From assembly GCF_000319245.1 (NCBI RefSeq), contig NC_019814.1, forward strand, positions 372,001 through 436,000: a stretch of 64,000 bases of DNA, given 5' to 3'. Numbering within the stretch: position 1 is the stretch's first letter; the number at the start of each line of letters is the position of its first letter. The notes under the pieces are model-generated. The model did not search any database. It was not told the DNA's origin and was given only the letters and a program-made list of their open reading frames with translations. Source of the DNA: Candidatus Kinetoplastibacterium blastocrithidii (ex Strigomonas culicis). GTDB taxonomy: Bacteria; Pseudomonadota; Gammaproteobacteria; Burkholderiales; Burkholderiaceae_B. Below are positions 1 through 64,000 of this stretch, in pieces. The position numbers and the translations under genes were made by a program.

Positions 1-128
1 AAAATATTGATTGCTCATAGATTTTGTTACATCATTTATATTATTGTTGTTTATTTTGTAATTTTGTATTTAATCAGGTCAGAGATGAATGTTGGTTTTC
101 TTATTTAACAAGTCATGACAGGTAACAC

Positions 129-1289
129 ATGAAAATTCACGAATATCAAGGCAAGGAATTGCTTAGGCAATTTAATGTTACTGTTCCACGAGGTATCCCA
201 GCTTTCTCTGTTGAAGAAGCTGTTTTTGCAGCAGAAAAACTTGGTGGTTCAGCTTGGGTTATTAAAGCTCAGATTCACGCTGGTGGTAGGGGTAAAGGTG
301 GAGGTGTAAAATTAGCCAGATCCTTGGATGAGGTTAAAAAAATATCATCAGAAATTCTAGGAATGCAATTAATAACTCATCAAACTAGTGCTGATGGCCA
401 AAAAGTTCGCAGGCTTTTGGTAGAGGAAGGGGCTGATATAAAAAAAGAGTATTACTTTAGTATAGTAACAGATAGGGGTACTCAGAAAAACTGTATTATG
501 GCTTCTAGCGAAGGCGGTATGGATATAGAAGAAGTTGCAGCAAAAAGCCCAGAAAAAATATTAAAAGTATTTGTCGATCCATCAGAGGGACTGACAAATT
601 TAGAGTCAGAGAAACTAGCACGTGGTATTGGTATCCCAGAGTCTTCAATAAAGAAAGCATCATTAGAATTTATAAAGTTATATAAGACATATTGCGATAC
701 AGATGCATCTTTAGTTGAAATAAATCCTATGATACTTAGCGGTAATGGAGATATAGTTTGTTTAGATGCTAAATTTAACTTTGATTCTAACTCTTTATTT
801 CGTCATCCTGAAATACTTGAGTATAGAGATTTAGATGAAGAAGATCCTTCTGAAATCGAAGCTAGTAAATTTGATCTTGCATATATTCAGTTAGATGGGA
901 ATATAGGTTGTTTGGTAAATGGCGCTGGTCTAGCCATGGCAACCATGGACACAATAAAATTATTTGGCGGTGAGCCTGCAAATTTTCTTGATGTTGGCGG
1001 CGGGGCAACCGCATCTAAAGTTACAGAAGCCTTCAAAATCATGTTAAAAAACAAAGGTGTAAAAGCCATACTTGTTAATATTTTTGGTGGCATTATGCGC
1101 TGTGATGTTATAGCGGAGGGTGTTATTGAGGCATGTAAGGCAGTGAATCTAAAAGTACCTTTGGTTGTTAGGATGAAGGGTACTAACGAAGAATTAGGCA
1201 AGAAAATGTTAGCTGAATCTGGATTGCCTATTATTAGTGCTGATACTATGGCTGAAGCTGCAACTAAAGTTGTTTCTGCTGTTAAATAA
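129..1289 (+). CDS. sucC: Succinyl-CoA synthetase (ADP-forming) beta subunit
   Basis: Beta subunit of cytoplasmic succinyl-CoA synthetase, which interconverts succinyl-CoA and succinate with ADP/ATP. The 386 residues match the usual length (about 388). An N-terminal ATP-grasp domain carries the Gly-rich [12 protein letters not shown] segment near residue 50. The C-terminal CoA-ligase domain carries [12 protein letters not shown] near residue 325. An AGGTAA ribosome site lies just before the ATG. sucD follows after 20 nt, so the two form an operon. In a reduced genome that makes lysine by the succinylase route (dapD, dapE and dapC lie at 30-33 kb), the enzyme may be kept to supply succinyl-CoA; that is inference. 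Identification is secure. Confidence 0.98.
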
Positions 1290-1309
1290 AAATTGCCAAG
1301 GATTTATAA

Positions 1310-2191
1310 ATGTCGATTTTAATAAACAAGAATACTAAAGTAATCACTCAGGGTATTACAGGTAAGACAGGGCAGTTTCATACTCGTATGTGTCGTGAGT
1401 ATGCAAACGGCAAGAATGCTTTTGTAGCTGGAGTTAATCCTAAAAAAGCAGGTGAGGATTTTGAGGGAGTTCCAATTTTCTCTTCAGTTAAAGAGGCCAA
1501 GTTACAGACAGGCGCAACAGTATCTGTCATATATGTTCCTCCAGCCGGTGCTGCAGCTGCTATATTAGAGGCTGTTGAAGCAAATCTGGAATTGGTTATC
1601 TGTATAACTGAAGGAATACCAGTTAAGGATATGTTAGAAGTAAAAAACAAGATGTCCTCTACTAATAGTAAAACTTTACTTTTAGGTCCTAATTGTCCTG
1701 GTCTTATTACTCCAGATGAAATTAAAATAGGAATTATGCCTGGACATATACATAGGAAAGGTCGCATCGGTGTAGTTAGTCGTTCTGGCACATTAACATA
1801 TGAGGCTGTTGCCCAGGTTACAGAGCTTGGTCTTGGTCAATCTAGTGCTGTTGGCATAGGAGGTGATCCTATAAATGGTTTGAAACATATAGATATATTA
1901 AGACTTTTTAATGATGATCCAGATACAGATGCTGTAATTATGATTGGAGAAATCGGAGGTCCTGATGAAGTTAATGCAGCTATTTGGGCAAAGGACAATA
2001 TGAAAAAACCAGTTGTTGGATTTATTGCTGGAGTTACTGCTCCTCCTGGAAAAAGGATGGGGCATGCTGGTGCTTTAATATCTGGTGGAGCTGATACAGC
2101 TGCGGCTAAACTAGAAGTAATGGAAGAGTGTGGCATAAGAACTACAAGAGACCCGTCAGAAATGGGTAAATTGCTTAAGTCTGTTCTTTAG
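1310..2191 (+). CDS. sucD: Succinyl-CoA synthetase alpha subunit
   Basis: Alpha subunit of succinyl-CoA synthetase, partner of the upstream sucC product. It binds CoA through an N-terminal Rossmann domain (ITQGITGKTGQFHT near residue 15) and carries the phosphohistidine loop GKRMGHAGALISGG near residue 250, whose His is phosphorylated during catalysis. Its 293 residues are the normal family length. It is the last gene of the sucCD operon; a strong intrinsic terminator begins 2 nt after the stop codon. Nothing is degraded or unusual. Confidence 0.98.
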   Translation: MSILINKNTKVITQGITGKTGQFHTRMCREYANGKNAFVAGVNPKKAGEDFEGVPIFSSVKEAKLQTGATVSVIYVPPAGAAAAILEAVEANLELVICITEGIPVKDMLEVKNKMSSTNSKTLLLGPNCPGLITPDEIKIGIMPGHIHRKGRIGVVSRSGTLTYEAVAQVTELGLGQSSAVGIGGDPINGLKHIDILRLFNDDPDTDAVIMIGEIGGPDEVNAAIWAKDNMKKPVVGFIAGVTAPPGKRMGHAGALISGGADTAAAKLEVMEECGIRTTRDPSEMGKLLKSVL

Positions 2192-2193
2192 TA

Positions 2194-2232
2194 AAAAAGC
2201 CGAGGATTTATTTTATATAACCTCGGCTTTTT
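2194..2232 (+). terminator. Intrinsic terminator of sucCD
   Basis: Perfect 12-bp inverted repeat AAAAAGCCGAGG / CCTCGGCTTTTT (2194-2205 and 2221-2232) with a 15-nt loop and terminal T-run, directly after the sucD stop. The A and T tails are symmetrical, so it could terminate from both sides. Confidence 0.9.
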
Positions 2233-2402
2233 AGTGCATATATTGTCGCAGTTGATTTTTTAAGACGTTTTGTTATTGGATTGTTTGGCATGTTAGTAAA
2301 ATCTGCTGAATATTTTTGGTGACGGTATTAAGAAATTTATTATCGCTTCATAATATTTTTTCTTAAAGATGTTTTTAATAATATTTTTATAACATTAATG
2401 AA

Positions 2403-3317
2403 ATGAATAAAAAAATAACTATAGCTACTCGTGCTAGCAAACTTGCTTCAGCACAGGCAGAGCATGTTCGTGATCTTATAAAATCCTTATATCCAGAGAT
2501 AGTTGTTGATTTTTTAGTTATAGTGACTCAAGGAGATAAAATACTTGATAGATCGCTCGCTAAAGTTGGAGGTAAGGGTCTATTTGTAAAGGAAATTGAA
2601 TTAGCTTTATTAAATGGCGATGCTGATATGGCTGTTCATTCTATGAAGGATGTGCCGGCTGATATGACCGATTCCTTAGACATATGCTCTATTTTGAAAA
2701 GACATGATTCAAGGGATGTTTTTATATCTAATAAATATTCTTCTTTAGATGATTTGCCATTTGATGCAGTTGTGGGCACGTCTAGTTTACGTAGAGAAGC
2801 TCAATTAAAGTCTGTATATTCTATTTCTATTAAATGCTTAAGAGGTAATGTGGATTCTAGGCTAAAGAAACTGGACGATGGTGATTATTCTGGTATAGTG
2901 CTAGCAGCAGCCGGATTGGAAAGAATTAATTTAGGCCATCGCATATCATCTTATATAGATCCTAGTATTAGCTTGCCAGCCGCTGGTCAGGGAGCAATAG
3001 GCATACAAATTAGAGAGGATAGAAGTGATATTAGAAGTTTAGTCTCATCTTTGTCTTGCATCGATACTACTTTTTGTGTTAAAGCAGAGAGAATTGTTAT
3101 GAAGGTGTTGGGAGGGTCGTGTCAGGTTCCATTAGCTGCTAATGCTTATATAAAAGGTGGGAATATTTTTCTAAAGGCAATGGTTTCTTCTGTAGATGGG
3201 AAAAAAGTTATTCGTTCGCAAGGATCTGATAACGTTGATAATTGGCAAATTCTTGGCGAATGTGTGGCTAATGATCTACTGGATAATGGCGCATATGAGA
3301 TTTTGCATAGTGTTTAG
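2403..3317 (+). CDS. hemC: Hydroxymethylbilane synthase (porphobilinogen deaminase)
   Basis: Cytoplasmic enzyme that polymerises four porphobilinogen units into hydroxymethylbilane, the third common step of tetrapyrrole synthesis. The 304-residue protein has the substrate-binding segments GTSSLRREAQL (about 125-135) and LRGNVDSRLKKL (about 146-157). Cys240 in LGGSCQVPLAA is the attachment site for the dipyrromethane cofactor. hemD follows after a short gap, then hemX- and hemY-like genes, the usual proteobacterial hem cluster. Retaining heme synthesis fits a symbiont of a heme-auxotrophic trypanosomatid, which is inference from the organism guess. Confidence 0.97.
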   Translation: MNKKITIATRASKLASAQAEHVRDLIKSLYPEIVVDFLVIVTQGDKILDRSLAKVGGKGLFVKEIELALLNGDADMAVHSMKDVPADMTDSLDICSILKRHDSRDVFISNKYSSLDDLPFDAVVGTSSLRREAQLKSVYSISIKCLRGNVDSRLKKLDDGDYSGIVLAAAGLERINLGHRISSYIDPSISLPAAGQGAIGIQIREDRSDIRSLVSSLSCIDTTFCVKAERIVMKVLGGSCQVPLAANAYIKGGNIFLKAMVSSVDGKKVIRSQGSDNVDNWQILGECVANDLLDNGAYEILHSV

Positions 3318-3359
3318 TTAGGCATTTCATTTGTATGATTTTTTGTAATATTGGAATGT

Positions 3360-4154
3360 ATGTTAGCTCAAAAAGTTTTTATTCTAACAAGACCGAATAG
3401 TAATAAAATACTATCCGATAGTCTTAACGATGCTGGTTTTGAAACTTTATCTCTTCCTTCTTTAAAAATTAAACCTTTTGATCTAAAGGATGTACCCTTT
3501 CCAGGGATTTATGATTTTATTTTTTTTTCAAGTGGCAATGCTGTTAGATGTTATCTAATTCTGTTAAATAAGATTTATGGAACCATAGAATGGCCTTCAA
3601 GCACGATAGTTGTTACGGTGGGGGTTGCAACTGCTAATAGTTTTCGTTCCTCTGATTTAATTAATATTGGCTCATTGACAGTATTGAGTCCAAATTCTTC
3701 TGCTTTGCAGATTGATTCTGAATCATTGTGGGATGTTTTAAAAAGACAGTGTTTGCATGGCAAAAGATTTCTTTTTGTTAGAGGATCAACAGGTAGAGAT
3801 TGGCTTATTAACAAAGTTTCTGAGTATTGTGAGGTGGATTTGTGTTCTGTGTATTTTAGAGATAATGTAGAATGGTCTTGTTATGATTCAGGGAGATTAA
3901 AAGTCATATCAGAAAGATCTGCTATAACTGTATGGCTTTTCACTAGTATAGAGAGTATTGAGGCAACTATCAGAAATATAGTTCTTTTGAATCTTGAAGA
4001 TTGGTTTAGTAGTTGTAGATTTATAGTTACACATCAGAGAATTTACAATTTTCTATCTAGTTATTTTATCAAATGTATTGGTTTTAACAAAGTTGTGATA
4101 AAAGAGTGTTTGCCTTATGACGAGTCTATTATTATGGCATGTAAGAGTATTTAA
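3360..4154 (+). CDS. hemD: Uroporphyrinogen-III synthase
   Basis: Cyclises hydroxymethylbilane to uroporphyrinogen III with inversion of ring D. HemD is a poorly conserved family, so the call rests on position after hemC and before hemX/hemY, length (264 residues) and family-like segments: VFILTRPN at the N-terminus, FSSGNAVRCY (around 60-70), LFVRG and VWLFTSIESIEA. I chose ATG 3360 over the in-frame TTG 3351 because GGA lies just upstream and the protein then begins MLAQKVFILTRP. The sequence is divergent and Ile/Phe-rich, as usual in AT-rich symbionts. Confidence 0.88.
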   Translation: MLAQKVFILTRPNSNKILSDSLNDAGFETLSLPSLKIKPFDLKDVPFPGIYDFIFFSSGNAVRCYLILLNKIYGTIEWPSSTIVVTVGVATANSFRSSDLINIGSLTVLSPNSSALQIDSESLWDVLKRQCLHGKRFLFVRGSTGRDWLINKVSEYCEVDLCSVYFRDNVEWSCYDSGRLKVISERSAITVWLFTSIESIEATIRNIVLLNLEDWFSSCRFIVTHQRIYNFLSSYFIKCIGFNKVVIKECLPYDESIIMACKSI

Positions 4155-4241
4155 TTTAGTAAGCTTTCAGATAGATGCTTTATGATTTTAAAAATAGAAT
4201 TTCTCTATAATTTTTTAAGAATACTGGAAATGTAATTAGCT

Positions 4242-5228
4242 ATGCATTATTTTAAAAAAGTATCATTATTCTTATTTCTCTTCTTTGTTTTTTCTGTTTT
4301 ATTTTTTTTCCTAAAAAAGCAATTAACTGAGTATATTGAATTTGAAAAATTAGAAAATATCAAGAGAATTAATTCATTGGAAGAAAAGATAATAAGTCAT
4401 GATAATGATTTATTATACAAAGCTAATAAATTATTTAATGACATAAAACATAAACAAGATTATTTAGTTCATTTATCTAGTTCAACAAAGGATGAATTAT
4501 TGTTAAGGGAAATAGATAGGTTGTTGTTTATTGCTAACTGCCAATTATCAATCAGCAATAATATTGAAGGAGCTGCGTTTACGCTGGAATCTATTATATT
4601 ATTTATAAACGAAGTTTCGCCTAATAATTTATTATTTAATAAATTAATGGAGGATATTAGAATAGATTTATTTGCATTGCGCAAATCTCATGCTGTTGAT
4701 TTTTCAGAAAGCATTGACAAGCTTAACCGTTTATCTGATTTGATAAAGATAGGTTTTATTGATAAAAAAATATCAGATCTTCGAGATGAGGATATTAGAG
4801 CTAATTATGAAGATAATCATGGCTCGTATCAAGTTAATTCCTTTCATTTTTGGATGAACAAGTTTTTTGATGTTCTAAATCGAGTCATGAGATCATTGGT
4901 AGTTAAATTGTCAAATGTTTTGGAGCTAAGGAAAATTGACAGTTTACCAGATATTAGCCATAAAAATATAAATCTGTTATTATCCCAGCAAATATCCATA
5001 GCACAATTTTCTTTAGTTGCAAACCAACCGTCTTTGTTAAAATCTAGCATTAACTGTATTACAGAAACAATAAATACATTTTTTGACCTTAATTCTATTA
5101 AAGTTATAGAAGCTTTATCCCTGGCAGGTGATATTAATTCTTTAAACATTGAAAATAAGATTCCTGATATATCTAGAAGCTTAAATAGCATAAAAAAAAT
5201 ATGTTGTTCCAATATAATCAATAATTAA
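4242..5228 (+). CDS. hemX: HemX-like membrane-anchored protein
   Basis: A 328-residue protein with one N-terminal hydrophobic segment (about residues 8-25, rich in Leu and Phe) followed by a long, mostly helical, probably extracytoplasmic region with coiled-coil character. Position between hemD and hemY matches HemX, annotated in Proteobacteria as uroporphyrinogen-III C-methyltransferase-like although its biochemical role is unclear. It has no SAM-dependent methyltransferase motif, so methylation should not be inferred. It is a little shorter than typical HemX. hemY follows after 17 nt, so the two are probably cotranscribed. The family assignment depends mainly on synteny. Confidence 0.72.
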   Translation: MHYFKKVSLFLFLFFVFSVLFFFLKKQLTEYIEFEKLENIKRINSLEEKIISHDNDLLYKANKLFNDIKHKQDYLVHLSSSTKDELLLREIDRLLFIANCQLSISNNIEGAAFTLESIILFINEVSPNNLLFNKLMEDIRIDLFALRKSHAVDFSESIDKLNRLSDLIKIGFIDKKISDLRDEDIRANYEDNHGSYQVNSFHFWMNKFFDVLNRVMRSLVVKLSNVLELRKIDSLPDISHKNINLLLSQQISIAQFSLVANQPSLLKSSINCITETINTFFDLNSIKVIEALSLAGDINSLNIENKIPDISRSLNSIKKICCSNIINN

Positions 5229-5245
5229 GTATGGATGTTTGATAT

Positions 5246-6646
5246 ATGCGTTCTTGGTTTCGTAAACTCATTATAGTGTTTGTTATGTTTTTGCTAAGTT
5301 TATCTTTTCCTGGAAATAATAACAATTATGTCACAGTGGTATTAGATTCTTGGCATCTGCGTTTATCATTAATACCAGCCTTTTTTATAGCAATATTTTT
5401 AAATCTATTTCTTTATTCTATATTCAGATTGTTCTATTATTTTTTAACTATTTTGCCTAGAATTAATTCGTATAGGAAAAAGAAATTATTTGAATCTAAT
5501 AGAAGAAGTATTGAGAAAGGATTGTTATTTTTTTTAGAAAATAGATTTTCCGAGGCATTGGATATATTTTTAAGACTAATATATTCTGATATTGGCATAC
5601 GATCAAAAATTATTATTGTGTTGTGTTCTGCTAAAGCATATTTTTTGTTAGGACAGAATGATAAGTCTATGGAAATGATAAAATATGCAGAAAAGATATC
5701 AAACAATAATCCAGAGTTTCTTGAGGATGTATTAACATTAAAGACGTCTATTCTAATCGACATGAAATTGCCAAAAGATGCTGCTGATTGTTTATTAAAG
5801 CTTAACAGCATAATAGAGGTTCAATACCCTATTGTTCTTCAGCTATCATTAAAAGTAGAAATTATGTTGGGAAATCATACTAAAGCAATTGATAATGCTA
5901 GGTTATTGTTATATGACAATGGTATAGATAAAAATTATTTATATGAGGCAATAAATAATTCTGGATCTGAGCTTTTAAAAGACATGATAAATAAAGGTTT
6001 ACCATTGAAACAGCAATGGAAAAATTTTACTCATAATGAACGCATGTTGCCTGAAATAGCTTTAGTCTATTCTAGAGCTCTTATTGCTAATGGAAATTAT
6101 TCTGAATCAGAAAAATTGCTAGAGCTGGTTCTTTCCAAGAAACTTAATAATGATATATTATACGAATACACAAAATGTAAATCAGATCAAGTCTCTCATC
6201 GTTTATCAAAAGTTGAATATTGGATAGAAATTTATGGGGATAGTCCAGATTTATTAAATGCACTAGGTATTTTATGTTTGCATTCTCAATTATGGGGGCA
6301 AGCGGAGTATTATTTTTCTAAGAGTTTGGATATAAGAGATGATGCTCAAATCCATATGTTGTTTGGTATTATGTACAAATGTCTTAATAGGGAAGAGGAT
6401 ACGATAATCCAACTATTTAAGTCGTTAAAGAGTACTGATAGTTTGTTTATTCCAGAAATAGTTAATAGTTATAGATCATCGTTGGATGGATTAACTAATA
6501 ATTCAAATAATAAGGAATTTCATGAGTATTCAGATAATATAATAAGTAGTCATGAGCAGTACGTAGATGATCAGTATTTTGATAGTGCCCCCTTGCCTGG
6601 ATCGTTTTTTGATAATCTAGAGGATTTAAAAACAAATAAAGATTAG
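5246..6646 (+). CDS. hemY: HemY-like TPR membrane protein
   Basis: A 466-residue protein with two hydrophobic segments in its first 75 residues, then a soluble helical region with TPR-like repeats (for example AKAYFLLGQNDKSMEMI near 130 and LNALGILCLHSQLWGQAEYYF near 335-355). This is the architecture of proteobacterial HemY, an inner-membrane protein placed after hemX. It is unrelated to the Gram-positive protoporphyrinogen oxidase of the same name. In E. coli this family is linked to late heme steps, but the function is not settled. The Asn/Ser-rich C-terminus is less conserved. Confidence 0.82.
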   Translation: MRSWFRKLIIVFVMFLLSLSFPGNNNNYVTVVLDSWHLRLSLIPAFFIAIFLNLFLYSIFRLFYYFLTILPRINSYRKKKLFESNRRSIEKGLLFFLENRFSEALDIFLRLIYSDIGIRSKIIIVLCSAKAYFLLGQNDKSMEMIKYAEKISNNNPEFLEDVLTLKTSILIDMKLPKDAADCLLKLNSIIEVQYPIVLQLSLKVEIMLGNHTKAIDNARLLLYDNGIDKNYLYEAINNSGSELLKDMINKGLPLKQQWKNFTHNERMLPEIALVYSRALIANGNYSESEKLLELVLSKKLNNDILYEYTKCKSDQVSHRLSKVEYWIEIYGDSPDLLNALGILCLHSQLWGQAEYYFSKSLDIRDDAQIHMLFGIMYKCLNREEDTIIQLFKSLKSTDSLFIPEIVNSYRSSLDGLTNNSNNKEFHEYSDNIISSHEQYVDDQYFDSAPLPGSFFDNLEDLKTNKD

Positions 6647-6697
6647 TTCTGTGATAAATTAATAGTCAAATTTTTATTTTTTAAGGGTTATGTTTTT

Positions 6698-7237
6698 ATG
6701 AGTTTAAATAATGTTGCATCTGGTAATAATATTCCAGAAGAGTTTAATGTGATTATAGAAATATCAATGAATTCAATGCCAGTTAAATATGAGGTTGATA
6801 AAGAGACTGGTGCTATTTTTGTAGATCGTTTCATACTAACATCAATGAATTATCCATGTAACTATGGATATATACCTGGAACTTTATCTAAAGATGGAGA
6901 TCCATCCGATGTGCTTGTGATTACACCATTCCCTGTGCAAGCAGGATCCGTTATTAGATGTAGAGCTATTGGAATGTTGGAGATGGAAGATGAGTCTGGT
7001 GTTGATGCAAAAATATTGGCGCTTCCTATAAGTAAGATATACGCTACATACAGCAATATTAGTTCATACATCGATCTTCCAGAAAATGAAATAAGGCGCA
7101 TACAACATTTTTTTGAGCATTATAAAGATTTGGAGAAAGGGAAATGGGTCAAAGTAAAAGGCTGGAGAGATAATAAAAGTGCGCATGAGGAAATTATGAG
7201 TAGTATTAGATTTTATGAAAGTCAAAGAAATCTATAG
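6698..7237 (+). CDS. ppa: Inorganic pyrophosphatase
   Basis: Soluble family I pyrophosphatase that hydrolyses PPi and pulls biosynthetic reactions forward. The 179 residues match bacterial Ppa. Visible motifs include the substrate Lys/Tyr segment [12 protein letters not shown], the [13 protein letters not shown] loop, the metal-binding signature DGDPSDVLV (around residues 65-73) and DAKILALP near 105. All core Asp residues expected in the signature are present. It sits between the hem cluster and dusA on the same strand, with 51 nt upstream, and may have its own promoter. Confidence 0.97.
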
Positions 7238-7305
7238 CTATATAGTAAGTGTTATTTATAATAGGCTACTATGCTCTGAGTTTAAAATCATTATCAGTTA
7301 TAAGA

Positions 7306-8301
7306 GTGGAAACTATCAATAGAGATGCTTGGAAATTTTGTGTTGCTCCAATGTTGGGTGTAACTAATAGGCATTGCCGTTTTCTTTATAGGTGTTTAAA
7401 TTCGCATATTCGTTTGTACACAGAGATGGTAACTACTGCTGCCCTAATGAGAAGCAAGGATATTTTCCATAGATATTTAGACTTTGACGAATCTCAGCAT
7501 CCTGTTGTTCTTCAGATAGGTGGTAATAATCCTTTTGATTTGGCAAAATCAGCTCGTATCGGGGAGAGTTGCGGTTATGATGAAATTAATATAAATTGTG
7601 GTTGCCCATCAAGAAGAGTCGTAAGTGGTTCATTTGGTGCTTGCTTAATGAAAGATGTTGATCTAGTCTCAGATTGTTTGAAGGCTATAATGGATTCTGT
7701 TAGTATCCCTGTATCAATAAAGCATCGTATTGGGATAGATAATGTTGACTCTTATCAGTTTGTTAGGGATTTCGTTGGTGAAATCCATAATACTGGTTGT
7801 AAAATATTCATAGTTCATGCAAGAAATGCTATTTTAAATGGTCTTTCTCCTAAAAAAAATAGGGATATTCCTATTCTAAAATATGATTATGTATATAACT
7901 TAAAAAAAGATTTCCCGGATGCTGTAATCATTTTAAATGGGGGCATATCTGGTATAAGCTCTGTGAAGAATGTAGAAAATTTTGTTGATGGGGTTATGAT
8001 TGGACGTTATATTATGTCTAACCCACTTTTTTTGTTGGATATAGGATCTATTTTTTATAAAGAAAATAAAGTTAATTATGATAATTTAATAAATAATTTA
8101 ATTAAATATGCTGATAGGGAAACAAGTAATGGAGTGCCACTTCGTGTTATAGTTAAACCGATGCTCAATTTATTTAAAGGCACTACTGGTGCTGGTTTGT
8201 GGCGCAGAATGTTATCAAATACAGTATCTTTATCAAAAAATGATCCAGGGCTAATATCTATGGCATGGGATGCTATAGGTGATAAGACTGTCATTTTGTA
8301 G
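7306..8301 (+). CDS. dusA: tRNA-dihydrouridine(20/20a) synthase DusA
   Basis: FMN-dependent enzyme that reduces uridines in the tRNA D-loop. The DusA signature is clear: FCVAPMLGVTNRHCRF at the N-terminus, YTEMVTTAAL, then INCGCPSRRVVSGSFGACLM with the catalytic Cys, and ILNGGISG of the TIM-barrel phosphate site. No ATG lies near the conserved N-terminus. GTG 7306 gives METINRDAWKFCVAPM and is my choice; the in-frame GTG 7249 adds 19 unconserved residues. There is no strong ribosome site for either. It follows ppa closely. Confidence 0.93.
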   Translation: METINRDAWKFCVAPMLGVTNRHCRFLYRCLNSHIRLYTEMVTTAALMRSKDIFHRYLDFDESQHPVVLQIGGNNPFDLAKSARIGESCGYDEININCGCPSRRVVSGSFGACLMKDVDLVSDCLKAIMDSVSIPVSIKHRIGIDNVDSYQFVRDFVGEIHNTGCKIFIVHARNAILNGLSPKKNRDIPILKYDYVYNLKKDFPDAVIILNGGISGISSVKNVENFVDGVMIGRYIMSNPLFLLDIGSIFYKENKVNYDNLINNLIKYADRETSNGVPLRVIVKPMLNLFKGTTGAGLWRRMLSNTVSLSKNDPGLISMAWDAIGDKTVIL

Positions 8302-8452
8302 TATTTGCAACAAGTTTTTATTTTTTTGATTTTCGTGCTTAATTTTCTTAATCATAATATTCTGCTAATTTGTTTTATAAATTAATAATTTATTATGCTT
8401 TTTATCAAAAGATTAGTATGTGTCTTTAAAATGGCAGTTTATTATGATTATA

Positions 8453-8476
8453 TTTTAATAGTAATTTTAATAGTAA
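8453..8476 (+). repeat. 12-bp tandem duplication upstream of aroC
   Basis: Two exact copies of TTTTAATAGTAA lie side by side (8453-8464 and 8465-8476), about 40 nt before the aroC start. They sit in a 212-bp AT-rich spacer (8302-8513) that otherwise shows no gene. This may be replication slippage in AT-rich DNA or a spacer within the aroC promoter region. Confidence 0.75.
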
Positions 8477-8513
8477 TTAAGTGAATAATTTAACACATTT
8501 TATGCGATAAGAT

Positions 8514-9572
8514 ATGTCTGGTAATTCTTTAGGTAAGTTGTTTTGCGTAACTAATTTTGGTGAGTCTCATGGTCCTGCCATTGGATGTATAGTTGATGGA
8601 TGTCCACCTGGCATGAAGCTTGATGTTTCTGACATACAGAATGAGTTAGACAGGCGTCGTCCTGGCACATCCCGTCATGTTACTCAAAGGCAAGAAGAAG
8701 ATAAAGTTGAAATTTTATCAGGAATATATGATGGCCAGACAACTGGGGCTCCTATTGGTTTACTTATAAGAAATACAGATGCTCGTAGTAAAGATTACGC
8801 TAATATAGAGGATACTTTTAGACCTGGTCATGCTGATTATACTTATTGGCATAAGTATGGGATTAGGGATCCAAGAGGGGGGGGCCGGTCTTCAGCAAGA
8901 TTGACAGCTCCTACCGTTGCTGCTGGCGCGATTGCTAAAAAGTGGCTTTCCAAAAATAAAAATATTATTATTCGTGGATATATGAGTCAATTAGGCGCTA
9001 TAAAAATACCTTTTGTATCTTGGGATGAGATAGACAATCCTTTTTTTTCTCCAAATAAGAGAATAGTTCATGAACTTGAAGCCTATATGGATGATTTACG
9101 AAAAAGTGGCAATTCTGTTGGATCTCGTATAGAAATATTAGCGGAGAATCTACCATGTGGTTTAGGTGAGCCTATTTACGATAGGTTAGATTCTGACATA
9201 GCCCATATAATGATGGGATTGAATGCTGTAAAAGGAATTTCAATAGGGGCTGGTTTTGATTGTATATCTCAGCTCGGATCAGTTCATGGTGATGAGATCA
9301 CACCAGATGGTTTTTTAACTAACAATGCTGGTGGCATATTGGGTGGTATTTCAACTGGTCAGGATATTACTGTTTCTTTAGCCATTAAGCCTACTTCTAG
9401 CATAAGGGTAGCAAAAAAATCTGTAGACACAAAGAATAATCCTTGTTTAGTGCAAACATTTGGTCGACATGATCCATGTGTTGGTATAAGAGCTGTTCCT
9501 ATAGGAGAAGCTATGCTGGCGATAGTTCTTATGGATCATGTTTTAAGATACAGAGGCCAGTGTGGTTCATAA
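8514..9572 (+). CDS. aroC: Chorismate synthase
   Basis: Last enzyme of the shikimate pathway: converts EPSP to chorismate with reduced FMN as catalyst. The 352-residue protein shows the family signatures [18 protein letters not shown] near residue 16, [14 protein letters not shown] (around 105-118), [12 protein letters not shown] (around 122-133) and, near the C-terminus, [19 protein letters not shown]. Length is standard. A gap of over 200 nt precedes it and leuC follows after 54 nt. It supplies precursors for the aromatic amino acids, which the symbiont probably makes (trpF lies nearby); that last step is inference. Confidence 0.98.
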
Positions 9573-9626
9573 ATATAGTTTATACTTAATATGATTTTTT
9601 ATAATTATTGTTTTTAAGAGGTTTTT

Positions 9627-11033
9627 ATGGCAAAAACTCTGTATGATAAGCTTTGGGACGCACATGTTGTTCGAAAAGAGTCAGATGGTACAAGTTTAAT
9701 TTATATTGATAGACACTTGCTTCATGAAGTAACTAGCCCACAGGCTTTTGAGGGTTTGTACTTATCTAGGAGAAAGCCATGGCGCATAAATGCTAATCTA
9801 GCCGTGGCAGATCATAATGTTCCAACAAATAACCGTGATAATGGAATAGATGATCCTATATCTAAACTACAAGTAGATACACTAGATGATAACTGTGAAA
9901 AATATGGCATAGTTGAATTCAAGATGAATGATTTGCGACAAGGTATAGTTCATGTTGTAGGACCAGAACAGGGTGCTACTTTGCCTGGGATGACTGTTGT
10001 CTGTGGTGATTCTCATACTAGTACGCATGGTGCAATAGGAGCGTTGGCTTTTGGTATTGGAACTTCAGAGGTAGAGCATGTTTTAGCAACTCAAACTTTA
10101 TTAATGAAGAAAAACAAAAACATGTTAGTAAATGTAGAGGGGAGAATCCCTTCTGGTTGCTCTGCAAAAGATATTATTTTGTATATTATTGGAGTAATAG
10201 GTACAGCAGGTGGCACTGGATATGCAATAGAGTTTGCTGGTAAGGCTATTTATGATTTGTCCGTAGAAGGTAGAATGACTATTTGTAATATGGCTATTGA
10301 GGCAGGTGCAAGATCAGGTATGGTTGCTGTTGACTCTAAGACAATAAGTTATTTTAAAGGATTGCCATTTTCTCCAAAGGATGAGATGTGGTATAAAGCT
10401 GTAGAATATTGGGAAAGTTTACACAGTGATGAGGGGGCTATTTTTGATAGAATTGTTAATATAGATGCTAATAAAATACAGCCTCAAGTAACTTGGGGCA
10501 CTTCTCCAGAGATGGTTTTGTCTATTAATTCTAGAATTCCTAATCCAATCGAAGAAAAAGATCCTGTAAAAAGAAGTAGTATAGAAAGAGCCTTAGAATA
10601 CATGGGTCTTTTGCCAGGTACTCCTATAGTTGATATAAAAATAGATAAGGTCTTTATAGGATCTTGCACTAATTCTAGAATAGAGGATCTGCGTGCTGCA
10701 GCTTCTGTAATTAATGGAAGAAAGATATCATCTAATATTAAACTGGCTATGGTAGTTCCAGGTTCTGGGTTAGTAAAAAAACAGGCCGAAGAGGAGGGTC
10801 TTGATAAGATCTTTATTAGAGCTGGTTTTGAATGGAGAGAGCCTGGTTGTTCTATGTGTTTAGCTATGAATTCTGACAAGTTAAATCCCGGAGAGCGGTG
10901 TGCATCTACTTCTAATCGTAATTTTGAGGGTCGTCAGGGTCAAGGTAGTAGAACACATTTAGTAAGCCCTACTATGGCAGCAGCTGCGGCAATTGCTGGT
11001 CACTTTGTAGATCATAGAGAACTTGATAACTGA
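9627..11033 (+). CDS. leuC: 3-isopropylmalate dehydratase large subunit
   Basis: Large subunit of isopropylmalate isomerase, which converts 2- to 3-isopropylmalate in leucine synthesis and needs a [4Fe-4S] cluster. The aconitase-type ligands are visible: Cys in [13 protein letters not shown] (around residue 347) and the CSMC pair (around 408-411). [20 protein letters not shown] (about 130-150) is another signature. Its 468 residues match the family. An AAGAGG ribosome site precedes the ATG. leuD starts 13 nt after the stop, so the subunits are cotranscribed. The cluster would be supplied by the isc system at 44-49 kb. Confidence 0.98.
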
Positions 11034-11046
11034 GTATTATTATATC

Positions 11047-11685
11047 ATGCAAGAATTTAGTATACATGAAGGCCTAGTAGCCCCATTAGATAGAGAGAAT
11101 GTCGATACTGATCTTATTATTCCCAAGCAATTTTTAAAATCTATTAAACGTACAGGTTTTGGTCCAAATTTATTTGATGAGTTAAGATATTTGGATCATG
11201 GTGAGCCAGGAATTGATAATAGTACACGTCCTTTAAATAAAGATTTTGTCCTTAATAAGGATAGATATCAAGGAGCTACTATATTGCTTACTAGAAAGAA
11301 TTTTGGTTGTGGATCAAGTAGAGAGCATGCCCCTTGGGCTCTTACTCAATATGGTTTTAGAGTTATTATAGCTCCATCTTATGCTGACATATTTTTTAAT
11401 AATAGTTTTAAAAATGGTTTGTTGCCTATAGTATTATCTGAAAATAATGTAGATTTTTTATTTAAATCAGTGAAAAACCAAATTGGTTATAAGATTAAAG
11501 TAGACCTAATTAATCAAGTTGTTATAACAGATGATGATAAGCATATGAATTTTGATATAGATCAATTCAGGAAATATTGTTTAGTTAATGGGCTTGATGA
11601 TATAAGTCTTACATTACAGCATAAAGAAAATATTAGAGAGTTTGAAGATATTCATTTAAGAAAATATCCTTGGTTGAATATTTAA
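11047..11685 (+). CDS. leuD: 3-isopropylmalate dehydratase small subunit
   Basis: Small subunit of isopropylmalate isomerase, partner of LeuC. The swivelling-domain motif [15 protein letters not shown] (around residues 78-92) and [14 protein letters not shown] near the N-terminus are clear. I chose ATG 11047, giving [20 protein letters not shown]; an upstream in-frame TTG at 11023 would overlap leuC and add unconserved residues. The resulting 212 residues are typical of proteobacterial LeuD. leuB follows, completing the leuCDB order. leuA is not in this window. Confidence 0.96.
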
Positions 11686-11722
11686 ATCTATTTATAAATT
11701 AATGTTATTGGCTGGAGATAAT

Positions 11723-12805
11723 ATGTCTAATACTATTGCTGTTTTAGCTGGTGATGGAATAGGACCCGAAATTGTTGAGCAAGCAGTCCGTGTCTTATCA
11801 TCGCTGAATATAGATCTTGAAATGAAAGACGCATTAGTAGGAGGGGCCGCTTTTGATAGATTTGAGCATCCTTTACCGGACTCTACTTTAGAGTTAGCTA
11901 AAAATTCTCATGCAGTGCTTTTTGGTGCTGTTGGTGACTGGAAATATGATTATTTGCCTAGAGAATTACGTCCAGAGCAATCAATTTTAGGATTGCGTAA
12001 AAAATTAGGTTTATTCGCTAACCTGAGGCCTGCTTTTTTATATAAAGAGTTATCGAACTCATCTACGTTAAAGTCTGATATTGTTTCTGGTTTAGATTTG
12101 CTAATAGTTCGCGAATTGACTGGCGATGTGTATTTCGGCACGCCGAGAGGTATTAGGAGTGCAATTGATGGCAATTTTATTGGTGATCGTGAAGGTTTCG
12201 ATACTATGCGATATGCAGAACCAGAAGTGCGCAGAATAGCTAAGGTAGCTTTTGAATCAGCAATGAAGCGTCGTAAGAAATTATGTAGTGTTGATAAGGC
12301 TAATGTTTTGGAGACATCACAATTTTGGAGAGACATAGTTATTGATACTGCTAAAGGTTATCCTAGTGTAGAGTTGAGTCATATGTATATTGATAATGCA
12401 GCTATGCAGCTTATAAAGGATCCATGTCAGTTTGATGTAATAGTAACAGGGAATTTATTTGGCGATATATTGTCTGATGAGGCAGCAATGTTGACTGGAT
12501 CTATAGGCATGTTGCCTTCTGCTTCTTTAAATTCTAATTATCAAGGACTGTATGAGCCAAGTCATGGATCTGCTCCTGATATAGCAGGAAAAGGAATTGC
12601 AAATCCTTTAGCAACCATCCTCTCTGCTTCTATGTTATTAAGATATTCACTTAATCTAAAAAATTATTCTGATATGATAGATAAAGCAGTTCAAAATGTT
12701 TTATCTAGTGGATTTCGTACTGCTGATATTTATGAAAAAGGAACTACTAAGGTTGGAACATCTGAAATGGGAGATGCTGTTATAAATGCATTAAGGTTAC
12801 TTTAA
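11723..12805 (+). CDS. leuB: 3-isopropylmalate dehydrogenase
   Basis: NAD-dependent oxidative decarboxylation of 3-isopropylmalate to 2-oxoisocaproate. N-terminal [13 protein letters not shown], the catalytic segment [16 protein letters not shown] and C-terminal [25 protein letters not shown] (cited in part) are characteristic. Start ATG 11723 is preferred over ATG 11702 because a GGAG ribosome site lies 5-10 nt upstream and the protein then begins [12 protein letters not shown], as in relatives. Length is 360 residues. The 2-oxo acid would still need a branched-chain transaminase, not seen here; known trypanosomatid symbionts are reported to leave that step to the host. Confidence 0.97.
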
Positions 12806-12887
12806 AATCTATTAAATTTTAATTAAATTAAATCTTTTAAATATAATTAAGTTCTATTTAAAGCTTATTTTGCGAGAGTGAATAAAA

Positions 12888-14009
12888 ATGATTCAAGCGG
12901 TCGGTTTAGTAGGATGGCGTGGAATGGTTGGTTCTGTTTTAATGAAAAGAATGAGAGACGAGGGTGATTTTTCTCTTATAGAGCCAGTTTTCTTTTCTAG
13001 TAGCAATGCTGGTGCTAATGCTCCTGAATGGGCAGATGGAGCAGGAAATTTAAAAGATTCTTATGATATTCAGGAATTAAGAAAATTACCAATCATTATC
13101 TCTGCTCAGGGTGGAGATTATACAACAGCAGTTCATGGAAAGCTCAGACAAGAAGGTTGGAATGGTATATGGATAGATGCAGCTAGTACTCTTAGGATGA
13201 ATAATGATGCTGTTATTATCCTTGATCCTGTTAATCGTTCGGTTATAGACTCTGCTTTACAGAAAGGTGTTAAGGATTTTATAGGCGGAAACTGCACTGT
13301 AAGTTGTATGTTAATGGGATTAGCTGGATTATTTAATAATGATCTTATCGAGTGGGCTACTTCAATGACTTATCAGGCTGCTTCTGGTGGTGGTGCTCAA
13401 CATATGCGAGAGTTATTAAATCAATTCGGATTCATAAATTCTTCGGTTTCTAGTTTATTAGATGATCCTGCCTCAGCAATTCTTGAAATCGATAGAAAAG
13501 TTTTATGTATCCAGAAGAGTAGTGATTTGCCACAAAAGAATTTTGGTGTTCCACTAGGAGGCAGTTTAATACCGTGGATAGATAAAGACCTTGGTAATGG
13601 GATGTCTAGAGAAGAATGGAAAGCTGGCGCGGAAACAAATAAGATTCTTGGCCATAACGATACTAATTCTATAAGCATAGATGGTTTGTGTGTCAGAATA
13701 GGCGCCATGAGGTGTCATAGTCAAGCTCTAACCTTAAAACTTAAGAAAGATATTCCTCTAAATGAAATAGAAGATATTATAAGTGCCGGCACTAAGTGGG
13801 CTAAAGTTATTCCTAATAATAAGGAAGAAACAATGTCGAAATTAACTCCAATTGCCGTAACAGGAACTTTAGATATTCCTGTAGGAAGATTAAGGAAATT
13901 ATCTATGGGGTCAAAATATATTAGTGCTTTTACGATTGGTGATCAATTATTATGGGGAGCTGCTGAGCCCTTGAGACGCATGTTGCGTATAGTACTAGGG
14001 GAGAATTAG
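12888..14009 (+). CDS. asd: Aspartate-semialdehyde dehydrogenase
   Basis: Reduces aspartyl phosphate to aspartate semialdehyde, the branch point to lysine/DAP, threonine and methionine. The NADP-binding [14 protein letters not shown] begins at residue 5. Cys136 in [13 protein letters not shown] is the catalytic nucleophile. The conserved [17 protein letters not shown] segment lies near 270. The 373 residues fit the Gram-negative type. It follows leuB as in Bordetella and Burkholderia, but the fimV-type gene I recall between asd and truA in those genera is absent; only a short terminator-like spacer remains. Confidence 0.98.
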
Positions 14010-14017
14010 ATCTTAAT

Positions 14018-14070
14018 AACGCAGTAAATATATCAGTATTTTGTACTAATATTTTATTGCGTTAATTTTT
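14018..14070 (+). terminator. Probable intrinsic terminator after asd
   Basis: AACGCA (14018-14023) pairs with TGCGTT (14058-14063). Inside this outer stem TAAATAT pairs imperfectly with ATATTTTA, and the sequence ends in AATTTTT. The stem is weak but lies just after the asd stop and before the truA leader. Confidence 0.5.
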
Positions 14071-14113
14071 GAGCTCCATATTTTTTCATTAAAAATTAAA
14101 GAGTGTTTTTAGT

Positions 14114-14908
14114 ATGTATAGAATTGCTATGGGCATTTCTTACAATGGTTCTGGCTTCTGTGGATGGCAAACTCAGTCAAATCTTTGTTCAATACAAGAT
14201 GTTATAGAAAATGCTTTGTATAATTTTTCTGGGTTTAAGAAGATAAAGGTAGTATGTGCTGGTCGTACTGATGCAGGGGTTCATGCAGTTAATCAAGTTA
14301 TACATTTTGATACAAATTTAGATAGAAAAATGGAATCTTGGGTTAGAGGGGTTAATTCTTTTTTGCCAAATTCTGTTTCTGTTGTATGGTCTCAGCTCGT
14401 AGATAATGACTTTCATGCTCGTTTTAGTGCGATATCTAGAACATATTCTTACATTATATATTGTTCTAAAGTGCGTTCAGCTATTTATAATGATTTAGTT
14501 GGATGGAGTTTTTATGTTTTAGACATTGATTTAATGAGACGTGCTATTGATTTGTTAGTAGGGGAACATGATTTTAGCAGTTTTAGATCATCTCAGTGTC
14601 AGTCAAAAACCCCTATTAGAACTGTTTATAGTGTTAGCCTTAATAACTATGGACCATTTATAGTTTTTACTATAAATGCCAATGCTTTTCTGCAACATAT
14701 GATTCGTAATATAGTAGGCTCATTAATTTATATTGGACGGAGAAATAGAGATCCTATTTGGATTAAAGAATTACTTTTAGCCAAAGATAGAACAAAAGGA
14801 TTTTCAACTTTTTCCCCTAATGGTTTATATTTAATGGATATTGAATACCCATCTAATTTTCATATAAATAAAAAAAACAGCAATAATCAAATTTTTTTAA
14901 ATTTTTGA
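14114..14908 (+). CDS. truA: tRNA pseudouridine(38-40) synthase TruA
   Basis: Isomerises uridines 38-40 in the anticodon stem of many tRNAs. The catalytic Asp is Asp53 in AGRTDAGVHAVNQVIHF. MGISYNGSGFCGWQ at the N-terminus and NAFLQHMIRNIVGSL near residue 195 are further TruA landmarks. Length 264 is normal. The Lys/Asn-rich tail after residue 250 is not conserved. trpF follows after 17 nt, an arrangement shared with many Beta- and Gammaproteobacteria. Confidence 0.97.
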   Translation: MYRIAMGISYNGSGFCGWQTQSNLCSIQDVIENALYNFSGFKKIKVVCAGRTDAGVHAVNQVIHFDTNLDRKMESWVRGVNSFLPNSVSVVWSQLVDNDFHARFSAISRTYSYIIYCSKVRSAIYNDLVGWSFYVLDIDLMRRAIDLLVGEHDFSSFRSSQCQSKTPIRTVYSVSLNNYGPFIVFTINANAFLQHMIRNIVGSLIYIGRRNRDPIWIKELLLAKDRTKGFSTFSPNGLYLMDIEYPSNFHINKKNSNNQIFLNF

Positions 14909-14925
14909 GATAATTAATAATTATT

Positions 14926-15588
14926 ATGATAAATAATAGAGTGAGAATAAAAATATGTGGATTTACAAAGGAGGATGATATTATCTCTGCCGTTAATTCT
15001 GGAGTAGATGCTGTAGGAATGGTTTTCTATGAGAAAAGTAAACGTTTCATCTCTATAGATAGGGCTGTAGCTTTGAAAAAAGAAATACCGGCATTTGTAA
15101 ATTTGGTAGCTTTATTTGTCAATGCATCTAAAGATAAGGTTAAAGAGGTTCAGGATGCTATTTATCCTGATTACTTGCAGTTTCATGGAGATGAATCTCC
15201 AGAAGTATGTGCTAGCTTTAAACAGAAATATATAAAAGCCTTTCGTGTAGGTTCTCCAACACTAAACTCTGGTGATAGTTTATTAAATGAGTGCTTGAAT
15301 TATATTAATGCAGATGGATGGTTATTTGATAGTTATAGTTGTGGTTATGGTGGAAGTGGCAAGACTTTTAATCATGATCTGTTGAAACATATATGTACTA
15401 AATCCATAAATAAAAGACCTATAATACTATCCGGTGGTTTAAGTATAGATAATATAATAGATTCTATAAATTATTTACATCCATGGGCTATTGATATAAG
15501 TAGTGGAGTTGAACTGGAGCCTGGTATAAAGTCTATTGTTAAAATCAGAGAGTTAATTAATTTAGTAAATAGTTGTTCTTATAATTAA
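14926..15588 (+). CDS. trpF: Phosphoribosylanthranilate isomerase
   Basis: TIM-barrel enzyme of tryptophan synthesis that converts phosphoribosylanthranilate to CdRP. RIKICGFT at the N-terminus holds the catalytic Cys, the DSYSCGYGGSGKTFNHDLL segment (around 138-156) holds the catalytic Asp, and LSGGLSIDNI is the phosphate site. Length 220 is normal. In relatives trpB and trpA follow at once; here a tRNA and thrS follow instead, so the cluster is broken at this point. The enzyme itself looks intact. Confidence 0.96.
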   Translation: MINNRVRIKICGFTKEDDIISAVNSGVDAVGMVFYEKSKRFISIDRAVALKKEIPAFVNLVALFVNASKDKVKEVQDAIYPDYLQFHGDESPEVCASFKQKYIKAFRVGSPTLNSGDSLLNECLNYINADGWLFDSYSCGYGGSGKTFNHDLLKHICTKSINKRPIILSGGLSIDNIIDSINYLHPWAIDISSGVELEPGIKSIVKIRELINLVNSCSYN

Positions 15589-15628
15589 ATAGTTAAGTTA
15601 TATTGCTATATCCTTGATTATGTTTTAT

Positions 15629-15657
15629 TTGCAGATTTTTGAAATAAGATATAAAAT
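15629..15657 (+). promoter_or_regulatory. Candidate sigma-70 promoter of tRNA-Val
   Basis: TTGCAG (15629-15634) and TAAAAT (15652-15657, 5 of 6 to the -10 consensus) are separated by 17 bp. A start near 15664 would give a 15-nt tRNA leader. The -35 match is weak. Confidence 0.45.
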
Positions 15658-15678
15658 TATAGACTTATGAAGTTATGA

Positions 15679-15755
15679 AGGCGGTTAGCTCAGACGGTTA
15701 GAGCGCTACGTTGACATCGTAGAGGTCGTTGGTTCGATTCCAATACCGCCTACCA
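15679..15755 (+). tRNA. tRNA-Val (GAC)
   Basis: All arms fold: acceptor AGGCGGT/ACCGCCT, anticodon stem CTACG/CGTAG around loop TTGACAT with anticodon GAC, and T-arm GTTGG-TTCGATT-CCAAT. Discriminator A is followed by an encoded CCA at 15753-15755. Length is 77 nt. It lies between trpF and thrS. Confidence 0.97.
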
Positions 15756-16000
15756 TTTTATAGGATTAATGCTAGCAATTTCTTTACTATTATAGATGAT
15801 ATATAAGTAGTGTGCTCGATAGAATATTTATAGTGAAATTGTTATCTTGTCTAAATCAATAGCTTAAATTATTTACGTTCTAGTATGTATAATTTATTTG
15901 CCATTATAGAGAAATTTATTTTTAATATCCCTCTTTTTCTAAACCTGGCAAAATATACATTTACTAGTATTATTGCTAACTGTTATATAACGGATATTTG

Positions 16001-17932
16001 ATGATAATAATTACCTTTCCAGATGGTGTTCAGATTAGGTATAAGGATCAGGTTACAGTTTCACAGTTGATTACAGATCTTGATTGTGGATCTGAAGAAA
16101 TAGTAGCTGCTTATATAAGTCTGGAAAGTAAAAAATTAGAAATAGTTGATACTAGCTTTTCTATAAAAAATAATGCTCAAGTTAGATTAATAAGAAAAAA
16201 TGATAATGAATGGTTAAATATATTAAGACATTCCACAGCACATTTACTTGCTTATGCGGTTAAAGAATTATTTGAAGATGCTAAAATAGCAATAGGACCG
16301 GTTATAGAAAACGGTTTTTACTATGATATTGCTTGTAAAAAATCATTTAACGAAGATGATCTTAAGATAATTGAAAAAAGAATGATTGATATTTCTCTAA
16401 GAAATGAAAGTATTGTTAGAGAGGAATGGGATAGAAATTTTGCTATAGATTTCTTTAAAAATAAAGGTGAATTTTACAAGGTTGATTTAATATCTAAAAT
16501 ACCTATGGGTGAGGCAATTTCTATATATAGGGAAGGCAACTTTCTAGATTTATGTAGAGGTCCTCATGTGCCTTCAACTGGACACTTAAAGTATTTTAAG
16601 TTGTTAAAACTATCGGGTGCGTATTGGCATGGTGATAGTAATAACGAAATGTTACAAAGGATATACGGAACAGCATGGTCTACTAGAGAGGATCTTGATA
16701 AATATTTAGAAATGTTAAAGCTTGCAGAAAACAGTGATCACCGAAAAGTAGGTAGAGATCTTGATTTATTTCACTTTCAAGAAGAAGCTCCTGGTTTAGT
16801 ATTTTGGCATGCTAATGGTTTGTTGGTGTGGCAGCAAATTGAATCTTATATGAGAGATATTTATTCTAAGAATGGATATAAAGAAGTAAGGACTCCTCAG
16901 ATAATAGATATTTCATTATGGAAGAAAACAGGGCATTGGGATAATTATCGTGAAAATATGTTTACTGTAAGCTCTGAAAATAGGAGTTATGCTCTAAAAC
17001 CAATGAATTGTCCAGGGCACATACAAATATTCAATTCTAAGTTGCATTCATATAAGGAACTTCCTATTAGGTACGGTGAATTTGGTTGTTGTCATAGAAA
17101 TGAGTCTTCTGGCTCCTTACATGGATTAATGAGGTTGCGTGGGTTTACGCAAGACGATGGTCATATATTTTGCACAGAAGAACAATTACATGAAGAATGT
17201 ACTTTATTTACAAAATTGTTGCAAAAAGTATACATGGATTTTGGCTTTACTGATATTACTTACTGTATTGCGACTAGACCTAAGAAAAGAGTAGGTAGTG
17301 ATTTGATATGGGACAAAGCTGAATCTGCTCTAATGGATAGTCTAAATAGTATTAATTGTGATTTTTCTATTAATGAAGGCGAAGGGGCATTTTATGGCCC
17401 AAAAATTGAATATACACTTAGAGATGCTATAGGTAGAAGTTGGCAATGTGGTACGGTTCAGGTTGACTTCTCAATGCCTAATCTTCTCAATGCTGAGTAT
17501 GTTAATAGTGAAGACTGTCGTCAAAATCCAGTCATGATCCATCGTGCTATACTAGGATCTATGGAGCGTTTTATAGGCATTTTAGTTGAGCATTATGCTG
17601 GAGTTATGCCGCTATGGTTAGCGCCAACTCAAGCTATGATATGTTGTATTTCTGAGCAATCTATTGAATATGCTAGGTCAATTTACTCTTTATTGCTTAG
17701 TAAAAAATTTAGAGTTGAGATTGATTTGCGTAATGAGAAAATAGGACGTAAAATTCGTGAACATAGTCTAAAGAAAATACCTTATATCATTGTAGTGGGT
17801 GAGAACGAAAAAAAAGATTGCAATATTTCAGTTCGGAGTCATGGTTCTATAAATCTTAGGCAGATGAGCTTGGAAAATTTTATAATTCATTTAGATTCGG
17901 ATATATCTATGAGGCGTGTTGTAGCATCATAG
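16001..17932 (+). CDS. thrS: Threonyl-tRNA synthetase
   Basis: Class II synthetase that charges tRNA-Thr and edits mischarged Ser. Order: TGS domain (1-60), editing domain with [11 protein letters not shown] (His pair near 74-78) and [12 protein letters not shown], catalytic domain with the zinc/ATP signatures [10 protein letters not shown] and [17 protein letters not shown], and the C-terminal anticodon-binding domain. ATG 16001 is used; TTG 15998 is directly adjacent and in frame. The protein has 643 residues, normal length. infC follows after 34 nt, the conserved thrS-infC order. The 245 bp between the tRNA and thrS show no gene. Confidence 0.97.
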
Positions 17933-17953
17933 GTCGCAAAATAAATATTTTTT

Positions 17954-17969
17954 AGGAGTTTTTGATATC
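17954..17969 (+). promoter_or_regulatory. infC ribosome binding site and non-canonical AUC start
   Basis: AGGAG at 17954-17958 lies 8 nt from ATC at 17967-17969. The reading frame from ATC encodes the conserved IF-3 N-terminus, so this site decides the start. Confidence 0.85.
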
Positions 17970-18503
17970 GTCACTGAAAAAACTAATCGCATCAATGGTG
18001 AAATCCGTATCCCCGAGGTGCGTCTTATAGGAATAAATGGGGAGCAGTTAGGTATTGTAAAGATTTCTGAGGCTTTACGTCTTTCTGAGCAGCATCAGGT
18101 TGATCTGGTTGAGATTGCACCAAATGCTGTTCCTTCTGTCTGTCGCTTAATGGATTATGGTAAATTTAAATATAAAGAACAGAAGAGACAGGCTGAGGCA
18201 AAAGCTAAACAAAAAGTAATTCAGGTGAAGGAAGTAAAGTTTAGACCTTCTACAGATGAAGGTGATTACAATGTTAAACTTAAAAATCTACGACGTTTCT
18301 TGGATGATGGAGATAAAGCTAAGGTAACACTCCGTTTCAGAGGACGTGAAATGGCTCACCAAGAGTTAGGTATGCGAGTATTAGAGAGAATTCGTAAAGA
18401 TTTATCAGATTCGGCTATAGTGGAATCGATGCCAAGATTAGAGGGAAGACAAATGGTAATGATGCTTGCTCCTAATAAGAAGATGATGCCCAATAAAGAT
18501 TGA
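17967..18503 (+). CDS. infC: Translation initiation factor IF-3 (AUC start)
   Basis: IF-3 binds the 30S subunit and rejects non-canonical start codons and wrong initiator tRNAs. The conserved family N-terminus ([20 protein letters not shown]) is encoded well upstream of the first in-frame GTG (18018), and no ATG, GTG or TTG precedes it. The codon at the expected position is ATC (17967), preceded by AGGAG (17954-17958) at 8-nt spacing. Use of AUU/AUC-type starts in infC is a known autoregulatory device, since IF-3 discriminates against its own mRNA. Length is 178 residues. rpmI and rplT, which normally follow, are absent here. Confidence 0.95.
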
Positions 18504-18579
18504 TGTTCTTATATTTTAAGAGAATGATCCATATCTTGTGTATGATTTGTATTATTTGTGTTGGCTAAGGTTAGATTTT

Positions 18580-19533
18580 ATGCATGTTTTATTTATTATT
18601 GATCCTATAAATTCTTTGAAGGCGTATAAAGATACTTCTGTTTCTATAATGCGTGCTTTGATTGATAGAGGCCATCGTGTCAGTATTGCAATGCAAAATG
18701 ATGTTTTTATCGATTCTGATAATATAGTTAAGTCGAATGCTAACTCTATTTGCATTGATGATGATTTAAGTAAAAGCACTTGGCATTCTATAACTGATGT
18801 TTTTTATAGGTTTCCATTGAGTAATTTTGATGCAGTATTGATGCGCAAAGATCCACCATTCGATTTAGAATATCTTTATACAACACACTTATTGGAAATT
18901 TCAGAAAGACAAGGTGCAAAAATTTTTAATAGTCCTGGTTCTATACGTAATCATCCAGAGAAGTTATCTATAATGGAGTTCCCTGAAATAATATCCCCTA
19001 CATTAGTTACTAGCAATATAGGTTTTTTGAAAAATTTTTATGTGCAGTATAAGGATATTATAATTAAGCCACTTGATGGAATGGGTGGGGTTGGTGTTTT
19101 TAGAATAAAAGAAGATGATTCAAATTTAAATGTTATTTTAGAGGTATCTACACATAATGGCATGACTACTGTCATGGCGCAAAAGTATATACCTGATATA
19201 GTTGATGGAGATAAAAGGATATTAATTGTTGGAAATAGAATAATTCCATTTTGTTTAGCTAGGCTACCTTTGATGGGTGATCATCGAGGTAATCTTGCAG
19301 TGGGTGGGATAGGTAAAGTTCAAAAATTATCTGATAGTGATATTAATATAGCAAACATTGTTTACAATAGATTACATGGGCGTGGTCTTTATATAATTGG
19401 TTTAGATATAATAGGCAGATATTTAACTGAGATAAATGTAACGAGTCCTACATGTTTTGTAGAAATTTCAGAGCAAGCTGGTTTTAATATTGCTAATATA
19501 TTCGTAGAGTTTTTAGAAAAAAAAGTAAATTAG
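18580..19533 (+). CDS. gshB: Glutathione synthetase
   Basis: ATP-grasp ligase that joins gamma-glutamylcysteine and glycine. Characteristic segments: FIIDPINSLKAYKDTS at the N-terminus, RKDPPFDLEYLYTT (around 88-101), IIKPLDGMGGVGVFRI in the ATP-grasp fold, and DIIGRYLTEINVTSPT near the end. Start ATG 18580 is chosen over the upstream in-frame ATG 18538 because AAGG precedes it and the N-terminus then fits the family. Length is 317 residues. It follows infC at a junction not typical of relatives. gshA is not in this window. Confidence 0.95.
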   Translation: MHVLFIIDPINSLKAYKDTSVSIMRALIDRGHRVSIAMQNDVFIDSDNIVKSNANSICIDDDLSKSTWHSITDVFYRFPLSNFDAVLMRKDPPFDLEYLYTTHLLEISERQGAKIFNSPGSIRNHPEKLSIMEFPEIISPTLVTSNIGFLKNFYVQYKDIIIKPLDGMGGVGVFRIKEDDSNLNVILEVSTHNGMTTVMAQKYIPDIVDGDKRILIVGNRIIPFCLARLPLMGDHRGNLAVGGIGKVQKLSDSDINIANIVYNRLHGRGLYIIGLDIIGRYLTEINVTSPTCFVEISEQAGFNIANIFVEFLEKKVN

Positions 19534-19573
19534 ATTTTATATTTAAGTTTATCCATGAATAGTGTATAATATT

Positions 19574-19825
19574 ATGTTATCCAAAAATGTTACTGTTAAT
19601 AATGAGTACGGATTAAATGCTACTGAGTCTATTAAATTGACTAATATTGCAAGTAGTTTTCAAAGTGATGTTTTTATCTCTAGTAATTCTCGCAGAGTAA
19701 ATGCAAAAAGCATAATGGGTGTTATGATGCTAGCTGCTTGTAACGGAACAAATATCAAAATAGAGACTAATGGGATAGACTCTGAGGAAGCTATGGATGC
19801 TATTGTTGATTTTTTCAATAAATAA
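19574..19825 (+). CDS. ptsH: HPr-family protein lacking the active-site histidine
   Basis: An 83-residue HPr-fold protein. The betaproteobacterial HPr pattern is easy to follow (MLSKNVTV at the N-terminus, RRVNAKSIMGVMMLAA around 40-55, EEAMDAI near the end). Residue 15, His in the GLHAR active site of phosphotransferase HPr, is Asn here (codon AAT), and Arg17 is Thr, so it cannot accept phosphate from enzyme I by the known mechanism. Ser46, the HPr-kinase site, is kept. The EIIA and enzyme I genes usual beside it in relatives are missing. ATG 19574 is preferred to GTG 19562. It may be a regulatory relic or a new binding protein. Confidence 0.88.
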   Translation: MLSKNVTVNNEYGLNATESIKLTNIASSFQSDVFISSNSRRVNAKSIMGVMMLAACNGTNIKIETNGIDSEEAMDAIVDFFNK

Positions 19826-19861
19826 TAAATGTTAGTTTGGCAAAAAATTAATAATCATTAC

Positions 19862-20338
19862 TCATTTATCAGTCGATCCAAAACCACCTTCTCCCCTAGG
19901 ATTTTGAAAGGAAAAGTTTTCTACTATCTTGAAATTTGGTCTTATTATTGGGAGAAATATCATTTGAGCAATCCTTTCGCCAGGCGAAATGCAGATGTCT
20001 GTTTTCGACTCTACGCTATTTCTGTTCCATACGCTTATCAGTATAGGTCCGGAATAGTCAGCATCAATTACTCCAGCCGTATTTCCCAATACTAGACCTT
20101 TTTTATGTCCTAAACCAGACCTTGGTAGTATCATTGCCATCATACTATTATTATTCATATGAATGGATATACCAGATGGTAATAGTTGAGCCATATTTCC
20201 AGGCTTTATTTTTATCGGTTTATCTATGCAAGCATATAGATCTATAGCAGCAGCAAGGTCTGTTTGATAAGTTGGAGGCCCCCATAATTTTATTATTCGA
20301 TCATCTAATATCTTTATTTCTATATCAATTTTAGACAT
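19862..20338 (-). CDS. dut: dUTP diphosphatase
   Basis: Trimeric dUTPase: hydrolyses dUTP to dUMP and PPi, keeping uracil out of DNA. The five family motifs are visible, including AAAIDLYACI, PRSGLGHKKGLVLGN, GVIDADYSGPILI with the catalytic Asp, GERIAQMIF and the flexible C-terminal RGEGGFGSTDK. I start at the second Met (20338), which gives MSKIDIEIKIL as in relatives; the first Met at 20359, 3 nt after the coaBC stop, is also possible. It is the last gene of the ribF-ileS-lspA-coaBC-dut operon and converges on ptsH with only 36 nt between. Confidence 0.96.
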   Translation of the reverse strand: MSKIDIEIKILDDRIIKLWGPPTYQTDLAAAIDLYACIDKPIKIKPGNMAQLLPSGISIHMNNNSMMAMILPRSGLGHKKGLVLGNTAGVIDADYSGPILISVWNRNSVESKTDICISPGERIAQMIFLPIIRPNFKIVENFSFQNPRGEGGFGSTDK

Positions 20339-20362
20339 ATTTATACTTGTACCTGTCATTAG

Positions 20363-21562
20363 TTAAAATATTTCCATTCTATTACGAATTTCAAGCATTA
20401 GTCTTCTTGCTGCTTCTATTTTGCTCATTTTAGGAATTTTATATGATCCATTTAAATCAAAAAGCACTAATGTTGTCATATCTAATTCAAACGATTCAAT
20501 AGCCATATTGCCTACTATTAATTGTACTTTTTTATTTAAAAGTTTCATTCTGGCATTTTCATCTAGGTTTTCTGTTTCTGCAGCAAATCCTACACACCAA
20601 GGAGCATTATTAATTTTAGCAACTTCTGTTAGAATATCTTTATTAAGAGTAAATGATATATCTGGAAGAGTTTTTGAATCATTATTTTTTTTAATTTTAC
20701 TATTACTAAAATTTTTTATTTTCCAATCGCATACTGCAGCTACAGATATAAATATGTCAGTTTTATTGACATTGCTCATTACTGCTTTATACATTTCTTC
20801 AGCTGTCGTTACTTTAAAGAACTCAATATTGCTAGGAATATTGAGCGATGTTGGCCCGGTAACCATCGTTACTATTCCTCCAGATTCCTTTGCTGCTCTT
20901 GCTATAGCATAACCCATCTTACCAGATGATCTATTACTAATGAATCTAACAGGATCAATGGGCTCAATAGTAGGCCCAGCTGTTATAAGTATTTTTTTAC
21001 CTTCTAATATTTTATCCTTTGATGAGGATATTATTTCTTCTATAATATTATCAGTTGCTGATAGCCGCCCAATGCCAATATCACCGCATGCTTGTTTTCC
21101 AGAATCTGGTCCTATAATACTCACATTATCTTTTATTAATTGATTAATATTTCGTTGTGTGCTTACATTATTCCACATTTCTCTATTCATTGCCGGTGCT
21201 ATAAATAGCGGACATTTTCTAGCTAGACAAATCGATGATAATAAATCATCTGCCATTCCATTAGCTATTTTTGCTATAAAATTTGCAGTTGCTGGTGCAA
21301 TTAATATCAAGTCATTACAACGACCAATATTTATATGCGTCATGCCGTTATAGAATCTATCTTCATTTTCTTCAGTGAATACTGGTCTGCCAGACAAAGC
21401 CTGCATTGTAACAGTAGTAATGAATTTTTGAGCTGATTTTGTCATTACTATGTCTACAATTGCTCCATTATCTATCAGTGCTCTAGTTAATTCGGCTGCT
21501 TTGTAGCAAGCTATACTACCAGTTATCCCTAATACTACATGTTTTTTATCAAGATCTAACAT
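20363..21562 (-). CDS. coaBC: Bifunctional phosphopantothenoylcysteine decarboxylase/synthetase
   Basis: Two consecutive steps of coenzyme A synthesis in one chain. The N-terminal CoaC domain (about 1-190) is an FMN flavoprotein with VVLGITGSIACYKAAELTR, a His in THINIGR, LIAPATANFIAK, IAPAMNREMW and the active-site Cys in QACGDIGIGRL. The C-terminal CoaB domain (about 190-399) begins ILITAGPTIEPIDPVRFISN (cited in part) and has the Lys-containing LLNKKVQLIVGN. Both halves look complete. It lies between lspA and dut with short spacers (21 and a few nt), so it is operonic. Confidence 0.97.
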   Translation of the reverse strand: MLDLDKKHVVLGITGSIACYKAAELTRALIDNGAIVDIVMTKSAQKFITTVTMQALSGRPVFTEENEDRFYNGMTHINIGRCNDLILIAPATANFIAKIANGMADDLLSSICLARKCPLFIAPAMNREMWNNVSTQRNINQLIKDNVSIIGPDSGKQACGDIGIGRLSATDNIIEEIISSSKDKILEGKKILITAGPTIEPIDPVRFISNRSSGKMGYAIARAAKESGGIVTMVTGPTSLNIPSNIEFFKVTTAEEMYKAVMSNVNKTDIFISVAAVCDWKIKNFSNSKIKKNNDSKTLPDISFTLNKDILTEVAKINNAPWCVGFAAETENLDENARMKLLNKKVQLIVGNMAIESFELDMTTLVLFDLNGSYKIPKMSKIEAARRLMLEIRNRMEIF

Positions 21563-21583
21563 TTTATTGATTTTTTAAATGAA

Positions 21584-22117
21584 CTATTTTTTATATATAT
21601 TTAAGTTTTTTGAGAAAAAATTATTTGCAATAAAAATTAAAAATCCCAGGCTTATCGTGATATCTGCAATATTGAATACTGGCAAGTAAATGTTATTGTA
21701 ATGAAGTGATATAAAATCTATGACATAACCATGAGTTATTCTATCAAGAACATTACCTAATGTGCCACTAAGTATCAATATGGTAGCAAATCTTAGTCTA
21801 ATAGATGCAATATTTTCATTTCTATCTAACTTGTATAAAACTATTATCATGAATATCGATGCTATAATTCCTATAGATATTAGTAGATATTTTTGCCATT
21901 CTTGGTTTTGATCTGACAGCAGACCAAATGATGCTCCATAGTTATATATAAGTGTTATATTTAAAAATGGTAATACATTCAAATCACTTCCGTAAGATAG
22001 GTGTTTGTTATAATATAATTTTGTTACAATATCTGTAAACACTAGGAAAAGTACACTAATAGCATACATTATGCTATTAGTGTACGATAAGTTAGCGAAA
22101 TACCGACTATTAATCAT
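21584..22117 (-). CDS. lspA: Lipoprotein signal peptidase (signal peptidase II)
   Basis: Inner-membrane aspartyl protease that cleaves signal peptides of diacylglyceryl-modified lipoproteins. About four hydrophobic segments are present; the catalytic pair is Asp125 in GNVLDRI and Asp152 in FNIADITI, and the NYGASFGLL loop is conserved. The open frame runs upstream to 22198, inside the ileS end, but Met at 22117 gives a normal 177-residue protein starting 16 nt after the ileS stop, so I use it. A substrate is visible in the window: the NlpD-like lipoprotein at 58 kb. Confidence 0.95.
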
Positions 22118-22133
22118 ATTTAATATCCATGAT

Positions 22134-24986
22134 CTATTCAGCCAAGTTCCCAGCACATCTACTGCAGATATCTTGATAACTACCATAATCTCTGACATCT
22201 TCAGTATAATGCCAGCAGCGCTCGCATTTTTTGTTACTAGATACCTTCACATCAATTATTATATGATCACTATCATGCTTATAGACAGATACCTTTGAAA
22301 CAATTAATATAAATTTTAATTCATCTTTTAAGCTATCTAGAATTTCTTTATCAGTTGGATTGGCATATATATGCACTTCAGCTTGTAAAGAAGATCCAAG
22401 TTTTCCAGTATTTCGTATTTCTTCTATCTTTTTTTGAGTCAAATCTCGTATTGCTCTAATGCGATCCCATTTTTTGATTAGCATTATATTATCAATGTTA
22501 TCAAGTCCTAAGTTATGGTGCGTATCAGTGAATATTGTAACATTGTGATTCATTTTTACATTGTGATCTACTGCATTTGTTTCTAGCAAAGCTTTCCAGG
22601 CCTCTTCTGATGTAAAAGATAAAACTGGAGATAGCATTTTTATAAGAGTTTGTGTAATTTCTGACAAAGCACTTTGAGCGGATTTTCTTGATAAGCTATT
22701 TGGTTTAGTTGTGTATAGTCTATCTTTTAAAATATCTAAATAGAATGCCCCTAGCTCTTCTGAGCAAAAATGTTGCAATTTTGATATTGCTGTATGAAAG
22801 TCATATTTTTCATAATGAAAAATCACATCTTTCTGTATTTTATGTGTTACACATAGAAAATATCTATCTATTTCTAATAAATTATCATATTCTATAAATT
22901 GCTCGTTTCTATTAAAGTCATTAAGATTTGCGAGAAGGAATCTTATTGTATTGCGAATTCTGCGGTAACTTTCAACGACTCTATTAAGTATTTCATCTGA
23001 TATGTGCATTTCTCCGGAATAGTCTGTAGTAGCAACCCATAACCTTAGTATTTCTGCGCCTAAAGAATTACATATTTCTTTAGGCGATATTATATTTCCT
23101 AATGATTTGCTCATCTTTCGACCATTCTGGTCTACAAAGAACCCATGGGTAAGAACTGATTTATAAGGGGACTTTCCATACAACATACAACCGATTAGCA
23201 AAGAAGAATGAAACCATCCTCTATGTTGATCTGATCCCTCTAGATACAAGTCTACAGGCCAGTCAAGTATATTTTTATGAGATCCATCAATATCATTACC
23301 TAGACCTCCAATTACAGTAGCATGAGTAGATCCAGAATCAAACCATACGTCTAATGTGTCTTGATTTTTTTTATATAATTCTGATTCATTTTTTTCTATT
23401 AGTTCATTTACATTTATTTCTTGCCATTCCTCTATTCCATTTTTTTCTATTCTTAATGCTATTTTCTCTAAAAGTTCAATTGTTCTGGGATGGATGTCTC
23501 CTGTTTCTTTATTTATTAGAAAAGCTATAGGAACCCCCCATTTTCTTTGCCTTGATAAGGTCCAGTCTGGCCTATTAGCTATCATGGATTTTAGACGTTC
23601 TTTTCCCCATGCTGGATAGAATATTATATTATCAATATTTGATAAGGCTGATTCTCTGACTGTTATATCATTATGTTTAATATCCATTCCAGCAAACCAT
23701 TGACGGGTTGCCATTAGGATAATTGGTGTTTTATGGCGCCAGCAGTGCATGTAACTATGGGAATAGTCTTCATGCTTTATCAATGCTCCGGTTTGTTTAA
23801 GAAAGCCTAGTATGTCTTTACTTGCATCCCAGATTATTTTATCTCCAAAAACTGGTAGATCTTTATTATATTTGCCATCACTATTCACCAAATTAAGTAT
23901 ATCTTCATCTTTAAAGCCATTTTCTTTAAAAACGGCAAAATCTTCTACACCATGTGCTGGTGCGGAATGAACTATTCCTGTGCCATTATCTAATGTTACA
24001 TAATTAGCAAGATACAATTTAGATTTTCTATTATAAAAATCATGTATCTCTGATAATGGATGTAAGAATTCTAGATTTAGTAATGATTCTCCTTTAGTTG
24101 TGGCTATTATTTCATGTTTTTTGATATTTATTTTTTCTAAAAAATAATCGATTCTATCTTTTGCTATTATGATCAAAGGGCCATGGTTTAGTGATGGCGT
24201 TATACGCACCAGAGAATATTCTATATCTGGATTTACATTTATAAATTGATTGACTGGTATGGTCCAAGGTGTTGTTGTCCATATTACAATGCCGCCGTTT
24301 TCTTGTGCTCCCTTTAAATTAAAAGCTGCAGACAGTGCATTTTTATCGGTAAATTTGAAAGATACAAATATAGAATTATCTACACGATTATTGTATTCAA
24401 CTTCAGCATCAGACAGAGCTGATCCGCAATCGAAGCACCAATTAACTGGTTTTAGTCCCCTATAGATATATCCTTTTTTTAAAATTTTAGCTAACACCCT
24501 AATCTCATTAGCCTCATTTTTAAAGTTCATGGTTAGATAAGGTTTATCCCAGTATCCTATTATGCCAAGACGTTTGAATTCGGATTTTTGTCTTTCAATC
24601 TGTTGGCTTGCATATTTACGAGCCTTACTCTGTAGATCTTTAATATTTAGATTTTTACCATGTTTTTTTTCTATCTGAATTTCTATTGGCATGCCATGAC
24701 AATCCCAACCTGGGATATATTGTGCTCCATATCCAAGCATTAGTTTGCTTTTAATTATTATATCCTTGAGGATCTTATTGATAGCGTGCCCTAGGTGTAT
24801 ATCGCCGTTAGCATAAGGTGGGCCGTCATGTAGAGTGAATTTTAATCTGTTTTTACATGCAGATTCAATAGCCAGATATATTTTACTATCTTCAAATTCT
24901 TTTACCCATAAAGGTTCTTTTTGTGCTAAATTCCCGCGCATAGGGAAAGATGTTTCAGGTAGATTAAGTGTTTTTTTGTAGTCCAT
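22134..24986 (-). CDS. ileS: Isoleucyl-tRNA synthetase
   Basis: Class I synthetase for tRNA-Ile with a Val-editing domain. HIGH-type motif [19 protein letters not shown] near residue 57, the editing-domain segments ([19 protein letters not shown]), KMSKS motif [10 protein letters not shown] near 600 and a C-terminal zinc site of two CxxC-like pairs (CERCW and CSRC) are all present. Length is 950 residues, full size. The start overlaps the ribF end by 23 bp and lspA follows directly, indicating tight translational coupling in the operon. Confidence 0.98.
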
Positions 24987-25965
24987 ATTTTAAAAAATAA
25001 TAACGTGCGTTTTGTACGTCTTTTTCTATCGCTTTGATAAGAGTACTAATATTTGTAAATTTTTCTTCATCTCTAAGTTTCATTATAAGATCAACTTCTA
25101 TGATTTCACCATATGCATTTACTTTCTCATCTAATAAGTATGTTTCAAGCAACATTTGCCCATTATTTTCTAGTGTTTTCCTAGTTCCTAAAAAGGCGAC
25201 CCCTGGAAGAGATTTACCTTTCAATCCGTGTACTATTACAGCGTAAACACCAGCACTAACAGCACATTCTTGCTGTATTTTTAAATTCATAGTTGGGAAA
25301 CCTATTGTCCTTCCTATTTTATTGCCATGTATTACATGCCCGCTTATTGAAAATCTCCTGCCTAATAATTTATTGGCTTTGGTTATATTTCCTTTATTTA
25401 ATATTGCTCGTATCCTGGAACTAGATATGTTGTAACACTCATTATCTTTTAGCATTTCTACGCTTATAGTCTCAAAACATGAATTTAATCCTGCTTCTCT
25501 TAGTGTGTTTATGTCTCCAGATCGGTTATATCCAAATCTAAAATTTTCTCCGACAATTACAAGGCGTACTTTCAATATATTTATAAGGTAGTCTTTAATA
25601 AAATTTTCTGCAGATGTTTTTGCAATTTCTGTATTAAATCTGTTTATTATAACTTGGCGAATTCCTTGTTGAGCTAATAGCGATAGTTTATCTCTAAGGC
25701 CACATATGCTTCTTTGTTTTTCTCCTGAAAAATATTCTTTTGGATGAGGGTTAAATGTTAGTATTGAGGGTAATAAGTCTCTAGTTTTAGCTTCATTACA
25801 GAGATACGTAAGAATTTTTCTATGTCCCAAATGGATTCCATCAAAATTACCTATTGTTATTGCACAGGGCTTAAATTTATCATTAGGTTTAATATGTCTA
25901 CTTATGTATAATTTTTCTTTCACAGGTAACAACTTTGATTTATAAGAGTCAGATAGATAGTTCAT
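24964..25965 (-). CDS. ribF: Bifunctional riboflavin kinase/FAD synthetase
   Basis: Phosphorylates riboflavin to FMN and adenylylates FMN to FAD. The N-terminal FAD-synthetase domain has [17 protein letters not shown] (around 36-52) and a [13 protein letters not shown]-type segment. The C-terminal kinase domain begins near 185 with [27 protein letters not shown] (cited in part). There are 333 residues, slightly long at the N-terminus: about 30 residues precede the first conserved block, so the true start could be a later non-ATG codon. It is the first gene of the minus-strand operon and diverges from purN. Confidence 0.95.
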
Positions 25966-25992
25966 ATACTAAACAAAAAGGAAGATTTTATT

Positions 25993-26646
25993 TTGACAAA
26001 ATATTCTAATAAAAAATGTCGGTTTGTTATACTTATATCAGGAAGAGGCAGCAATATGCAGGAACTCATTAAGACTTGCAATAGTGATAATTGGCCTGCT
26101 GAGATAAGTGCTGTCATCTCTAATAATCCCAAAGCAGCTGGGCTAGATTGGGCTAATAATAATTACATAAATAGCACATATTTAGATAGCAGCAAATATT
26201 CTAACAGAGATGACTTTGACAGAGATTTAAGTATAGAGATTGATAAATACTCCCCAGATTACATTTTACTTGCTGGTTTTATGAGGATACTTGGTTGTTC
26301 TTTTGTGAGAAAATATTATGGGAAATTAATAAACATACATCCCTCTTTGTTGCCGGCATTTCCTGGTTTAGACACGCATGGTAGGGCTATATCTAGTGGG
26401 GTTCGTATTCATGGTTGTACAGTTCATTTTGTATCGCCAGAACTGGATAGTGGTCCGATAATAGCGCAGGGCTACGTTAATGTTTTTTCTAAAGACACTG
26501 TTGAAATATTATCAGAGAGAGTTCTTGAAATTGAACACAAAGTTTTTCCTTCGGTTGCGCATTGGTTAACTTTAAATGAAGTTATTTTAGACAAAGATGA
26601 TAAAGTTAGCATTTTAAATAATCATAATGGCTTATTTTATTTATAA
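25993..26646 (+). CDS. purN: Phosphoribosylglycinamide formyltransferase
   Basis: Third step of purine synthesis: transfers formyl from 10-formyl-THF to GAR. Signatures: ILISGRGSNMQELI (around 14-27), the catalytic Asn-His region NIHPSLLPAFPGLDTHGRAI (cited in part, near 115), and the Asp in VSPELDSGPIIAQ. The start is TTG 25993, preceded by an AAGGAAG ribosome site; the first in-frame ATG falls inside the conserved SGRGSNM motif and cannot be the start. Length is 217 residues. A rare-start gene, divergent from ribF with 27 nt between. Confidence 0.94.
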   Translation: MTKYSNKKCRFVILISGRGSNMQELIKTCNSDNWPAEISAVISNNPKAAGLDWANNNYINSTYLDSSKYSNRDDFDRDLSIEIDKYSPDYILLAGFMRILGCSFVRKYYGKLINIHPSLLPAFPGLDTHGRAISSGVRIHGCTVHFVSPELDSGPIIAQGYVNVFSKDTVEILSERVLEIEHKVFPSVAHWLTLNEVILDKDDKVSILNNHNGLFYL

Positions 26647-26690
26647 ATAATCGTTTGATCAGATCAGTAAAAATTAATTTTTAATGTTGT

Positions 26691-26821
26691 ATAATGGAAA
26701 CATGTTTTTTATTCAAACAGTAAATATTTATTAACGATTTCTTATAGTTAATTATAAATAACTTTTAGTTCTATCAGTTTTTTATTAAGTACTGTCTTGC
26801 AAAAAAACATGTTACCATTAT
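26691..26821. repeat. Near-perfect 20-bp inverted repeat flanking 91 nt
   Basis: Left arm 26691-26710 (ATAATGGAAACATGTTTTTT) and right arm 26802-26821 (AAAAAACATGTTACCATTAT) are complementary at 19 of 20 positions, the exception being an A-A mismatch (26698 opposite 26814). Each arm also holds the small palindrome AACATGTT. No target-site duplication and no transposase are visible. It could be a MITE-like relic, an RNA stem or a protein-binding site. Confidence 0.8.
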
Positions 26822-27128
26822 TCTCTGATTGTGTGATTTTTATTTATTTTGTATGCGAAGATAGCATTAAAATATTTTTTTATAATTACTCTTTATAGAT
26901 CTTTGTGTTTTTATATTTTCATAGCACTTATTATTTTTATTTAATCTATGTAATTTATAAGAATTTAGTAATTATTGTCATTATCAATGATGCATGATTA
27001 TACAATAATAGTATTGTTCTATTGTCAATCTTGATCTGTACTTAAACTTAAGCATCTAAAAGTTTTAATGTATTTTTATATCATACATAGCATAAGTTCA
27101 AATTGGTTTTTTGTTGATTTTAGATACT

Positions 27129-27178
27129 ATTTTCACATTGTGTTATTGAAAATTATTTTCACGTTAGGTTATTGTAAA
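27129..27178. repeat. Imperfect 26-bp tandem repeat before uvrD
   Basis: Two units share ATTTTCAC (27129-27136 and 27155-27162) and the block GTTATTG; over 24 aligned positions 20 agree. The repeat ends at the uvrD start codon. It could be a double operator or recent slippage. Confidence 0.6.
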
Positions 27179-27179
27179 T

Positions 27180-29429
27180 ATGATTCTGGAAGAACTTAAT
27201 AAAGCGCAAAAAGAGGCAGTAACTTTAGGAGCTTCACATGCCTTGGTTTTGGCTGGTGCTGGTAGTGGAAAAACTAAGGTTTTGGCATCAAGATTATCAT
27301 GGTTGTTGGATACTAACCAGACTGCTATTTCTAGTATATTGGCTGTGACATTTACAAATAAAGCTGCACGTGAAATGATCTCTCGTGTTTTAAAAATGGT
27401 AAATATAGATATACGTGGCTTGTGGATAGGAACTTTTCATGGTCTATGTCACAGAATGCTTAGAATCCATTCTAATGAGATAAATTTGTCTAAAAATTTT
27501 CAAATCATAGATATCTCTGATCAGATTTCACTCATAAAGCAGATAATTAAGGGTAATAATATTAATGATTTAAAATATCAACCAAAAGATTTTCAGCGTT
27601 TTATAAATTCACAGAAAGAAAATGGAGTTCGATTTATAGATGTGGATATTAACAGAAACCACAATCGTTATTTATTAGATTTTTATAAATTATATGAGGA
27701 TTATTGTTTTACTCACGACTTAGTAGATTTTTCAGAATTATTGCTAAGATGCTATGAGCTTTTAAAAAATAATGATGATATAAGAAGGCATTATAATGAT
27801 AAATTTGCCCATATACTGATAGATGAGTTTCAAGATACTAATAAATTGCAATATAAATGGATAAATTTAATTGCTGGAAAACAAACTTCTGTTTTTGCTG
27901 TTGGTGATGATGATCAGTCCATATATGCATTTCGTGGTGCCGATATAGATAATATGTCGTCCTTTGAAAAGACTTACGCCAAAGGTTCTGTGATTCGGTT
28001 AGAGCAAAACTATAGATCTTTCGGAAATATTTTGGGAGCGGCTAATTCTTTAATAAAGTATAATAAAGGTCGTCTTGGAAAGACTTTATGGACAGAGCAA
28101 GGAAAAGGTGATCCTATTAGGGTTGTTGAAAGTTCTAGTGACATAGCTGAGGCTTATTGGTTAGTTGAAGAAATAAGAGGTCTTATTAGGAAAGGAGTAA
28201 GTGCCAGCGATATTGCTGTTTTATATAGAAGCAATATGCAATCTAGGGTCATTGAACATGCTTTGTTTTCTAGTAATATACCGTATACTGTTTATGGTGG
28301 ACTTAGATTCTTCGAGCGTCAGGAAGTTAAGCATGCTTTAGCTTATTTAAGACTTATATTAAATCCAAATGATGATAATGCTTGGCTAAGAGTTGTAAAT
28401 TTCCCACCACGTGGTATTGGAATACGTACTATAGAGAATCATCTAGAGATAGCAAAATCAAATAATTTAAGCTTAATGGATTCTGCAAAACATGTCTCTG
28501 GAAGAGGAGGTGTAAACATATCGTTATTTGCTAGTTTAATAGATGACCTTATTATTAATTCTAATAAACTTACTCTACCAGAATTGATAGAATATACGAT
28601 AGATCGCAGCGGACTGAGCCTATATTACAAGAGCGATAAAGATCTGTATGATCGTTTAGAGAACCTGAAGGAGCTTATAACTGCAGCTACTGTGTTTTCT
28701 ATAGAGGAAAAGTATGATAGCACTCCAGCTTGTTCATTTTCTGTAAATGCACAAGTGGAAGAAGAGATTATCACTACTCCATTGATAGCATTTCTTTCGA
28801 ATGCATCATTAGAGGCTAGTGAAAATATTTCTGTTAATAATAATTCTTCAGTGCAATTAATGACAGTACATGCATCCAAAGGTTTAGAATTTAGAATTGT
28901 TTTTATTACAGGAGCTGAAGAAGGATTATTTCCTCACGAAAATAGCATATCTGAGGATTCTGGTTTAGAAGAAGAGCGTCGTTTAATGTATGTTGCAATA
29001 ACTAGGGCAGAAGAAAGATTATATATCTCTATGGCTAATAGTCGTATGCTAAGGGGGCAAGTTCGTTATCCATCGAGGTCTCGTTTTTTAAATGAAATAG
29101 ATGCTAATCATATACAATGGTCTAAATCGGGAGGTGTTTATGATAATTACCCAAGCAGATCATTTAAAGATGGCCCTAATATTAGTTATAATAAATCCAG
29201 CAAAAACACTCTAATCAATATTGACTGTAATGTTTCTTCTAATAAAGGCTTGATTGTAAATGATAAGCTATTTTTAGTCGGTCAATCTGTTAATCATGGT
29301 CGTTTTGGTGAGGGTGTTATAGTAAGATTGATTGGTAGTGGAAATTCAACACAGGCTCAAGTTAATTTTCAAAAACATGGCATGAAAACTCTAGCTCTAT
29401 CAGTAGCTAAGTTGGATATAAAGGAATAG
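27180..29429 (+). CDS. uvrD: DNA helicase II (UvrD)
   Basis: SF1A 3'-5' helicase for nucleotide excision and mismatch repair. Walker A GAGSGKT at residues 26-32, motif II DEFQDTNKLQYKW near 218, GDDDQSIYAFRGAD near 240, and EERRLMYVAITRAEERLY near 605 are intact. The C-terminal SH3/Tudor-like region (VGQSVNHGRFGEGVIVRL onward) is typical of UvrD/PcrA and argues against Rep. Length 749 is close to family size. It pairs functionally with uvrB at 41.7 kb. It converges on prmB with 11 nt between and no terminator. Confidence 0.95.
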   Translation: MILEELNKAQKEAVTLGASHALVLAGAGSGKTKVLASRLSWLLDTNQTAISSILAVTFTNKAAREMISRVLKMVNIDIRGLWIGTFHGLCHRMLRIHSNEINLSKNFQIIDISDQISLIKQIIKGNNINDLKYQPKDFQRFINSQKENGVRFIDVDINRNHNRYLLDFYKLYEDYCFTHDLVDFSELLLRCYELLKNNDDIRRHYNDKFAHILIDEFQDTNKLQYKWINLIAGKQTSVFAVGDDDQSIYAFRGADIDNMSSFEKTYAKGSVIRLEQNYRSFGNILGAANSLIKYNKGRLGKTLWTEQGKGDPIRVVESSSDIAEAYWLVEEIRGLIRKGVSASDIAVLYRSNMQSRVIEHALFSSNIPYTVYGGLRFFERQEVKHALAYLRLILNPNDDNAWLRVVNFPPRGIGIRTIENHLEIAKSNNLSLMDSAKHVSGRGGVNISLFASLIDDLIINSNKLTLPELIEYTIDRSGLSLYYKSDKDLYDRLENLKELITAATVFSIEEKYDSTPACSFSVNAQVEEEIITTPLIAFLSNASLEASENISVNNNSSVQLMTVHASKGLEFRIVFITGAEEGLFPHENSISEDSGLEEERRLMYVAITRAEERLYISMANSRMLRGQVRYPSRSRFLNEIDANHIQWSKSGGVYDNYPSRSFKDGPNISYNKSSKNTLINIDCNVSSNKGLIVNDKLFLVGQSVNHGRFGEGVIVRLIGSGNSTQAQVNFQKHGMKTLALSVAKLDIKE

Positions 29430-29440
29430 ATATTGTTTAT

Positions 29441-30337
29441 TTATGGGATTTGTGCTTTATTTAGCAACATGATATTATTTTCTGTATTAGATGTAGTAAC
29501 CCATGTTGGATTAATATTTTGAAAATGCTTCATAAAATTATTATATTCGTTACCTATTTCCAGAACTAGTATCCCATCGCTCTTCAAAAAACTCTTAACT
29601 TTTTTAAGTATTCTTTTTATAAGATGCATACCATCATCACCTCCATCTAACGCTATTATTGGCTCATGTAAATATTCTTCAGGCAAGTTATTGAGAGATA
29701 GAGTATTAACGTAAGGAGGATTACATATAACAATGTCGTACTGATAGCTTGGTATTTTATCAAATAGGTCGCTATTTATTGTTTTGATCCTATCTTGCAA
29801 GTTATAATGTTTAATATTTTTTTCTGCTATTCTTAAAGCATCTACAGATATATCAGTTGCAGTTAACATGGACTGTTGAAATGCAAATGCAGCTAATATT
29901 GCAAGACATCCTGATCCAGTACATAAATCTAAAATACTTGTAATTGATTCTGAATCTTTAACCCAGGGATAGAGACAGTTTTGTATCAGTTCTGATATTG
30001 GAGATCTTGGTATTATGACATTATTATTTATGTAGAATTTGTATCCTTGCAATAAGGATTCTTTTGTTAAATATGAAGCAGGTATTCTAAGCCTAATTCT
30101 TTTGTTAATTAAATACAAGATTTTTCTTATTTCATTTTTTGTAATATTAGAATCTAAGAAGATATCGAGATTGTCAACTGGCAGGCTCAATGAATGTAAT
30201 ATAAGATATATCGCCTCATCATAAGCATTATCACTTCCATGACCAAAAAAAATACCAGACTTATTAAATATAGTTGTTGTGTATCTAATAATATCTCTCA
30301 AGGTTCTTAGCTGGTTTATGCAGGAGTAATTGATCAT
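29441..30337 (-). CDS. prmB: Ribosomal protein L3 (glutamine-N5) methyltransferase
   Basis: SAM-dependent methyltransferase of the HemK/PrmB family. SAM motif LDLCTGSGCLAI (around 140) and the catalytic CNPPYV tetrad region (around 205) are clear. PrmB modifies a Gln of ribosomal protein L3; PrmC modifies release factors. I favour PrmB because of length (298) and its place after dapE, where prmB sits in Burkholderiales relatives. The specificity cannot be proven by eye. It is the last gene of the dapC-dapD-dapE-prmB run, 2 nt after dapE. Confidence 0.88.
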   Translation of the reverse strand: MINYSCINQLRTLRDIIRYTTTIFNKSGIFFGHGSDNAYDEAIYLILHSLSLPVDNLDIFLDSNITKNEIRKILYLINKRIRLRIPASYLTKESLLQGYKFYINNNVIIPRSPISELIQNCLYPWVKDSESITSILDLCTGSGCLAILAAFAFQQSMLTATDISVDALRIAEKNIKHYNLQDRIKTINSDLFDKIPSYQYDIVICNPPYVNTLSLNNLPEEYLHEPIIALDGGDDGMHLIKRILKKVKSFLKSDGILVLEIGNEYNNFMKHFQNINPTWVTTSNTENNIMLLNKAQIP

Positions 30338-30339
30338 GT

Positions 30340-31479
30340 TTATATTAAAAGTAATTTCTCTAATGTTGATCTGTATATGTTTTTTAATATGTTAAGCGAT
30401 GATATTTCTACTCTTTCATTAACTTTATGTATACTATCATTACAAGGTCCGAATTCTATAATTTGTTTACTAACCTTTGTTATAAATCGCCCATCTGAAG
30501 TTCCGCCTGATGTAGAGAGCTTGGTTTTTATTTTTGTTTCATCAAATATAGATTCGGTTATAGCATTTATCAGTGATCCATTCTGCGTTATAAAAGGTTC
30601 TCCATTCAGTACCCATTCTAGCTTATACTTTAGTTTATATTTATCTAATATTGAGTGAATTATTCTCTTTAGGTTTTCAGGAGTGTTCTCAGTTGAAAAA
30701 CGGAAATTGAATTTTATTTCCATCTCGCCTGGTATGACATTTGTTGCTCCATTGCCAGAATGAATGTTAGATATCTGAAATGTTGTAGGAGGGAAATGCT
30801 CATTGCCTTTATCCCATGTATAGTTAATAATCTCAGACAATGCAGGGGAGAATGAGTGTATTGGATTGAATGCTAGATGTGGATAAGCTACATGTCCTTG
30901 AGTTCCCTTGATAATAAGGTTGCCAGATAATGATCCTCTTCTTCCATTCTTGCATACATCTCCAAGTTTTTTCTCTGATGTCGGCTCTCCAACTATACAA
31001 AAATCTATCGATATGTCATTTCTTCTGAGATGCTCGCAAACTAAAGATGTGCCATAAATTGCATCGCCTTCTTCATCTGAGGTTATAAGAAGAGCAATAG
31101 AACCTGTGTGCTCAGGATATTCTTCTATAAATTCATTCGCTGCTACTAAAAAAGCAGCAATAGATCCTTTCATATCGGAAATTCCACGTCCATAGATATA
31201 ACCATCTCGTTCAGTTGGTATAAAAGGATCGCTATTCCATTCTTTTATATTGCCGGCAGGAACAACATCAGTATGTCCGGCAAAAACAAATAGTGGATTC
31301 TTCTTGCCTTTTATAGCCCACAGGTTAGTTACTCCATTCTTATTTATTGACGTACATTTGAAGCCGATATCTACGAGTATATCAGATATGATCTTCTGAC
31401 ATCCAGCATCATCCGGAGTGATAGATTTTAATGATACTAGATCATTTGCAATGTCAATTACTGAAAGTTTTTTGCTCAT
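30340..31479 (-). CDS. dapE: Succinyl-diaminopimelate desuccinylase
   Basis: Zinc metallohydrolase that releases LL-diaminopimelate from its N-succinyl form. Zinc ligands are visible in FAGHTDVVPAG (around 66-76), the following GRGISDMKG Asp, the TSDEEGD acid pair (around 132) and EFGPCNDSIHKVNE near the C-terminus. Length 379 matches the family. The dapD stop and dapE start overlap (TAATG), so they are translationally coupled. The product feeds lysine and peptidoglycan synthesis. Confidence 0.97.
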   Translation of the reverse strand: MSKKLSVIDIANDLVSLKSITPDDAGCQKIISDILVDIGFKCTSINKNGVTNLWAIKGKKNPLFVFAGHTDVVPAGNIKEWNSDPFIPTERDGYIYGRGISDMKGSIAAFLVAANEFIEEYPEHTGSIALLITSDEEGDAIYGTSLVCEHLRRNDISIDFCIVGEPTSEKKLGDVCKNGRRGSLSGNLIIKGTQGHVAYPHLAFNPIHSFSPALSEIINYTWDKGNEHFPPTTFQISNIHSGNGATNVIPGEMEIKFNFRFSTENTPENLKRIIHSILDKYKLKYKLEWVLNGEPFITQNGSLINAITESIFDETKIKTKLSTSGGTSDGRFITKVSKQIIEFGPCNDSIHKVNERVEISSLNILKNIYRSTLEKLLLI

Positions 31480-32303
31480 TAGGCTCTCAACAAGTCATTT
31501 ATGCTTGTTTTTGATCTGGTTTTAGCGTCTACCCTTTTTACTATGACAGCACATGCTAGGCTATGAGAGCCATCAGAAGATGGTATTGATCCAGGAACAA
31601 CAACAGACCCGGAAGGGACTCTTCCATAGATAATTTTACCTGTTTCTCTATCTAAAATTTTTGTGCTCTGAGAAATAAAAACCCCCATTGCTAGAACAGA
31701 GTTCTCCTCAACAATTACTCCTTCTACTACTTCTGAGCGAGCTCCAATAAAACAGTTATCTTCTATTATAGTTGGATTTGATTGTAGTGGTTCTAGTACT
31801 CCACCTATACCAACCCCTCCTGAAAGGTGTACATTTTTACCTATTTGGGCGCAAGATCCAACTGTTGACCATGTGTCAACCATAGTTCCTTCATCTACAT
31901 ATGCCCCTATATTAACGTATGATGGCATTAATACTACATTACTAGCAATGAAAGATCCTTTTCGTGCTATTGCTCCTGGAACAACCCTATAGCCAGATTC
32001 CATAAATTTTTTATCGCTGAATCCAGAAAATTTCAGAGGAACTTTATCATAAAATAACATTGACCCACTGTCTAGAATCTTATTTTCTTTGATTCTGAAG
32101 GACAATAGAACTGCTTTTTTTAGCCATTGATGAACAACCCATTCATTATTTTTCTTTTCAGCAACCCTTAATTTTCCAGAGTCTAGTAATTCTATGGTGT
32201 TGTTAATAGCATCAGACACGTCTGTACTTAAGTTCATAGGAGATAGGCTTGATCTATCGTTCCAAATATTTTCAATCTTGTTTTGTAATGTTGTATTCGT
32301 CAT
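31479..32303 (-). CDS. dapD: 2,3,4,5-tetrahydropyridine-2,6-dicarboxylate N-succinyltransferase
   Basis: Left-handed beta-helix acyltransferase that succinylates tetrahydrodipicolinate with succinyl-CoA. Hexapeptide-type segments run from about residue 105 to 230 ([36 protein letters not shown], and [18 protein letters not shown]). Length 274 is standard. It sits between dapC and dapE. Its succinyl-CoA may come from SucCD at the start of the window. Confidence 0.97.
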
Positions 32304-32332
32304 ATTATATATAAATAAAAGATATTAAAATT

Positions 32333-33541
32333 TTAAATATTGATTTTCACAAAGTTAATAATTCTATTTGCTGCTTCAACACATTCTTCTAATGAAGAAA
32401 CCAAAGCAATTCTTATCCTATTCTTACCTGGGTTTTCTCCCAAAGATTCTCTAGCTAGGAAGCTTCCAGGAAGTACTGTCACTGCTGTTTTCTTATACAA
32501 TTCCCTAGTAAAAATTGTATCTGATATTGGAGTTCTTATCCACAAATAAAAAGAAGCTTGCGGTCTTGGCACATCTAACACTTGTTGTAATATTGGAAGA
32601 ACTGTATTGATTTTATTGGTATACATTTTGCGATTTTCTTGTACATGTGCCTCATCACTCCAAGCAGCTATGCTAGCATTTGCAATTACTGGCCCCATGG
32701 CGCTGCCATTATATGTCCTATATAGCAGAAATTTATTTAACAATTTTGAATCGCCTGCTATGAATCCTGATCTTAATCCAGGTAAGCTCGAGCGTTTTGA
32801 TAAGCTAGAGAATACAACTAGGTTTTTAAAATCATTTATCCCTATAATGTCAGCTGCTTGCATACCTCCAAGAGGAGGCGTCATAGTTTCGTCATATATT
32901 TCTGAATAACATTCATCAGAAGCTATGATAAATCCATATTTATTGGATAAATAAAAAATTTTCTTCCATTCGTCTAGGCTTATTACATTACCAACTGGAT
33001 TTCCTGGGGAGCACACGAATACCATCTTTGTTTTTTTCCAAATATAATCTGGAACGCTATCCCAATCATATGAGAAGTCTTTTTCTTGATTTAAATTTAT
33101 ATAATATGGTTTAGCTCCTGCTAGGAATGTTGCTCCTTCATAAATTTGGTAAAATGGATTTGGACAGATTACAATAGAATCTGTATCTGCGGCTGAATCG
33201 ATAGCAATTTGTGTGAATGAAAATAAAGCCTCTCTCGATCCCAATGCTGGCAGAACTTGTGATTCTGCATCTATGGAGGCTATTTTATAACGATTCCTTA
33301 GCCACTTACAAATAACTTCTCTTAATGCTGAATCACCCTTTGTTGAAGGATAAACTGATAATCCTGACAAGTTGTCTATGATTGCTTTTTTTACTATAGC
33401 GGGAGATGGGTGTTTAGGCTCGCCTATAGATAAATTAATAGGGGTAGCATTGTAGTGTGTATCCTCATTATTTATATTATTTAAAAGAGAACGCAGGTTT
33501 TCAAATGGATAAGGATTTAATTTATTTAATCTTTTGTTCAT
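32333..33541 (-). CDS. dapC: Succinyldiaminopimelate transaminase
   Basis: PLP aminotransferase (class I/II fold) that converts N-succinyl-2-amino-6-ketopimelate to N-succinyl-DAP with glutamate. The PLP lysine lies in SSLSKRSSLPGLRSGF (around 230-245); SPGNPVGNVI and SDECYSEIY are the usual cofactor-binding segments. Position directly upstream of dapD supports DapC rather than another aminotransferase. Start is taken at the second Met (33541; MNKRLNKLNPYPFENLR); the first Met at 33550 is possible. Length is 402 residues. It is the first gene of the operon, divergent from tRNA-Leu. Confidence 0.92.
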   Translation of the reverse strand: MNKRLNKLNPYPFENLRSLLNNINNEDTHYNATPINLSIGEPKHPSPAIVKKAIIDNLSGLSVYPSTKGDSALREVICKWLRNRYKIASIDAESQVLPALGSREALFSFTQIAIDSAADTDSIVICPNPFYQIYEGATFLAGAKPYYINLNQEKDFSYDWDSVPDYIWKKTKMVFVCSPGNPVGNVISLDEWKKIFYLSNKYGFIIASDECYSEIYDETMTPPLGGMQAADIIGINDFKNLVVFSSLSKRSSLPGLRSGFIAGDSKLLNKFLLYRTYNGSAMGPVIANASIAAWSDEAHVQENRKMYTNKINTVLPILQQVLDVPRPQASFYLWIRTPISDTIFTRELYKKTAVTVLPGSFLARESLGENPGKNRIRIALVSSLEECVEAANRIINFVKINI

Positions 33542-33565
33542 ATTATACAATTCTGATCATTAAAG

Positions 33566-33574
33566 TGTTATAAT
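33566..33574 (+). promoter_or_regulatory. Extended -10 promoter for tRNA-Leu
   Basis: TGTTATAAT at 33566-33574 is a perfect extended -10 element (TGnTATAAT), placing transcription start about 9 nt before the tRNA. No good -35 box is seen. Confidence 0.6.
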
Positions 33575-33589
33575 ACCACTAATGGTTTA

Positions 33590-33674
33590 GCGAAGGTGGC
33601 GAAATTGGTAGACGCACCAGGTTTAGGTCCTGGCGCCGCGAGGCGTATGGGTTCGAGTCCCCTCCTTCGCACCA
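33590..33674 (+). tRNA. tRNA-Leu (UAG)
   Basis: Acceptor GCGAAGG/CCTTCGC, anticodon stem CCAGG/CCTGG around TTTAGGT (anticodon TAG), a long variable arm typical of class II tRNAs, TTCGAGT T-loop, discriminator A and encoded CCA. Length is 85 nt. Confidence 0.97.
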
Positions 33675-33900
33675 TGTGTTTTATTAGTGTAAAGCTTCGT
33701 TGTTATTATGGATGTTTTATGCTATTTTTTCATCTTATTCTTATAAATGAGATAAGTTTCAGCAACATTTTTTTATTGTTTGGTTCTCAAAGCAACATAT
33801 TTGCTATATATGATTTTTGAAATAAATAGTAAATTCTTTCTGTACTATCATTTTGTATATGTAGATTGTTGCGTTATTGGCACTAAATATTGAAATTTTA

Positions 33901-33930
33901 TTGACTTGATTTTATAAGATTAGGATAGTA
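33901..33930 (+). promoter_or_regulatory. Candidate promoter of the cold-shock gene
   Basis: TTGACT (33901-33906) is followed after 17 bp by GATAGT (33924-33929), or after 18 bp by ATAGTA. A start near 33936 would leave a leader of about 130 nt before the csp ATG, a length typical of cspA-family mRNAs. Confidence 0.5.
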
Positions 33931-33933
33931 TTA

Positions 33934-33962
33934 CAACACGATTTTGGGTGTTGAGGTTTTTT
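33934..33962 (+). promoter_or_regulatory. Hairpin with T-run in the csp leader
   Basis: CAACAC (33934-33939) pairs with GTGTTG (33948-33953) across an 8-nt loop, followed by AGG and six T residues. It resembles a small intrinsic terminator or a 5'-end stabilising hairpin. The 391 bp between tRNA-Leu and csp hold nothing else recognisable. Confidence 0.5.
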
Positions 33963-34065
33963 GTTCAGTGCTTTGCCTACTTCGGGTTATGGTTATTGTT
34001 CTTTAGCTCTCTCCTTGATTGTGTTTTTTAAGGCTAAGGCCAGTGTGTCTCAAGGAAAATATAAT

Positions 34066-34275
34066 ATGTTGGAAACTGGAGTAGTAAAGTGGTTTAATGC
34101 TGAAAAAGGTTATGGTTTTATAGCCCCTGAATCTGGAGGCAAAGATCTTTTTGTGCATTTTTCTGAAATTCAAGGTACTGGATTTAAATCTCTTGAAGAA
34201 AATCAGAGAGTAAGCTTTGTGGTTACTAATGGGCCTAGAGGTTTACAAGCAACAAAGATTCAAATATTGCAATAG
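34066..34275 (+). CDS. Cold-shock domain protein
   Basis: A 69-residue single cold-shock domain (OB fold) that binds single-stranded RNA/DNA. RNP1 KGYGFIAPE and RNP2 DLFVHFSEI are intact, and the start [17 protein letters not shown]-type pattern (here [11 protein letters not shown]) fits CspA/CspD relatives. ATG 34066 has AAGGA at 9-nt spacing; the open frame extends 105 nt further upstream but without conservation. A strong terminator follows. Its long leader suggests post-transcriptional control, as in cspA (inference). Exact paralogue not assigned. Confidence 0.94.
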
Positions 34276-34334
34276 TATAATATTGCAATAGTAATATACA
34301 TTTTATAATAATATAGAGTGTTTTTACATATGAG

Positions 34335-34371
34335 GACCGCTTCTGTAACTATGGAAGTGGTCTTTATTTTT
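34335..34371 (+). terminator. Intrinsic terminator after csp
   Basis: GACCGCTTC (34335-34343) pairs with GAAGTGGTC (34354-34362), nine pairs with one G-U, 10-nt loop, followed by TTTATTTTT. The 200 nt from here to tig contain no gene. Confidence 0.85.
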
Positions 34372-34573
34372 ATTTGTTTTATTGTAATAGATAAATACAG
34401 GTTTAATTTTTAAAATATAATAAGACATTAGTTTTTGATTGGTTTCTTTTTTAAAGATTTTTAAGTGATAGAGATCTAATACAATTTTGAAAAAATTTAT
34501 AATATTAAAACTTTCCTGTAAAATTTCCAAAATCAGTAATTTTTTTTAACTATTTATTTTAATGGATTTTTAA

Positions 34574-35887
34574 ATGCAGCCTGTGATTGAATCGCTTTCT
34601 GGTTTGAAGCGTCGTGTGGTTTTAGAGGTCTCTGTTGCAAATGTAGAGGATAAATTCCAGAAGCAATTAAGGGATTTTGCTAAGAAAACAAAAATTTCTG
34701 GTTTTAGGCCTGGTAAGGCTCCTATTAATATGATTGAGCGTTCTCATGGTTTTAGTATACGACAAGATATTATTAGTGGAGAGTTGAGCGATACATTCGA
34801 AAAAGTTATTAAGTCTGAGAATATTAATATAGTAAGAATGCCAAGTATTGTCCCTAGTAAAAAATCCACTGAGAACAATGAAGTTTTAACTTTTGAGGCG
34901 ACTTTTGAGATTTATCCAGAAGTAATTATTCCTGATTTTTCTGAAGTTAGTGTTATTAGATATGTTTCAGAGATAAAAGATGAAGATGTAAATAAAACTA
35001 TAGATTTTTTGCGTCAACAAAAGTCATCCTTTATTAGCAGGAAAAATAAAGTTGTTTCTGAGGGAGATAAAGTAACTCTAAGTTTTATTGGATCCATAGA
35101 TGATAAGTCCTTTCAAGGAGGAAGCTCGGATTCTTTTTCTTTTATAGTTGGCAAAGGAAAACTTTTACCTGATTTTGAGAATGCTGTATTGGGAATGATT
35201 GATAATGAAGAGAAAGTCTTCAATGTAACATTTCCAGATGATTATCATGATAAAACCACTGCTGGTAAAACAGCAAAATTTAGCATTAAAATTTTAGAGG
35301 TTTGTGAAAATATACTTCCAGAGTTAAATGACGATTTTGCCAAATTATTTAGTCATGAGAAGCTATTTAACCTAGATATGCTTCGCCAAGAGGTTCTAGA
35401 TAGTTTAAAACGTGATATTTCTTTTAGGCTAAAGAATAGAAATAAAAAATCTGTGATGGATGCTCTTTCTAATCTAATAAATTTTGATATTCCTGAAGTT
35501 TTGATTGAAGACGAAAAAAATAATATGTTGAGTGCCTTTAAAGATCGCATAAAATCAAAAAATAGTTCAGATAATTTGGATAGCATTTCTCTTGATATTT
35601 TTTCAGAGGAAGCAAAAAAGAGAGTAGGTGTTGGTTTGTTAGTATCTGAACTGTCGAATAAAAACAATTTATTGCCTACAGATGAACAGATTGTTGAATA
35701 CTTTAAATTAGTTTCAAAAAATTATCAGGATTCAGATAAGCTTATTAAGCAATATTTATCGGATAAAAAACACTACTCAGATAGTAAAATGTTAATTTTA
35801 GAAGACAATGTAGTTAATTATATTTTTTCTCTAGCTAAAGTTACTGATGAGGTCGTCTCATTTGAAGACTTGATGGGAATACAATGA
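34574..35887 (+). CDS. tig: Trigger factor
   Basis: Ribosome-associated chaperone and peptidyl-prolyl isomerase that meets nascent chains. Order: ribosome-binding N-domain with the signature SGFRPGKAP (around 43-51), FKBP-type PPIase domain (about 160-245, with [13 protein letters not shown]), and an elongated helical C-terminal domain. Length 437 matches E. coli Tig (432). The stop overlaps the clpP start by ATGA. It heads the classical tig-clpP-clpX-lon protein-quality-control cluster. Confidence 0.97.
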
Positions 35888-36516
35888 CAAATAATAATAT
35901 AACTACAGGTTTTTTAGGAATATCAAATTTCAATTATGTGCCTACTGTCATTGAAAAGTCTGGCAGATCTGAACGTGCTTATGATATATACTCCAGGCTT
36001 TTAAAGGAGAGAATTGTTTTTTTATCTGGTCCGGTGACAGATCATTCTGCTAATTTGGTAATTGCTCAGTTATTGTTTTTAGAATCAGATGACCCAAGTA
36101 AAGATATATCCCTTTACATAAATTCTCCTGGTGGCTCTGTTTATGCTGGAATGGCTATTTTTGACACTATGAATTTTATTAAGCCTCATGTCTCTACTAT
36201 GTGCATAGGAATTGCTGCTAGTATGGGTGCTTTTTTATTAGCTGCGGGCACAAAAGGGAAACGATTCTCACTACCTAATGCATGTATGATGATACACCAA
36301 CCTTCAGGTGGTGCGCAGGGTCAAGCTAGTGATATTCAGATTCATGCTGAAGAAATACTTAGATTGCGTAATCGTTTAAATAAAATATTGGCAGACAACA
36401 CTGGTCAAACTATGGAAAAGATCTCTAGTGATACTGATAGAGATAATTTTATGTCAGCTAATGATGCTTTGAATTACGGATTGATTGATAAGATATTAGC
36501 AAATCGTATTATGTGA
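35884..36516 (+). CDS. clpP: ATP-dependent Clp protease proteolytic subunit
   Basis: Tetradecameric serine peptidase that degrades proteins fed by ClpX or ClpA. The catalytic triad is visible: Ser113 in [14 protein letters not shown] and His138 in MIHQPSGG, with Asp further on in the DTDRDNF region. Length 210 is normal. The ATG overlaps the tig stop (ATGA), implying translational coupling. clpX follows after 66 nt. All core residues are intact. Confidence 0.98.
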
Positions 36517-36582
36517 TTGTGATTTGTATTATTTAAGATTTCATATTGTATTGCTAATTTTATATATTTAGAGATGTGATTT

Positions 36583-37833
36583 ATGTCAGGAAAAAGTGAA
36601 TCTTTGGATGGTGGTGGTATTCGTTGTTCTTTTTGTGGAAAAAGTCAAGATGATGTTGAGCGTCTAATATCAGGTCCTTCATCATTGTATATATGTAATG
36701 GATGTATTGATTTGTGCAATGAAGTTATGTTTGAGGAATCCAAAGCATCATCTAATCATATACATAATGACTTTAAAATTAATCTGCCAACTCCTAGGCA
36801 AATTAAGACTCATCTTGATCAATATGTAATTGGACAAGATATACCAAAACGTATACTTTCTGTGGCAGTATATAATCATTATAAGCGTATAAATGATACT
36901 TATAACTCTGTTAAAAATGAAGTAGAGTTATCTAAAAGCAATATTATACTTATAGGATCTACTGGCTCAGGTAAAACTTTGTTAGCCCAAGTACTAGCAA
37001 AATTTCTGGAGGTGCCATTTGTAATAGCTGATGCAACAACTTTAACCGAAGCGGGTTATGTAGGGGAAGATGTTGAGAATATTATCCATAAGTTGCTACA
37101 ATCTTGTGATAATGATATAAAAAAAGCGCAAAGAGCTATTATATACATTGATGAAATAGATAAAATTTCTAGAAAATCTGAGAATCCTTCAATAACTAGA
37201 GATGTATCTGGTGAAGGAGTACAGCAAGCTTTGCTAAAATTTATTGAGGGAACAGTAGCTTCAGTTCCTCCACAAGGGGGAAGAAAGAATCCGAATCAAG
37301 ATTTTATTCAAGTTGACACTACTAATATTTTATTTATAGTTGGTGGGGCTTTTGATGGTTTAGATAAAATAATTAGATTGAGATCAGAGAAGTCTGGTAT
37401 TGGTTTTTCTGCAAATGTTTTTTCAAAAGATGATGATTTGAATAATTTAAATAAAGTTGAACCAAGGGATTTAGTTAAATTTGGATTGATACCTGAACTA
37501 GTTGGTAGATTGCCTGTAATAACTTCTCTTGATGATCTTGATGAAGCTGCTTTAGTAAGGGTTTTAGTGGAGCCTAGAAATTCTATTGTTAAGCAATTTC
37601 AAAAATTATTTTCTTTTGATGGTGTTACTCTTGAGGTTACAGAAAAAGCTTTGCATCTAATCTCTAATAAGGCATTAATTAGAAAAACTGGTGCTAGAGG
37701 GTTAAGATCTATAGTAGAGTCTGCTTTGTTTGATGTTATGTACGATATTCCTGATAATAACGATATAAGTAAGGTTATTTTAGATATTACAGAAGATAAT
37801 GAATTAAAAACCATAGTTATAAAAGATAACTGA
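36583..37833 (+). CDS. clpX: ATP-dependent Clp protease ATP-binding subunit ClpX
   Basis: AAA+ unfoldase that delivers substrates to ClpP. N-terminal zinc-binding domain has Cys15, Cys18, Cys38 and Cys41 (CSFC and CNGC). Walker A GSTGSGKT near residue 126, Walker [11 protein letters not shown] near 187, the GYVGEDVE pore loop near 155 and sensor [10 protein letters not shown] near 369 are present. Length 416 is normal. The IGF-type ClpP-contact loop appears as SGIGFSANV near 270. Confidence 0.98.
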
Positions 37834-37977
37834 ATATAGATATTTTTATTTAGTTCTACTGTCTTTTACTATTGAATTACAGGTTATTAATACCAATATT
37901 AACATTATCGATTAGAAGTCAGTTGTTAAATTACAATTTCCATAAACTAGTATTTTTATTATCTCAAGGATGTGCTT

Positions 37978-40398
37978 ATGTCGGACAGCAAGCCTGTTCA
38001 CTCAGAACCTGTAGGTTTACCGTTGCTACCATTGAGAGATGTAGTTGTTTTCCCTAATATGGCTATACCTTTATTTGTGGGAAGATCTCGCTCTATAAAA
38101 GCTCTTGAAATAGCTATGGAAGCTGGCAGGAAAATAATTTTAGTAACTCAAAAGTCTGCTAGCAAAGATGATCCTGATGTGGGAGATTTATATAGGATAG
38201 GTTGTTTAGTTAATATTTTACAGATGCTGAAGCTTCCAGATGGCACTGTTAAAGTTTTAGTAGAGGGTATTCAACGTGTATCAATTACAACCATCGATAA
38301 TCTAGATACTCATTTTGTTTGTAATATTGATTATATAAGTAATGTTGATATTGATAAAATAGAGTTAGAAGCATTGCGTCGTGCTCTTACAGAGCAGTTT
38401 GATGAGTATCTTAAACTAAATAAAAAAATACCTTCAGAGGTTATTTCTTCGTTATTTGATATAAAAGAGGCCGAGCGTTTAGCATATACTATAGCTGCAC
38501 ATCTACCTATTAAGTTAGAAAATAAGCAGGGAATACTTGAAACCATTTCTTTATCAGAGCAAATGGAGTTATTACTGTCTTATATAGATATGGAAATAGA
38601 CATTCTACAAGTTGAGAAAAAAATACGTGGTCGAGTAAAGAAACAAATGGAGAAGAGCCAGCGAGATTATTATCTTAATGAGCAATTTAAGGCCATTCAG
38701 AAAGAACTTGGCGAAGGTGAAGATAACGGATTAGAGGAATTAGAAAAGAAAATTAATTCTGCTAATTTGTCCAAAGAGGCCTGTAAAAAAATTGATTCTG
38801 AATTGTCAAAGTTAAAATTGATGTCCCCTATGTCGGCGGAGGCAAATGTAATTCGCAATTATATAGAAACAGTAATAAATTTACCTTGGAAAAAAAAGAG
38901 CAAGATAAATATAAATCTTATAAATGCTGAAAGTGTTTTGGATAATGATCATTACGGGCTTGAGAAAGTAAAAAATCGTATTATTGAGTATCTGGCTGTT
39001 CAAAAACGTGTTAAAAAATTAAAGGCTCCTATCTTATGTTTAGTAGGGCCGCCTGGAGTTGGTAAAACTTCCTTAGGTCAGTCTATTGCTAGAGCAACCA
39101 ATCGTAAATTTGTAAGAATGGCTTTGGGTGGTGTTAGAGATGAGGCTGAAATTAGAGGTCATCGCCGTACATATATTGGGTCTATGCCAGGTAAAATCTT
39201 ACAAAATATATCAAAAGTAGGGGTTAGCAATCCTTTGTTTTTGTTAGATGAGGTAGATAAAATTGGTATGGATTTTAGGGGTGATCCTGCTTCAGCTCTA
39301 TTGGAAGTATTAGATCCGGAACAAAACAATACGTTTCAAGATCATTATGTAGAGGTTGATTTTGATCTTTCTGATGTAATGTTTGTAGCTACTAGTAATA
39401 CATTCAATATACCACCTGCATTATTAGATAGAATGGAGATAATCAGTCTATCTGGATACACAGATGATGAAAAATTACATATAGCTAGATATCATCTTTT
39501 GCCAAAGATAATGAAAAACAATGGAATTTTAGAAGACGAATTAAATATAGACGATTCTGCGTTAATAGGCATAATACGATATTACACTAGAGAAGCCGGT
39601 GTTCGTTCTTTAGAAAGAGAGATAAGTAAAATATGTCGTAAAATAGTAAGAAAAATTTTGGAAAATAGTGAAAAAGGTGAGATTAATTCGTTAATTGATA
39701 TTAATTCTAATAATTTGGAAGAGTATTTAGGAGTTCGTCGATATGACTTTGACTCTGTGGATCATGAGAATAGAATAGGTCAAGTAACAGGTCTAGCTTG
39801 GACTGAGGTTGGTGGAGACTTATTAACTATTGAGGTGGCAGATGTTTCTGGAAAAGGAAACATATTACGTACAGGATCATTGGGTGAGGTGATGAAAGAG
39901 TCAGTAGAAGCTGCTCGTACTGTGGTTAGATCTCGATTGAGTTCATTTGGTTTGCAAGACGATGTATTTGATAAAAGAGATATGCATTTACATGTTCCTG
40001 AAGGAGCTACTCCTAAAGATGGTCCATCTGCAGGTATAGCCATTGCCACTGCCATGGTTTCTGCCTTAACAAGAATACCAGTCAGATGTGATGTTGCTAT
40101 GACAGGTGAAATTACTTTGAGAGGTGAGGTTCTTCCAATTGGCGGATTAAAGGAAAAGTTATTGGCTGCTCATAGAGGAGGGGTTAAGATAGTTTTAATA
40201 CCTAACGATAATATAAAAGATCTATCTGAAATACCTGATTCTATAAAAGGAAGATTGGAAATAATTCCTGTAAAATGGATAGATAAAGTTTTGGAAATAG
40301 CTTTAGAAAGAGCTCCTGAATTTATAAATGAGACACATACAAGAAATAGAAGTTGGAATAAAAGCACAAAAAACAGCAACAAAGTAACAAAACATTAA
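37978..40398 (+). CDS. lon: ATP-dependent protease Lon
   Basis: Homo-oligomeric AAA+ serine protease for damaged and regulatory proteins. N-terminal substrate domain (1-300), Walker A GPPGVGKT (around 357), Walker [10 protein letters not shown], and the C-terminal protease domain with the catalytic Ser in [10 protein letters not shown] and the Lys about 43 residues later in [13 protein letters not shown] 37978 is chosen over GTG 37972 because AAGGA lies 7 nt upstream. Length is 806 residues. It ends at a symmetrical terminator shared with convergent tyrB. Confidence 0.97.
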
Positions 40399-40404
40399 GA
40401 AACG

Positions 40405-40442
40405 CATGAGCAGGTAATCTTTAGGCTTTATTCCTGCTCATG
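40405..40442. terminator. Bidirectional terminator between lon and tyrB
   Basis: Perfect inverted repeat CATGAGCAGG (40405-40414) / CCTGCTCATG (40433-40442) with an 18-nt loop, lying between two convergent stop codons. The T-runs are poor, so efficiency is uncertain. Confidence 0.7.
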
Positions 40443-40448
40443 TTCTAA

Positions 40449-41654
40449 TTATTTATCTAATACCTGAGAGATACTTGATGCAACTAAATCAATATTATTA
40501 TCATTGAGAGCGGCAACGCATATCCTACCACTGGACACAGCATATATTCCATATTGTTCGCGAAGAATATCAACTTGATGAGATGTTAGTCCAGAATAAG
40601 AAAACATTCCTCTCTGATCTAAGACAAAACTAAAATCTTTTTTACTGCTATGCTTGCCAATTTTGTTAATAAGGTTTTTACGCATAAGCTTAATTCTATT
40701 CCGCATATCTGATAATTCATTCTCCCATATTTCAAAAAGATCATCAGAGCTTAATACATGATTAACTATGCTAGCACCATGTGTAGGTGGGTTTGAATAG
40801 TTGCTTCTTATTAATCTCTTAATTTGGCTAAGCGCTCTATTTGTTTCATCCCTGTTATTTGTTGTTATTGTCAATGCCCCAACGCGTTCTCCATATAATG
40901 CAAATGATTTTGAGAATGAAGAGCTGATAAATGATGGTATGTCCATATCTGAAAACATTCTAACAACATATGCATCTTCAGATAACCCATCTCCGAAACC
41001 TTGGTATGCAATATCTAGAAATGGTATTAAATTACGTTCTTTAATTGTTTCTACTATTTCTCTCCATTGTTTTACAGTAGGATCAATGCCAGTAGGATTG
41101 TGGCAGCAAGCATGTAGTACTACTATTGTTCCACTAGCCGTAGTATTTAAGCTTTCAAGCATCCTATCAAATGCAATATTGTTATTGGCTGGGTCATAGT
41201 ATGGGTATGTATCAACCAAGAATCCTGATTTCTCAAATATAGCTCTATGATTTTCCCAACTAGGGTTGCTGATTAAAACTTTTGAATTAGGTAACAATTG
41301 ATACAAGAAATCTGCTCCAATTTTTAGAGCTCCAGTTCCACCAAGAGTTTGTACTGTTAATGCACGTCCCTCTTCAATTTTATTAGAATTTTCTCCAAAT
41401 AATAATTTCATTGCATTTTTATTATAGTTTGAAATACCATCAATAGGTAAATAGCCCCTAGGTAGTTTTTTTGACGCAAGAAATGCTTCAGATTTACACA
41501 CTGCTTCCATTAATGGGATTCTACCATCTTTGTCGTAGTATACGCCAACACCTAGGTTTACCTTATTTAATCTATTATCTGAATTAAATTTTTCGTTTAG
41601 CCCCAATATAGGATCACTAGGTGCTAGTTTGACAGATTTAAATATATCTTTCAT
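40449..41654 (-). CDS. tyrB: Aromatic/aspartate aminotransferase
   Basis: PLP-dependent class I aminotransferase of the AspC/TyrB group. LAPSDPILGLNEKF and KVNLGVGVYYD at the N-terminus, HACCHNPTGIDPTVKQW (around 185-202), the PLP-lysine SSFSKSFALYGERVGA (around 245-260) and RSNYSNPPTHGAS near 288 are diagnostic. I prefer Met 41654 (MKDIFKSVKLAPSDP), giving 401 residues, over 41666. Aspartate versus aromatic preference cannot be decided by eye; it lies divergently beside uvrB, where tyrB occurs in relatives. It could serve tyrosine, phenylalanine and aspartate transamination. Confidence 0.88.
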   Translation of the reverse strand: MKDIFKSVKLAPSDPILGLNEKFNSDNRLNKVNLGVGVYYDKDGRIPLMEAVCKSEAFLASKKLPRGYLPIDGISNYNKNAMKLLFGENSNKIEEGRALTVQTLGGTGALKIGADFLYQLLPNSKVLISNPSWENHRAIFEKSGFLVDTYPYYDPANNNIAFDRMLESLNTTASGTIVVLHACCHNPTGIDPTVKQWREIVETIKERNLIPFLDIAYQGFGDGLSEDAYVVRMFSDMDIPSFISSSFSKSFALYGERVGALTITTNNRDETNRALSQIKRLIRSNYSNPPTHGASIVNHVLSSDDLFEIWENELSDMRNRIKLMRKNLINKIGKHSSKKDFSFVLDQRGMFSYSGLTSHQVDILREQYGIYAVSSGRICVAALNDNNIDLVASSISQVLDK

Positions 41655-41680
41655 GATGCTCATCAATGTTATAGATTTAG

Positions 41681-41686
41681 TATAAT
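41681..41686 (+). promoter_or_regulatory. Possible -10 box upstream of uvrB
   Basis: A perfect TATAAT occurs 37 nt before the uvrB ATG in the short tyrB-uvrB divergent spacer. No good -35 hexamer is seen, so the call is tentative. Confidence 0.35.
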
Positions 41687-41722
41687 GGATTTAATCAATA
41701 CCTTTACAATTTAAAGTCTAAC

Positions 41723-43738
41723 ATGACAAATAATAGATTTGTACCTTTTTCTAACAATAGTATATTCAATCTTTCTAAGCCATATAAGCCAGCAGGTGAT
41801 CAGCCAGAGGCAATTGTTAAATTGATAAATGGCATATCAGATGGTTTACATTACCAGACCCTTTTGGGGGTTACTGGTTCTGGTAAAACTTATACTATGG
41901 CTAATATTATAGCAAGTATTGGCAGGCCATCTCTAATATTAGCTCCTAATAAAACATTAGCAGCGCAATTATATTCTGAGATGAGAGACTTTTTTCCTAA
42001 TAATGCGGTTGAATATTTTGTTTCTTATTACGATTTTTATCAGCCAGAGGCATATATAGCATCAAAAGATATCTTTATAGAGAAAGATGCGCGTATTAAT
42101 GCACATATAGAACAGATGCGCTTATCAGCAACTAAAAGTTTAATAGAGAGACGAGATACGATTATAGTAAGCACAGTATCTTGTATATATGGTATTGGTG
42201 ACATGTCTTGTTATAACTCGATGGCTTTTTCTTTGCGTTTAGGCAACTTGGTCTCAAGAGATAATTTTTTTAAAAACTTAATAGATATGCAGTACACTAG
42301 AAATGATATAGAATTTTCTAGATCCACATTCCGTGTTCGTGGTGAATATATAGATATTTTTCCGGCTGAGAACTTTGATTTAGCCGTAAGAGTTTATCTT
42401 GTCGATAATGAGATAAAAAAATTATCACTATTTGATCCAGTTATCGGCAAAATGCTTAAGGATATATCTCGTTTTGCTTTGTATCCCGTTTCTCACTATG
42501 TTGTTCCAAGAGAAAAAATATTATCTGCTATAGATTCTATAAAAGAAGAGTTAAGAGAGCAATTAAAATTCTTAGTAGATAATAATAAATTGCTAGAGGC
42601 AAAACGTTTAGAGCAAAGGACAAGATTTGATTTAGAGATGTTACAGGAGACAGGTTTTTGTAAGGGTATTGAGAATTATACAAGACATTTATCTAAATTA
42701 TTGCCAGGATCTCCTCCGAGCACTTTGATAGGTTATTTACCGTCAGACGCTATTATATTTATTGATGAAAGTCATATAACATTAGGGCAATTATCAGGTA
42801 TGTATTATGGAGACAGATCGAGAAAAGAAACATTGGTGCGGCATGGTTTTCGTTTGCCATCAGCCTTAGATAATAGACCTTTAAAGTTTGAAGAGTTTGA
42901 GAATATAGTCAAACAATGTATTTTTGTTTCCGCAACTCCTTCTGATTATGAGAGAGAACATTCTAGTAATATTGTAGAGCAACTAGTTAGGCCAACAGGG
43001 TTGGTAGATCCGATTGTTGAAGTTAGACCAGCTAAGACGCAGATTGACGATATTTTATTGCAAATAAAAAGAACAGTTATATTAAAAGAGCGAGTGTTTG
43101 TTACAACATTAACAAAACGGATGTCTGAGAATTTAACTGATTTCTTAAAGGATAATGGTATAAAAGTTAGATATTTGCATTCAGACATAGATACTGTTGA
43201 AAGAGTGGAGATATTAAGAGATTTACGCATTGGATCTTTTGATGTTTTAGTAGGAATAAATCTTCTGAGAGAAGGATTAGATATACCTGAGGTGTCTTTG
43301 GTCGCAATCATGGATGCAGACAAAGAGGGTTTTTTAAGATCTGAGCGCAGTTTAATTCAGACTATAGGTAGGGCAGCTAGGAATTTAAATGGACATGCAA
43401 TATTGTATGCTGACAATATAACTAAATCAATGAAAAAGGCTATAGAAGAGACTAGAAGAAGAAGAGAAAAGCAATTAGAGTTTAACTCTATACATGGCAT
43501 TAAAGCAATTGGTATTAAGAAGGATATAAGGGAACTTATAGATGGAGTAGTTGTTAATAACAAATCATTAAAAGTTGATATTAATAAGAATATTGTAAAA
43601 TCGCATAAAAAATTATCAAAGGAGATTAAACGATTAGAGAAGTCTATGATTGATCATGCTAATAAGTTGGAATTTGAGAAAGCAGCAGAAGTTCGTGATT
43701 CTTTAAATGCATTAAAAGAACTTCTTTTATTTGGCTAG
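41723..43738 (+). CDS. uvrB: Excinuclease ABC subunit B
   Basis: Damage-verification helicase-like subunit of nucleotide excision repair. Walker A GVTGSGKT at residues 49-56, the beta-hairpin region [11 protein letters not shown] (around 95-105), DESH motif near 345, the helicase-domain block [19 protein letters not shown] (around 513) and a C-terminal UVR domain ([14 protein letters not shown] near 650) for UvrC binding are all there. Length 671 is full. With uvrD at 27 kb it suggests NER is kept; uvrA and uvrC are not in this window. Confidence 0.98.
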
Positions 43739-43755
43739 AAACTTGAGGTTATGAT

Positions 43756-44220
43756 GTGAATAATGTTCTTTTTGTATGCACTGGTAACATTTGCCGTTCC
43801 CCAACAGCAGAAGGAGTATTTAGAAAATTATTACTAGAGAAGAAAATAGCAGTAGAGTTTAATGTTGATTCTGCAGGAACTCATTCATATTATGTTGGAA
43901 GAAAGCCTGATGAGCGGGCAAAAATGGAAGCATTGTTAAGGGGTTATGATATTAGTAATCATGTAGCAAGGCAGTTAGAAAATATTGATTTTTTATGTTT
44001 TGACTTGATACTGGCTATGGATTTTAAGAATATCCAATATATGAAAGAAATTTGTCCTAATGAATATTTTTATAAGGTAAAACTTTTGACTAATTTTTCT
44101 AATTATTATAGAAATACTGAAGTTCCCGACCCTTATTATGGCAACAGGAATGGGTTTAAATTAGTTATAGATTATATTGAAGATGCTTGTAATGGTTTGA
44201 TAGATTATCTTAATTTTTAG
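43756..44220 (+). CDS. Low-molecular-weight protein-tyrosine phosphatase
   Basis: Small cytoplasmic phosphatase of the LMW-PTP/arsenate-reductase fold. The active-site loop CTGNICRS is Cys8 to Arg14 (CX5R), and the general-acid Asp appears in VPDPYYG near residue 122. Length is 154 residues. Start is GTG 43756 with GAGG 8-9 nt upstream; no ATG lies nearer. It follows uvrB by 17 nt and precedes the isc operon, a position it shares with Bordetella-type genomes as I recall. Natural substrate unknown. Confidence 0.92.
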   Translation: MNNVLFVCTGNICRSPTAEGVFRKLLLEKKIAVEFNVDSAGTHSYYVGRKPDERAKMEALLRGYDISNHVARQLENIDFLCFDLILAMDFKNIQYMKEICPNEYFYKVKLLTNFSNYYRNTEVPDPYYGNRNGFKLVIDYIEDACNGLIDYLNF

Positions 44221-44289
44221 CTATCTCTAGTTTAAATACCTTTAATTATTATTTGCTGATTTATTCCTTATAAAAACACTCTGGAATTA

Positions 44290-44298
44290 TGTTATAAT
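44290..44298 (+). promoter_or_regulatory. Extended -10 promoter of the isc operon
   Basis: TGTTATAAT at 44290-44298 is a consensus extended -10 element, 43 nt before the iscR start. No recognisable type 1 IscR site (ATA...TAT symmetry) is visible, so autoregulation could not be confirmed. Confidence 0.6.
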
Positions 44299-44327
44299 GT
44301 AGAAAGAATATAGATATGGAGTTGCTT

Positions 44328-44357
44328 ATGGAATTTTATAATGCGATTAACTACTAA
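44328..44357 (+). CDS. Possible 9-codon leader ORF overlapping the iscR start
   Basis: ATG 44328 opens a frame of nine codons (MEFYNAINY) ending at TAA 44355-44357, 14 nt past the iscR ATG in another frame. A GGAG (44318-44321) is placed 6 nt before this ATG, whereas iscR itself lacks a clear ribosome site. It might couple or reduce iscR translation. It is very short and may be chance. Confidence 0.3.
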   Translation: MEFYNAINY

Positions 44358-44841
44358 GGGTCGTTTCGCTGTTACTGCTATGTTAGATTTGGCATTAAAT
44401 CAAGATGCTGGTAGGGTTAGTATAGTTTCTATTAGTAAGCGTAATAATATTTCTCTATATTACTTAGAGCAGTTGTTCATTAAGTTAAGAAAGTGTTCTT
44501 TAGTCATTGGGATGCGCGGTCCTAGCGGTGGTTATTATTTGGCAAGGTTGCCGGACAATATAACATTAGCAGATATTATATGCGCTGTTGATGAGTGTAT
44601 AGATTCTACCAGTTGTGGAGGAAAGATTAATTGCATAAAAGATGAATTAACAGGCGAATATAAAAAATGTTTAACTCATGACCTATGGTCTGATTTAAAT
44701 AGGAAAATGTTTGATTATCTTAACTCTATTTCTTTGTTAGACCTCATGATGATCCATCATAAAGGTTTGAATCATTTAGGTTATAAGGAGTATGAGATAT
44801 CTGTAATAAAAAATCCCAGATGTAATTTGTCACCTGTATAA
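44341..44841 (+). CDS. iscR: Fe-S cluster-responsive transcription regulator IscR
   Basis: Rrf2-family winged-helix regulator that senses cellular Fe-S status through a [2Fe-2S] cluster. N-terminal [19 protein letters not shown] and the DNA-binding helix region up to [13 protein letters not shown] are typical. Cluster ligands Cys92, Cys98 and Cys110 and the following KCLTHDLW His are present; the Cys98-Cys110 spacing is 6 residues longer than in E. coli (98-104). Length is 166. It heads iscRSUA-hscBA-fdx. A sensor being kept suggests regulation survives. Confidence 0.95.
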
Positions 44842-44867
44842 GTATTTATAAGAAATTGAAGGTTATT

Positions 44868-46085
44868 ATGGCAAAAAATAAATTCCCTATATATATGGAT
44901 TATTCTGCTACTACCCCTGTAGATCCAAGAGTGGTAGAGAAAATGATACCATGGTTATATGATAATCCTGGAAATCCTGCATCTAGAAGTCATAGTTTTG
45001 GATGGAAAGCAGAAGAGGCGATAGAAAGAGCTAGAGAAGAGGTTGCGGATTTGGTTAATGCTGATCCTAGGGAAATTATTTGGACATCTGGAGCAACTGA
45101 ATCTAATAATCTAGCTATAAAAGGGGCTGCAAATTTTTATTCAGGAAAAGGTAAGCATATTATTACGATAAAAACAGAACATAAAGCAGTATTAGATACT
45201 TGTCGTAACCTTGAGAAACATGGTTTTGATGTTAGTTACCTTAATGTTATGAGTAATGGGCTCTTAGATCTTGATTATTTTAAGGATTCTATTAGAAAGG
45301 ATACCATATTAGCATCAGTGATGTTGGTTAATAATGAGATTGGAATTATTCAGGATATAGAATCAATTGGAAAAATATGTAGAGATAAGGGAGTTATTTT
45401 TCATGTGGATGCTGCTCAAGCATCTGGTAAATTATCAATAAATCTACAAAAAATGCCTGTAGATTTGATGTCTTTTTCTGCTCATAAAGTATATGGACCT
45501 AAAGGTATTGGCGCTCTATATATTTGTCGCAAGCCTAGAGTTCGTGTTGAGGCGCAAATTCATGGCGGAGGTCACGAGCGCGGTCTTAGATCAGGAACAT
45601 TAGCAACACATCAGATTGTTGGAATGGGAGAAGCATTTCGCATTGCTAAGACAGATATGAATATGGATAATGTACGTATAGCTTCATTAAGGGACAAATT
45701 GTGGGCAGGGATTTCTGATATAGAGGATGTATATATAAATGGTAGTATTGAGCATAGTATTCCTCATAACTTAAATGTAAGTTTCAATTATGTGGAGGGT
45801 GAGTCGTTAATTATGGCATTAAAAAATCTAGCCGTTTCTAGTGGATCTGCATGCACTTCAGCCAGTTTAGAGCCATCATATGTATTACGGGCTTTAGGCA
45901 GAAGTGACGAATTAGCTCATAGTTCTATACGTTTTACTTTAGGAAGATTTTCTTGCGAGAATGATATTGCATTTGCTATTCAAGAGTTGAATACGCATGT
46001 TAGTAAATTAAGAGAAATGTCGCCTTTATGGGAGATGGTTAAAAGTGGTATAGATTTGGAATCTGTTCATTGGTCATCTCATTGA
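44868..46085 (+). CDS. iscS: Cysteine desulfurase IscS
   Basis: PLP enzyme that removes sulfur from cysteine for Fe-S clusters and tRNA thiolation. PLP lysine lies in [16 protein letters not shown] (around 203-218). The mobile-loop catalytic Cys is in [15 protein letters not shown] (around 323-337). [17 protein letters not shown] opens the fold. ATG 44868 is preferred over TTG 44856, since GAAGGT sits just before it. Length is 405 residues, the group I IscS size. Confidence 0.97.
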
Positions 46086-46112
46086 TATTTAGTTTTTGAA
46101 AGGATATTACTT

Positions 46113-46499
46113 ATGTCTTATAGCAATAAAGTTTTGGATCATTATGAAAATCCTCGTAATGTTGGGTCTTTTAGTAGAGAGGATGATTCTGTTGGTACTG
46201 GCATGGTTGGAGCTCCTGCTTGTGGCGATGTTATGAAATTGCAAATAAAGGTTAATTGTGATGGTATTATCGAAGATGCTTGTTTTAAAACCTATGGCTG
46301 CGGTTCTGCTATTGCTTCTAGCTCGTTAGTGACAGAATGGATTCTAGGCAAATCTCTGACAGAAGCTTCACAAATTAGCAATATGCAAATAGCAGAGGAG
46401 TTGGCATTGCCCCCTGTAAAAATACATTGTTCTATACTAGCAGAAGATGCTATTAGATCGGCTATACAAGATTACAAGTTAAAAAATAAGATAGATTAA
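46113..46499 (+). CDS. iscU: Fe-S cluster assembly scaffold IscU
   Basis: Scaffold on which new [2Fe-2S] clusters form. All ligands are present: Cys37 and Asp39 in PACGDVMKLQ, Cys63 in TYGCGSAIAS and Cys106 in PPVKIHCSILAEDA. The HscA-recognition motif LPPVK is kept (residues 99-103). Length 128 is standard. It sits 27 nt after iscS and 17 nt before iscA. Confidence 0.98.
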   Translation: MSYSNKVLDHYENPRNVGSFSREDDSVGTGMVGAPACGDVMKLQIKVNCDGIIEDACFKTYGCGSAIASSSLVTEWILGKSLTEASQISNMQIAEELALPPVKIHCSILAEDAIRSAIQDYKLKNKID

Positions 46500-46516
46500 T
46501 ACTTAAGAGATGAAAA

Positions 46517-46840
46517 ATGTCTATAAATTTGACTGAAAATGCTGCTTCACATATAGATCGTTTTTTAAAAAAACGAGGGAAAGGGATCGGTTTGCGAATG
46601 AAAGTTCAAATAAATGGATGTTCTGGTCTTTCCTATAAGATCGAGTATGTTGATGATTTTAATCAAGATGATATAATTTTTGAAAATTTTGGAGTAAAGA
46701 TTTTTGTTGATCCAGATAGCTTTATTTATTTAGATGGAACGATACTTGATTATGTTAGAGAAGGATTTAAAGAGGGGTTTAAATATGTTAATCCTAATGA
46801 GAAGTCCAAATGTGGTTGTGGCAAGTCATTTATGGTATAA
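46517..46840 (+). CDS. iscA: Iron-sulfur cluster assembly protein IscA
   Basis: A-type carrier that hands clusters to apo-proteins, mainly [4Fe-4S] targets. The three invariant Cys are Cys35 (NGCSGLSYK) and Cys99/Cys101 (KCGCGKSF). Length is 107 residues. It is fourth in the isc operon, 15 nt before hscB. Nothing is unusual. Confidence 0.97.
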   Translation: MSINLTENAASHIDRFLKKRGKGIGLRMKVQINGCSGLSYKIEYVDDFNQDDIIFENFGVKIFVDPDSFIYLDGTILDYVREGFKEGFKYVNPNEKSKCGCGKSFMV

Positions 46841-46855
46841 AAATTAATTTTAGTC

Positions 46856-47377
46856 ATGCAGCATTTAAATTATTTCAGTACATTCGGATTGCCTATTTTG
46901 TTTTCTATAGATCAAGATGACTTAGAAAAAAAATGGAGGAATTTGTCTTGTATTATTCATCCAGATAGGTATGTAGATTCTGATGATATTGATCGCAAAG
47001 CTTCCATAGAAATGGCATCATTCTTAAACAAAGCCTATAAGATTCTAAAGGATCCTATATTACGTGCTAGTTATATATGTGAAATCAATGGTATTGATTT
47101 CGAAAAAAAGTTTAATGCCTCTAGCGTTGTTTTTCTGGAACAGCAATTAATATGGAGAGAATCTATTGACAGTTTTTCTAGTAGTAAAAATCTTGATGGT
47201 TTAAAAAAACTAGAAATAGTGCTTTGTAAGGAAAGGGATGAAAGACTTGAAACTTTATCTGTCTTATTAGATCATTCTTCTGATTATATAAATGCTAGTG
47301 TTTTAATTAATGATCTAAAGTTTATTGATAAAATTTTTAATGATGTCACAGAAAAAATTCTTTTTCTTTGTGATTAA
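46856..47377 (+). CDS. hscB: Co-chaperone HscB
   Basis: J-domain protein that brings IscU to HscA and stimulates its ATPase. The HPD motif is at residues 35-37 (IIHPDRYV). The J domain covers about 1-75 and a C-terminal three-helix IscU-binding domain follows. Length 173 matches E. coli HscB (171). The C-terminal half is divergent. It lies between iscA and hscA as usual. Confidence 0.94.
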   Translation: MQHLNYFSTFGLPILFSIDQDDLEKKWRNLSCIIHPDRYVDSDDIDRKASIEMASFLNKAYKILKDPILRASYICEINGIDFEKKFNASSVVFLEQQLIWRESIDSFSSSKNLDGLKKLEIVLCKERDERLETLSVLLDHSSDYINASVLINDLKFIDKIFNDVTEKILFLCD

Positions 47378-47429
47378 TAGATTCTCATGTTGATGCAGTA
47401 TTAATTCAATAAAAATAAAGTTTATATAG

Positions 47430-49274
47430 ATGGAACTATTACAAATATCCGAGCCTAGTGGTCAGTTTTGTGAAAAACACAAGAAAATAATTCTTGGCAT
47501 TGACTTAGGAACTACAAACTCTTTGGTTGCTTTTATAAATGATAATGATTCGCCAGAAGTTTTATGTGATGATTTTAACAGATCACTATTTCCATCAGTT
47601 GTTGGTTTCCTCGATGATGGAAAGATGCTAACTAGTCACAAGGCATTCGAACTAAATAGTAATGAAATTGTATCTTCTTTTAAAAAATTTATGGGAAGAT
47701 CTTTTGAGGACTCAAAATATTTACACTCCACTTATGAGTTATTAGAAAAAGAAGGAATTTTAAAAATTCATACCTCATATGGCGATTTTACTCCTTTAGA
47801 ATTGTCATCTAAAATATTGAGCCATTTATATAAAATTGCCATAAATAGGATAGGGAGAGAGGTTAAAGATGTTATTATCACTGTACCTGCCTATTTTAAT
47901 GAAACCCAGCGCCAAGATACTATATTAGCAGCAAGATTAGTAGGTTTAAACGTGATACGTTTGTTGAATGAGCCAACGGCTGCTGCTATTGCTTATGGTA
48001 TTGGTAATTTAAAAGAAGGCATATATGCTGTATTCGATTTAGGTGGCGGCACGTTTGATATTTCTATCTTAAAATTAATGGAAGGTGTTTTTGATGTTAT
48101 AGCTACTTCAGGGGATAATGCATTAGGAGGAGATGATTTTGATTTAGCTATAGTTGATTATGTTATAAATCTATTTACTAAGAATGAAGTTTCTTTTGAA
48201 GAAAAGAGTAATTTAATGAGGATAGCAAAAGAGACAAGAGAATGTTTGACTAATAATGATTCGGCTCTTTTCTATACTCCATCAGAAATTGGAAGTCATA
48301 TAGAAATAAGCAATAGCACTTTCTATGAAATAGTTGATCCTCTAATAAAGAGGATCTCTAAATGTATTAAAAGATCATTAGTAGATGCTAAACTACGTAT
48401 TGATGATATTTGTGGAGTGATAATGGTAGGTGGTTCTACTAGGATGCCTATAGTACGTGATTTTGTATCTAATTATTTCAAGAAGAAGGATCTATTATCT
48501 AATATTGATCCTGATAAGGTTGTTGCTATTGGGGCAGCTCTATATGGTGATATGTTATTAAACAGAAATTCTTTAAGTAAGGAATGGCAACTTTTAGATG
48601 TTACTCCTTTATCTTTAGGGATAGAAGTTTCTGGTGGATTAGTAGAACGCATTATACATAGGAATAGCAAAATTCCTGTTTCTCACTCTCAAGATTTTAC
48701 TACCATGAGAGATGGTCAGACAGCAATGAAAATCCACGTTCTTCAAGGTGAGAGTGATGTGGTAGAGAAATGCCGTTCTTTATCCTATTTCGAATTGAAC
48801 AATATTCCAGCAATGCCTGCTGGTAAAGCTCGAATTAATATAACTTTCCAAATAGATTCTGATGGTTTATTATTGGTGTCAGCTAAAGAAAAAAGTACTG
48901 GCTTAGGATCAAGCGTGATTGTCAATAATTTGAATAGAATGTTACATGAAGATATAAGAAGTTTACTTCAATCTGATAATAACAACTTAGAAAATAAAGA
49001 TTCTTCACAATTACACAAATTAAAATCAAGACTTAGAAGCTTAGTAAACTCAATAAATAGCATACTTGATGCAGACTATAGTTTGATAGGCGATCACGAG
49101 TCATCTTATATTCAAGATAGAATTATGATTGCGAATAAGATGTTGAATGCTCAGGATATCAACTCTAATAAACTAATGGATGATATAAATTATTTCTCAT
49201 TATTAGCTGAGAATTTTGCAAAATTAAAGATTAATAGGAGTCTTCAGGAGACCTTATTAAATAAAAAAATTTAA
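47430..49274 (+). CDS. hscA: Fe-S assembly Hsp70 chaperone HscA
   Basis: Specialised Hsp70 that drives cluster release from IscU. Nucleotide-binding domain: ILGIDLGTTNSLVAF (around 22-36), VITVPAYFNETQRQDT (around 148-163), FDLGGGTFDISIL (around 202-214), and VGGSTRMPIV near 337. The substrate domain has LLDVTPLSLGIEVSGG (around 387) with the linker LLDVTPL. Length 614 matches HscA rather than DnaK. The C-terminal lid is short and divergent. Confidence 0.96.
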   Translation: MELLQISEPSGQFCEKHKKIILGIDLGTTNSLVAFINDNDSPEVLCDDFNRSLFPSVVGFLDDGKMLTSHKAFELNSNEIVSSFKKFMGRSFEDSKYLHSTYELLEKEGILKIHTSYGDFTPLELSSKILSHLYKIAINRIGREVKDVIITVPAYFNETQRQDTILAARLVGLNVIRLLNEPTAAAIAYGIGNLKEGIYAVFDLGGGTFDISILKLMEGVFDVIATSGDNALGGDDFDLAIVDYVINLFTKNEVSFEEKSNLMRIAKETRECLTNNDSALFYTPSEIGSHIEISNSTFYEIVDPLIKRISKCIKRSLVDAKLRIDDICGVIMVGGSTRMPIVRDFVSNYFKKKDLLSNIDPDKVVAIGAALYGDMLLNRNSLSKEWQLLDVTPLSLGIEVSGGLVERIIHRNSKIPVSHSQDFTTMRDGQTAMKIHVLQGESDVVEKCRSLSYFELNNIPAMPAGKARINITFQIDSDGLLLVSAKEKSTGLGSSVIVNNLNRMLHEDIRSLLQSDNNNLENKDSSQLHKLKSRLRSLVNSINSILDADYSLIGDHESSYIQDRIMIANKMLNAQDINSNKLMDDINYFSLLAENFAKLKINRSLQETLLNKKI

Positions 49275-49295
49275 TTATCAATATAGTAAAAATAT

Positions 49296-49634
49296 ATGAC
49301 GAAGATAACAGTGCTGCCTAATAAAGATATATGTCCATCAGGCATTGTTATAGATAATGTTCCTGATGATGTTTCTATTTGTAAGATTTTACTAGATAAT
49401 GATGTCAATATAGAACATGCATGTGGCATGGTAGGAGCTTGCTCCACTTGTCATATTATAATAAAAGAAGGGTTTTTATCACTAGAGAGATCATCTGATT
49501 TGGAAGATGATATGTTAGATAAGGCTTGGGGATTATCTTCAAATTCTCGCTTAGCATGTCAATGTAAAGTTTCTAAATCTGATTTATCTATTGAGATACC
49601 TAGGTATACCGTAAATCATGCTAAAGAAAAGTAA
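49296..49634 (+). CDS. fdx: ISC-type [2Fe-2S] ferredoxin
   Basis: Adrenodoxin-like ferredoxin that supplies electrons for cluster assembly. Ligands Cys43, Cys49 and Cys52 lie in HACGMVGACSTCHII, and the fourth, Cys88, in RLACQC. Length is 112 residues. It is the last gene of the isc operon; the small iscX gene often found next is absent. A perfect 12-bp inverted repeat separates it from convergent lysS. Confidence 0.97.
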   Translation: MTKITVLPNKDICPSGIVIDNVPDDVSICKILLDNDVNIEHACGMVGACSTCHIIIKEGFLSLERSSDLEDDMLDKAWGLSSNSRLACQCKVSKSDLSIEIPRYTVNHAKEK

Positions 49635-49636
49635 AT

Positions 49637-49678
49637 ATTAATAACACAGACCAATAAACTTTAGTATGTGTTATTAAT
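49637..49678. terminator. Bidirectional hairpin between fdx and lysS
   Basis: ATTAATAACACA (49637-49648) and TGTGTTATTAAT (49667-49678) form a perfect 12-bp inverted repeat with an 18-nt loop between convergent stop codons. It is AT-rich and without a long T-run, but its placement fits a shared terminator. Confidence 0.65.
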
Positions 49679-49686
49679 GGCTAATA

Positions 49687-51213
49687 TTATCTTTCTCTGA
49701 GATGAGGGAATAATATTACGTCTTTTATGTTTGATTTGTTTGTTAGTAGCATTACTAACCTATCTATTCCTATACCGCATCCACCTGTTGGTGGCATGCC
49801 ATATTCTAAGGCTGTTATATAGTCAGAATCAAAAAACATCTCATGACTATCATCTATATTTTCATTTTTACTATCTGCTTGCTCCAATAGTCTTTTTGCT
49901 TGTTCTTCTGGGTCATTTAACTCAGAAAATCCATTGGCTATTTCTTTACCAGATATGAATAATTCAAATCTTTCAGTTATTTTTTTATTCGCGTCTGACT
50001 GCCTTGCTAATGGTGATGTTTCAACAGGGTAGTCTATTATATATGTTGGATCCCAAACTTTTTCTTCTGTTGTTTTTTCAAAAAAACATAATTGCAGCTC
50101 TCCTAATTTAGAAAGCATTAGGAAATCTTTGGAAATCTTATTGTCAATTCTATGTAGTTCTTTTTGTAAAAACTTATAATCATTAAGCTGTTCTAGATCA
50201 TATTTATTGTTATATTTGCATATTGCTTCACATATACTTAAGCGCTCGAATGGCTTTGATAGATTTATAGTATTACCTTGATAATCTATATAATTTTTGT
50301 TATTTATGCTAATTGAAATTTCACGTATTAATAGTTCAGTAAAGTCCATCATCCATTTATAATCTGTATAAGTAGCATAAAATTCCATCATCGTGAATTC
50401 TGGGTTGTGTCTTGGGCTTGTTCCTTCATTTCTAAAGTTGCGATTTAATTCAAATACTCTATCAAATCCACCTACTATTAGTCTTTTTAAATATAATTCT
50501 GGAGCTATACGTAAGTACATATCCATATTTAGAGAGTTGTGGTGGGTAGTAAATGGCTTAGCAGCAGCACCTCCAGGTATTTTATGTAACATTGGTGTTT
50601 CAACTTCCATAAAACCTTCTTTAGACATATATTGTCTAATATTGGCTATTATTTTGCTACGCAATTCAAAGGTTTTTTTCGTCTCTTCAGATACGATTAG
50701 ATCAATATACCTTTGTCTATATTTTATATTATGATCAGATATGCCATGAAATTTTTCAGGCAATGGTCTTATTGCTTTTGAGACTAATGATATTGATTTT
50801 ACATTTATAGATAATTCCCCTTTATTTGTTTTAAAAACTTTTCCTTCTATTATTAATATGTCACCTAAATCAAATTGTTTGAAGTTATTGTAGGCTTCCT
50901 CTCCAATGTTTTTTTGAGAAATATATATTTGTATACGGTTTGTACTATCCTTAATTGTTGAAAAACTTGCTTTGCCCATAATTCTTTTCAACATCATGCG
51001 TCCAGAAATTTTAACTATTACATTTTCTAAATTAATAGCATCAGCATCTAGATCAGTATATTTATTTATAATATCTATGGTTTTTTTAGTTGGCGAAACA
51101 TCATTTGGATATTCAAAACCTAGTTCTCTATATTTATTAAGTTTTATTCGTCTTTCTATAACAAGTTTGTTTTCGTCATTATCAGAATTTATAGAATCAA
51201 TAGTATTAGTCAT
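49687..51213 (-). CDS. lysS: Lysyl-tRNA synthetase (class II)
   Basis: Charges tRNA-Lys. N-terminal OB-fold anticodon domain (about 55-165), then the class II core with motif 1 in [19 protein letters not shown] (around 203), motif 2 [20 protein letters not shown] (cited within limit, around 262), and motif 3 [15 protein letters not shown] near the C-terminus. Length 508 is normal. It lies downstream of prfB on the same strand with 40 nt between, the conserved prfB-lysS pair of Proteobacteria. Confidence 0.98.
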
Positions 51214-51253
51214 GGTTTTTCTTAATTAGTTTATTGTCAATATTTAAATTTTT

Positions 51254-52358
51254 TTAAATGCCCATCTTTAGGCTTTCGTGAATAAATACATCTAAATCTC
51301 CATCAAGGATTTTTTGTACATTGGAGACTTCTACATTTGTTCTCAGATCTTTTATTCTGCTCTTATCTAATACATATGAGCGTATTTGATTGCCCCATCC
51401 AACATCTGTTTTTGAGTCTTCTAGTTTTTTTTGTTCAGCCATCCTATTACGCATTTCTAAATCATATAATTTTGACTTTAGCATTTGCATAGCTTCTGCC
51501 TTATTTCTGTGTTGTGATCTATCACTCTGACATTGAACAACTATTCCTGTGGAATTATGTGTAATGCGTACGGCTGAATCTGTTTTATTAATATGTTGTC
51601 CACCAGCACCACTAGCTCTATAGGTATCTATTCTTAAATCGTTTGGATTAATCAAAATATCAAAGGAGTCATCTATTTCTGGGTATACAAATATACTTGC
51701 AAATGAAGTATGTCTACCACCAGAAGAATTGAATGGGCTTTTTCTAACTAAACGATGAACACCTGTTTCAGTTCTAAAATAACCAAATGCATATTCTCCA
51801 ATAATTCTAATTGTAGATGATTTAATTCCAGCAATTTCTCCTGTTGACTCTGTTATAATTTCAGAGCTAAAGCCTTTCCTTTCTGCATACCTAAGATATT
51901 GCCTTAATAGCATTGATGCCCAGTCTTGTGCTTCTGTTCCACCGGCTCCTGATTGTATATCTAAAAAACAATTTAGCTTGTCTGTTTTGTTAACAAACAT
52001 TCTGCAAAATTCCATTTCTTTTATTTTGCTATAAAACAGATCCATATTATTTTCTAAGGATCTTATTGTTTTAAAATCATTATCTATTTCTGATATGTAA
52101 AATAGATCTATAGAATCATTTATTTCATTGTGTAGAAATTCTAGAGTGTTTATAATCTCCTCTAAATATTTCTTCTCTCTATTTAGGTTTTGGGCACAAC
52201 TCACATTATCCCATAATTTAGGATCTTCTAATTCAGTATTTATGATATGCAATCGTTCTAGTTTTTTATTGTACTCAAAGATACCTCCGAAGGTCTAATT
52301 CTCTTTGTGCGTAATCTTTAAGTCTTGTGATTATTTGATTTTTGTTTTCTATATCCAT
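51254..52358 (-). CDS. prfB: Peptide chain release factor 2, with programmed +1 frameshift
   Basis: RF2 reads UGA and UAA stops. The gene begins at ATG 52358 and runs 27 codons to an in-frame UGA (52277-52275). Skipping one base (U52277) joins it to the main frame from 52276, giving a 367-residue protein (E. coli RF2 has 365). The slip site CUU-UGA and the internal Shine-Dalgarno-like CGGAGG three bases before CUU are both visible. The stop-recognition tripeptide SPF ([13 protein letters not shown]) and the catalytic GGQ ([12 protein letters not shown]) are intact. An unaware annotation would start at TTG 52252 and lose the N-terminus. Confidence 0.96.
52275..52290 (-). promoter_or_regulatory. 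prfB programmed frameshift site
   Basis: On the minus strand: CGGAGG, then UAU, CUU and UGA. The Shine-Dalgarno-like element stimulates slippage of the CUU-decoding tRNA onto UUU when RF2 is scarce, a known autoregulation. Coding continues in +1 as [10 protein letters not shown]. Confidence 0.95.
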
Positions 52359-52717
52359 TATTTTAAACTCTCTTTGTTTTAAATATTTAATAATTAGTAA
52401 CATATTATATATGTTGTATATGTTTTAACATGACATATTATTTATAATACTATGTCATGTTATTCTGTTATTTTTAAGTTTATAATTCTGTTTGCTGTAT
52501 AAATTAATGGGTTATATCTTTATTCTATAATTTATCTATTACTATATTCAAACTATAGAAGTTGATTTTGAAAAATATATTATTTGTTTTAGTAATGAAT
52601 AGTGAATTTGTTGGTGCTTTCAAAAAAATCACAAAATATATAAATTATTTATCTAACTAGTGTGGATTATATTTCATTTTAATTAAATTTAATTATCATA
52701 TTTATTCTAGAGAGCAT
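52359..52717. other. 359-bp divergent spacer between prfB and queE
   Basis: No coding frame or RNA gene is visible. It must hold the promoters of prfB (minus) and queE (plus). Its only clear structure is the 12-bp palindrome at 52426-52462. Confidence 0.7.
52426..52462. repeat. Perfect 12-bp inverted repeat in a divergent spacer
   Basis: TAACATGACATA (52426-52437) and TATGTCATGTTA (52451-52462) flank a 13-nt AT loop. Both neighbours point away from it, so a terminator is not expected. It could be an operator or a remnant of a lost gene. Confidence 0.75.
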
Positions 52718-52720
52718 TTG

Positions 52721-53353
52721 ATGACGTATTCTGTAAAAGAAATTTTTAAAACACTACAAGGTGAAGGATTTTATACGGGAAGAGCTGCTGTATTTTGCAG
52801 ATTTACTGGTTGTAATTTTTGGAATGGAAATAATCCAGATCGTATTAATTCAGTATGTAAATTTTGCGATACTGATTTTATTGGTATAAATGGTTGTAAT
52901 GGTGGCAAATTCAGATCTGCCAGTCTACTTGTTAAAGAGATATCTAGAGTATGGGGAGAAGGTGATTTTAGCCGTTATGTTGTATTAACTGGAGGTGAGC
53001 CGTTACTACAACTGGATAGTGATCTATTAAATGAATTACATAATAATGGATTCGAGGTTGGTGTTGAGACAAACGGTAGTATTATTCCTCCTAAGAATAT
53101 AGATTGGATTTGTGTTAGTCCTAAGGATTTAAATCATATGGTTTTAAGAGAGGGCAATGAGTTAAAATTAGTTTTCCCTCAAGATAGTATTTGCCCAGAT
53201 AATTTTATTAATATGGATTTTCAACATTTTTATTTGCAGCCTATGTATAGTGATAATCTATCCTTAAATATTGATTTAGCAGTTGATTATTGTAAAAAAA
53301 ACCCAAAGTGGAGACTAAGTCTTCAAACACATAAATACATAGGGATACCATGA
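52721..53353 (+). CDS. queE: 7-carboxy-7-deazaguanine synthase
   Basis: Radical-SAM enzyme of queuosine synthesis that makes CDG from 6-carboxytetrahydropterin, the QueD product. The cluster motif is the variant CX14CX2C (Cys31, Cys46, Cys49) described for the Burkholderia-type QueE. VKEIFKTLQGEGFYTGRAA opens the protein and VLTGGEPLLQ is the SAM-binding GGE motif. ATG 52721 is used, with TTG 52718 adjacent. Length is 210 residues. It overlaps queD by ATGA, so the two steps are translationally coupled. Confidence 0.96.
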   Translation: MTYSVKEIFKTLQGEGFYTGRAAVFCRFTGCNFWNGNNPDRINSVCKFCDTDFIGINGCNGGKFRSASLLVKEISRVWGEGDFSRYVVLTGGEPLLQLDSDLLNELHNNGFEVGVETNGSIIPPKNIDWICVSPKDLNHMVLREGNELKLVFPQDSICPDNFINMDFQHFYLQPMYSDNLSLNIDLAVDYCKKNPKWRLSLQTHKYIGIP

Positions 53354-53793
53354 TTTCAATCTCAAGAAAACTGGAATTTGATGCCGGCCACAGAATACAA
53401 AATCATAAAGGAAAATGCAATAATATTCACGGACATAGATATTCATTAATAGTTACATTGGAAGGAGAAATTTCTAAATCAGCTACAAGCAGTGATTATG
53501 GCATGTTAATGGATTTTGCTGATGTTAAGATTATAGCGTTAAAAAATATAATAGAAGTTTGGGACCATGGATTTTTAGTATCTAATGATGATTATGAAAT
53601 TTTAAACTTATTAAAATCTTTAACCAATCATAAAACTGTAATTTTAAATAAAGTGCCAACTGTTGAAAATTTAGCAATTATTGCTTATGAAACATTAAAA
53701 CCTCTATATAGCAATCATTATGGGAATAAATTGAGTTTAAAAAAAGTTTGCCTATATGAAACTCCTAATTGTTGGTCAGAGTATATTGGTTAA
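53350..53793 (+). CDS. queD: 6-carboxy-5,6,7,8-tetrahydropterin synthase
   Basis: Converts dihydroneopterin triphosphate to 6-carboxytetrahydropterin, the first committed queuosine precursor. Zinc ligands His14, His27 and His29 (DAGHRI and NIHGHRY) and catalytic Cys23 (KGKCNN) are visible; WDHGFLV and PTVENLA complete the PTPS signature, and a Glu lies near the C-terminus (LYETPN). Length is 147 residues. It sits between queE and tadA. Confidence 0.96.
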   Translation: MISISRKLEFDAGHRIQNHKGKCNNIHGHRYSLIVTLEGEISKSATSSDYGMLMDFADVKIIALKNIIEVWDHGFLVSNDDYEILNLLKSLTNHKTVILNKVPTVENLAIIAYETLKPLYSNHYGNKLSLKKVCLYETPNCWSEYIG

Positions 53794-53810
53794 TATTGGT
53801 TTAATATATT

Positions 53811-54290
53811 ATGATTATATTGAATGATTTTGATAAATCTATGCTTTCTCTAGCATTGAAACAGGCAGAAATAGCCTATCGCAAAGGGGAAGTACCTGTT
53901 GGTGCAGTTATAGTTAATGATGATTATATACCAGTTGCTTTTGGTTACAACAGAACAATAACTGATCACGATCCAACAGCACATGCTGAGATTGTTGCTA
54001 TAAGATTATTAGCTAATAAAATTAATAATTATAGATTAAATGGCATGAGCATGTATGTAACTTTAGAGCCATGTGTAATGTGTATGGGTGCAATTTTAAA
54101 TTCTAGATTAGCTAAAGTTATTTATGGAGCTAGAGATTTTAAAACAGGTTCTTGTGGTGGGGTTTTAGATATAGCATCTATTAAAGAGATTAATCATCAT
54201 ACAGCTGTTTTTGACGGTAGCTCATTAAATGATTGTAGCTATATAATGAAAAATTTTTTTTATAATCTACGTAGAAAAAAAAAGAACTAA
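53811..54290 (+). CDS. tadA: tRNA-specific adenosine deaminase TadA
   Basis: Deaminates A34 of tRNA-Arg(ACG) to inosine so that one tRNA reads several Arg codons. Zinc ligands and proton shuttle: His58-Ala-Glu60 (AHAEIVAIR) and the Cys88/Cys91 pair in EPCVMCMGAI. ARDFKTGSCGGVLDI is typical of TadA. Length 159 is normal. It is an essential gene in most bacteria. Start ATG 53811, 17 nt after queD. Confidence 0.97.
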   Translation: MIILNDFDKSMLSLALKQAEIAYRKGEVPVGAVIVNDDYIPVAFGYNRTITDHDPTAHAEIVAIRLLANKINNYRLNGMSMYVTLEPCVMCMGAILNSRLAKVIYGARDFKTGSCGGVLDIASIKEINHHTAVFDGSSLNDCSYIMKNFFYNLRRKKKN

Positions 54291-54324
54291 TAATGGTTAT
54301 TATTGTTTCTGTTAATCAAATCTT

Positions 54325-54918
54325 ATGAGAACTATTGATGATGTTTGTAAATATGTAAAATTGGTAAAGAAAAGTCGTTTCTTAGTTAAAGCAGTTTCAG
54401 TAAATCATGTTTATGAAGCTGATAATTTTTTATGTTCTAATAAAAATAGTCTTGCAACTCATAATTGTTGGGCTTATCGTATAAATGATTTATATCGTTT
54501 CTGTGATGATAAAGAGCCATTTGGTACTGCTGGTAGACCAATACTTCAAGCAATAGATGGTCTTAAACTAAATAAAATCGCTGTTTTGGTTGCCAGATGG
54601 TTTGGTGGAGTAAAGCTTGGGAAAGGTGGTCTTATGAGGGCTTATAAATCTTCTGTTGAGGATTGTCTGTCTCAAGTTAATTTAATCGAGATTATAGATA
54701 CAGTAATAATAAAATGTATACTATCAGTCAAAGATGCTCACATTATATACAATCCATGCGAAAGTATAAGTATAATTTCTGACAGTTTCAATAATGATAG
54801 TTATGAGTTTGTTATCAAAATTCAAAAAGACAAAGTAGGTGATCTAAAAAATAGAATCAATAAATTATCTAAGGATAATTCACTGTTTTACTGCCTAGAC
54901 AGTACTAAAACAAACTAA
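54325..54918 (+). CDS. yigZ: YigZ/IMPACT family protein
   Basis: A 197-residue member of the UPF0029/IMPACT family. The N-terminal domain carries KSRFLVKAVSV, the conserved ATHNCWAYRI and EPFGTAGRPILQAI with VARWFGGVKLGKGGLMRAY (around 90-110). The short C-terminal DUF1949-like domain is divergent. The bacterial function is not well established; eukaryotic IMPACT acts in translation control. It sits after tadA and is convergent with trxA (39 nt between). Confidence 0.9.
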   Translation: MRTIDDVCKYVKLVKKSRFLVKAVSVNHVYEADNFLCSNKNSLATHNCWAYRINDLYRFCDDKEPFGTAGRPILQAIDGLKLNKIAVLVARWFGGVKLGKGGLMRAYKSSVEDCLSQVNLIEIIDTVIIKCILSVKDAHIIYNPCESISIISDSFNNDSYEFVIKIQKDKVGDLKNRINKLSKDNSLFYCLDSTKTN

Positions 54919-54957
54919 AGTAGTACTTGCTAGGTCTTTTCTTACTTAAAGTATTTC

Positions 54958-55293
54958 TTATGAAATAATGATTTCACCTTCTTGTGATTTTTGAATAAGT
55001 TCATTTATTTTATTGATATTTATAGATCCTGGTTTTGAATATACCTGTTTCTTCTTATGGAATATAACTATAGTTGGTATTGAACTGATCTTTAATTCTG
55101 AAGCCAGCTCTTTTTCAATATCTACATTTATTTTTGCAAATATAGCGGAAGTATTTTGTTGTGCTGCGTTTTCAAATATGGGAGCAAAACTCTTGCACGG
55201 TCCACACCAAGGAGCCCAGAAATCTATAATTACTGTATCATTATTTTCTATAGTTTCATGAAATGATTTTTTATTTAGTTCTATCACGCTCAT
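54958..55293 (-). CDS. trxA: Thioredoxin
   Basis: Small thiol-disulfide reductant of the cytoplasm, which supports ribonucleotide reductase and other enzymes. Active site WCGPC with Cys30 and Cys33 (DFWAPWCGPCKSF); the cis-Pro is in ISSIPTIVIF near residue 77. Length 111 is normal. No signal peptide, so cytoplasmic. It is transcribed alone on the minus strand. Confidence 0.96.
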   Translation of the reverse strand: MSVIELNKKSFHETIENNDTVIIDFWAPWCGPCKSFAPIFENAAQQNTSAIFAKINVDIEKELASELKISSIPTIVIFHKKKQVYSKPGSININKINELIQKSQEGEIIIS

Positions 55294-55484
55294 TTATCAT
55301 ATCCTTTTTTATAAAATTTTTCACATTTCACCATTCGCAATAGTACTAGTATGATTTAACTATGTATTGTAATGGTTTTGTATAGTTACATATTATAATA
55401 ACTTTTTGTAGTATTATGTAAATAGTGTGAGATGCTTTTATCATGCTATTATTTTAAATTTGTTTGTTATTAAAAGATGGCGAA

Positions 55485-56519
55485 ATGATAATTCTTGGAT
55501 TTGAAAGTTCTTGCGATGATACTTGTGTTGCTGTTTTCTCTACAAATTTAGGATTAGTCTCTAATATTGTTCATACTCAAAAGAATACACATATTGAATA
55601 TGGAGGGATAGTCCCGGAGTTGGCATCTAGAGATCATTTGAGTTATATAGTACAACTAACTAAGAAAGCAATGAGTGATATAGATTTAGATTTCTGTGAT
55701 ATTAATGCTGTAGCTTATACCGCTGGCCCTGGTTTATTAGGTTCCTTACTAGTTGGTTCTAGTTTTGCTAAGTCTATTGCTTGGTCTTTGAGCAAACCAT
55801 CCATACCTATAAACCATTTGGAAGGACACTTGTTATCTCCTTTAATTACAAACCAAGATTTGAAGTTTCCTTTCATTTGTCTCTTGGTATCTGGTGGTAA
55901 TACAATGATCGTTCTAGTTAAAGACTTTTGTGACTATTATGTGCTAGGTGATACATTAGATGATGCGGCAGGAGAGGCTTTTGATAAGATTGCCAAACTA
56001 ATAGGTTTGACGCCATGTACTGGATTAGAGTTGTCAAAATTGGCTGATGATGGTGATAGTAGTTGTTTCGATTTTCCAAGACCAATGTTAAGAACCAATG
56101 ATCTTAATTTCAGTTTCAGTGGATTAAAAACTTCAGTGATGCTGAAAATTAAAAAATTAAAATCAAATGGTAATTTTGATTATTCTACAAAAGCAAATAT
56201 AGCAGCATCAGTGCAAGATGCTATAACTGATATATTAGTTCATAAGGTCATTCTTGCAGTCAAGAAGACTGGTATAAATAATGTTGCTATTTCTGGTGGC
56301 GTAAGTGCCAATAAAATTTTAAGAAATAAATTAATCTTTGCTTTAAATCCTCTAGGTGGTAATGTTTATTTACCAGACATTGAACTATGTACTGATAATG
56401 CAGCCATGATAGCATTTGCTGCTTCATATAGAATAAAATCTGGTCTAGTTGATTTTACAAATATTGCAGATCTAAATCATGTTATATCAAGATGGGGTAT
56501 AGAGGATATTAATAGATAA
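55485..56519 (+). CDS. tsaD: tRNA N6-adenosine threonylcarbamoyltransferase TsaD
   Basis: Catalytic subunit that adds threonylcarbamoyl to A37 of ANN-decoding tRNAs. The metal-binding His111 and His115 (NHLEGHLLSPL), GIVPELASRDH, SGGNTMIV and the late ISGGVSANKILR and CTDNAAMIAFA blocks are intact. I start at ATG 55485 (MIILGFESSCDDT), as in relatives, rather than the upstream TTG 55464. Length is 344 residues. It converges on plsY with 12 nt between. Confidence 0.97.
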   Translation: MIILGFESSCDDTCVAVFSTNLGLVSNIVHTQKNTHIEYGGIVPELASRDHLSYIVQLTKKAMSDIDLDFCDINAVAYTAGPGLLGSLLVGSSFAKSIAWSLSKPSIPINHLEGHLLSPLITNQDLKFPFICLLVSGGNTMIVLVKDFCDYYVLGDTLDDAAGEAFDKIAKLIGLTPCTGLELSKLADDGDSSCFDFPRPMLRTNDLNFSFSGLKTSVMLKIKKLKSNGNFDYSTKANIAASVQDAITDILVHKVILAVKKTGINNVAISGGVSANKILRNKLIFALNPLGGNVYLPDIELCTDNAAMIAFAASYRIKSGLVDFTNIADLNHVISRWGIEDINR

Positions 56520-56531
56520 ATAGCTAAGCAA

Positions 56532-57158
56532 TTAAAAATTTATACTATTTTCTGTGCCATTTATTAGTTTTTTAATGTTTTTTTTATGCTTATAGATTAA
56601 TAATATGCCCACTACCATGATAGATATTAGTATCTCTCTGTCAGTATTGCCCGTTTTATAGTCAATAAAATAGTAAGTTATGGCTATAACAACAGTTACA
56701 ATGGATGACATTGAAGAATACTTCCATATATATGAAATTATTATCCATGATATTGCATAGAATACTGACGACAATGGATTTATTGCAGATAGTATTCCAA
56801 AAAATGTTGCTATCCCTTTTCCCCCTCTGAAATTAGCAAAAACTGGATACATGTGACCTAATACTACAAATACAATAGAAAGTCCCATTAATTTTGGACA
56901 GTTGATTCCGTAAATTATAGTGGTTATCTTTATAGCTATAAATCCCTTTATCATATCTCCTAACAATGTTATTATGGCTGCTATTTTGTTACCTGTTCTT
57001 AGCATATTTGTTGCTCCAGGATTCTTAGATCCAAAATTACGCGGGTCTTCTAGTCCAAGAAATATACTTGTTAAAACTGCAAACGGTATTGAGCCAATTA
57101 TGTAGGAAAGTATAGTTACTGAAAAAAAATGAATATTTGTGCAATTGTTAGCTATCAT
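56532..57158 (-). CDS. plsY: Glycerol-3-phosphate acyltransferase PlsY
   Basis: Inner-membrane acyltransferase that uses acyl-phosphate to start phospholipid synthesis. About five hydrophobic segments. The three conserved loops are visible: SKNPGATNMLRTG (around 43-55), GHMYPVFANFRGGKGIAT (around 102-119) and a C-terminal loop with YKHKKNIKKL. Length 208 is normal. The plsX partner is not in this window. It is divergent from surE. Confidence 0.96.
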   Translation of the reverse strand: MIANNCTNIHFFSVTILSYIIGSIPFAVLTSIFLGLEDPRNFGSKNPGATNMLRTGNKIAAIITLLGDMIKGFIAIKITTIIYGINCPKLMGLSIVFVVLGHMYPVFANFRGGKGIATFFGILSAINPLSSVFYAISWIIISYIWKYSSMSSIVTVVIAITYYFIDYKTGNTDREILISIMVVGILLIYKHKKNIKKLINGTENSINF

Positions 57159-57255
57159 ATCGATATTGTTCTATAATTCTGAGTTAGGTATATAAGATAA
57201 ACAATTATGTAATATTAACAGATAAAGCATATTATTTCTTGAGATAAGTCTTTTA

Positions 57256-58002
57256 ATGCATATTCTAATTTCTAACGATGATGGTCATTCTTCAGTTGGT
57301 CTGAAAGCTGCAGTTGATGCATTAGTCAGCATAGCAGATGTCACAGTGGTTGCTCCTGAATCAAATTGCAGTGGCTCCTCAAATTCGATAACACTTAATA
57401 GGCCATTAAGTGTACATTTTGCTTCAGATAATTATATGATTATTAATGGTACTCCAACTGATTGTGTTCATCTAGCCTTGACAGGCTTGTTGGATAATTT
57501 ACCTGATCTTGTCATTTCTGGTATTAATAACGGAGCTAACCTTGGTAATGATGTTCTATATTCTGGCACAGTTGGAGCGGCTAGAGAAGCCTACATGTTC
57601 GGCATTCCTTCGATTGCTGTGTCTTTGGTTGAAAAAGGATGGGGCAATTTAGAATCAGCTGCTATGATTTTGCGTGATATAGTTATTAATTGCATTAAAA
57701 ATCCTTTTCAAGAATCATTCCTATGGAACATTAATATTCCTAATATTAGTTTAAACCATGTTAATGGTATAAAGTCTACTAGAATAGGAAAAAGATATCC
57801 GTCACAATTATCAACAAAGCATAAAACTCCTCGTAATGAAACAGTTTATTGGATTGGTCCAGTTGGAGAAGTTTCTGACAACTCTGATGGAACTGATTTT
57901 AATGCCATATCAAATAATTTTGTCTCTATTACACCATTGGGAATTGACTTAACCATAATAGATAATTTAGGCAAAATAAATAAATGGATTGGAAGTATTT
58001 AA
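57256..58002 (+). CDS. surE: 5'/3'-nucleotidase SurE
   Basis: Metal-dependent phosphatase of nucleoside monophosphates and short polyphosphates. The N-terminal metal site ILISNDDGHSSVGLKA and VVAPESNCSGSSNSIT, NGTPTDCVHLAL and SGINNGANLGNDVLYSGTVG (20-residue part) are typical. Length 248 is normal. In relatives surE-pcm-nlpD-rpoS is the usual order; here pcm is missing and nlpD follows after 49 nt. Confidence 0.97.
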   Translation: MHILISNDDGHSSVGLKAAVDALVSIADVTVVAPESNCSGSSNSITLNRPLSVHFASDNYMIINGTPTDCVHLALTGLLDNLPDLVISGINNGANLGNDVLYSGTVGAAREAYMFGIPSIAVSLVEKGWGNLESAAMILRDIVINCIKNPFQESFLWNINIPNISLNHVNGIKSTRIGKRYPSQLSTKHKTPRNETVYWIGPVGEVSDNSDGTDFNAISNNFVSITPLGIDLTIIDNLGKINKWIGSI

Positions 58003-58051
58003 AAAAACTACTATATTGCTGTTTATTGCTTATATTGATATGAGATAACTA

Positions 58052-58792
58052 ATGATTTATATTTTACGTATTATAAACGTACTAATAAGATGTTTATTCT
58101 TTGCCTCATTATTACTAATTTCTGGATGTGTTAGAGAGATAACTGATTTTAAATGTGCTCATATATTTGAAATTTCTATGGATGAAAAACAATCTGTAAA
58201 TGTCTATATAGTTAAGCAGGGTGATAGCTTATATAAAATAGCAAAACATTACGGAGTGGATGTTGATTTACTGAAAAAAACTAATAACATGGAGAATTCT
58301 TATCAAGTTAATGTTGGTAGTTTATTATATATACCTATAATAGATAATTCCTATGATGAATCAATTATTACAGATAGTAGAGTAGTGAGAAATGATAATT
58401 TTCGCTCGAGAAGAAATACAAGTAGTACTTCGATAGACTGGGAATGGCCTTGTAGTGGACTTGTAGAGGAATATTTTAGTTTAAAAAATAGAGGCATAGA
58501 CATATACGGTAATATTGGTGATCCTGTTTTAGCTGCGACTGATGGCAGAGTTGTATATAGCGGTGGTGGTGTTAGCGGTTTAGGAAAGTTATTAATTTTG
58601 AGCCATAACGAAGGTTATATAACAGCGTATGCTCATAATAGTAAGATTTTTGTTTATAATGGTCAGGAAGTTACAAAAGGTTTTAAGATAGCAGAGATGG
58701 GTGATAGCGACTCAGATGCTCCTAAATTACATTTCGAGATTCGTAAAAACGGTTTGCCAGTTGATCCTTTGATTTATCTTCCAGAAAAATGA
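58052..58792 (+). CDS. nlpD: NlpD-like LysM/M23 lipoprotein
   Basis: Outer-membrane lipoprotein likely to activate the septal amidase AmiC. A signal peptide ends in the lipobox LISGC with Cys26. A LysM peptidoglycan-binding domain covers about 49-95 (YIVKQGDSLYKIAKHYGVD). The C-terminal LytM domain (about 140-246) lacks the first zinc His: the usual HxGxD position reads NRGIDIYG, as in E. coli NlpD, so it is probably a non-catalytic activator. LspA at 22 kb would process it. rpoS, usual downstream, is absent. Confidence 0.93.
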   Translation: MIYILRIINVLIRCLFFASLLLISGCVREITDFKCAHIFEISMDEKQSVNVYIVKQGDSLYKIAKHYGVDVDLLKKTNNMENSYQVNVGSLLYIPIIDNSYDESIITDSRVVRNDNFRSRRNTSSTSIDWEWPCSGLVEEYFSLKNRGIDIYGNIGDPVLAATDGRVVYSGGGVSGLGKLLILSHNEGYITAYAHNSKIFVYNGQEVTKGFKIAEMGDSDSDAPKLHFEIRKNGLPVDPLIYLPEK

Positions 58793-59568
58793 TTCCTGTC
58801 CTAGTATTTGATATAGAAACTATTCCTGATGTCGCCGCTATAAAAAAAATAGGAATGTATGATGAGTGTCTATCTGATCAGCAGATATTAGATCTATTTA
58901 TTTCTAAACGCATAGAATTATATGGCAATGATTTTGTGCCGTTGCATTTACATAAAATAGTTGCTATTAGTTGTGTTTTTAGAAACAATCAAGGTCTTTA
59001 TGTAAAAACACTCGGCAAACATTCTGATGATGAACATACTCTGCTTGAGTGTTTTTTTTCTATTATCAATCGGTATTTTCCAAGGCTAGTTAGTTGGAAT
59101 GGTACAGGTTTTGATCTTCCTGTAATACATTATCGTAGCATGGTAAATTGTATTTCTGCTCCTAAATATTGGGATACCGGTAGTTATGGTGATCGTGATT
59201 TGAAATTTAATAATTACATTAATCGTTATCATAATATGCATTTAGATTTGATGGATGTTTTATCTAAATATAATGGACGTGCTAGTGTTTCAATGGATGA
59301 GTTAACAAAATTATGTAATTTCCCAGGAAAAATTGGTATGAATGGCAGTAAGGTCTGGGATTATTGGTCTGATAGCAAAATTTCTGAAATACGTTCTTAT
59401 TGTGAGACTGATGTTGTTAATACATGGTTGTTATATTGTAGATTTTGTTTATTTAGAGGAGATATAAGCAAAGAATCTTATGATGATGAAATTAATATAG
59501 TAAAACATAAAATATCATCTCTTGATGGAGAGCATTGGAAATCATTTCTTAAGTCTTGGAATAATTAA
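58789..59568 (+). CDS. PolB-type 3'-5' exonuclease family protein
   Basis: A 259-residue protein of the predicted exonuclease group related to the DnaQ/PolB proofreading domain (DEDDy type). The Exo I motif is VLVFDIETIPD near residue 4, Exo II SWNGTGFDLPVIHYRS (around 104-119), a middle LMDVLSKYN block and Exo III-like SYCETDVVNTWLLY (around 204-217). The acidic residues are intact. Biological role unproven. The start overlaps the nlpD stop by ATGA. Confidence 0.87.
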   Translation: MIPVLVFDIETIPDVAAIKKIGMYDECLSDQQILDLFISKRIELYGNDFVPLHLHKIVAISCVFRNNQGLYVKTLGKHSDDEHTLLECFFSIINRYFPRLVSWNGTGFDLPVIHYRSMVNCISAPKYWDTGSYGDRDLKFNNYINRYHNMHLDLMDVLSKYNGRASVSMDELTKLCNFPGKIGMNGSKVWDYWSDSKISEIRSYCETDVVNTWLLYCRFCLFRGDISKESYDDEINIVKHKISSLDGEHWKSFLKSWNN

Positions 59569-59625
59569 CATCTATTAAATAAAACATTACAGTGGCATCT
59601 ATAAATAATAATATTGGAATATAAT

Positions 59626-60933
59626 TTGAAAAAAACGTTACGCATTGAATCTATTGATGCTAAGGGCATAGGGGTATCACATGATGAAAATGGCAAAGTG
59701 GTTTTTGTGGATGGTTCTTTGCCAGGTGAATTAGTGCAGGCTAAAATTATTAAAAGAAAATCATCTTATGATATTGCTGTTTTAGAGGATATAATAATCA
59801 GTTCGCCACATAGAGTTATTCCTCGTTGTAAATATTTTAATATTTGTGGTGGATGTTCTATCCAACATCTAGATGCTGCGGCACAGGTAGCGATAAAGCA
59901 ACGTGTTTTGGAAGATAGTTTTTGCCATATAGGTAAGGTAAGGCCAGGTTTTTTGTTTTGCCCTGTATATGCTGAAACATGGCATTATAGAGATAGATCT
60001 CGTCTATTTGTAAAATTTTTACAAAATAAAGATAAATTACTTTTAGGTTTTTATGAGAGAAAAAGTAATAGAGTTATTAATATTTTAAATTGCCCTATAC
60101 TTTCAAGGAAGATTAATATCTTATTGAGCCCTATAAGAGAGGTGCTACATAAGTTAACTATAAGAAATTCTATATCTCAAGTAGAAATTGCTGTTGGTGA
60201 GAATAGTGTATCATTGCTAATATATAATTCATGCACTCCTTCTCGTTATGATATAATCGATCTCGTCAGTTTTGGTATGGATAATTCTGTTGATGTGTGG
60301 CTGCACTCAGGTGATATCATCTATAAAGTTGGTGATTGTTCTTATGAGGATACTAGTTATTCCCTACCAGAATTTGAGATATCTATACCATTTAGGCCTA
60401 AAAATTTTACTCAAATTAACCATAAGCTTAATAGAATATTGGTATCAAAGGTTGTAGGTTTAATGGATATAAAATCATCTGACAACGTACTAGACTTGTT
60501 TTGTGGATTAGGAAATTTTACATTTCCGATTGCAAGGATGGCTAACAAGGTGCTTGGTATAGATATAGATGATAATTTAATCTGTAAGGCTAATAGTATT
60601 GCTGTAAATTATAATTTACAAGATGTAGTTAGTTTCATAAAGCTGGATTTGTTTTCCTTGAAGGATAGTTTTTTTAATAACTTAGATCCTTTTGATATAA
60701 TGTTAATTGATCCTCCTAGAAGTGGTGCTGATTTGATAGTTAGGTTGCTTATCAGTTTAGCTAACAATAAAAGGCCGCGAAGAGTAGTATATGTATCATG
60801 TAATCCTCATACTTTAGCTCGTGATTCTTATTTATTAGTTACTAATGGTGGTTATAGAATTGTATGCTCTGGTATTATTAATATGTTCCCTCATACTAGT
60901 CATGTAGAATCAATAACTGTATTCGATACTTGA
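59626..60933 (+). CDS. rlmD: 23S rRNA (uracil-1939-C5)-methyltransferase RlmD
   Basis: Fe-S-dependent SAM methyltransferase (RumA family). An N-terminal TRAM domain (about 1-60, with VVFVDGSLPGELV) precedes the [4Fe-4S] Cys cluster CKYFNICGGCS and a later Cys in NCPIL. The SAM motif is VLDLFCGLGNFTFPIA and the catalytic motifs are DPPRSGAD and YVSCNPHTLARD. No ATG is available; TTG 59626 has GGA 7 nt upstream and gives MKKTLRIESIDAKG. TTG 59614 is the alternative. About 435 residues. Confidence 0.94.
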   Translation: MKKTLRIESIDAKGIGVSHDENGKVVFVDGSLPGELVQAKIIKRKSSYDIAVLEDIIISSPHRVIPRCKYFNICGGCSIQHLDAAAQVAIKQRVLEDSFCHIGKVRPGFLFCPVYAETWHYRDRSRLFVKFLQNKDKLLLGFYERKSNRVINILNCPILSRKINILLSPIREVLHKLTIRNSISQVEIAVGENSVSLLIYNSCTPSRYDIIDLVSFGMDNSVDVWLHSGDIIYKVGDCSYEDTSYSLPEFEISIPFRPKNFTQINHKLNRILVSKVVGLMDIKSSDNVLDLFCGLGNFTFPIARMANKVLGIDIDDNLICKANSIAVNYNLQDVVSFIKLDLFSLKDSFFNNLDPFDIMLIDPPRSGADLIVRLLISLANNKRPRRVVYVSCNPHTLARDSYLLVTNGGYRIVCSGIINMFPHTSHVESITVFDT

Positions 60934-60968
60934 GTTTTTTGTGTTTTTGTAATTTTATTTTTATAGAG

Positions 60969-60993
60969 CGACGCTATTAATTTTATAGGGTCG
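60969..60993. terminator. Possible hairpin between rlmD and ppiD
   Basis: CGAC-G-CTAT (60969-60977) pairs with ATAG-G-GTCG (60985-60993) around a 7-nt loop with one internal G-G mismatch, followed by ATTTAAT. A weak terminator candidate. Confidence 0.3.
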
Positions 60994-61028
60994 ATTTAAT
61001 AGTCCTGATATATCAAATTTTTTATTTT

Positions 61029-62957
61029 ATGTTTGAGTTTATTCGTAATAAAAGTCGCTTCATGCTTTTAATTGTATTCTTGTTAATAACTCCTGCTATA
61101 TTTTTTTCCGGAGTATTTAATTATCAGCATGAACAAAATGATCCTAAAATTGCTAAATTTGCAGATAGTTATATTACTTTGTGTGAATTTAATACTGCCT
61201 ATTCTGGTTTTTTGGAACAATTGCGTTCAAATGTTAGAGATTGTAAAGATGTAAGTATGATTGATACTCCTGATATGAGAGAGCATTTCTTAGAAGAGCT
61301 AATTAATACTAAATTGCTCAGCATTGTATCATCAGACATGCAAATATCTGTTACTGATGAAAGGCTTAGAAACTATATAGCTTCTTTAGATTGGGGTAAT
61401 GGCAAGGGCAATTTTTCTAATGATGATTATATAAAAGTATTATCGAACTATGGAATGACGCCTTCTGAATTTGAATATAATCAGAGAAAATTTCTTTCTG
61501 TTAGACAAGTCACAGATTCTATAGTTTCTTCTGGAGTAACTTCAAAAATTGTTTTAAGAAATTATATAGATAGTCTATCTCAGAAAAGAGTTATACGCAC
61601 TAAAATATATAACTTTGACAATTATAAATCTTGCGTTTCTGTTGATCCAGAAGAGATTAATTCATGGTATTTTAAGAATAAAGACTTTTTTAAAAAGCCA
61701 GAAAATGTCGATGTTGATTATATAGTAATAGATGAAAATGATTATGATGAGTTATTAGATTATAAAGATAAGGAAATTGAGTTATTTTATAAAAATAATC
61801 TTGATAAATTCACTGAACCAAGGAAGTTTTCTTTTGAGAGCATATTTTTCTCTTTTGATGACATTAAGTCAAATAAAGACAAGTCTGCTCTATTTAAAGA
61901 GGCTAGAAATATTTTATCTGAGTTAGAGAAAGATCCAAGTTATATGCTTTCTTCCAAGGATAATTCTGCTTCAAGTTTTATTTATACAAATTATGGCTTA
62001 AGTACTGAAGAAGAGATATTAGAATCATTAGGTCAAGAAGCTAAAGAAATTATTTTAAATTTATCCAAAGGACATCATTCAGAATTGCTGGAGACATCGA
62101 GTGGGTTATATATATTTAGATTGAATAAAATATCATCACCTCATATATTACCGCTTAAGGATTCTAAAGATCAGATTGTTCTTGAAATGCAACAAGATAA
62201 TAAGAGAAGACGTTTTTATGAAAAAATTGATCGCATAAGAGAATTAATATACAACAAAGATTATGATATTGAGTCTATTGCATTAGATATAGGAATGAAA
62301 ACCTCATCTATAAAGGGGTTAACTAAGAGCGGGATTACATTTGATGACAAAAATCATAATGCTATAAAAAATAGCTATTTAGATACTTATCAAGTTCTAA
62401 GTGTAATTTTTTCTAATGACTTTTCGTTTGATAAAAATTATTTTGGATTGGTTCAAATATCACCATCAATTTTTATAATAATGAAGGTAGTGAATTATAA
62501 TCCTGCTTCTATTTTTTCATTAGAAGATGTTTATAGTAAGATTGAGTCTATTATCATTGATGATAAAGCTAGATTGTTGGCTATAGATTATGTTAATAAT
62601 GATATTGAAAACATTCTTAAAAAAAATGGATTTAATAGTAGCGAATTCTCTGAAAAAATTGAGATATATAGATTACAATCAGATTTTAGATTACCAAAAG
62701 AGTTAGTAAATTCTGTAATGTCTATGCCTGTAAATAGTTTGCCATATTATGATAAAGTTGTCCTAGATTCAGGAGTTTTATTAGTTTGTTTAGAGGATGT
62801 TTTGAGTAAACAAGATGATCCTTTGATAGATAAACAAATAGAGGAGTCGTTACTATATTCTATAGGTAAATCTGAATGGTTAGCATCGTTAAGATTTTTC
62901 AAGAATAAATATCAACTCAAATTACTTGATCATGTGGATGATGTTATTAGTAATTAA
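61029..62957 (+). CDS. ppiD: PpiD-like periplasmic chaperone
   Basis: Inner-membrane-anchored periplasmic folding factor. MFEFIRNKSRFMLLIVFLLI is a single N-terminal anchor (about 12-30), followed by a SurA-N-like helical domain (about 35-180), a parvulin-like region (about 255-370) and another helical/parvulin-like half. The parvulin region reads KFSFESIFFSF where an active enzyme has a His-Ile-Leu motif, so isomerase activity is unlikely; E. coli PpiD is also reported inactive. Length 642 matches PpiD. It converges on rsmD with 15 nt between. Confidence 0.9.
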   Translation: MFEFIRNKSRFMLLIVFLLITPAIFFSGVFNYQHEQNDPKIAKFADSYITLCEFNTAYSGFLEQLRSNVRDCKDVSMIDTPDMREHFLEELINTKLLSIVSSDMQISVTDERLRNYIASLDWGNGKGNFSNDDYIKVLSNYGMTPSEFEYNQRKFLSVRQVTDSIVSSGVTSKIVLRNYIDSLSQKRVIRTKIYNFDNYKSCVSVDPEEINSWYFKNKDFFKKPENVDVDYIVIDENDYDELLDYKDKEIELFYKNNLDKFTEPRKFSFESIFFSFDDIKSNKDKSALFKEARNILSELEKDPSYMLSSKDNSASSFIYTNYGLSTEEEILESLGQEAKEIILNLSKGHHSELLETSSGLYIFRLNKISSPHILPLKDSKDQIVLEMQQDNKRRRFYEKIDRIRELIYNKDYDIESIALDIGMKTSSIKGLTKSGITFDDKNHNAIKNSYLDTYQVLSVIFSNDFSFDKNYFGLVQISPSIFIIMKVVNYNPASIFSLEDVYSKIESIIIDDKARLLAIDYVNNDIENILKKNGFNSSEFSEKIEIYRLQSDFRLPKELVNSVMSMPVNSLPYYDKVVLDSGVLLVCLEDVLSKQDDPLIDKQIEESLLYSIGKSEWLASLRFFKNKYQLKLLDHVDDVISN

Positions 62958-62972
62958 TTTAAGTTTTTTTGA

Positions 62973-63536
62973 TCACAATTTATATTCACAAATCATTAAT
63001 TTTGAGTAAACAATGCCATTTCTGCTGCTCTTTAATAGCTTGTAATTTTCCGGGGTTGTTATATCCAATTCTGATTCTGAATATATCAGTCCATATTTTT
63101 TTATAGTTTTAGGTATGAACATCCATAGTTTTTTTAAAATATTCTGATTAAATGGAGGATCTAATAGGATTAGGTCAAATTTTTTTGTGTTTTTCTTGCA
63201 TATAAAATCAATAGCGTCGCCGTAATAAAAATTTATATTTTTAGCATTAATTTTTTTAATATTCTTCTTTATAAATTGTATAGTTTCTTTATCATTATCC
63301 ACCATTTGTATAAAATTAGCACCCCTAGAAGCAGCCTCAAATCCTAATGATCCACTTCCTGCAAATAGGTCAAGAACATTTTTATCTGTAAAATTATTAT
63401 TCCAATGATTATTTATCCAATTAAATAAAATTCCCTTTACTTTACTTGGAGTTGGTCTTAGTTCTTGCATAGTTGGAAATGTAACTTTAGTATTCTTATA
63501 TTGTCCAGATATAATGCGAATAGAGTTTTTAATCAT
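62973..63536 (-). CDS. rsmD: 16S rRNA (guanine-966-N2)-methyltransferase RsmD
   Basis: SAM-dependent methyltransferase of 16S rRNA. SIRIISGQYKNTKVTFP opens the protein, VLDLFAGSGSLGFEAASRGA (about 58-77) is the SAM site and LILLDPPFNQ is the catalytic DPPF motif. Length 187 matches the family. Its ATG (63536-63534) overlaps the divergent ftsY ATG by two bases. E. coli also has rsmD and ftsY divergent, but not overlapping at the start codons as far as I recall. Confidence 0.95.
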   Translation of the reverse strand: MIKNSIRIISGQYKNTKVTFPTMQELRPTPSKVKGILFNWINNHWNNNFTDKNVLDLFAGSGSLGFEAASRGANFIQMVDNDKETIQFIKKNIKKINAKNINFYYGDAIDFICKKNTKKFDLILLDPPFNQNILKKLWMFIPKTIKKYGLIYSESELDITTPENYKLLKSSRNGIVYSKLMICEYKL

Positions 63537-64000
63537 GTTTAAATTTTTTAAAAAGAAATCAGTTGGTATTGATAATAGAAAAGAATCACCAGAGGCTATT
63601 GGTTCCGATGATTTTTTAGAAAAAGTATCAGATTGTGGTAAAGCTTATGAAAGCTCTGTTAAGAAGAACAATTTAAATTATACAGGTAATAGTGAACAAA
63701 TATCAGATCAAGAATCAAAATATGTAGTTGTTAATAATAATTGGCTCAGTTTTTTGAGAAAAGGTTTATATAATACGAGTAAAAAGTTAGGTACAATTTT
63801 TTATAATTTTAAAACCAATGAAGAGTTGTTTGATAATTTAGAAGACATATTAATAACATCTGATATTGGTTGTAGAATGACTGAAAAAATCTTATCAAAG
63901 TTAAAAGAACAAGTAAAAAAAGAAAAAAATTCGGATCCAGCGTATATTAAAAGTTTGCTTAGAAATATTTTAATAGATCAATTAAAGCCACTAGAGGGCA
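63535..64000 (+). CDS. ftsY: Signal recognition particle receptor FtsY (5' part, cut by window edge)
   Basis: SRP receptor GTPase that docks ribosome-SRP complexes at the inner membrane. The first 155 codons are in the window and stay open to the edge. MFKFFKKKS is the usual basic-hydrophobic FtsY start, followed by a short polar A-region (to about residue 65) and the N domain of the NG core (about WLSFLRKGLYNTSKKLG onward, with LEDILITSDIG near 105). The GTP-binding G domain lies beyond the window. It is divergent from rsmD, sharing CATG at the start codons. Confidence 0.93.
   Translation, partial: MFKFFKKKSVGIDNRKESPEAIGSDDFLEKVSDCGKAYESSVKKNNLNYTGNSEQISDQESKYVVVNNNWLSFLRKGLYNTSKKLGTIFYNFKTNEELFDNLEDILITSDIGCRMTEKILSKLKEQVKKEKNSDPAYIKSLLRNILIDQLKPLEG

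Follow-up and report, generated by a model that had tools for sequence, protein, structure and literature searches.

The protein encoded at positions 19574–19825 of the window (the whole stretch of 64,000 nucleotides that was analysed) is likely to descend from genuine HPr, to have lost its phosphorelay chemistry and to survive as a small regulator switched at Ser46 by HPr kinase/phosphorylase (HprK). The gene lies between gshB and dut, with the following features.

18538–19533, plus strand: gshB, the upstream neighbour of ptsH; the EIIA-man gene found between gshB and ptsH in the outgroup is missing.
19534–19573, no strand assigned: 40-bp gshB–ptsH junction, the site of the EIIA-man gene in outgroup loci.
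19574–19825, plus strand: ptsH-like gene for an HPr without His15, 83 amino acids, with its ATG at 19574 and its stop codon at 19823–19825.
19616–19618, plus strand: codon 15, AAT (Asn); His in 34 of the 34 HPrs read outside the genus.
19697–19738, plus strand: Ser46 block VNAKSIMGVMMLAA, residues 42–55, the expected HprK target region by alignment.
19709–19711, plus strand: codon 46, AGC (Ser), the predicted phosphorylation site.
19826–19861, no strand assigned: 36-bp junction after ptsH, the ptsI (EI) site in outgroup loci, here followed by dut on the minus strand.

The sequence and the predicted structure both place this protein in the HPr family. It matches Pfam PF00381 (7.7e-25; 87.2 bits against a cut-off of 23) and TIGR01003 (83.1 bits, cut-off 47.9); the second-best NCBIfam model, NF010354, which we take to be the Crh model, gives 75.2 bits and lies below its cut-off of 123. 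A GTG 12 bases upstream of the ATG is a possible alternative start. The AlphaFold2 model, for which the input alignment consisted of 19 clostridial HPr-like sequences, has a mean pLDDT of 94.3 and the strand and helix order of the HPr fold. Foldseek returned 39 PDB matches to this model (E ≤ 0.001), all of them HPr or Crh or their complexes as judged by title, and Escherichia coli HPr with His15 replaced by Asp is among them. Residues 15–18 read Asn-Ala-Thr-Glu. A preliminary description of the window had reported a position-for-position HPr with Asn15 (AAT), Thr17 and an unchanged Ser46 block, and its coordinates and residues are correct. It had also named a second HPr together with EI elsewhere in the genome as the finding that would point to a decaying paralogue; neither was found, the window copy being the sole HPr match in the 820,037-base genome at an E value of 0.001.

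The partners of the relay are missing from the whole genus, the members of which very probably live inside insect trypanosomatids. Gene content and composition, set against what is published on trypanosomatid symbionts, agree with Candidatus Kinetoplastibacterium; of the conclusions, those on the published proteome and on the host are the ones that rest on this identity. Our relative set comprised 61 genomes including the window's own, eight of the genus and 53 outside it. The EI N-terminal domain (PF05524) is present in 53 of the 61, and the eight without it are exactly the eight genus members; EIIA-man shows the same split and is absent from all eight, and EIIA-Ntr is kept in one of them (G004). 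EI, HPr and HprK are found in 53, 53 and 52, respectively, of the 53 genomes outside the genus. At each of the three outgroup loci examined (G014, G008 and G009) the gene order is gshB, EIIA-man, ptsH, ptsI; in the seven genus members that carry HPr, gshB is followed by ptsH and then by dut without a gene between. A tblastn search (E 0.01) using the EI and EIIA-man proteins of one relative as queries found no remnant of either gene at the ptsH locus of these seven members or in the window. The loss of the flanking EIIA and EI genes, which had been noticed from the window, extends to the whole genome.

The change at residue 15 is shared by every genus member that has the gene. Asn is found in G000–G002 and G004 (AAT or AAC) and Asp in G005–G007 (GAT), and His in none of the seven. 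Residue 17 is Thr, Val or Ser, with Arg17 in 0/7, and residue 18 is Glu in 7/7. The 32 tabulated outgroup HPrs have His-Ala-Arg-Ala at residues 15–18, with Pro18 in one of them, and His15 is kept in all of the 34 HPrs read outside the genus; these are the 32, the HPr of G044 (GVHARP; included in the His15 count by eye and left out of the column counts) and that of G207, with further outgroup HPr matches lying outside the count. At positions 12, 15, 17, 18 and 24, each of the seven genus HPrs has a residue other than that of the outgroup majority, column 24 being counted as changed although Lys also occurs there in two of the 32 outgroup sequences. The exchanges of His15 and Arg17 to which attention had been drawn are therefore both real, but the change is confined neither to two residues nor to one genome. 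G004 clusters with G005–G007 in a tree of ThrS and InfC (support 100), and because of this grouping and of the codons the simplest path for residue 15 would probably have led from CAY through AAY to GAY in single steps.

The region around Ser46 has changed much less. Ser46 is kept in 7/7, and V50I, seen in four of the seven, is the only change inside the genus within residues 42–55. Taking a column as near-invariant if the same residue occurs in at least 30 of the 32 outgroup HPrs, seven of 13 such columns in the region 10–26 are changed in some genus member, compared with one of 14 in the region 42–58; Fisher's test gives p = 0.013, a value that serves as a guide only, the two regions having been picked after the table had been seen. 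The binding faces of HPr for EI and HprK overlap in part, so this contrast is no clean face-by-face test. Within the genus, pN is 0.209 for columns 59–78, 0.175 for columns 4–36 and 0.067 for columns 40–58; the C-terminal third varies like the His15 half, and the relaxation is thus not restricted to the relay face.

One might suppose that a phosphorelay is still running, with EI activity supplied by the host or by another protein, or with Asp15 or Asn15 taking part in phosphotransfer. The EIIA-Ntr-like protein of G004 (L053:4132-4590) would fit this: it retains the IPHG histidine region, although G004 has neither EI nor a His15 HPr, and it scores 100.6 bits against the NCBIfam PtsN model, under the cut-off of 138.7. 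It could also be speculated that Asp15 imitates the charged state. However, none of the eight genus genomes has the EI N-terminal domain, a phosphohistidine is impossible at residue 15 in 7/7, and PTS homologues in eukaryotes numbered none in a 2008 survey, according to its available text (PMC2405797). We consider a working relay to be highly improbable.

The kinase, on the other hand, has been retained where HPr is. A search for hprK, which the preliminary description had suggested, located the gene at about G000:C1:74907-75839, with the start codon picked by comparison with the sister genomes. The HprK of the window genome contains both the N-terminal (PF02603) and the C-terminal (PF07475) domains and scores 323.8 bits against the equivalog model TIGR00679 (cut-off 240). 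All seven genus members retain 66 of the 76 columns that are invariant in eight outgroup sequences; among these are the nucleotide-binding P-loop GxSGxGKSE, the histidine of HGV and the ADD pair, conserved positions that we presume to be catalytic. HPr is present in seven of the eight genus genomes and HprK in the same seven, with ptsH and hprK at separate loci.

The eighth genome, G003, lacks HPr, HprK and EIIA-Ntr in a genome-wide search, and in the ThrS and InfC tree it forms the sister lineage of the seven others (three outgroups, support 100, long branch). At its ptsH locus both gshB and ptsH are gone, and the interval from kdsC to rapZ no longer contains the lpt genes, hpf, ptsN or hprK; both statements are at the level of the locus, and each of the two losses, of ptsH and of hprK, lies inside a larger deletion. 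That ptsH and hprK were lost separately, in this one lineage, agrees with a pairing of their products in function. The survival of one genus member with neither protein nevertheless speaks against the switch.

Some further observations were made around these genes. The former hpf-ptsN-hprK-rapZ cluster (L191:7436-9149, L050:4243-5543) shows a reciprocal loss: G003 has kept rapZ, with hprK and ptsN absent from its genome and hpf absent at the cluster locus, and the other seven genus members have kept hprK, with rapZ absent. The lptB gene of G000 (L050:3408-4180; G000:C1 about 73704-74476, outside the window) is seemingly frameshifted in a T run, leaving 198 codons with the remainder apparently in another frame as judged by eye; the copy in G004 encodes 260 amino acids without interruption. 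Slippage, an error of sequencing or decay could each account for this.

A second comparison comes from outside the genus. Among the 53 genomes, G054 alone combines HPr and EI with the absence of HprK, and its HPr keeps His15 and Ser46 in an eroded Ser46 block (TIDAKSILSVMTLAAKCD, L006). Of the 14 near-invariant columns in the region 42–58, G054 has five changed; G037 and G038 have a single changed column apiece, and the remaining 29 tabulated HPrs have no change there. This single case suggests that the Ser46 block may be held in place by the kinase; the erosion of the block where HprK is missing makes its preservation in the genus more telling.

Both comparisons bear on a further explanation, namely that the symbiont HPr is a constitutive binding partner, with its Ser46 face conserved for binding and HprK kept for some other substrate. 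HPr-type proteins can bind enzymes without being phosphorylated: the available text of PMC12291648 reports that unphosphorylated Crh of Bacillus binds and inhibits MgsA, and that phosphorylation reduces this binding. The separate loci of hprK and ptsH would also agree with independent roles. However, the two proteins are kept or lost together in 8/8 genus genomes, with the losses in G003 falling at two loci, and an eroded Ser46 block in a genome without HprK is unexpected from a binding face alone. Constitutive binding is thus an unlikely explanation, albeit one with more to recommend it than a running relay. The preliminary description had left it between a serine-phosphorylated and a purely binding regulator reduced from a former relay protein; reduction to a regulator is supported, and, from the comparison of sequences, the serine-phosphorylated form appears to be favoured, given the joint retention or loss of HPr and HprK in the genus and the erosion of the block in G054, where HprK is missing.

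Selection on the gene is strong. For six within-clade pairs, dN/dS is 0.039–0.074 for HPr (with dS of 0.23–0.56) and 0.034–0.046 for HprK. The same pairs give 0.097–0.141 for thrS, 0.135–0.309 for gshB, 0.066–0.132 for dut, 0.147–0.190 for coaBC and 0.029–0.054 for infC, so that HPr lies under thrS, gshB, dut and coaBC in 6/6 pairs and infC is similar or lower. Between clades the HPr values are 0.12–0.32, with dS near saturation and one pair saturated. The gshB gene (window 18538-19533) has the highest dN/dS of the five neighbouring genes in five of the six within-clade pairs and, like ptsH, is gone from this locus in G003 (L194:2988-4065).

Proteins of these names are also recorded at the protein level. 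The 2025 proteome of the Angomonas deanei symbiont lists both an HPr kinase/phosphorylase and a phosphocarrier protein (PMC12645908, Table 2), and its authors, in the available text, read both proteins as carbon catabolite repression; no mention of the loss of His15 or the absence of EI was found in that text.

The gene might nevertheless be seen as a decaying relic of the PTS, drifting since EI was lost; EI and EIIA-man are absent from 8/8 genus genomes and EIIA-Ntr from 7/8, and the genomes are small. Against such drift stand the within-clade dN/dS values at appreciable dS, a reading frame that is open in all seven genus members with the gene, the listing of the protein in a symbiont proteome and the complete absence of HPr from five other near-complete genomes without EI (see below). 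We give the relic explanation hardly any weight. The ptsH gene is not a decaying gene, as is seen from the low dN/dS, the open frames and the listing in the proteome, and a pseudogene is rejected on these grounds. A ratio near 1 with no HprK in the genome had been put forward as the mark of decay; the values found within clades are far below 1, and HprK is present.

In order to see how unusual this is, we used a sample of 399 genomes of the order, 346 of them near-complete. EI is present in 384 of the 399. Seven of the 346 near-complete genomes have no EI: two belong to the genus, and the other five are without both HPr and HprK. In this sample the loss of EI is thus otherwise accompanied by the loss of both proteins, and the genus is the exception. 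Among the eight EI-less genomes of lower quality, HPr was found in one (G207, 82% complete), with His15; its missing EI may be due to an assembly gap.

HPrs without His15 that carry the kinase motif are found in other lineages. A pattern for such proteins, verified against all seven genus members, matched at least 118 loci, of which 80 were read; the scan is uninformative on proteobacteria. Residue 15 at the 80 loci is Glu in 70, Asp in six, Gly in two, Ala in one and Asn in one, and the kinase motif is VNAKSIM in 79 and VNCKSIM in one. The titles of these loci (L072–L151) are mostly those of Lachnospiraceae and other Clostridia, with a few giving only 'bacterium' or Bacillota. In the open-licence literature, as far as its available text extends and including PMC3616161, PMC5632650, PMC8406214 and PMC12645908, we found no account of these symbionts having lost His15 across the genus.

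Considering these data together, the symbiont HPr would most probably act as an effector that binds other proteins, its state being set by HprK according to the levels of phosphate, pyrophosphate and sugar phosphates, as judged by analogy. If this HprK behaves like others, high levels of energy or of glycolytic intermediates would lead it to phosphorylate Ser46, and high inorganic phosphate to dephosphorylate it; one of the two forms of HPr might then bind and adjust an enzyme of central metabolism. The lead candidate for this target would be inorganic pyrophosphatase, because NPr and HprK of Brucella both bind it in yeast two-hybrid experiments (available text of PMC2937029).

Several other partners were considered and set aside. 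The available text of PMC5031443 gives CrgA, a LysR-type protein, as a target of meningococcal HPr; a CrgA-like target is unlikely here, as the LysR substrate domain is found in 0/8 genus genomes. RapZ is absent from the seven genomes with HPr and present in the one without, and EIIA-Ntr is kept in just one of the eight. A link from EIIA-man to SucA, as described for Brucella in the available text of PMC2937029, is rejected given the absence of EIIA-man from all eight.

It seems to us about evenly balanced whether the wider picture holds, in which all that is left of a sugar relay is a kinase with its single substrate and the HprK–HPr(Ser46) switch helps to match the carbon or energy metabolism of the endosymbiont to its trypanosomatid host. 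Earlier genome work, in its available text, could not trace the carbon source of the symbiont (PMC5632650). If the switch is as proposed, the genus would be a natural proof that the serine branch of proteobacterial HPr signalling has its own selected output. In proteobacteria, the work of HprK and of serine-phosphorylated HPr can hardly be told apart from that of the histidine relay, since almost all of the relatives sampled carry EI, HPr and HprK side by side; in the genus, the relay has been lost in evolution and the serine branch kept under strong selection, so that the function of the serine branch becomes directly testable.

The closest known counterpart is Crh of B. subtilis, which likewise has the HPr fold without His15 (Gln15, in GLQARP), keeps VNAKSIMG and has HprK as its partner. 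In Bacillus, Crh is a paralogue in a genome that also encodes a normal HPr and a complete PTS. Unlike Crh, the genus HPr is the sole HPr, with EI gone and no His15 HPr beside it; it has Asn or Asp at residue 15 rather than Gln, and Arg17 and Ala/Pro18 have been lost as well. The window HPr resembles Crh in its non-His residue 15, its kept Ser46 motif and the HprK in its genome, and differs in the lack of a co-resident His15 HPr and in scoring below the NF010354 cut-off. As an HPr, it has the sequence and fold of the family, but it does not have His15 or Arg17 and its genome does not have EI. Crh in the CcpA–Crh–DNA complex (PDB entry 1zvv) superimposes on the window HPr model with TM scores of 0.96/0.95.

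The non-His HPrs of Lachnospiraceae and other Clostridia have also kept the kinase motif; they belong to a distant lineage and, unlike the genus HPrs, keep the ARP motif beside residue 15 in 66 of the 80 loci read. Brucella melitensis is a host-associated bacterium with a proteobacterial HprK and an HPr-type protein; in the available text of PMC2937029, its HprK uses the conserved Ser of NPr as phosphorylation site, with fructose-1,6-bisphosphate as a stimulator and phosphate as an inhibitor of the kinase. In contrast to the symbionts, B. melitensis still has a working relay, made up of EI-Ntr, an NPr with the relay residue His30 and both EIIAs (PMC2937029). Bartonella and Ureaplasma urealyticum are like the genus in having ptsH without ptsI, according to the available text of PMC2405797. 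The best reading of these comparisons is that the genus HPr works like Crh of Bacillus but arose independently. Since many Clostridia have HPrs that lack His15 but carry the kinase motif, the kind of protein is already known, from there and from Bacillus Crh; what is new is the setting and the independent origin.
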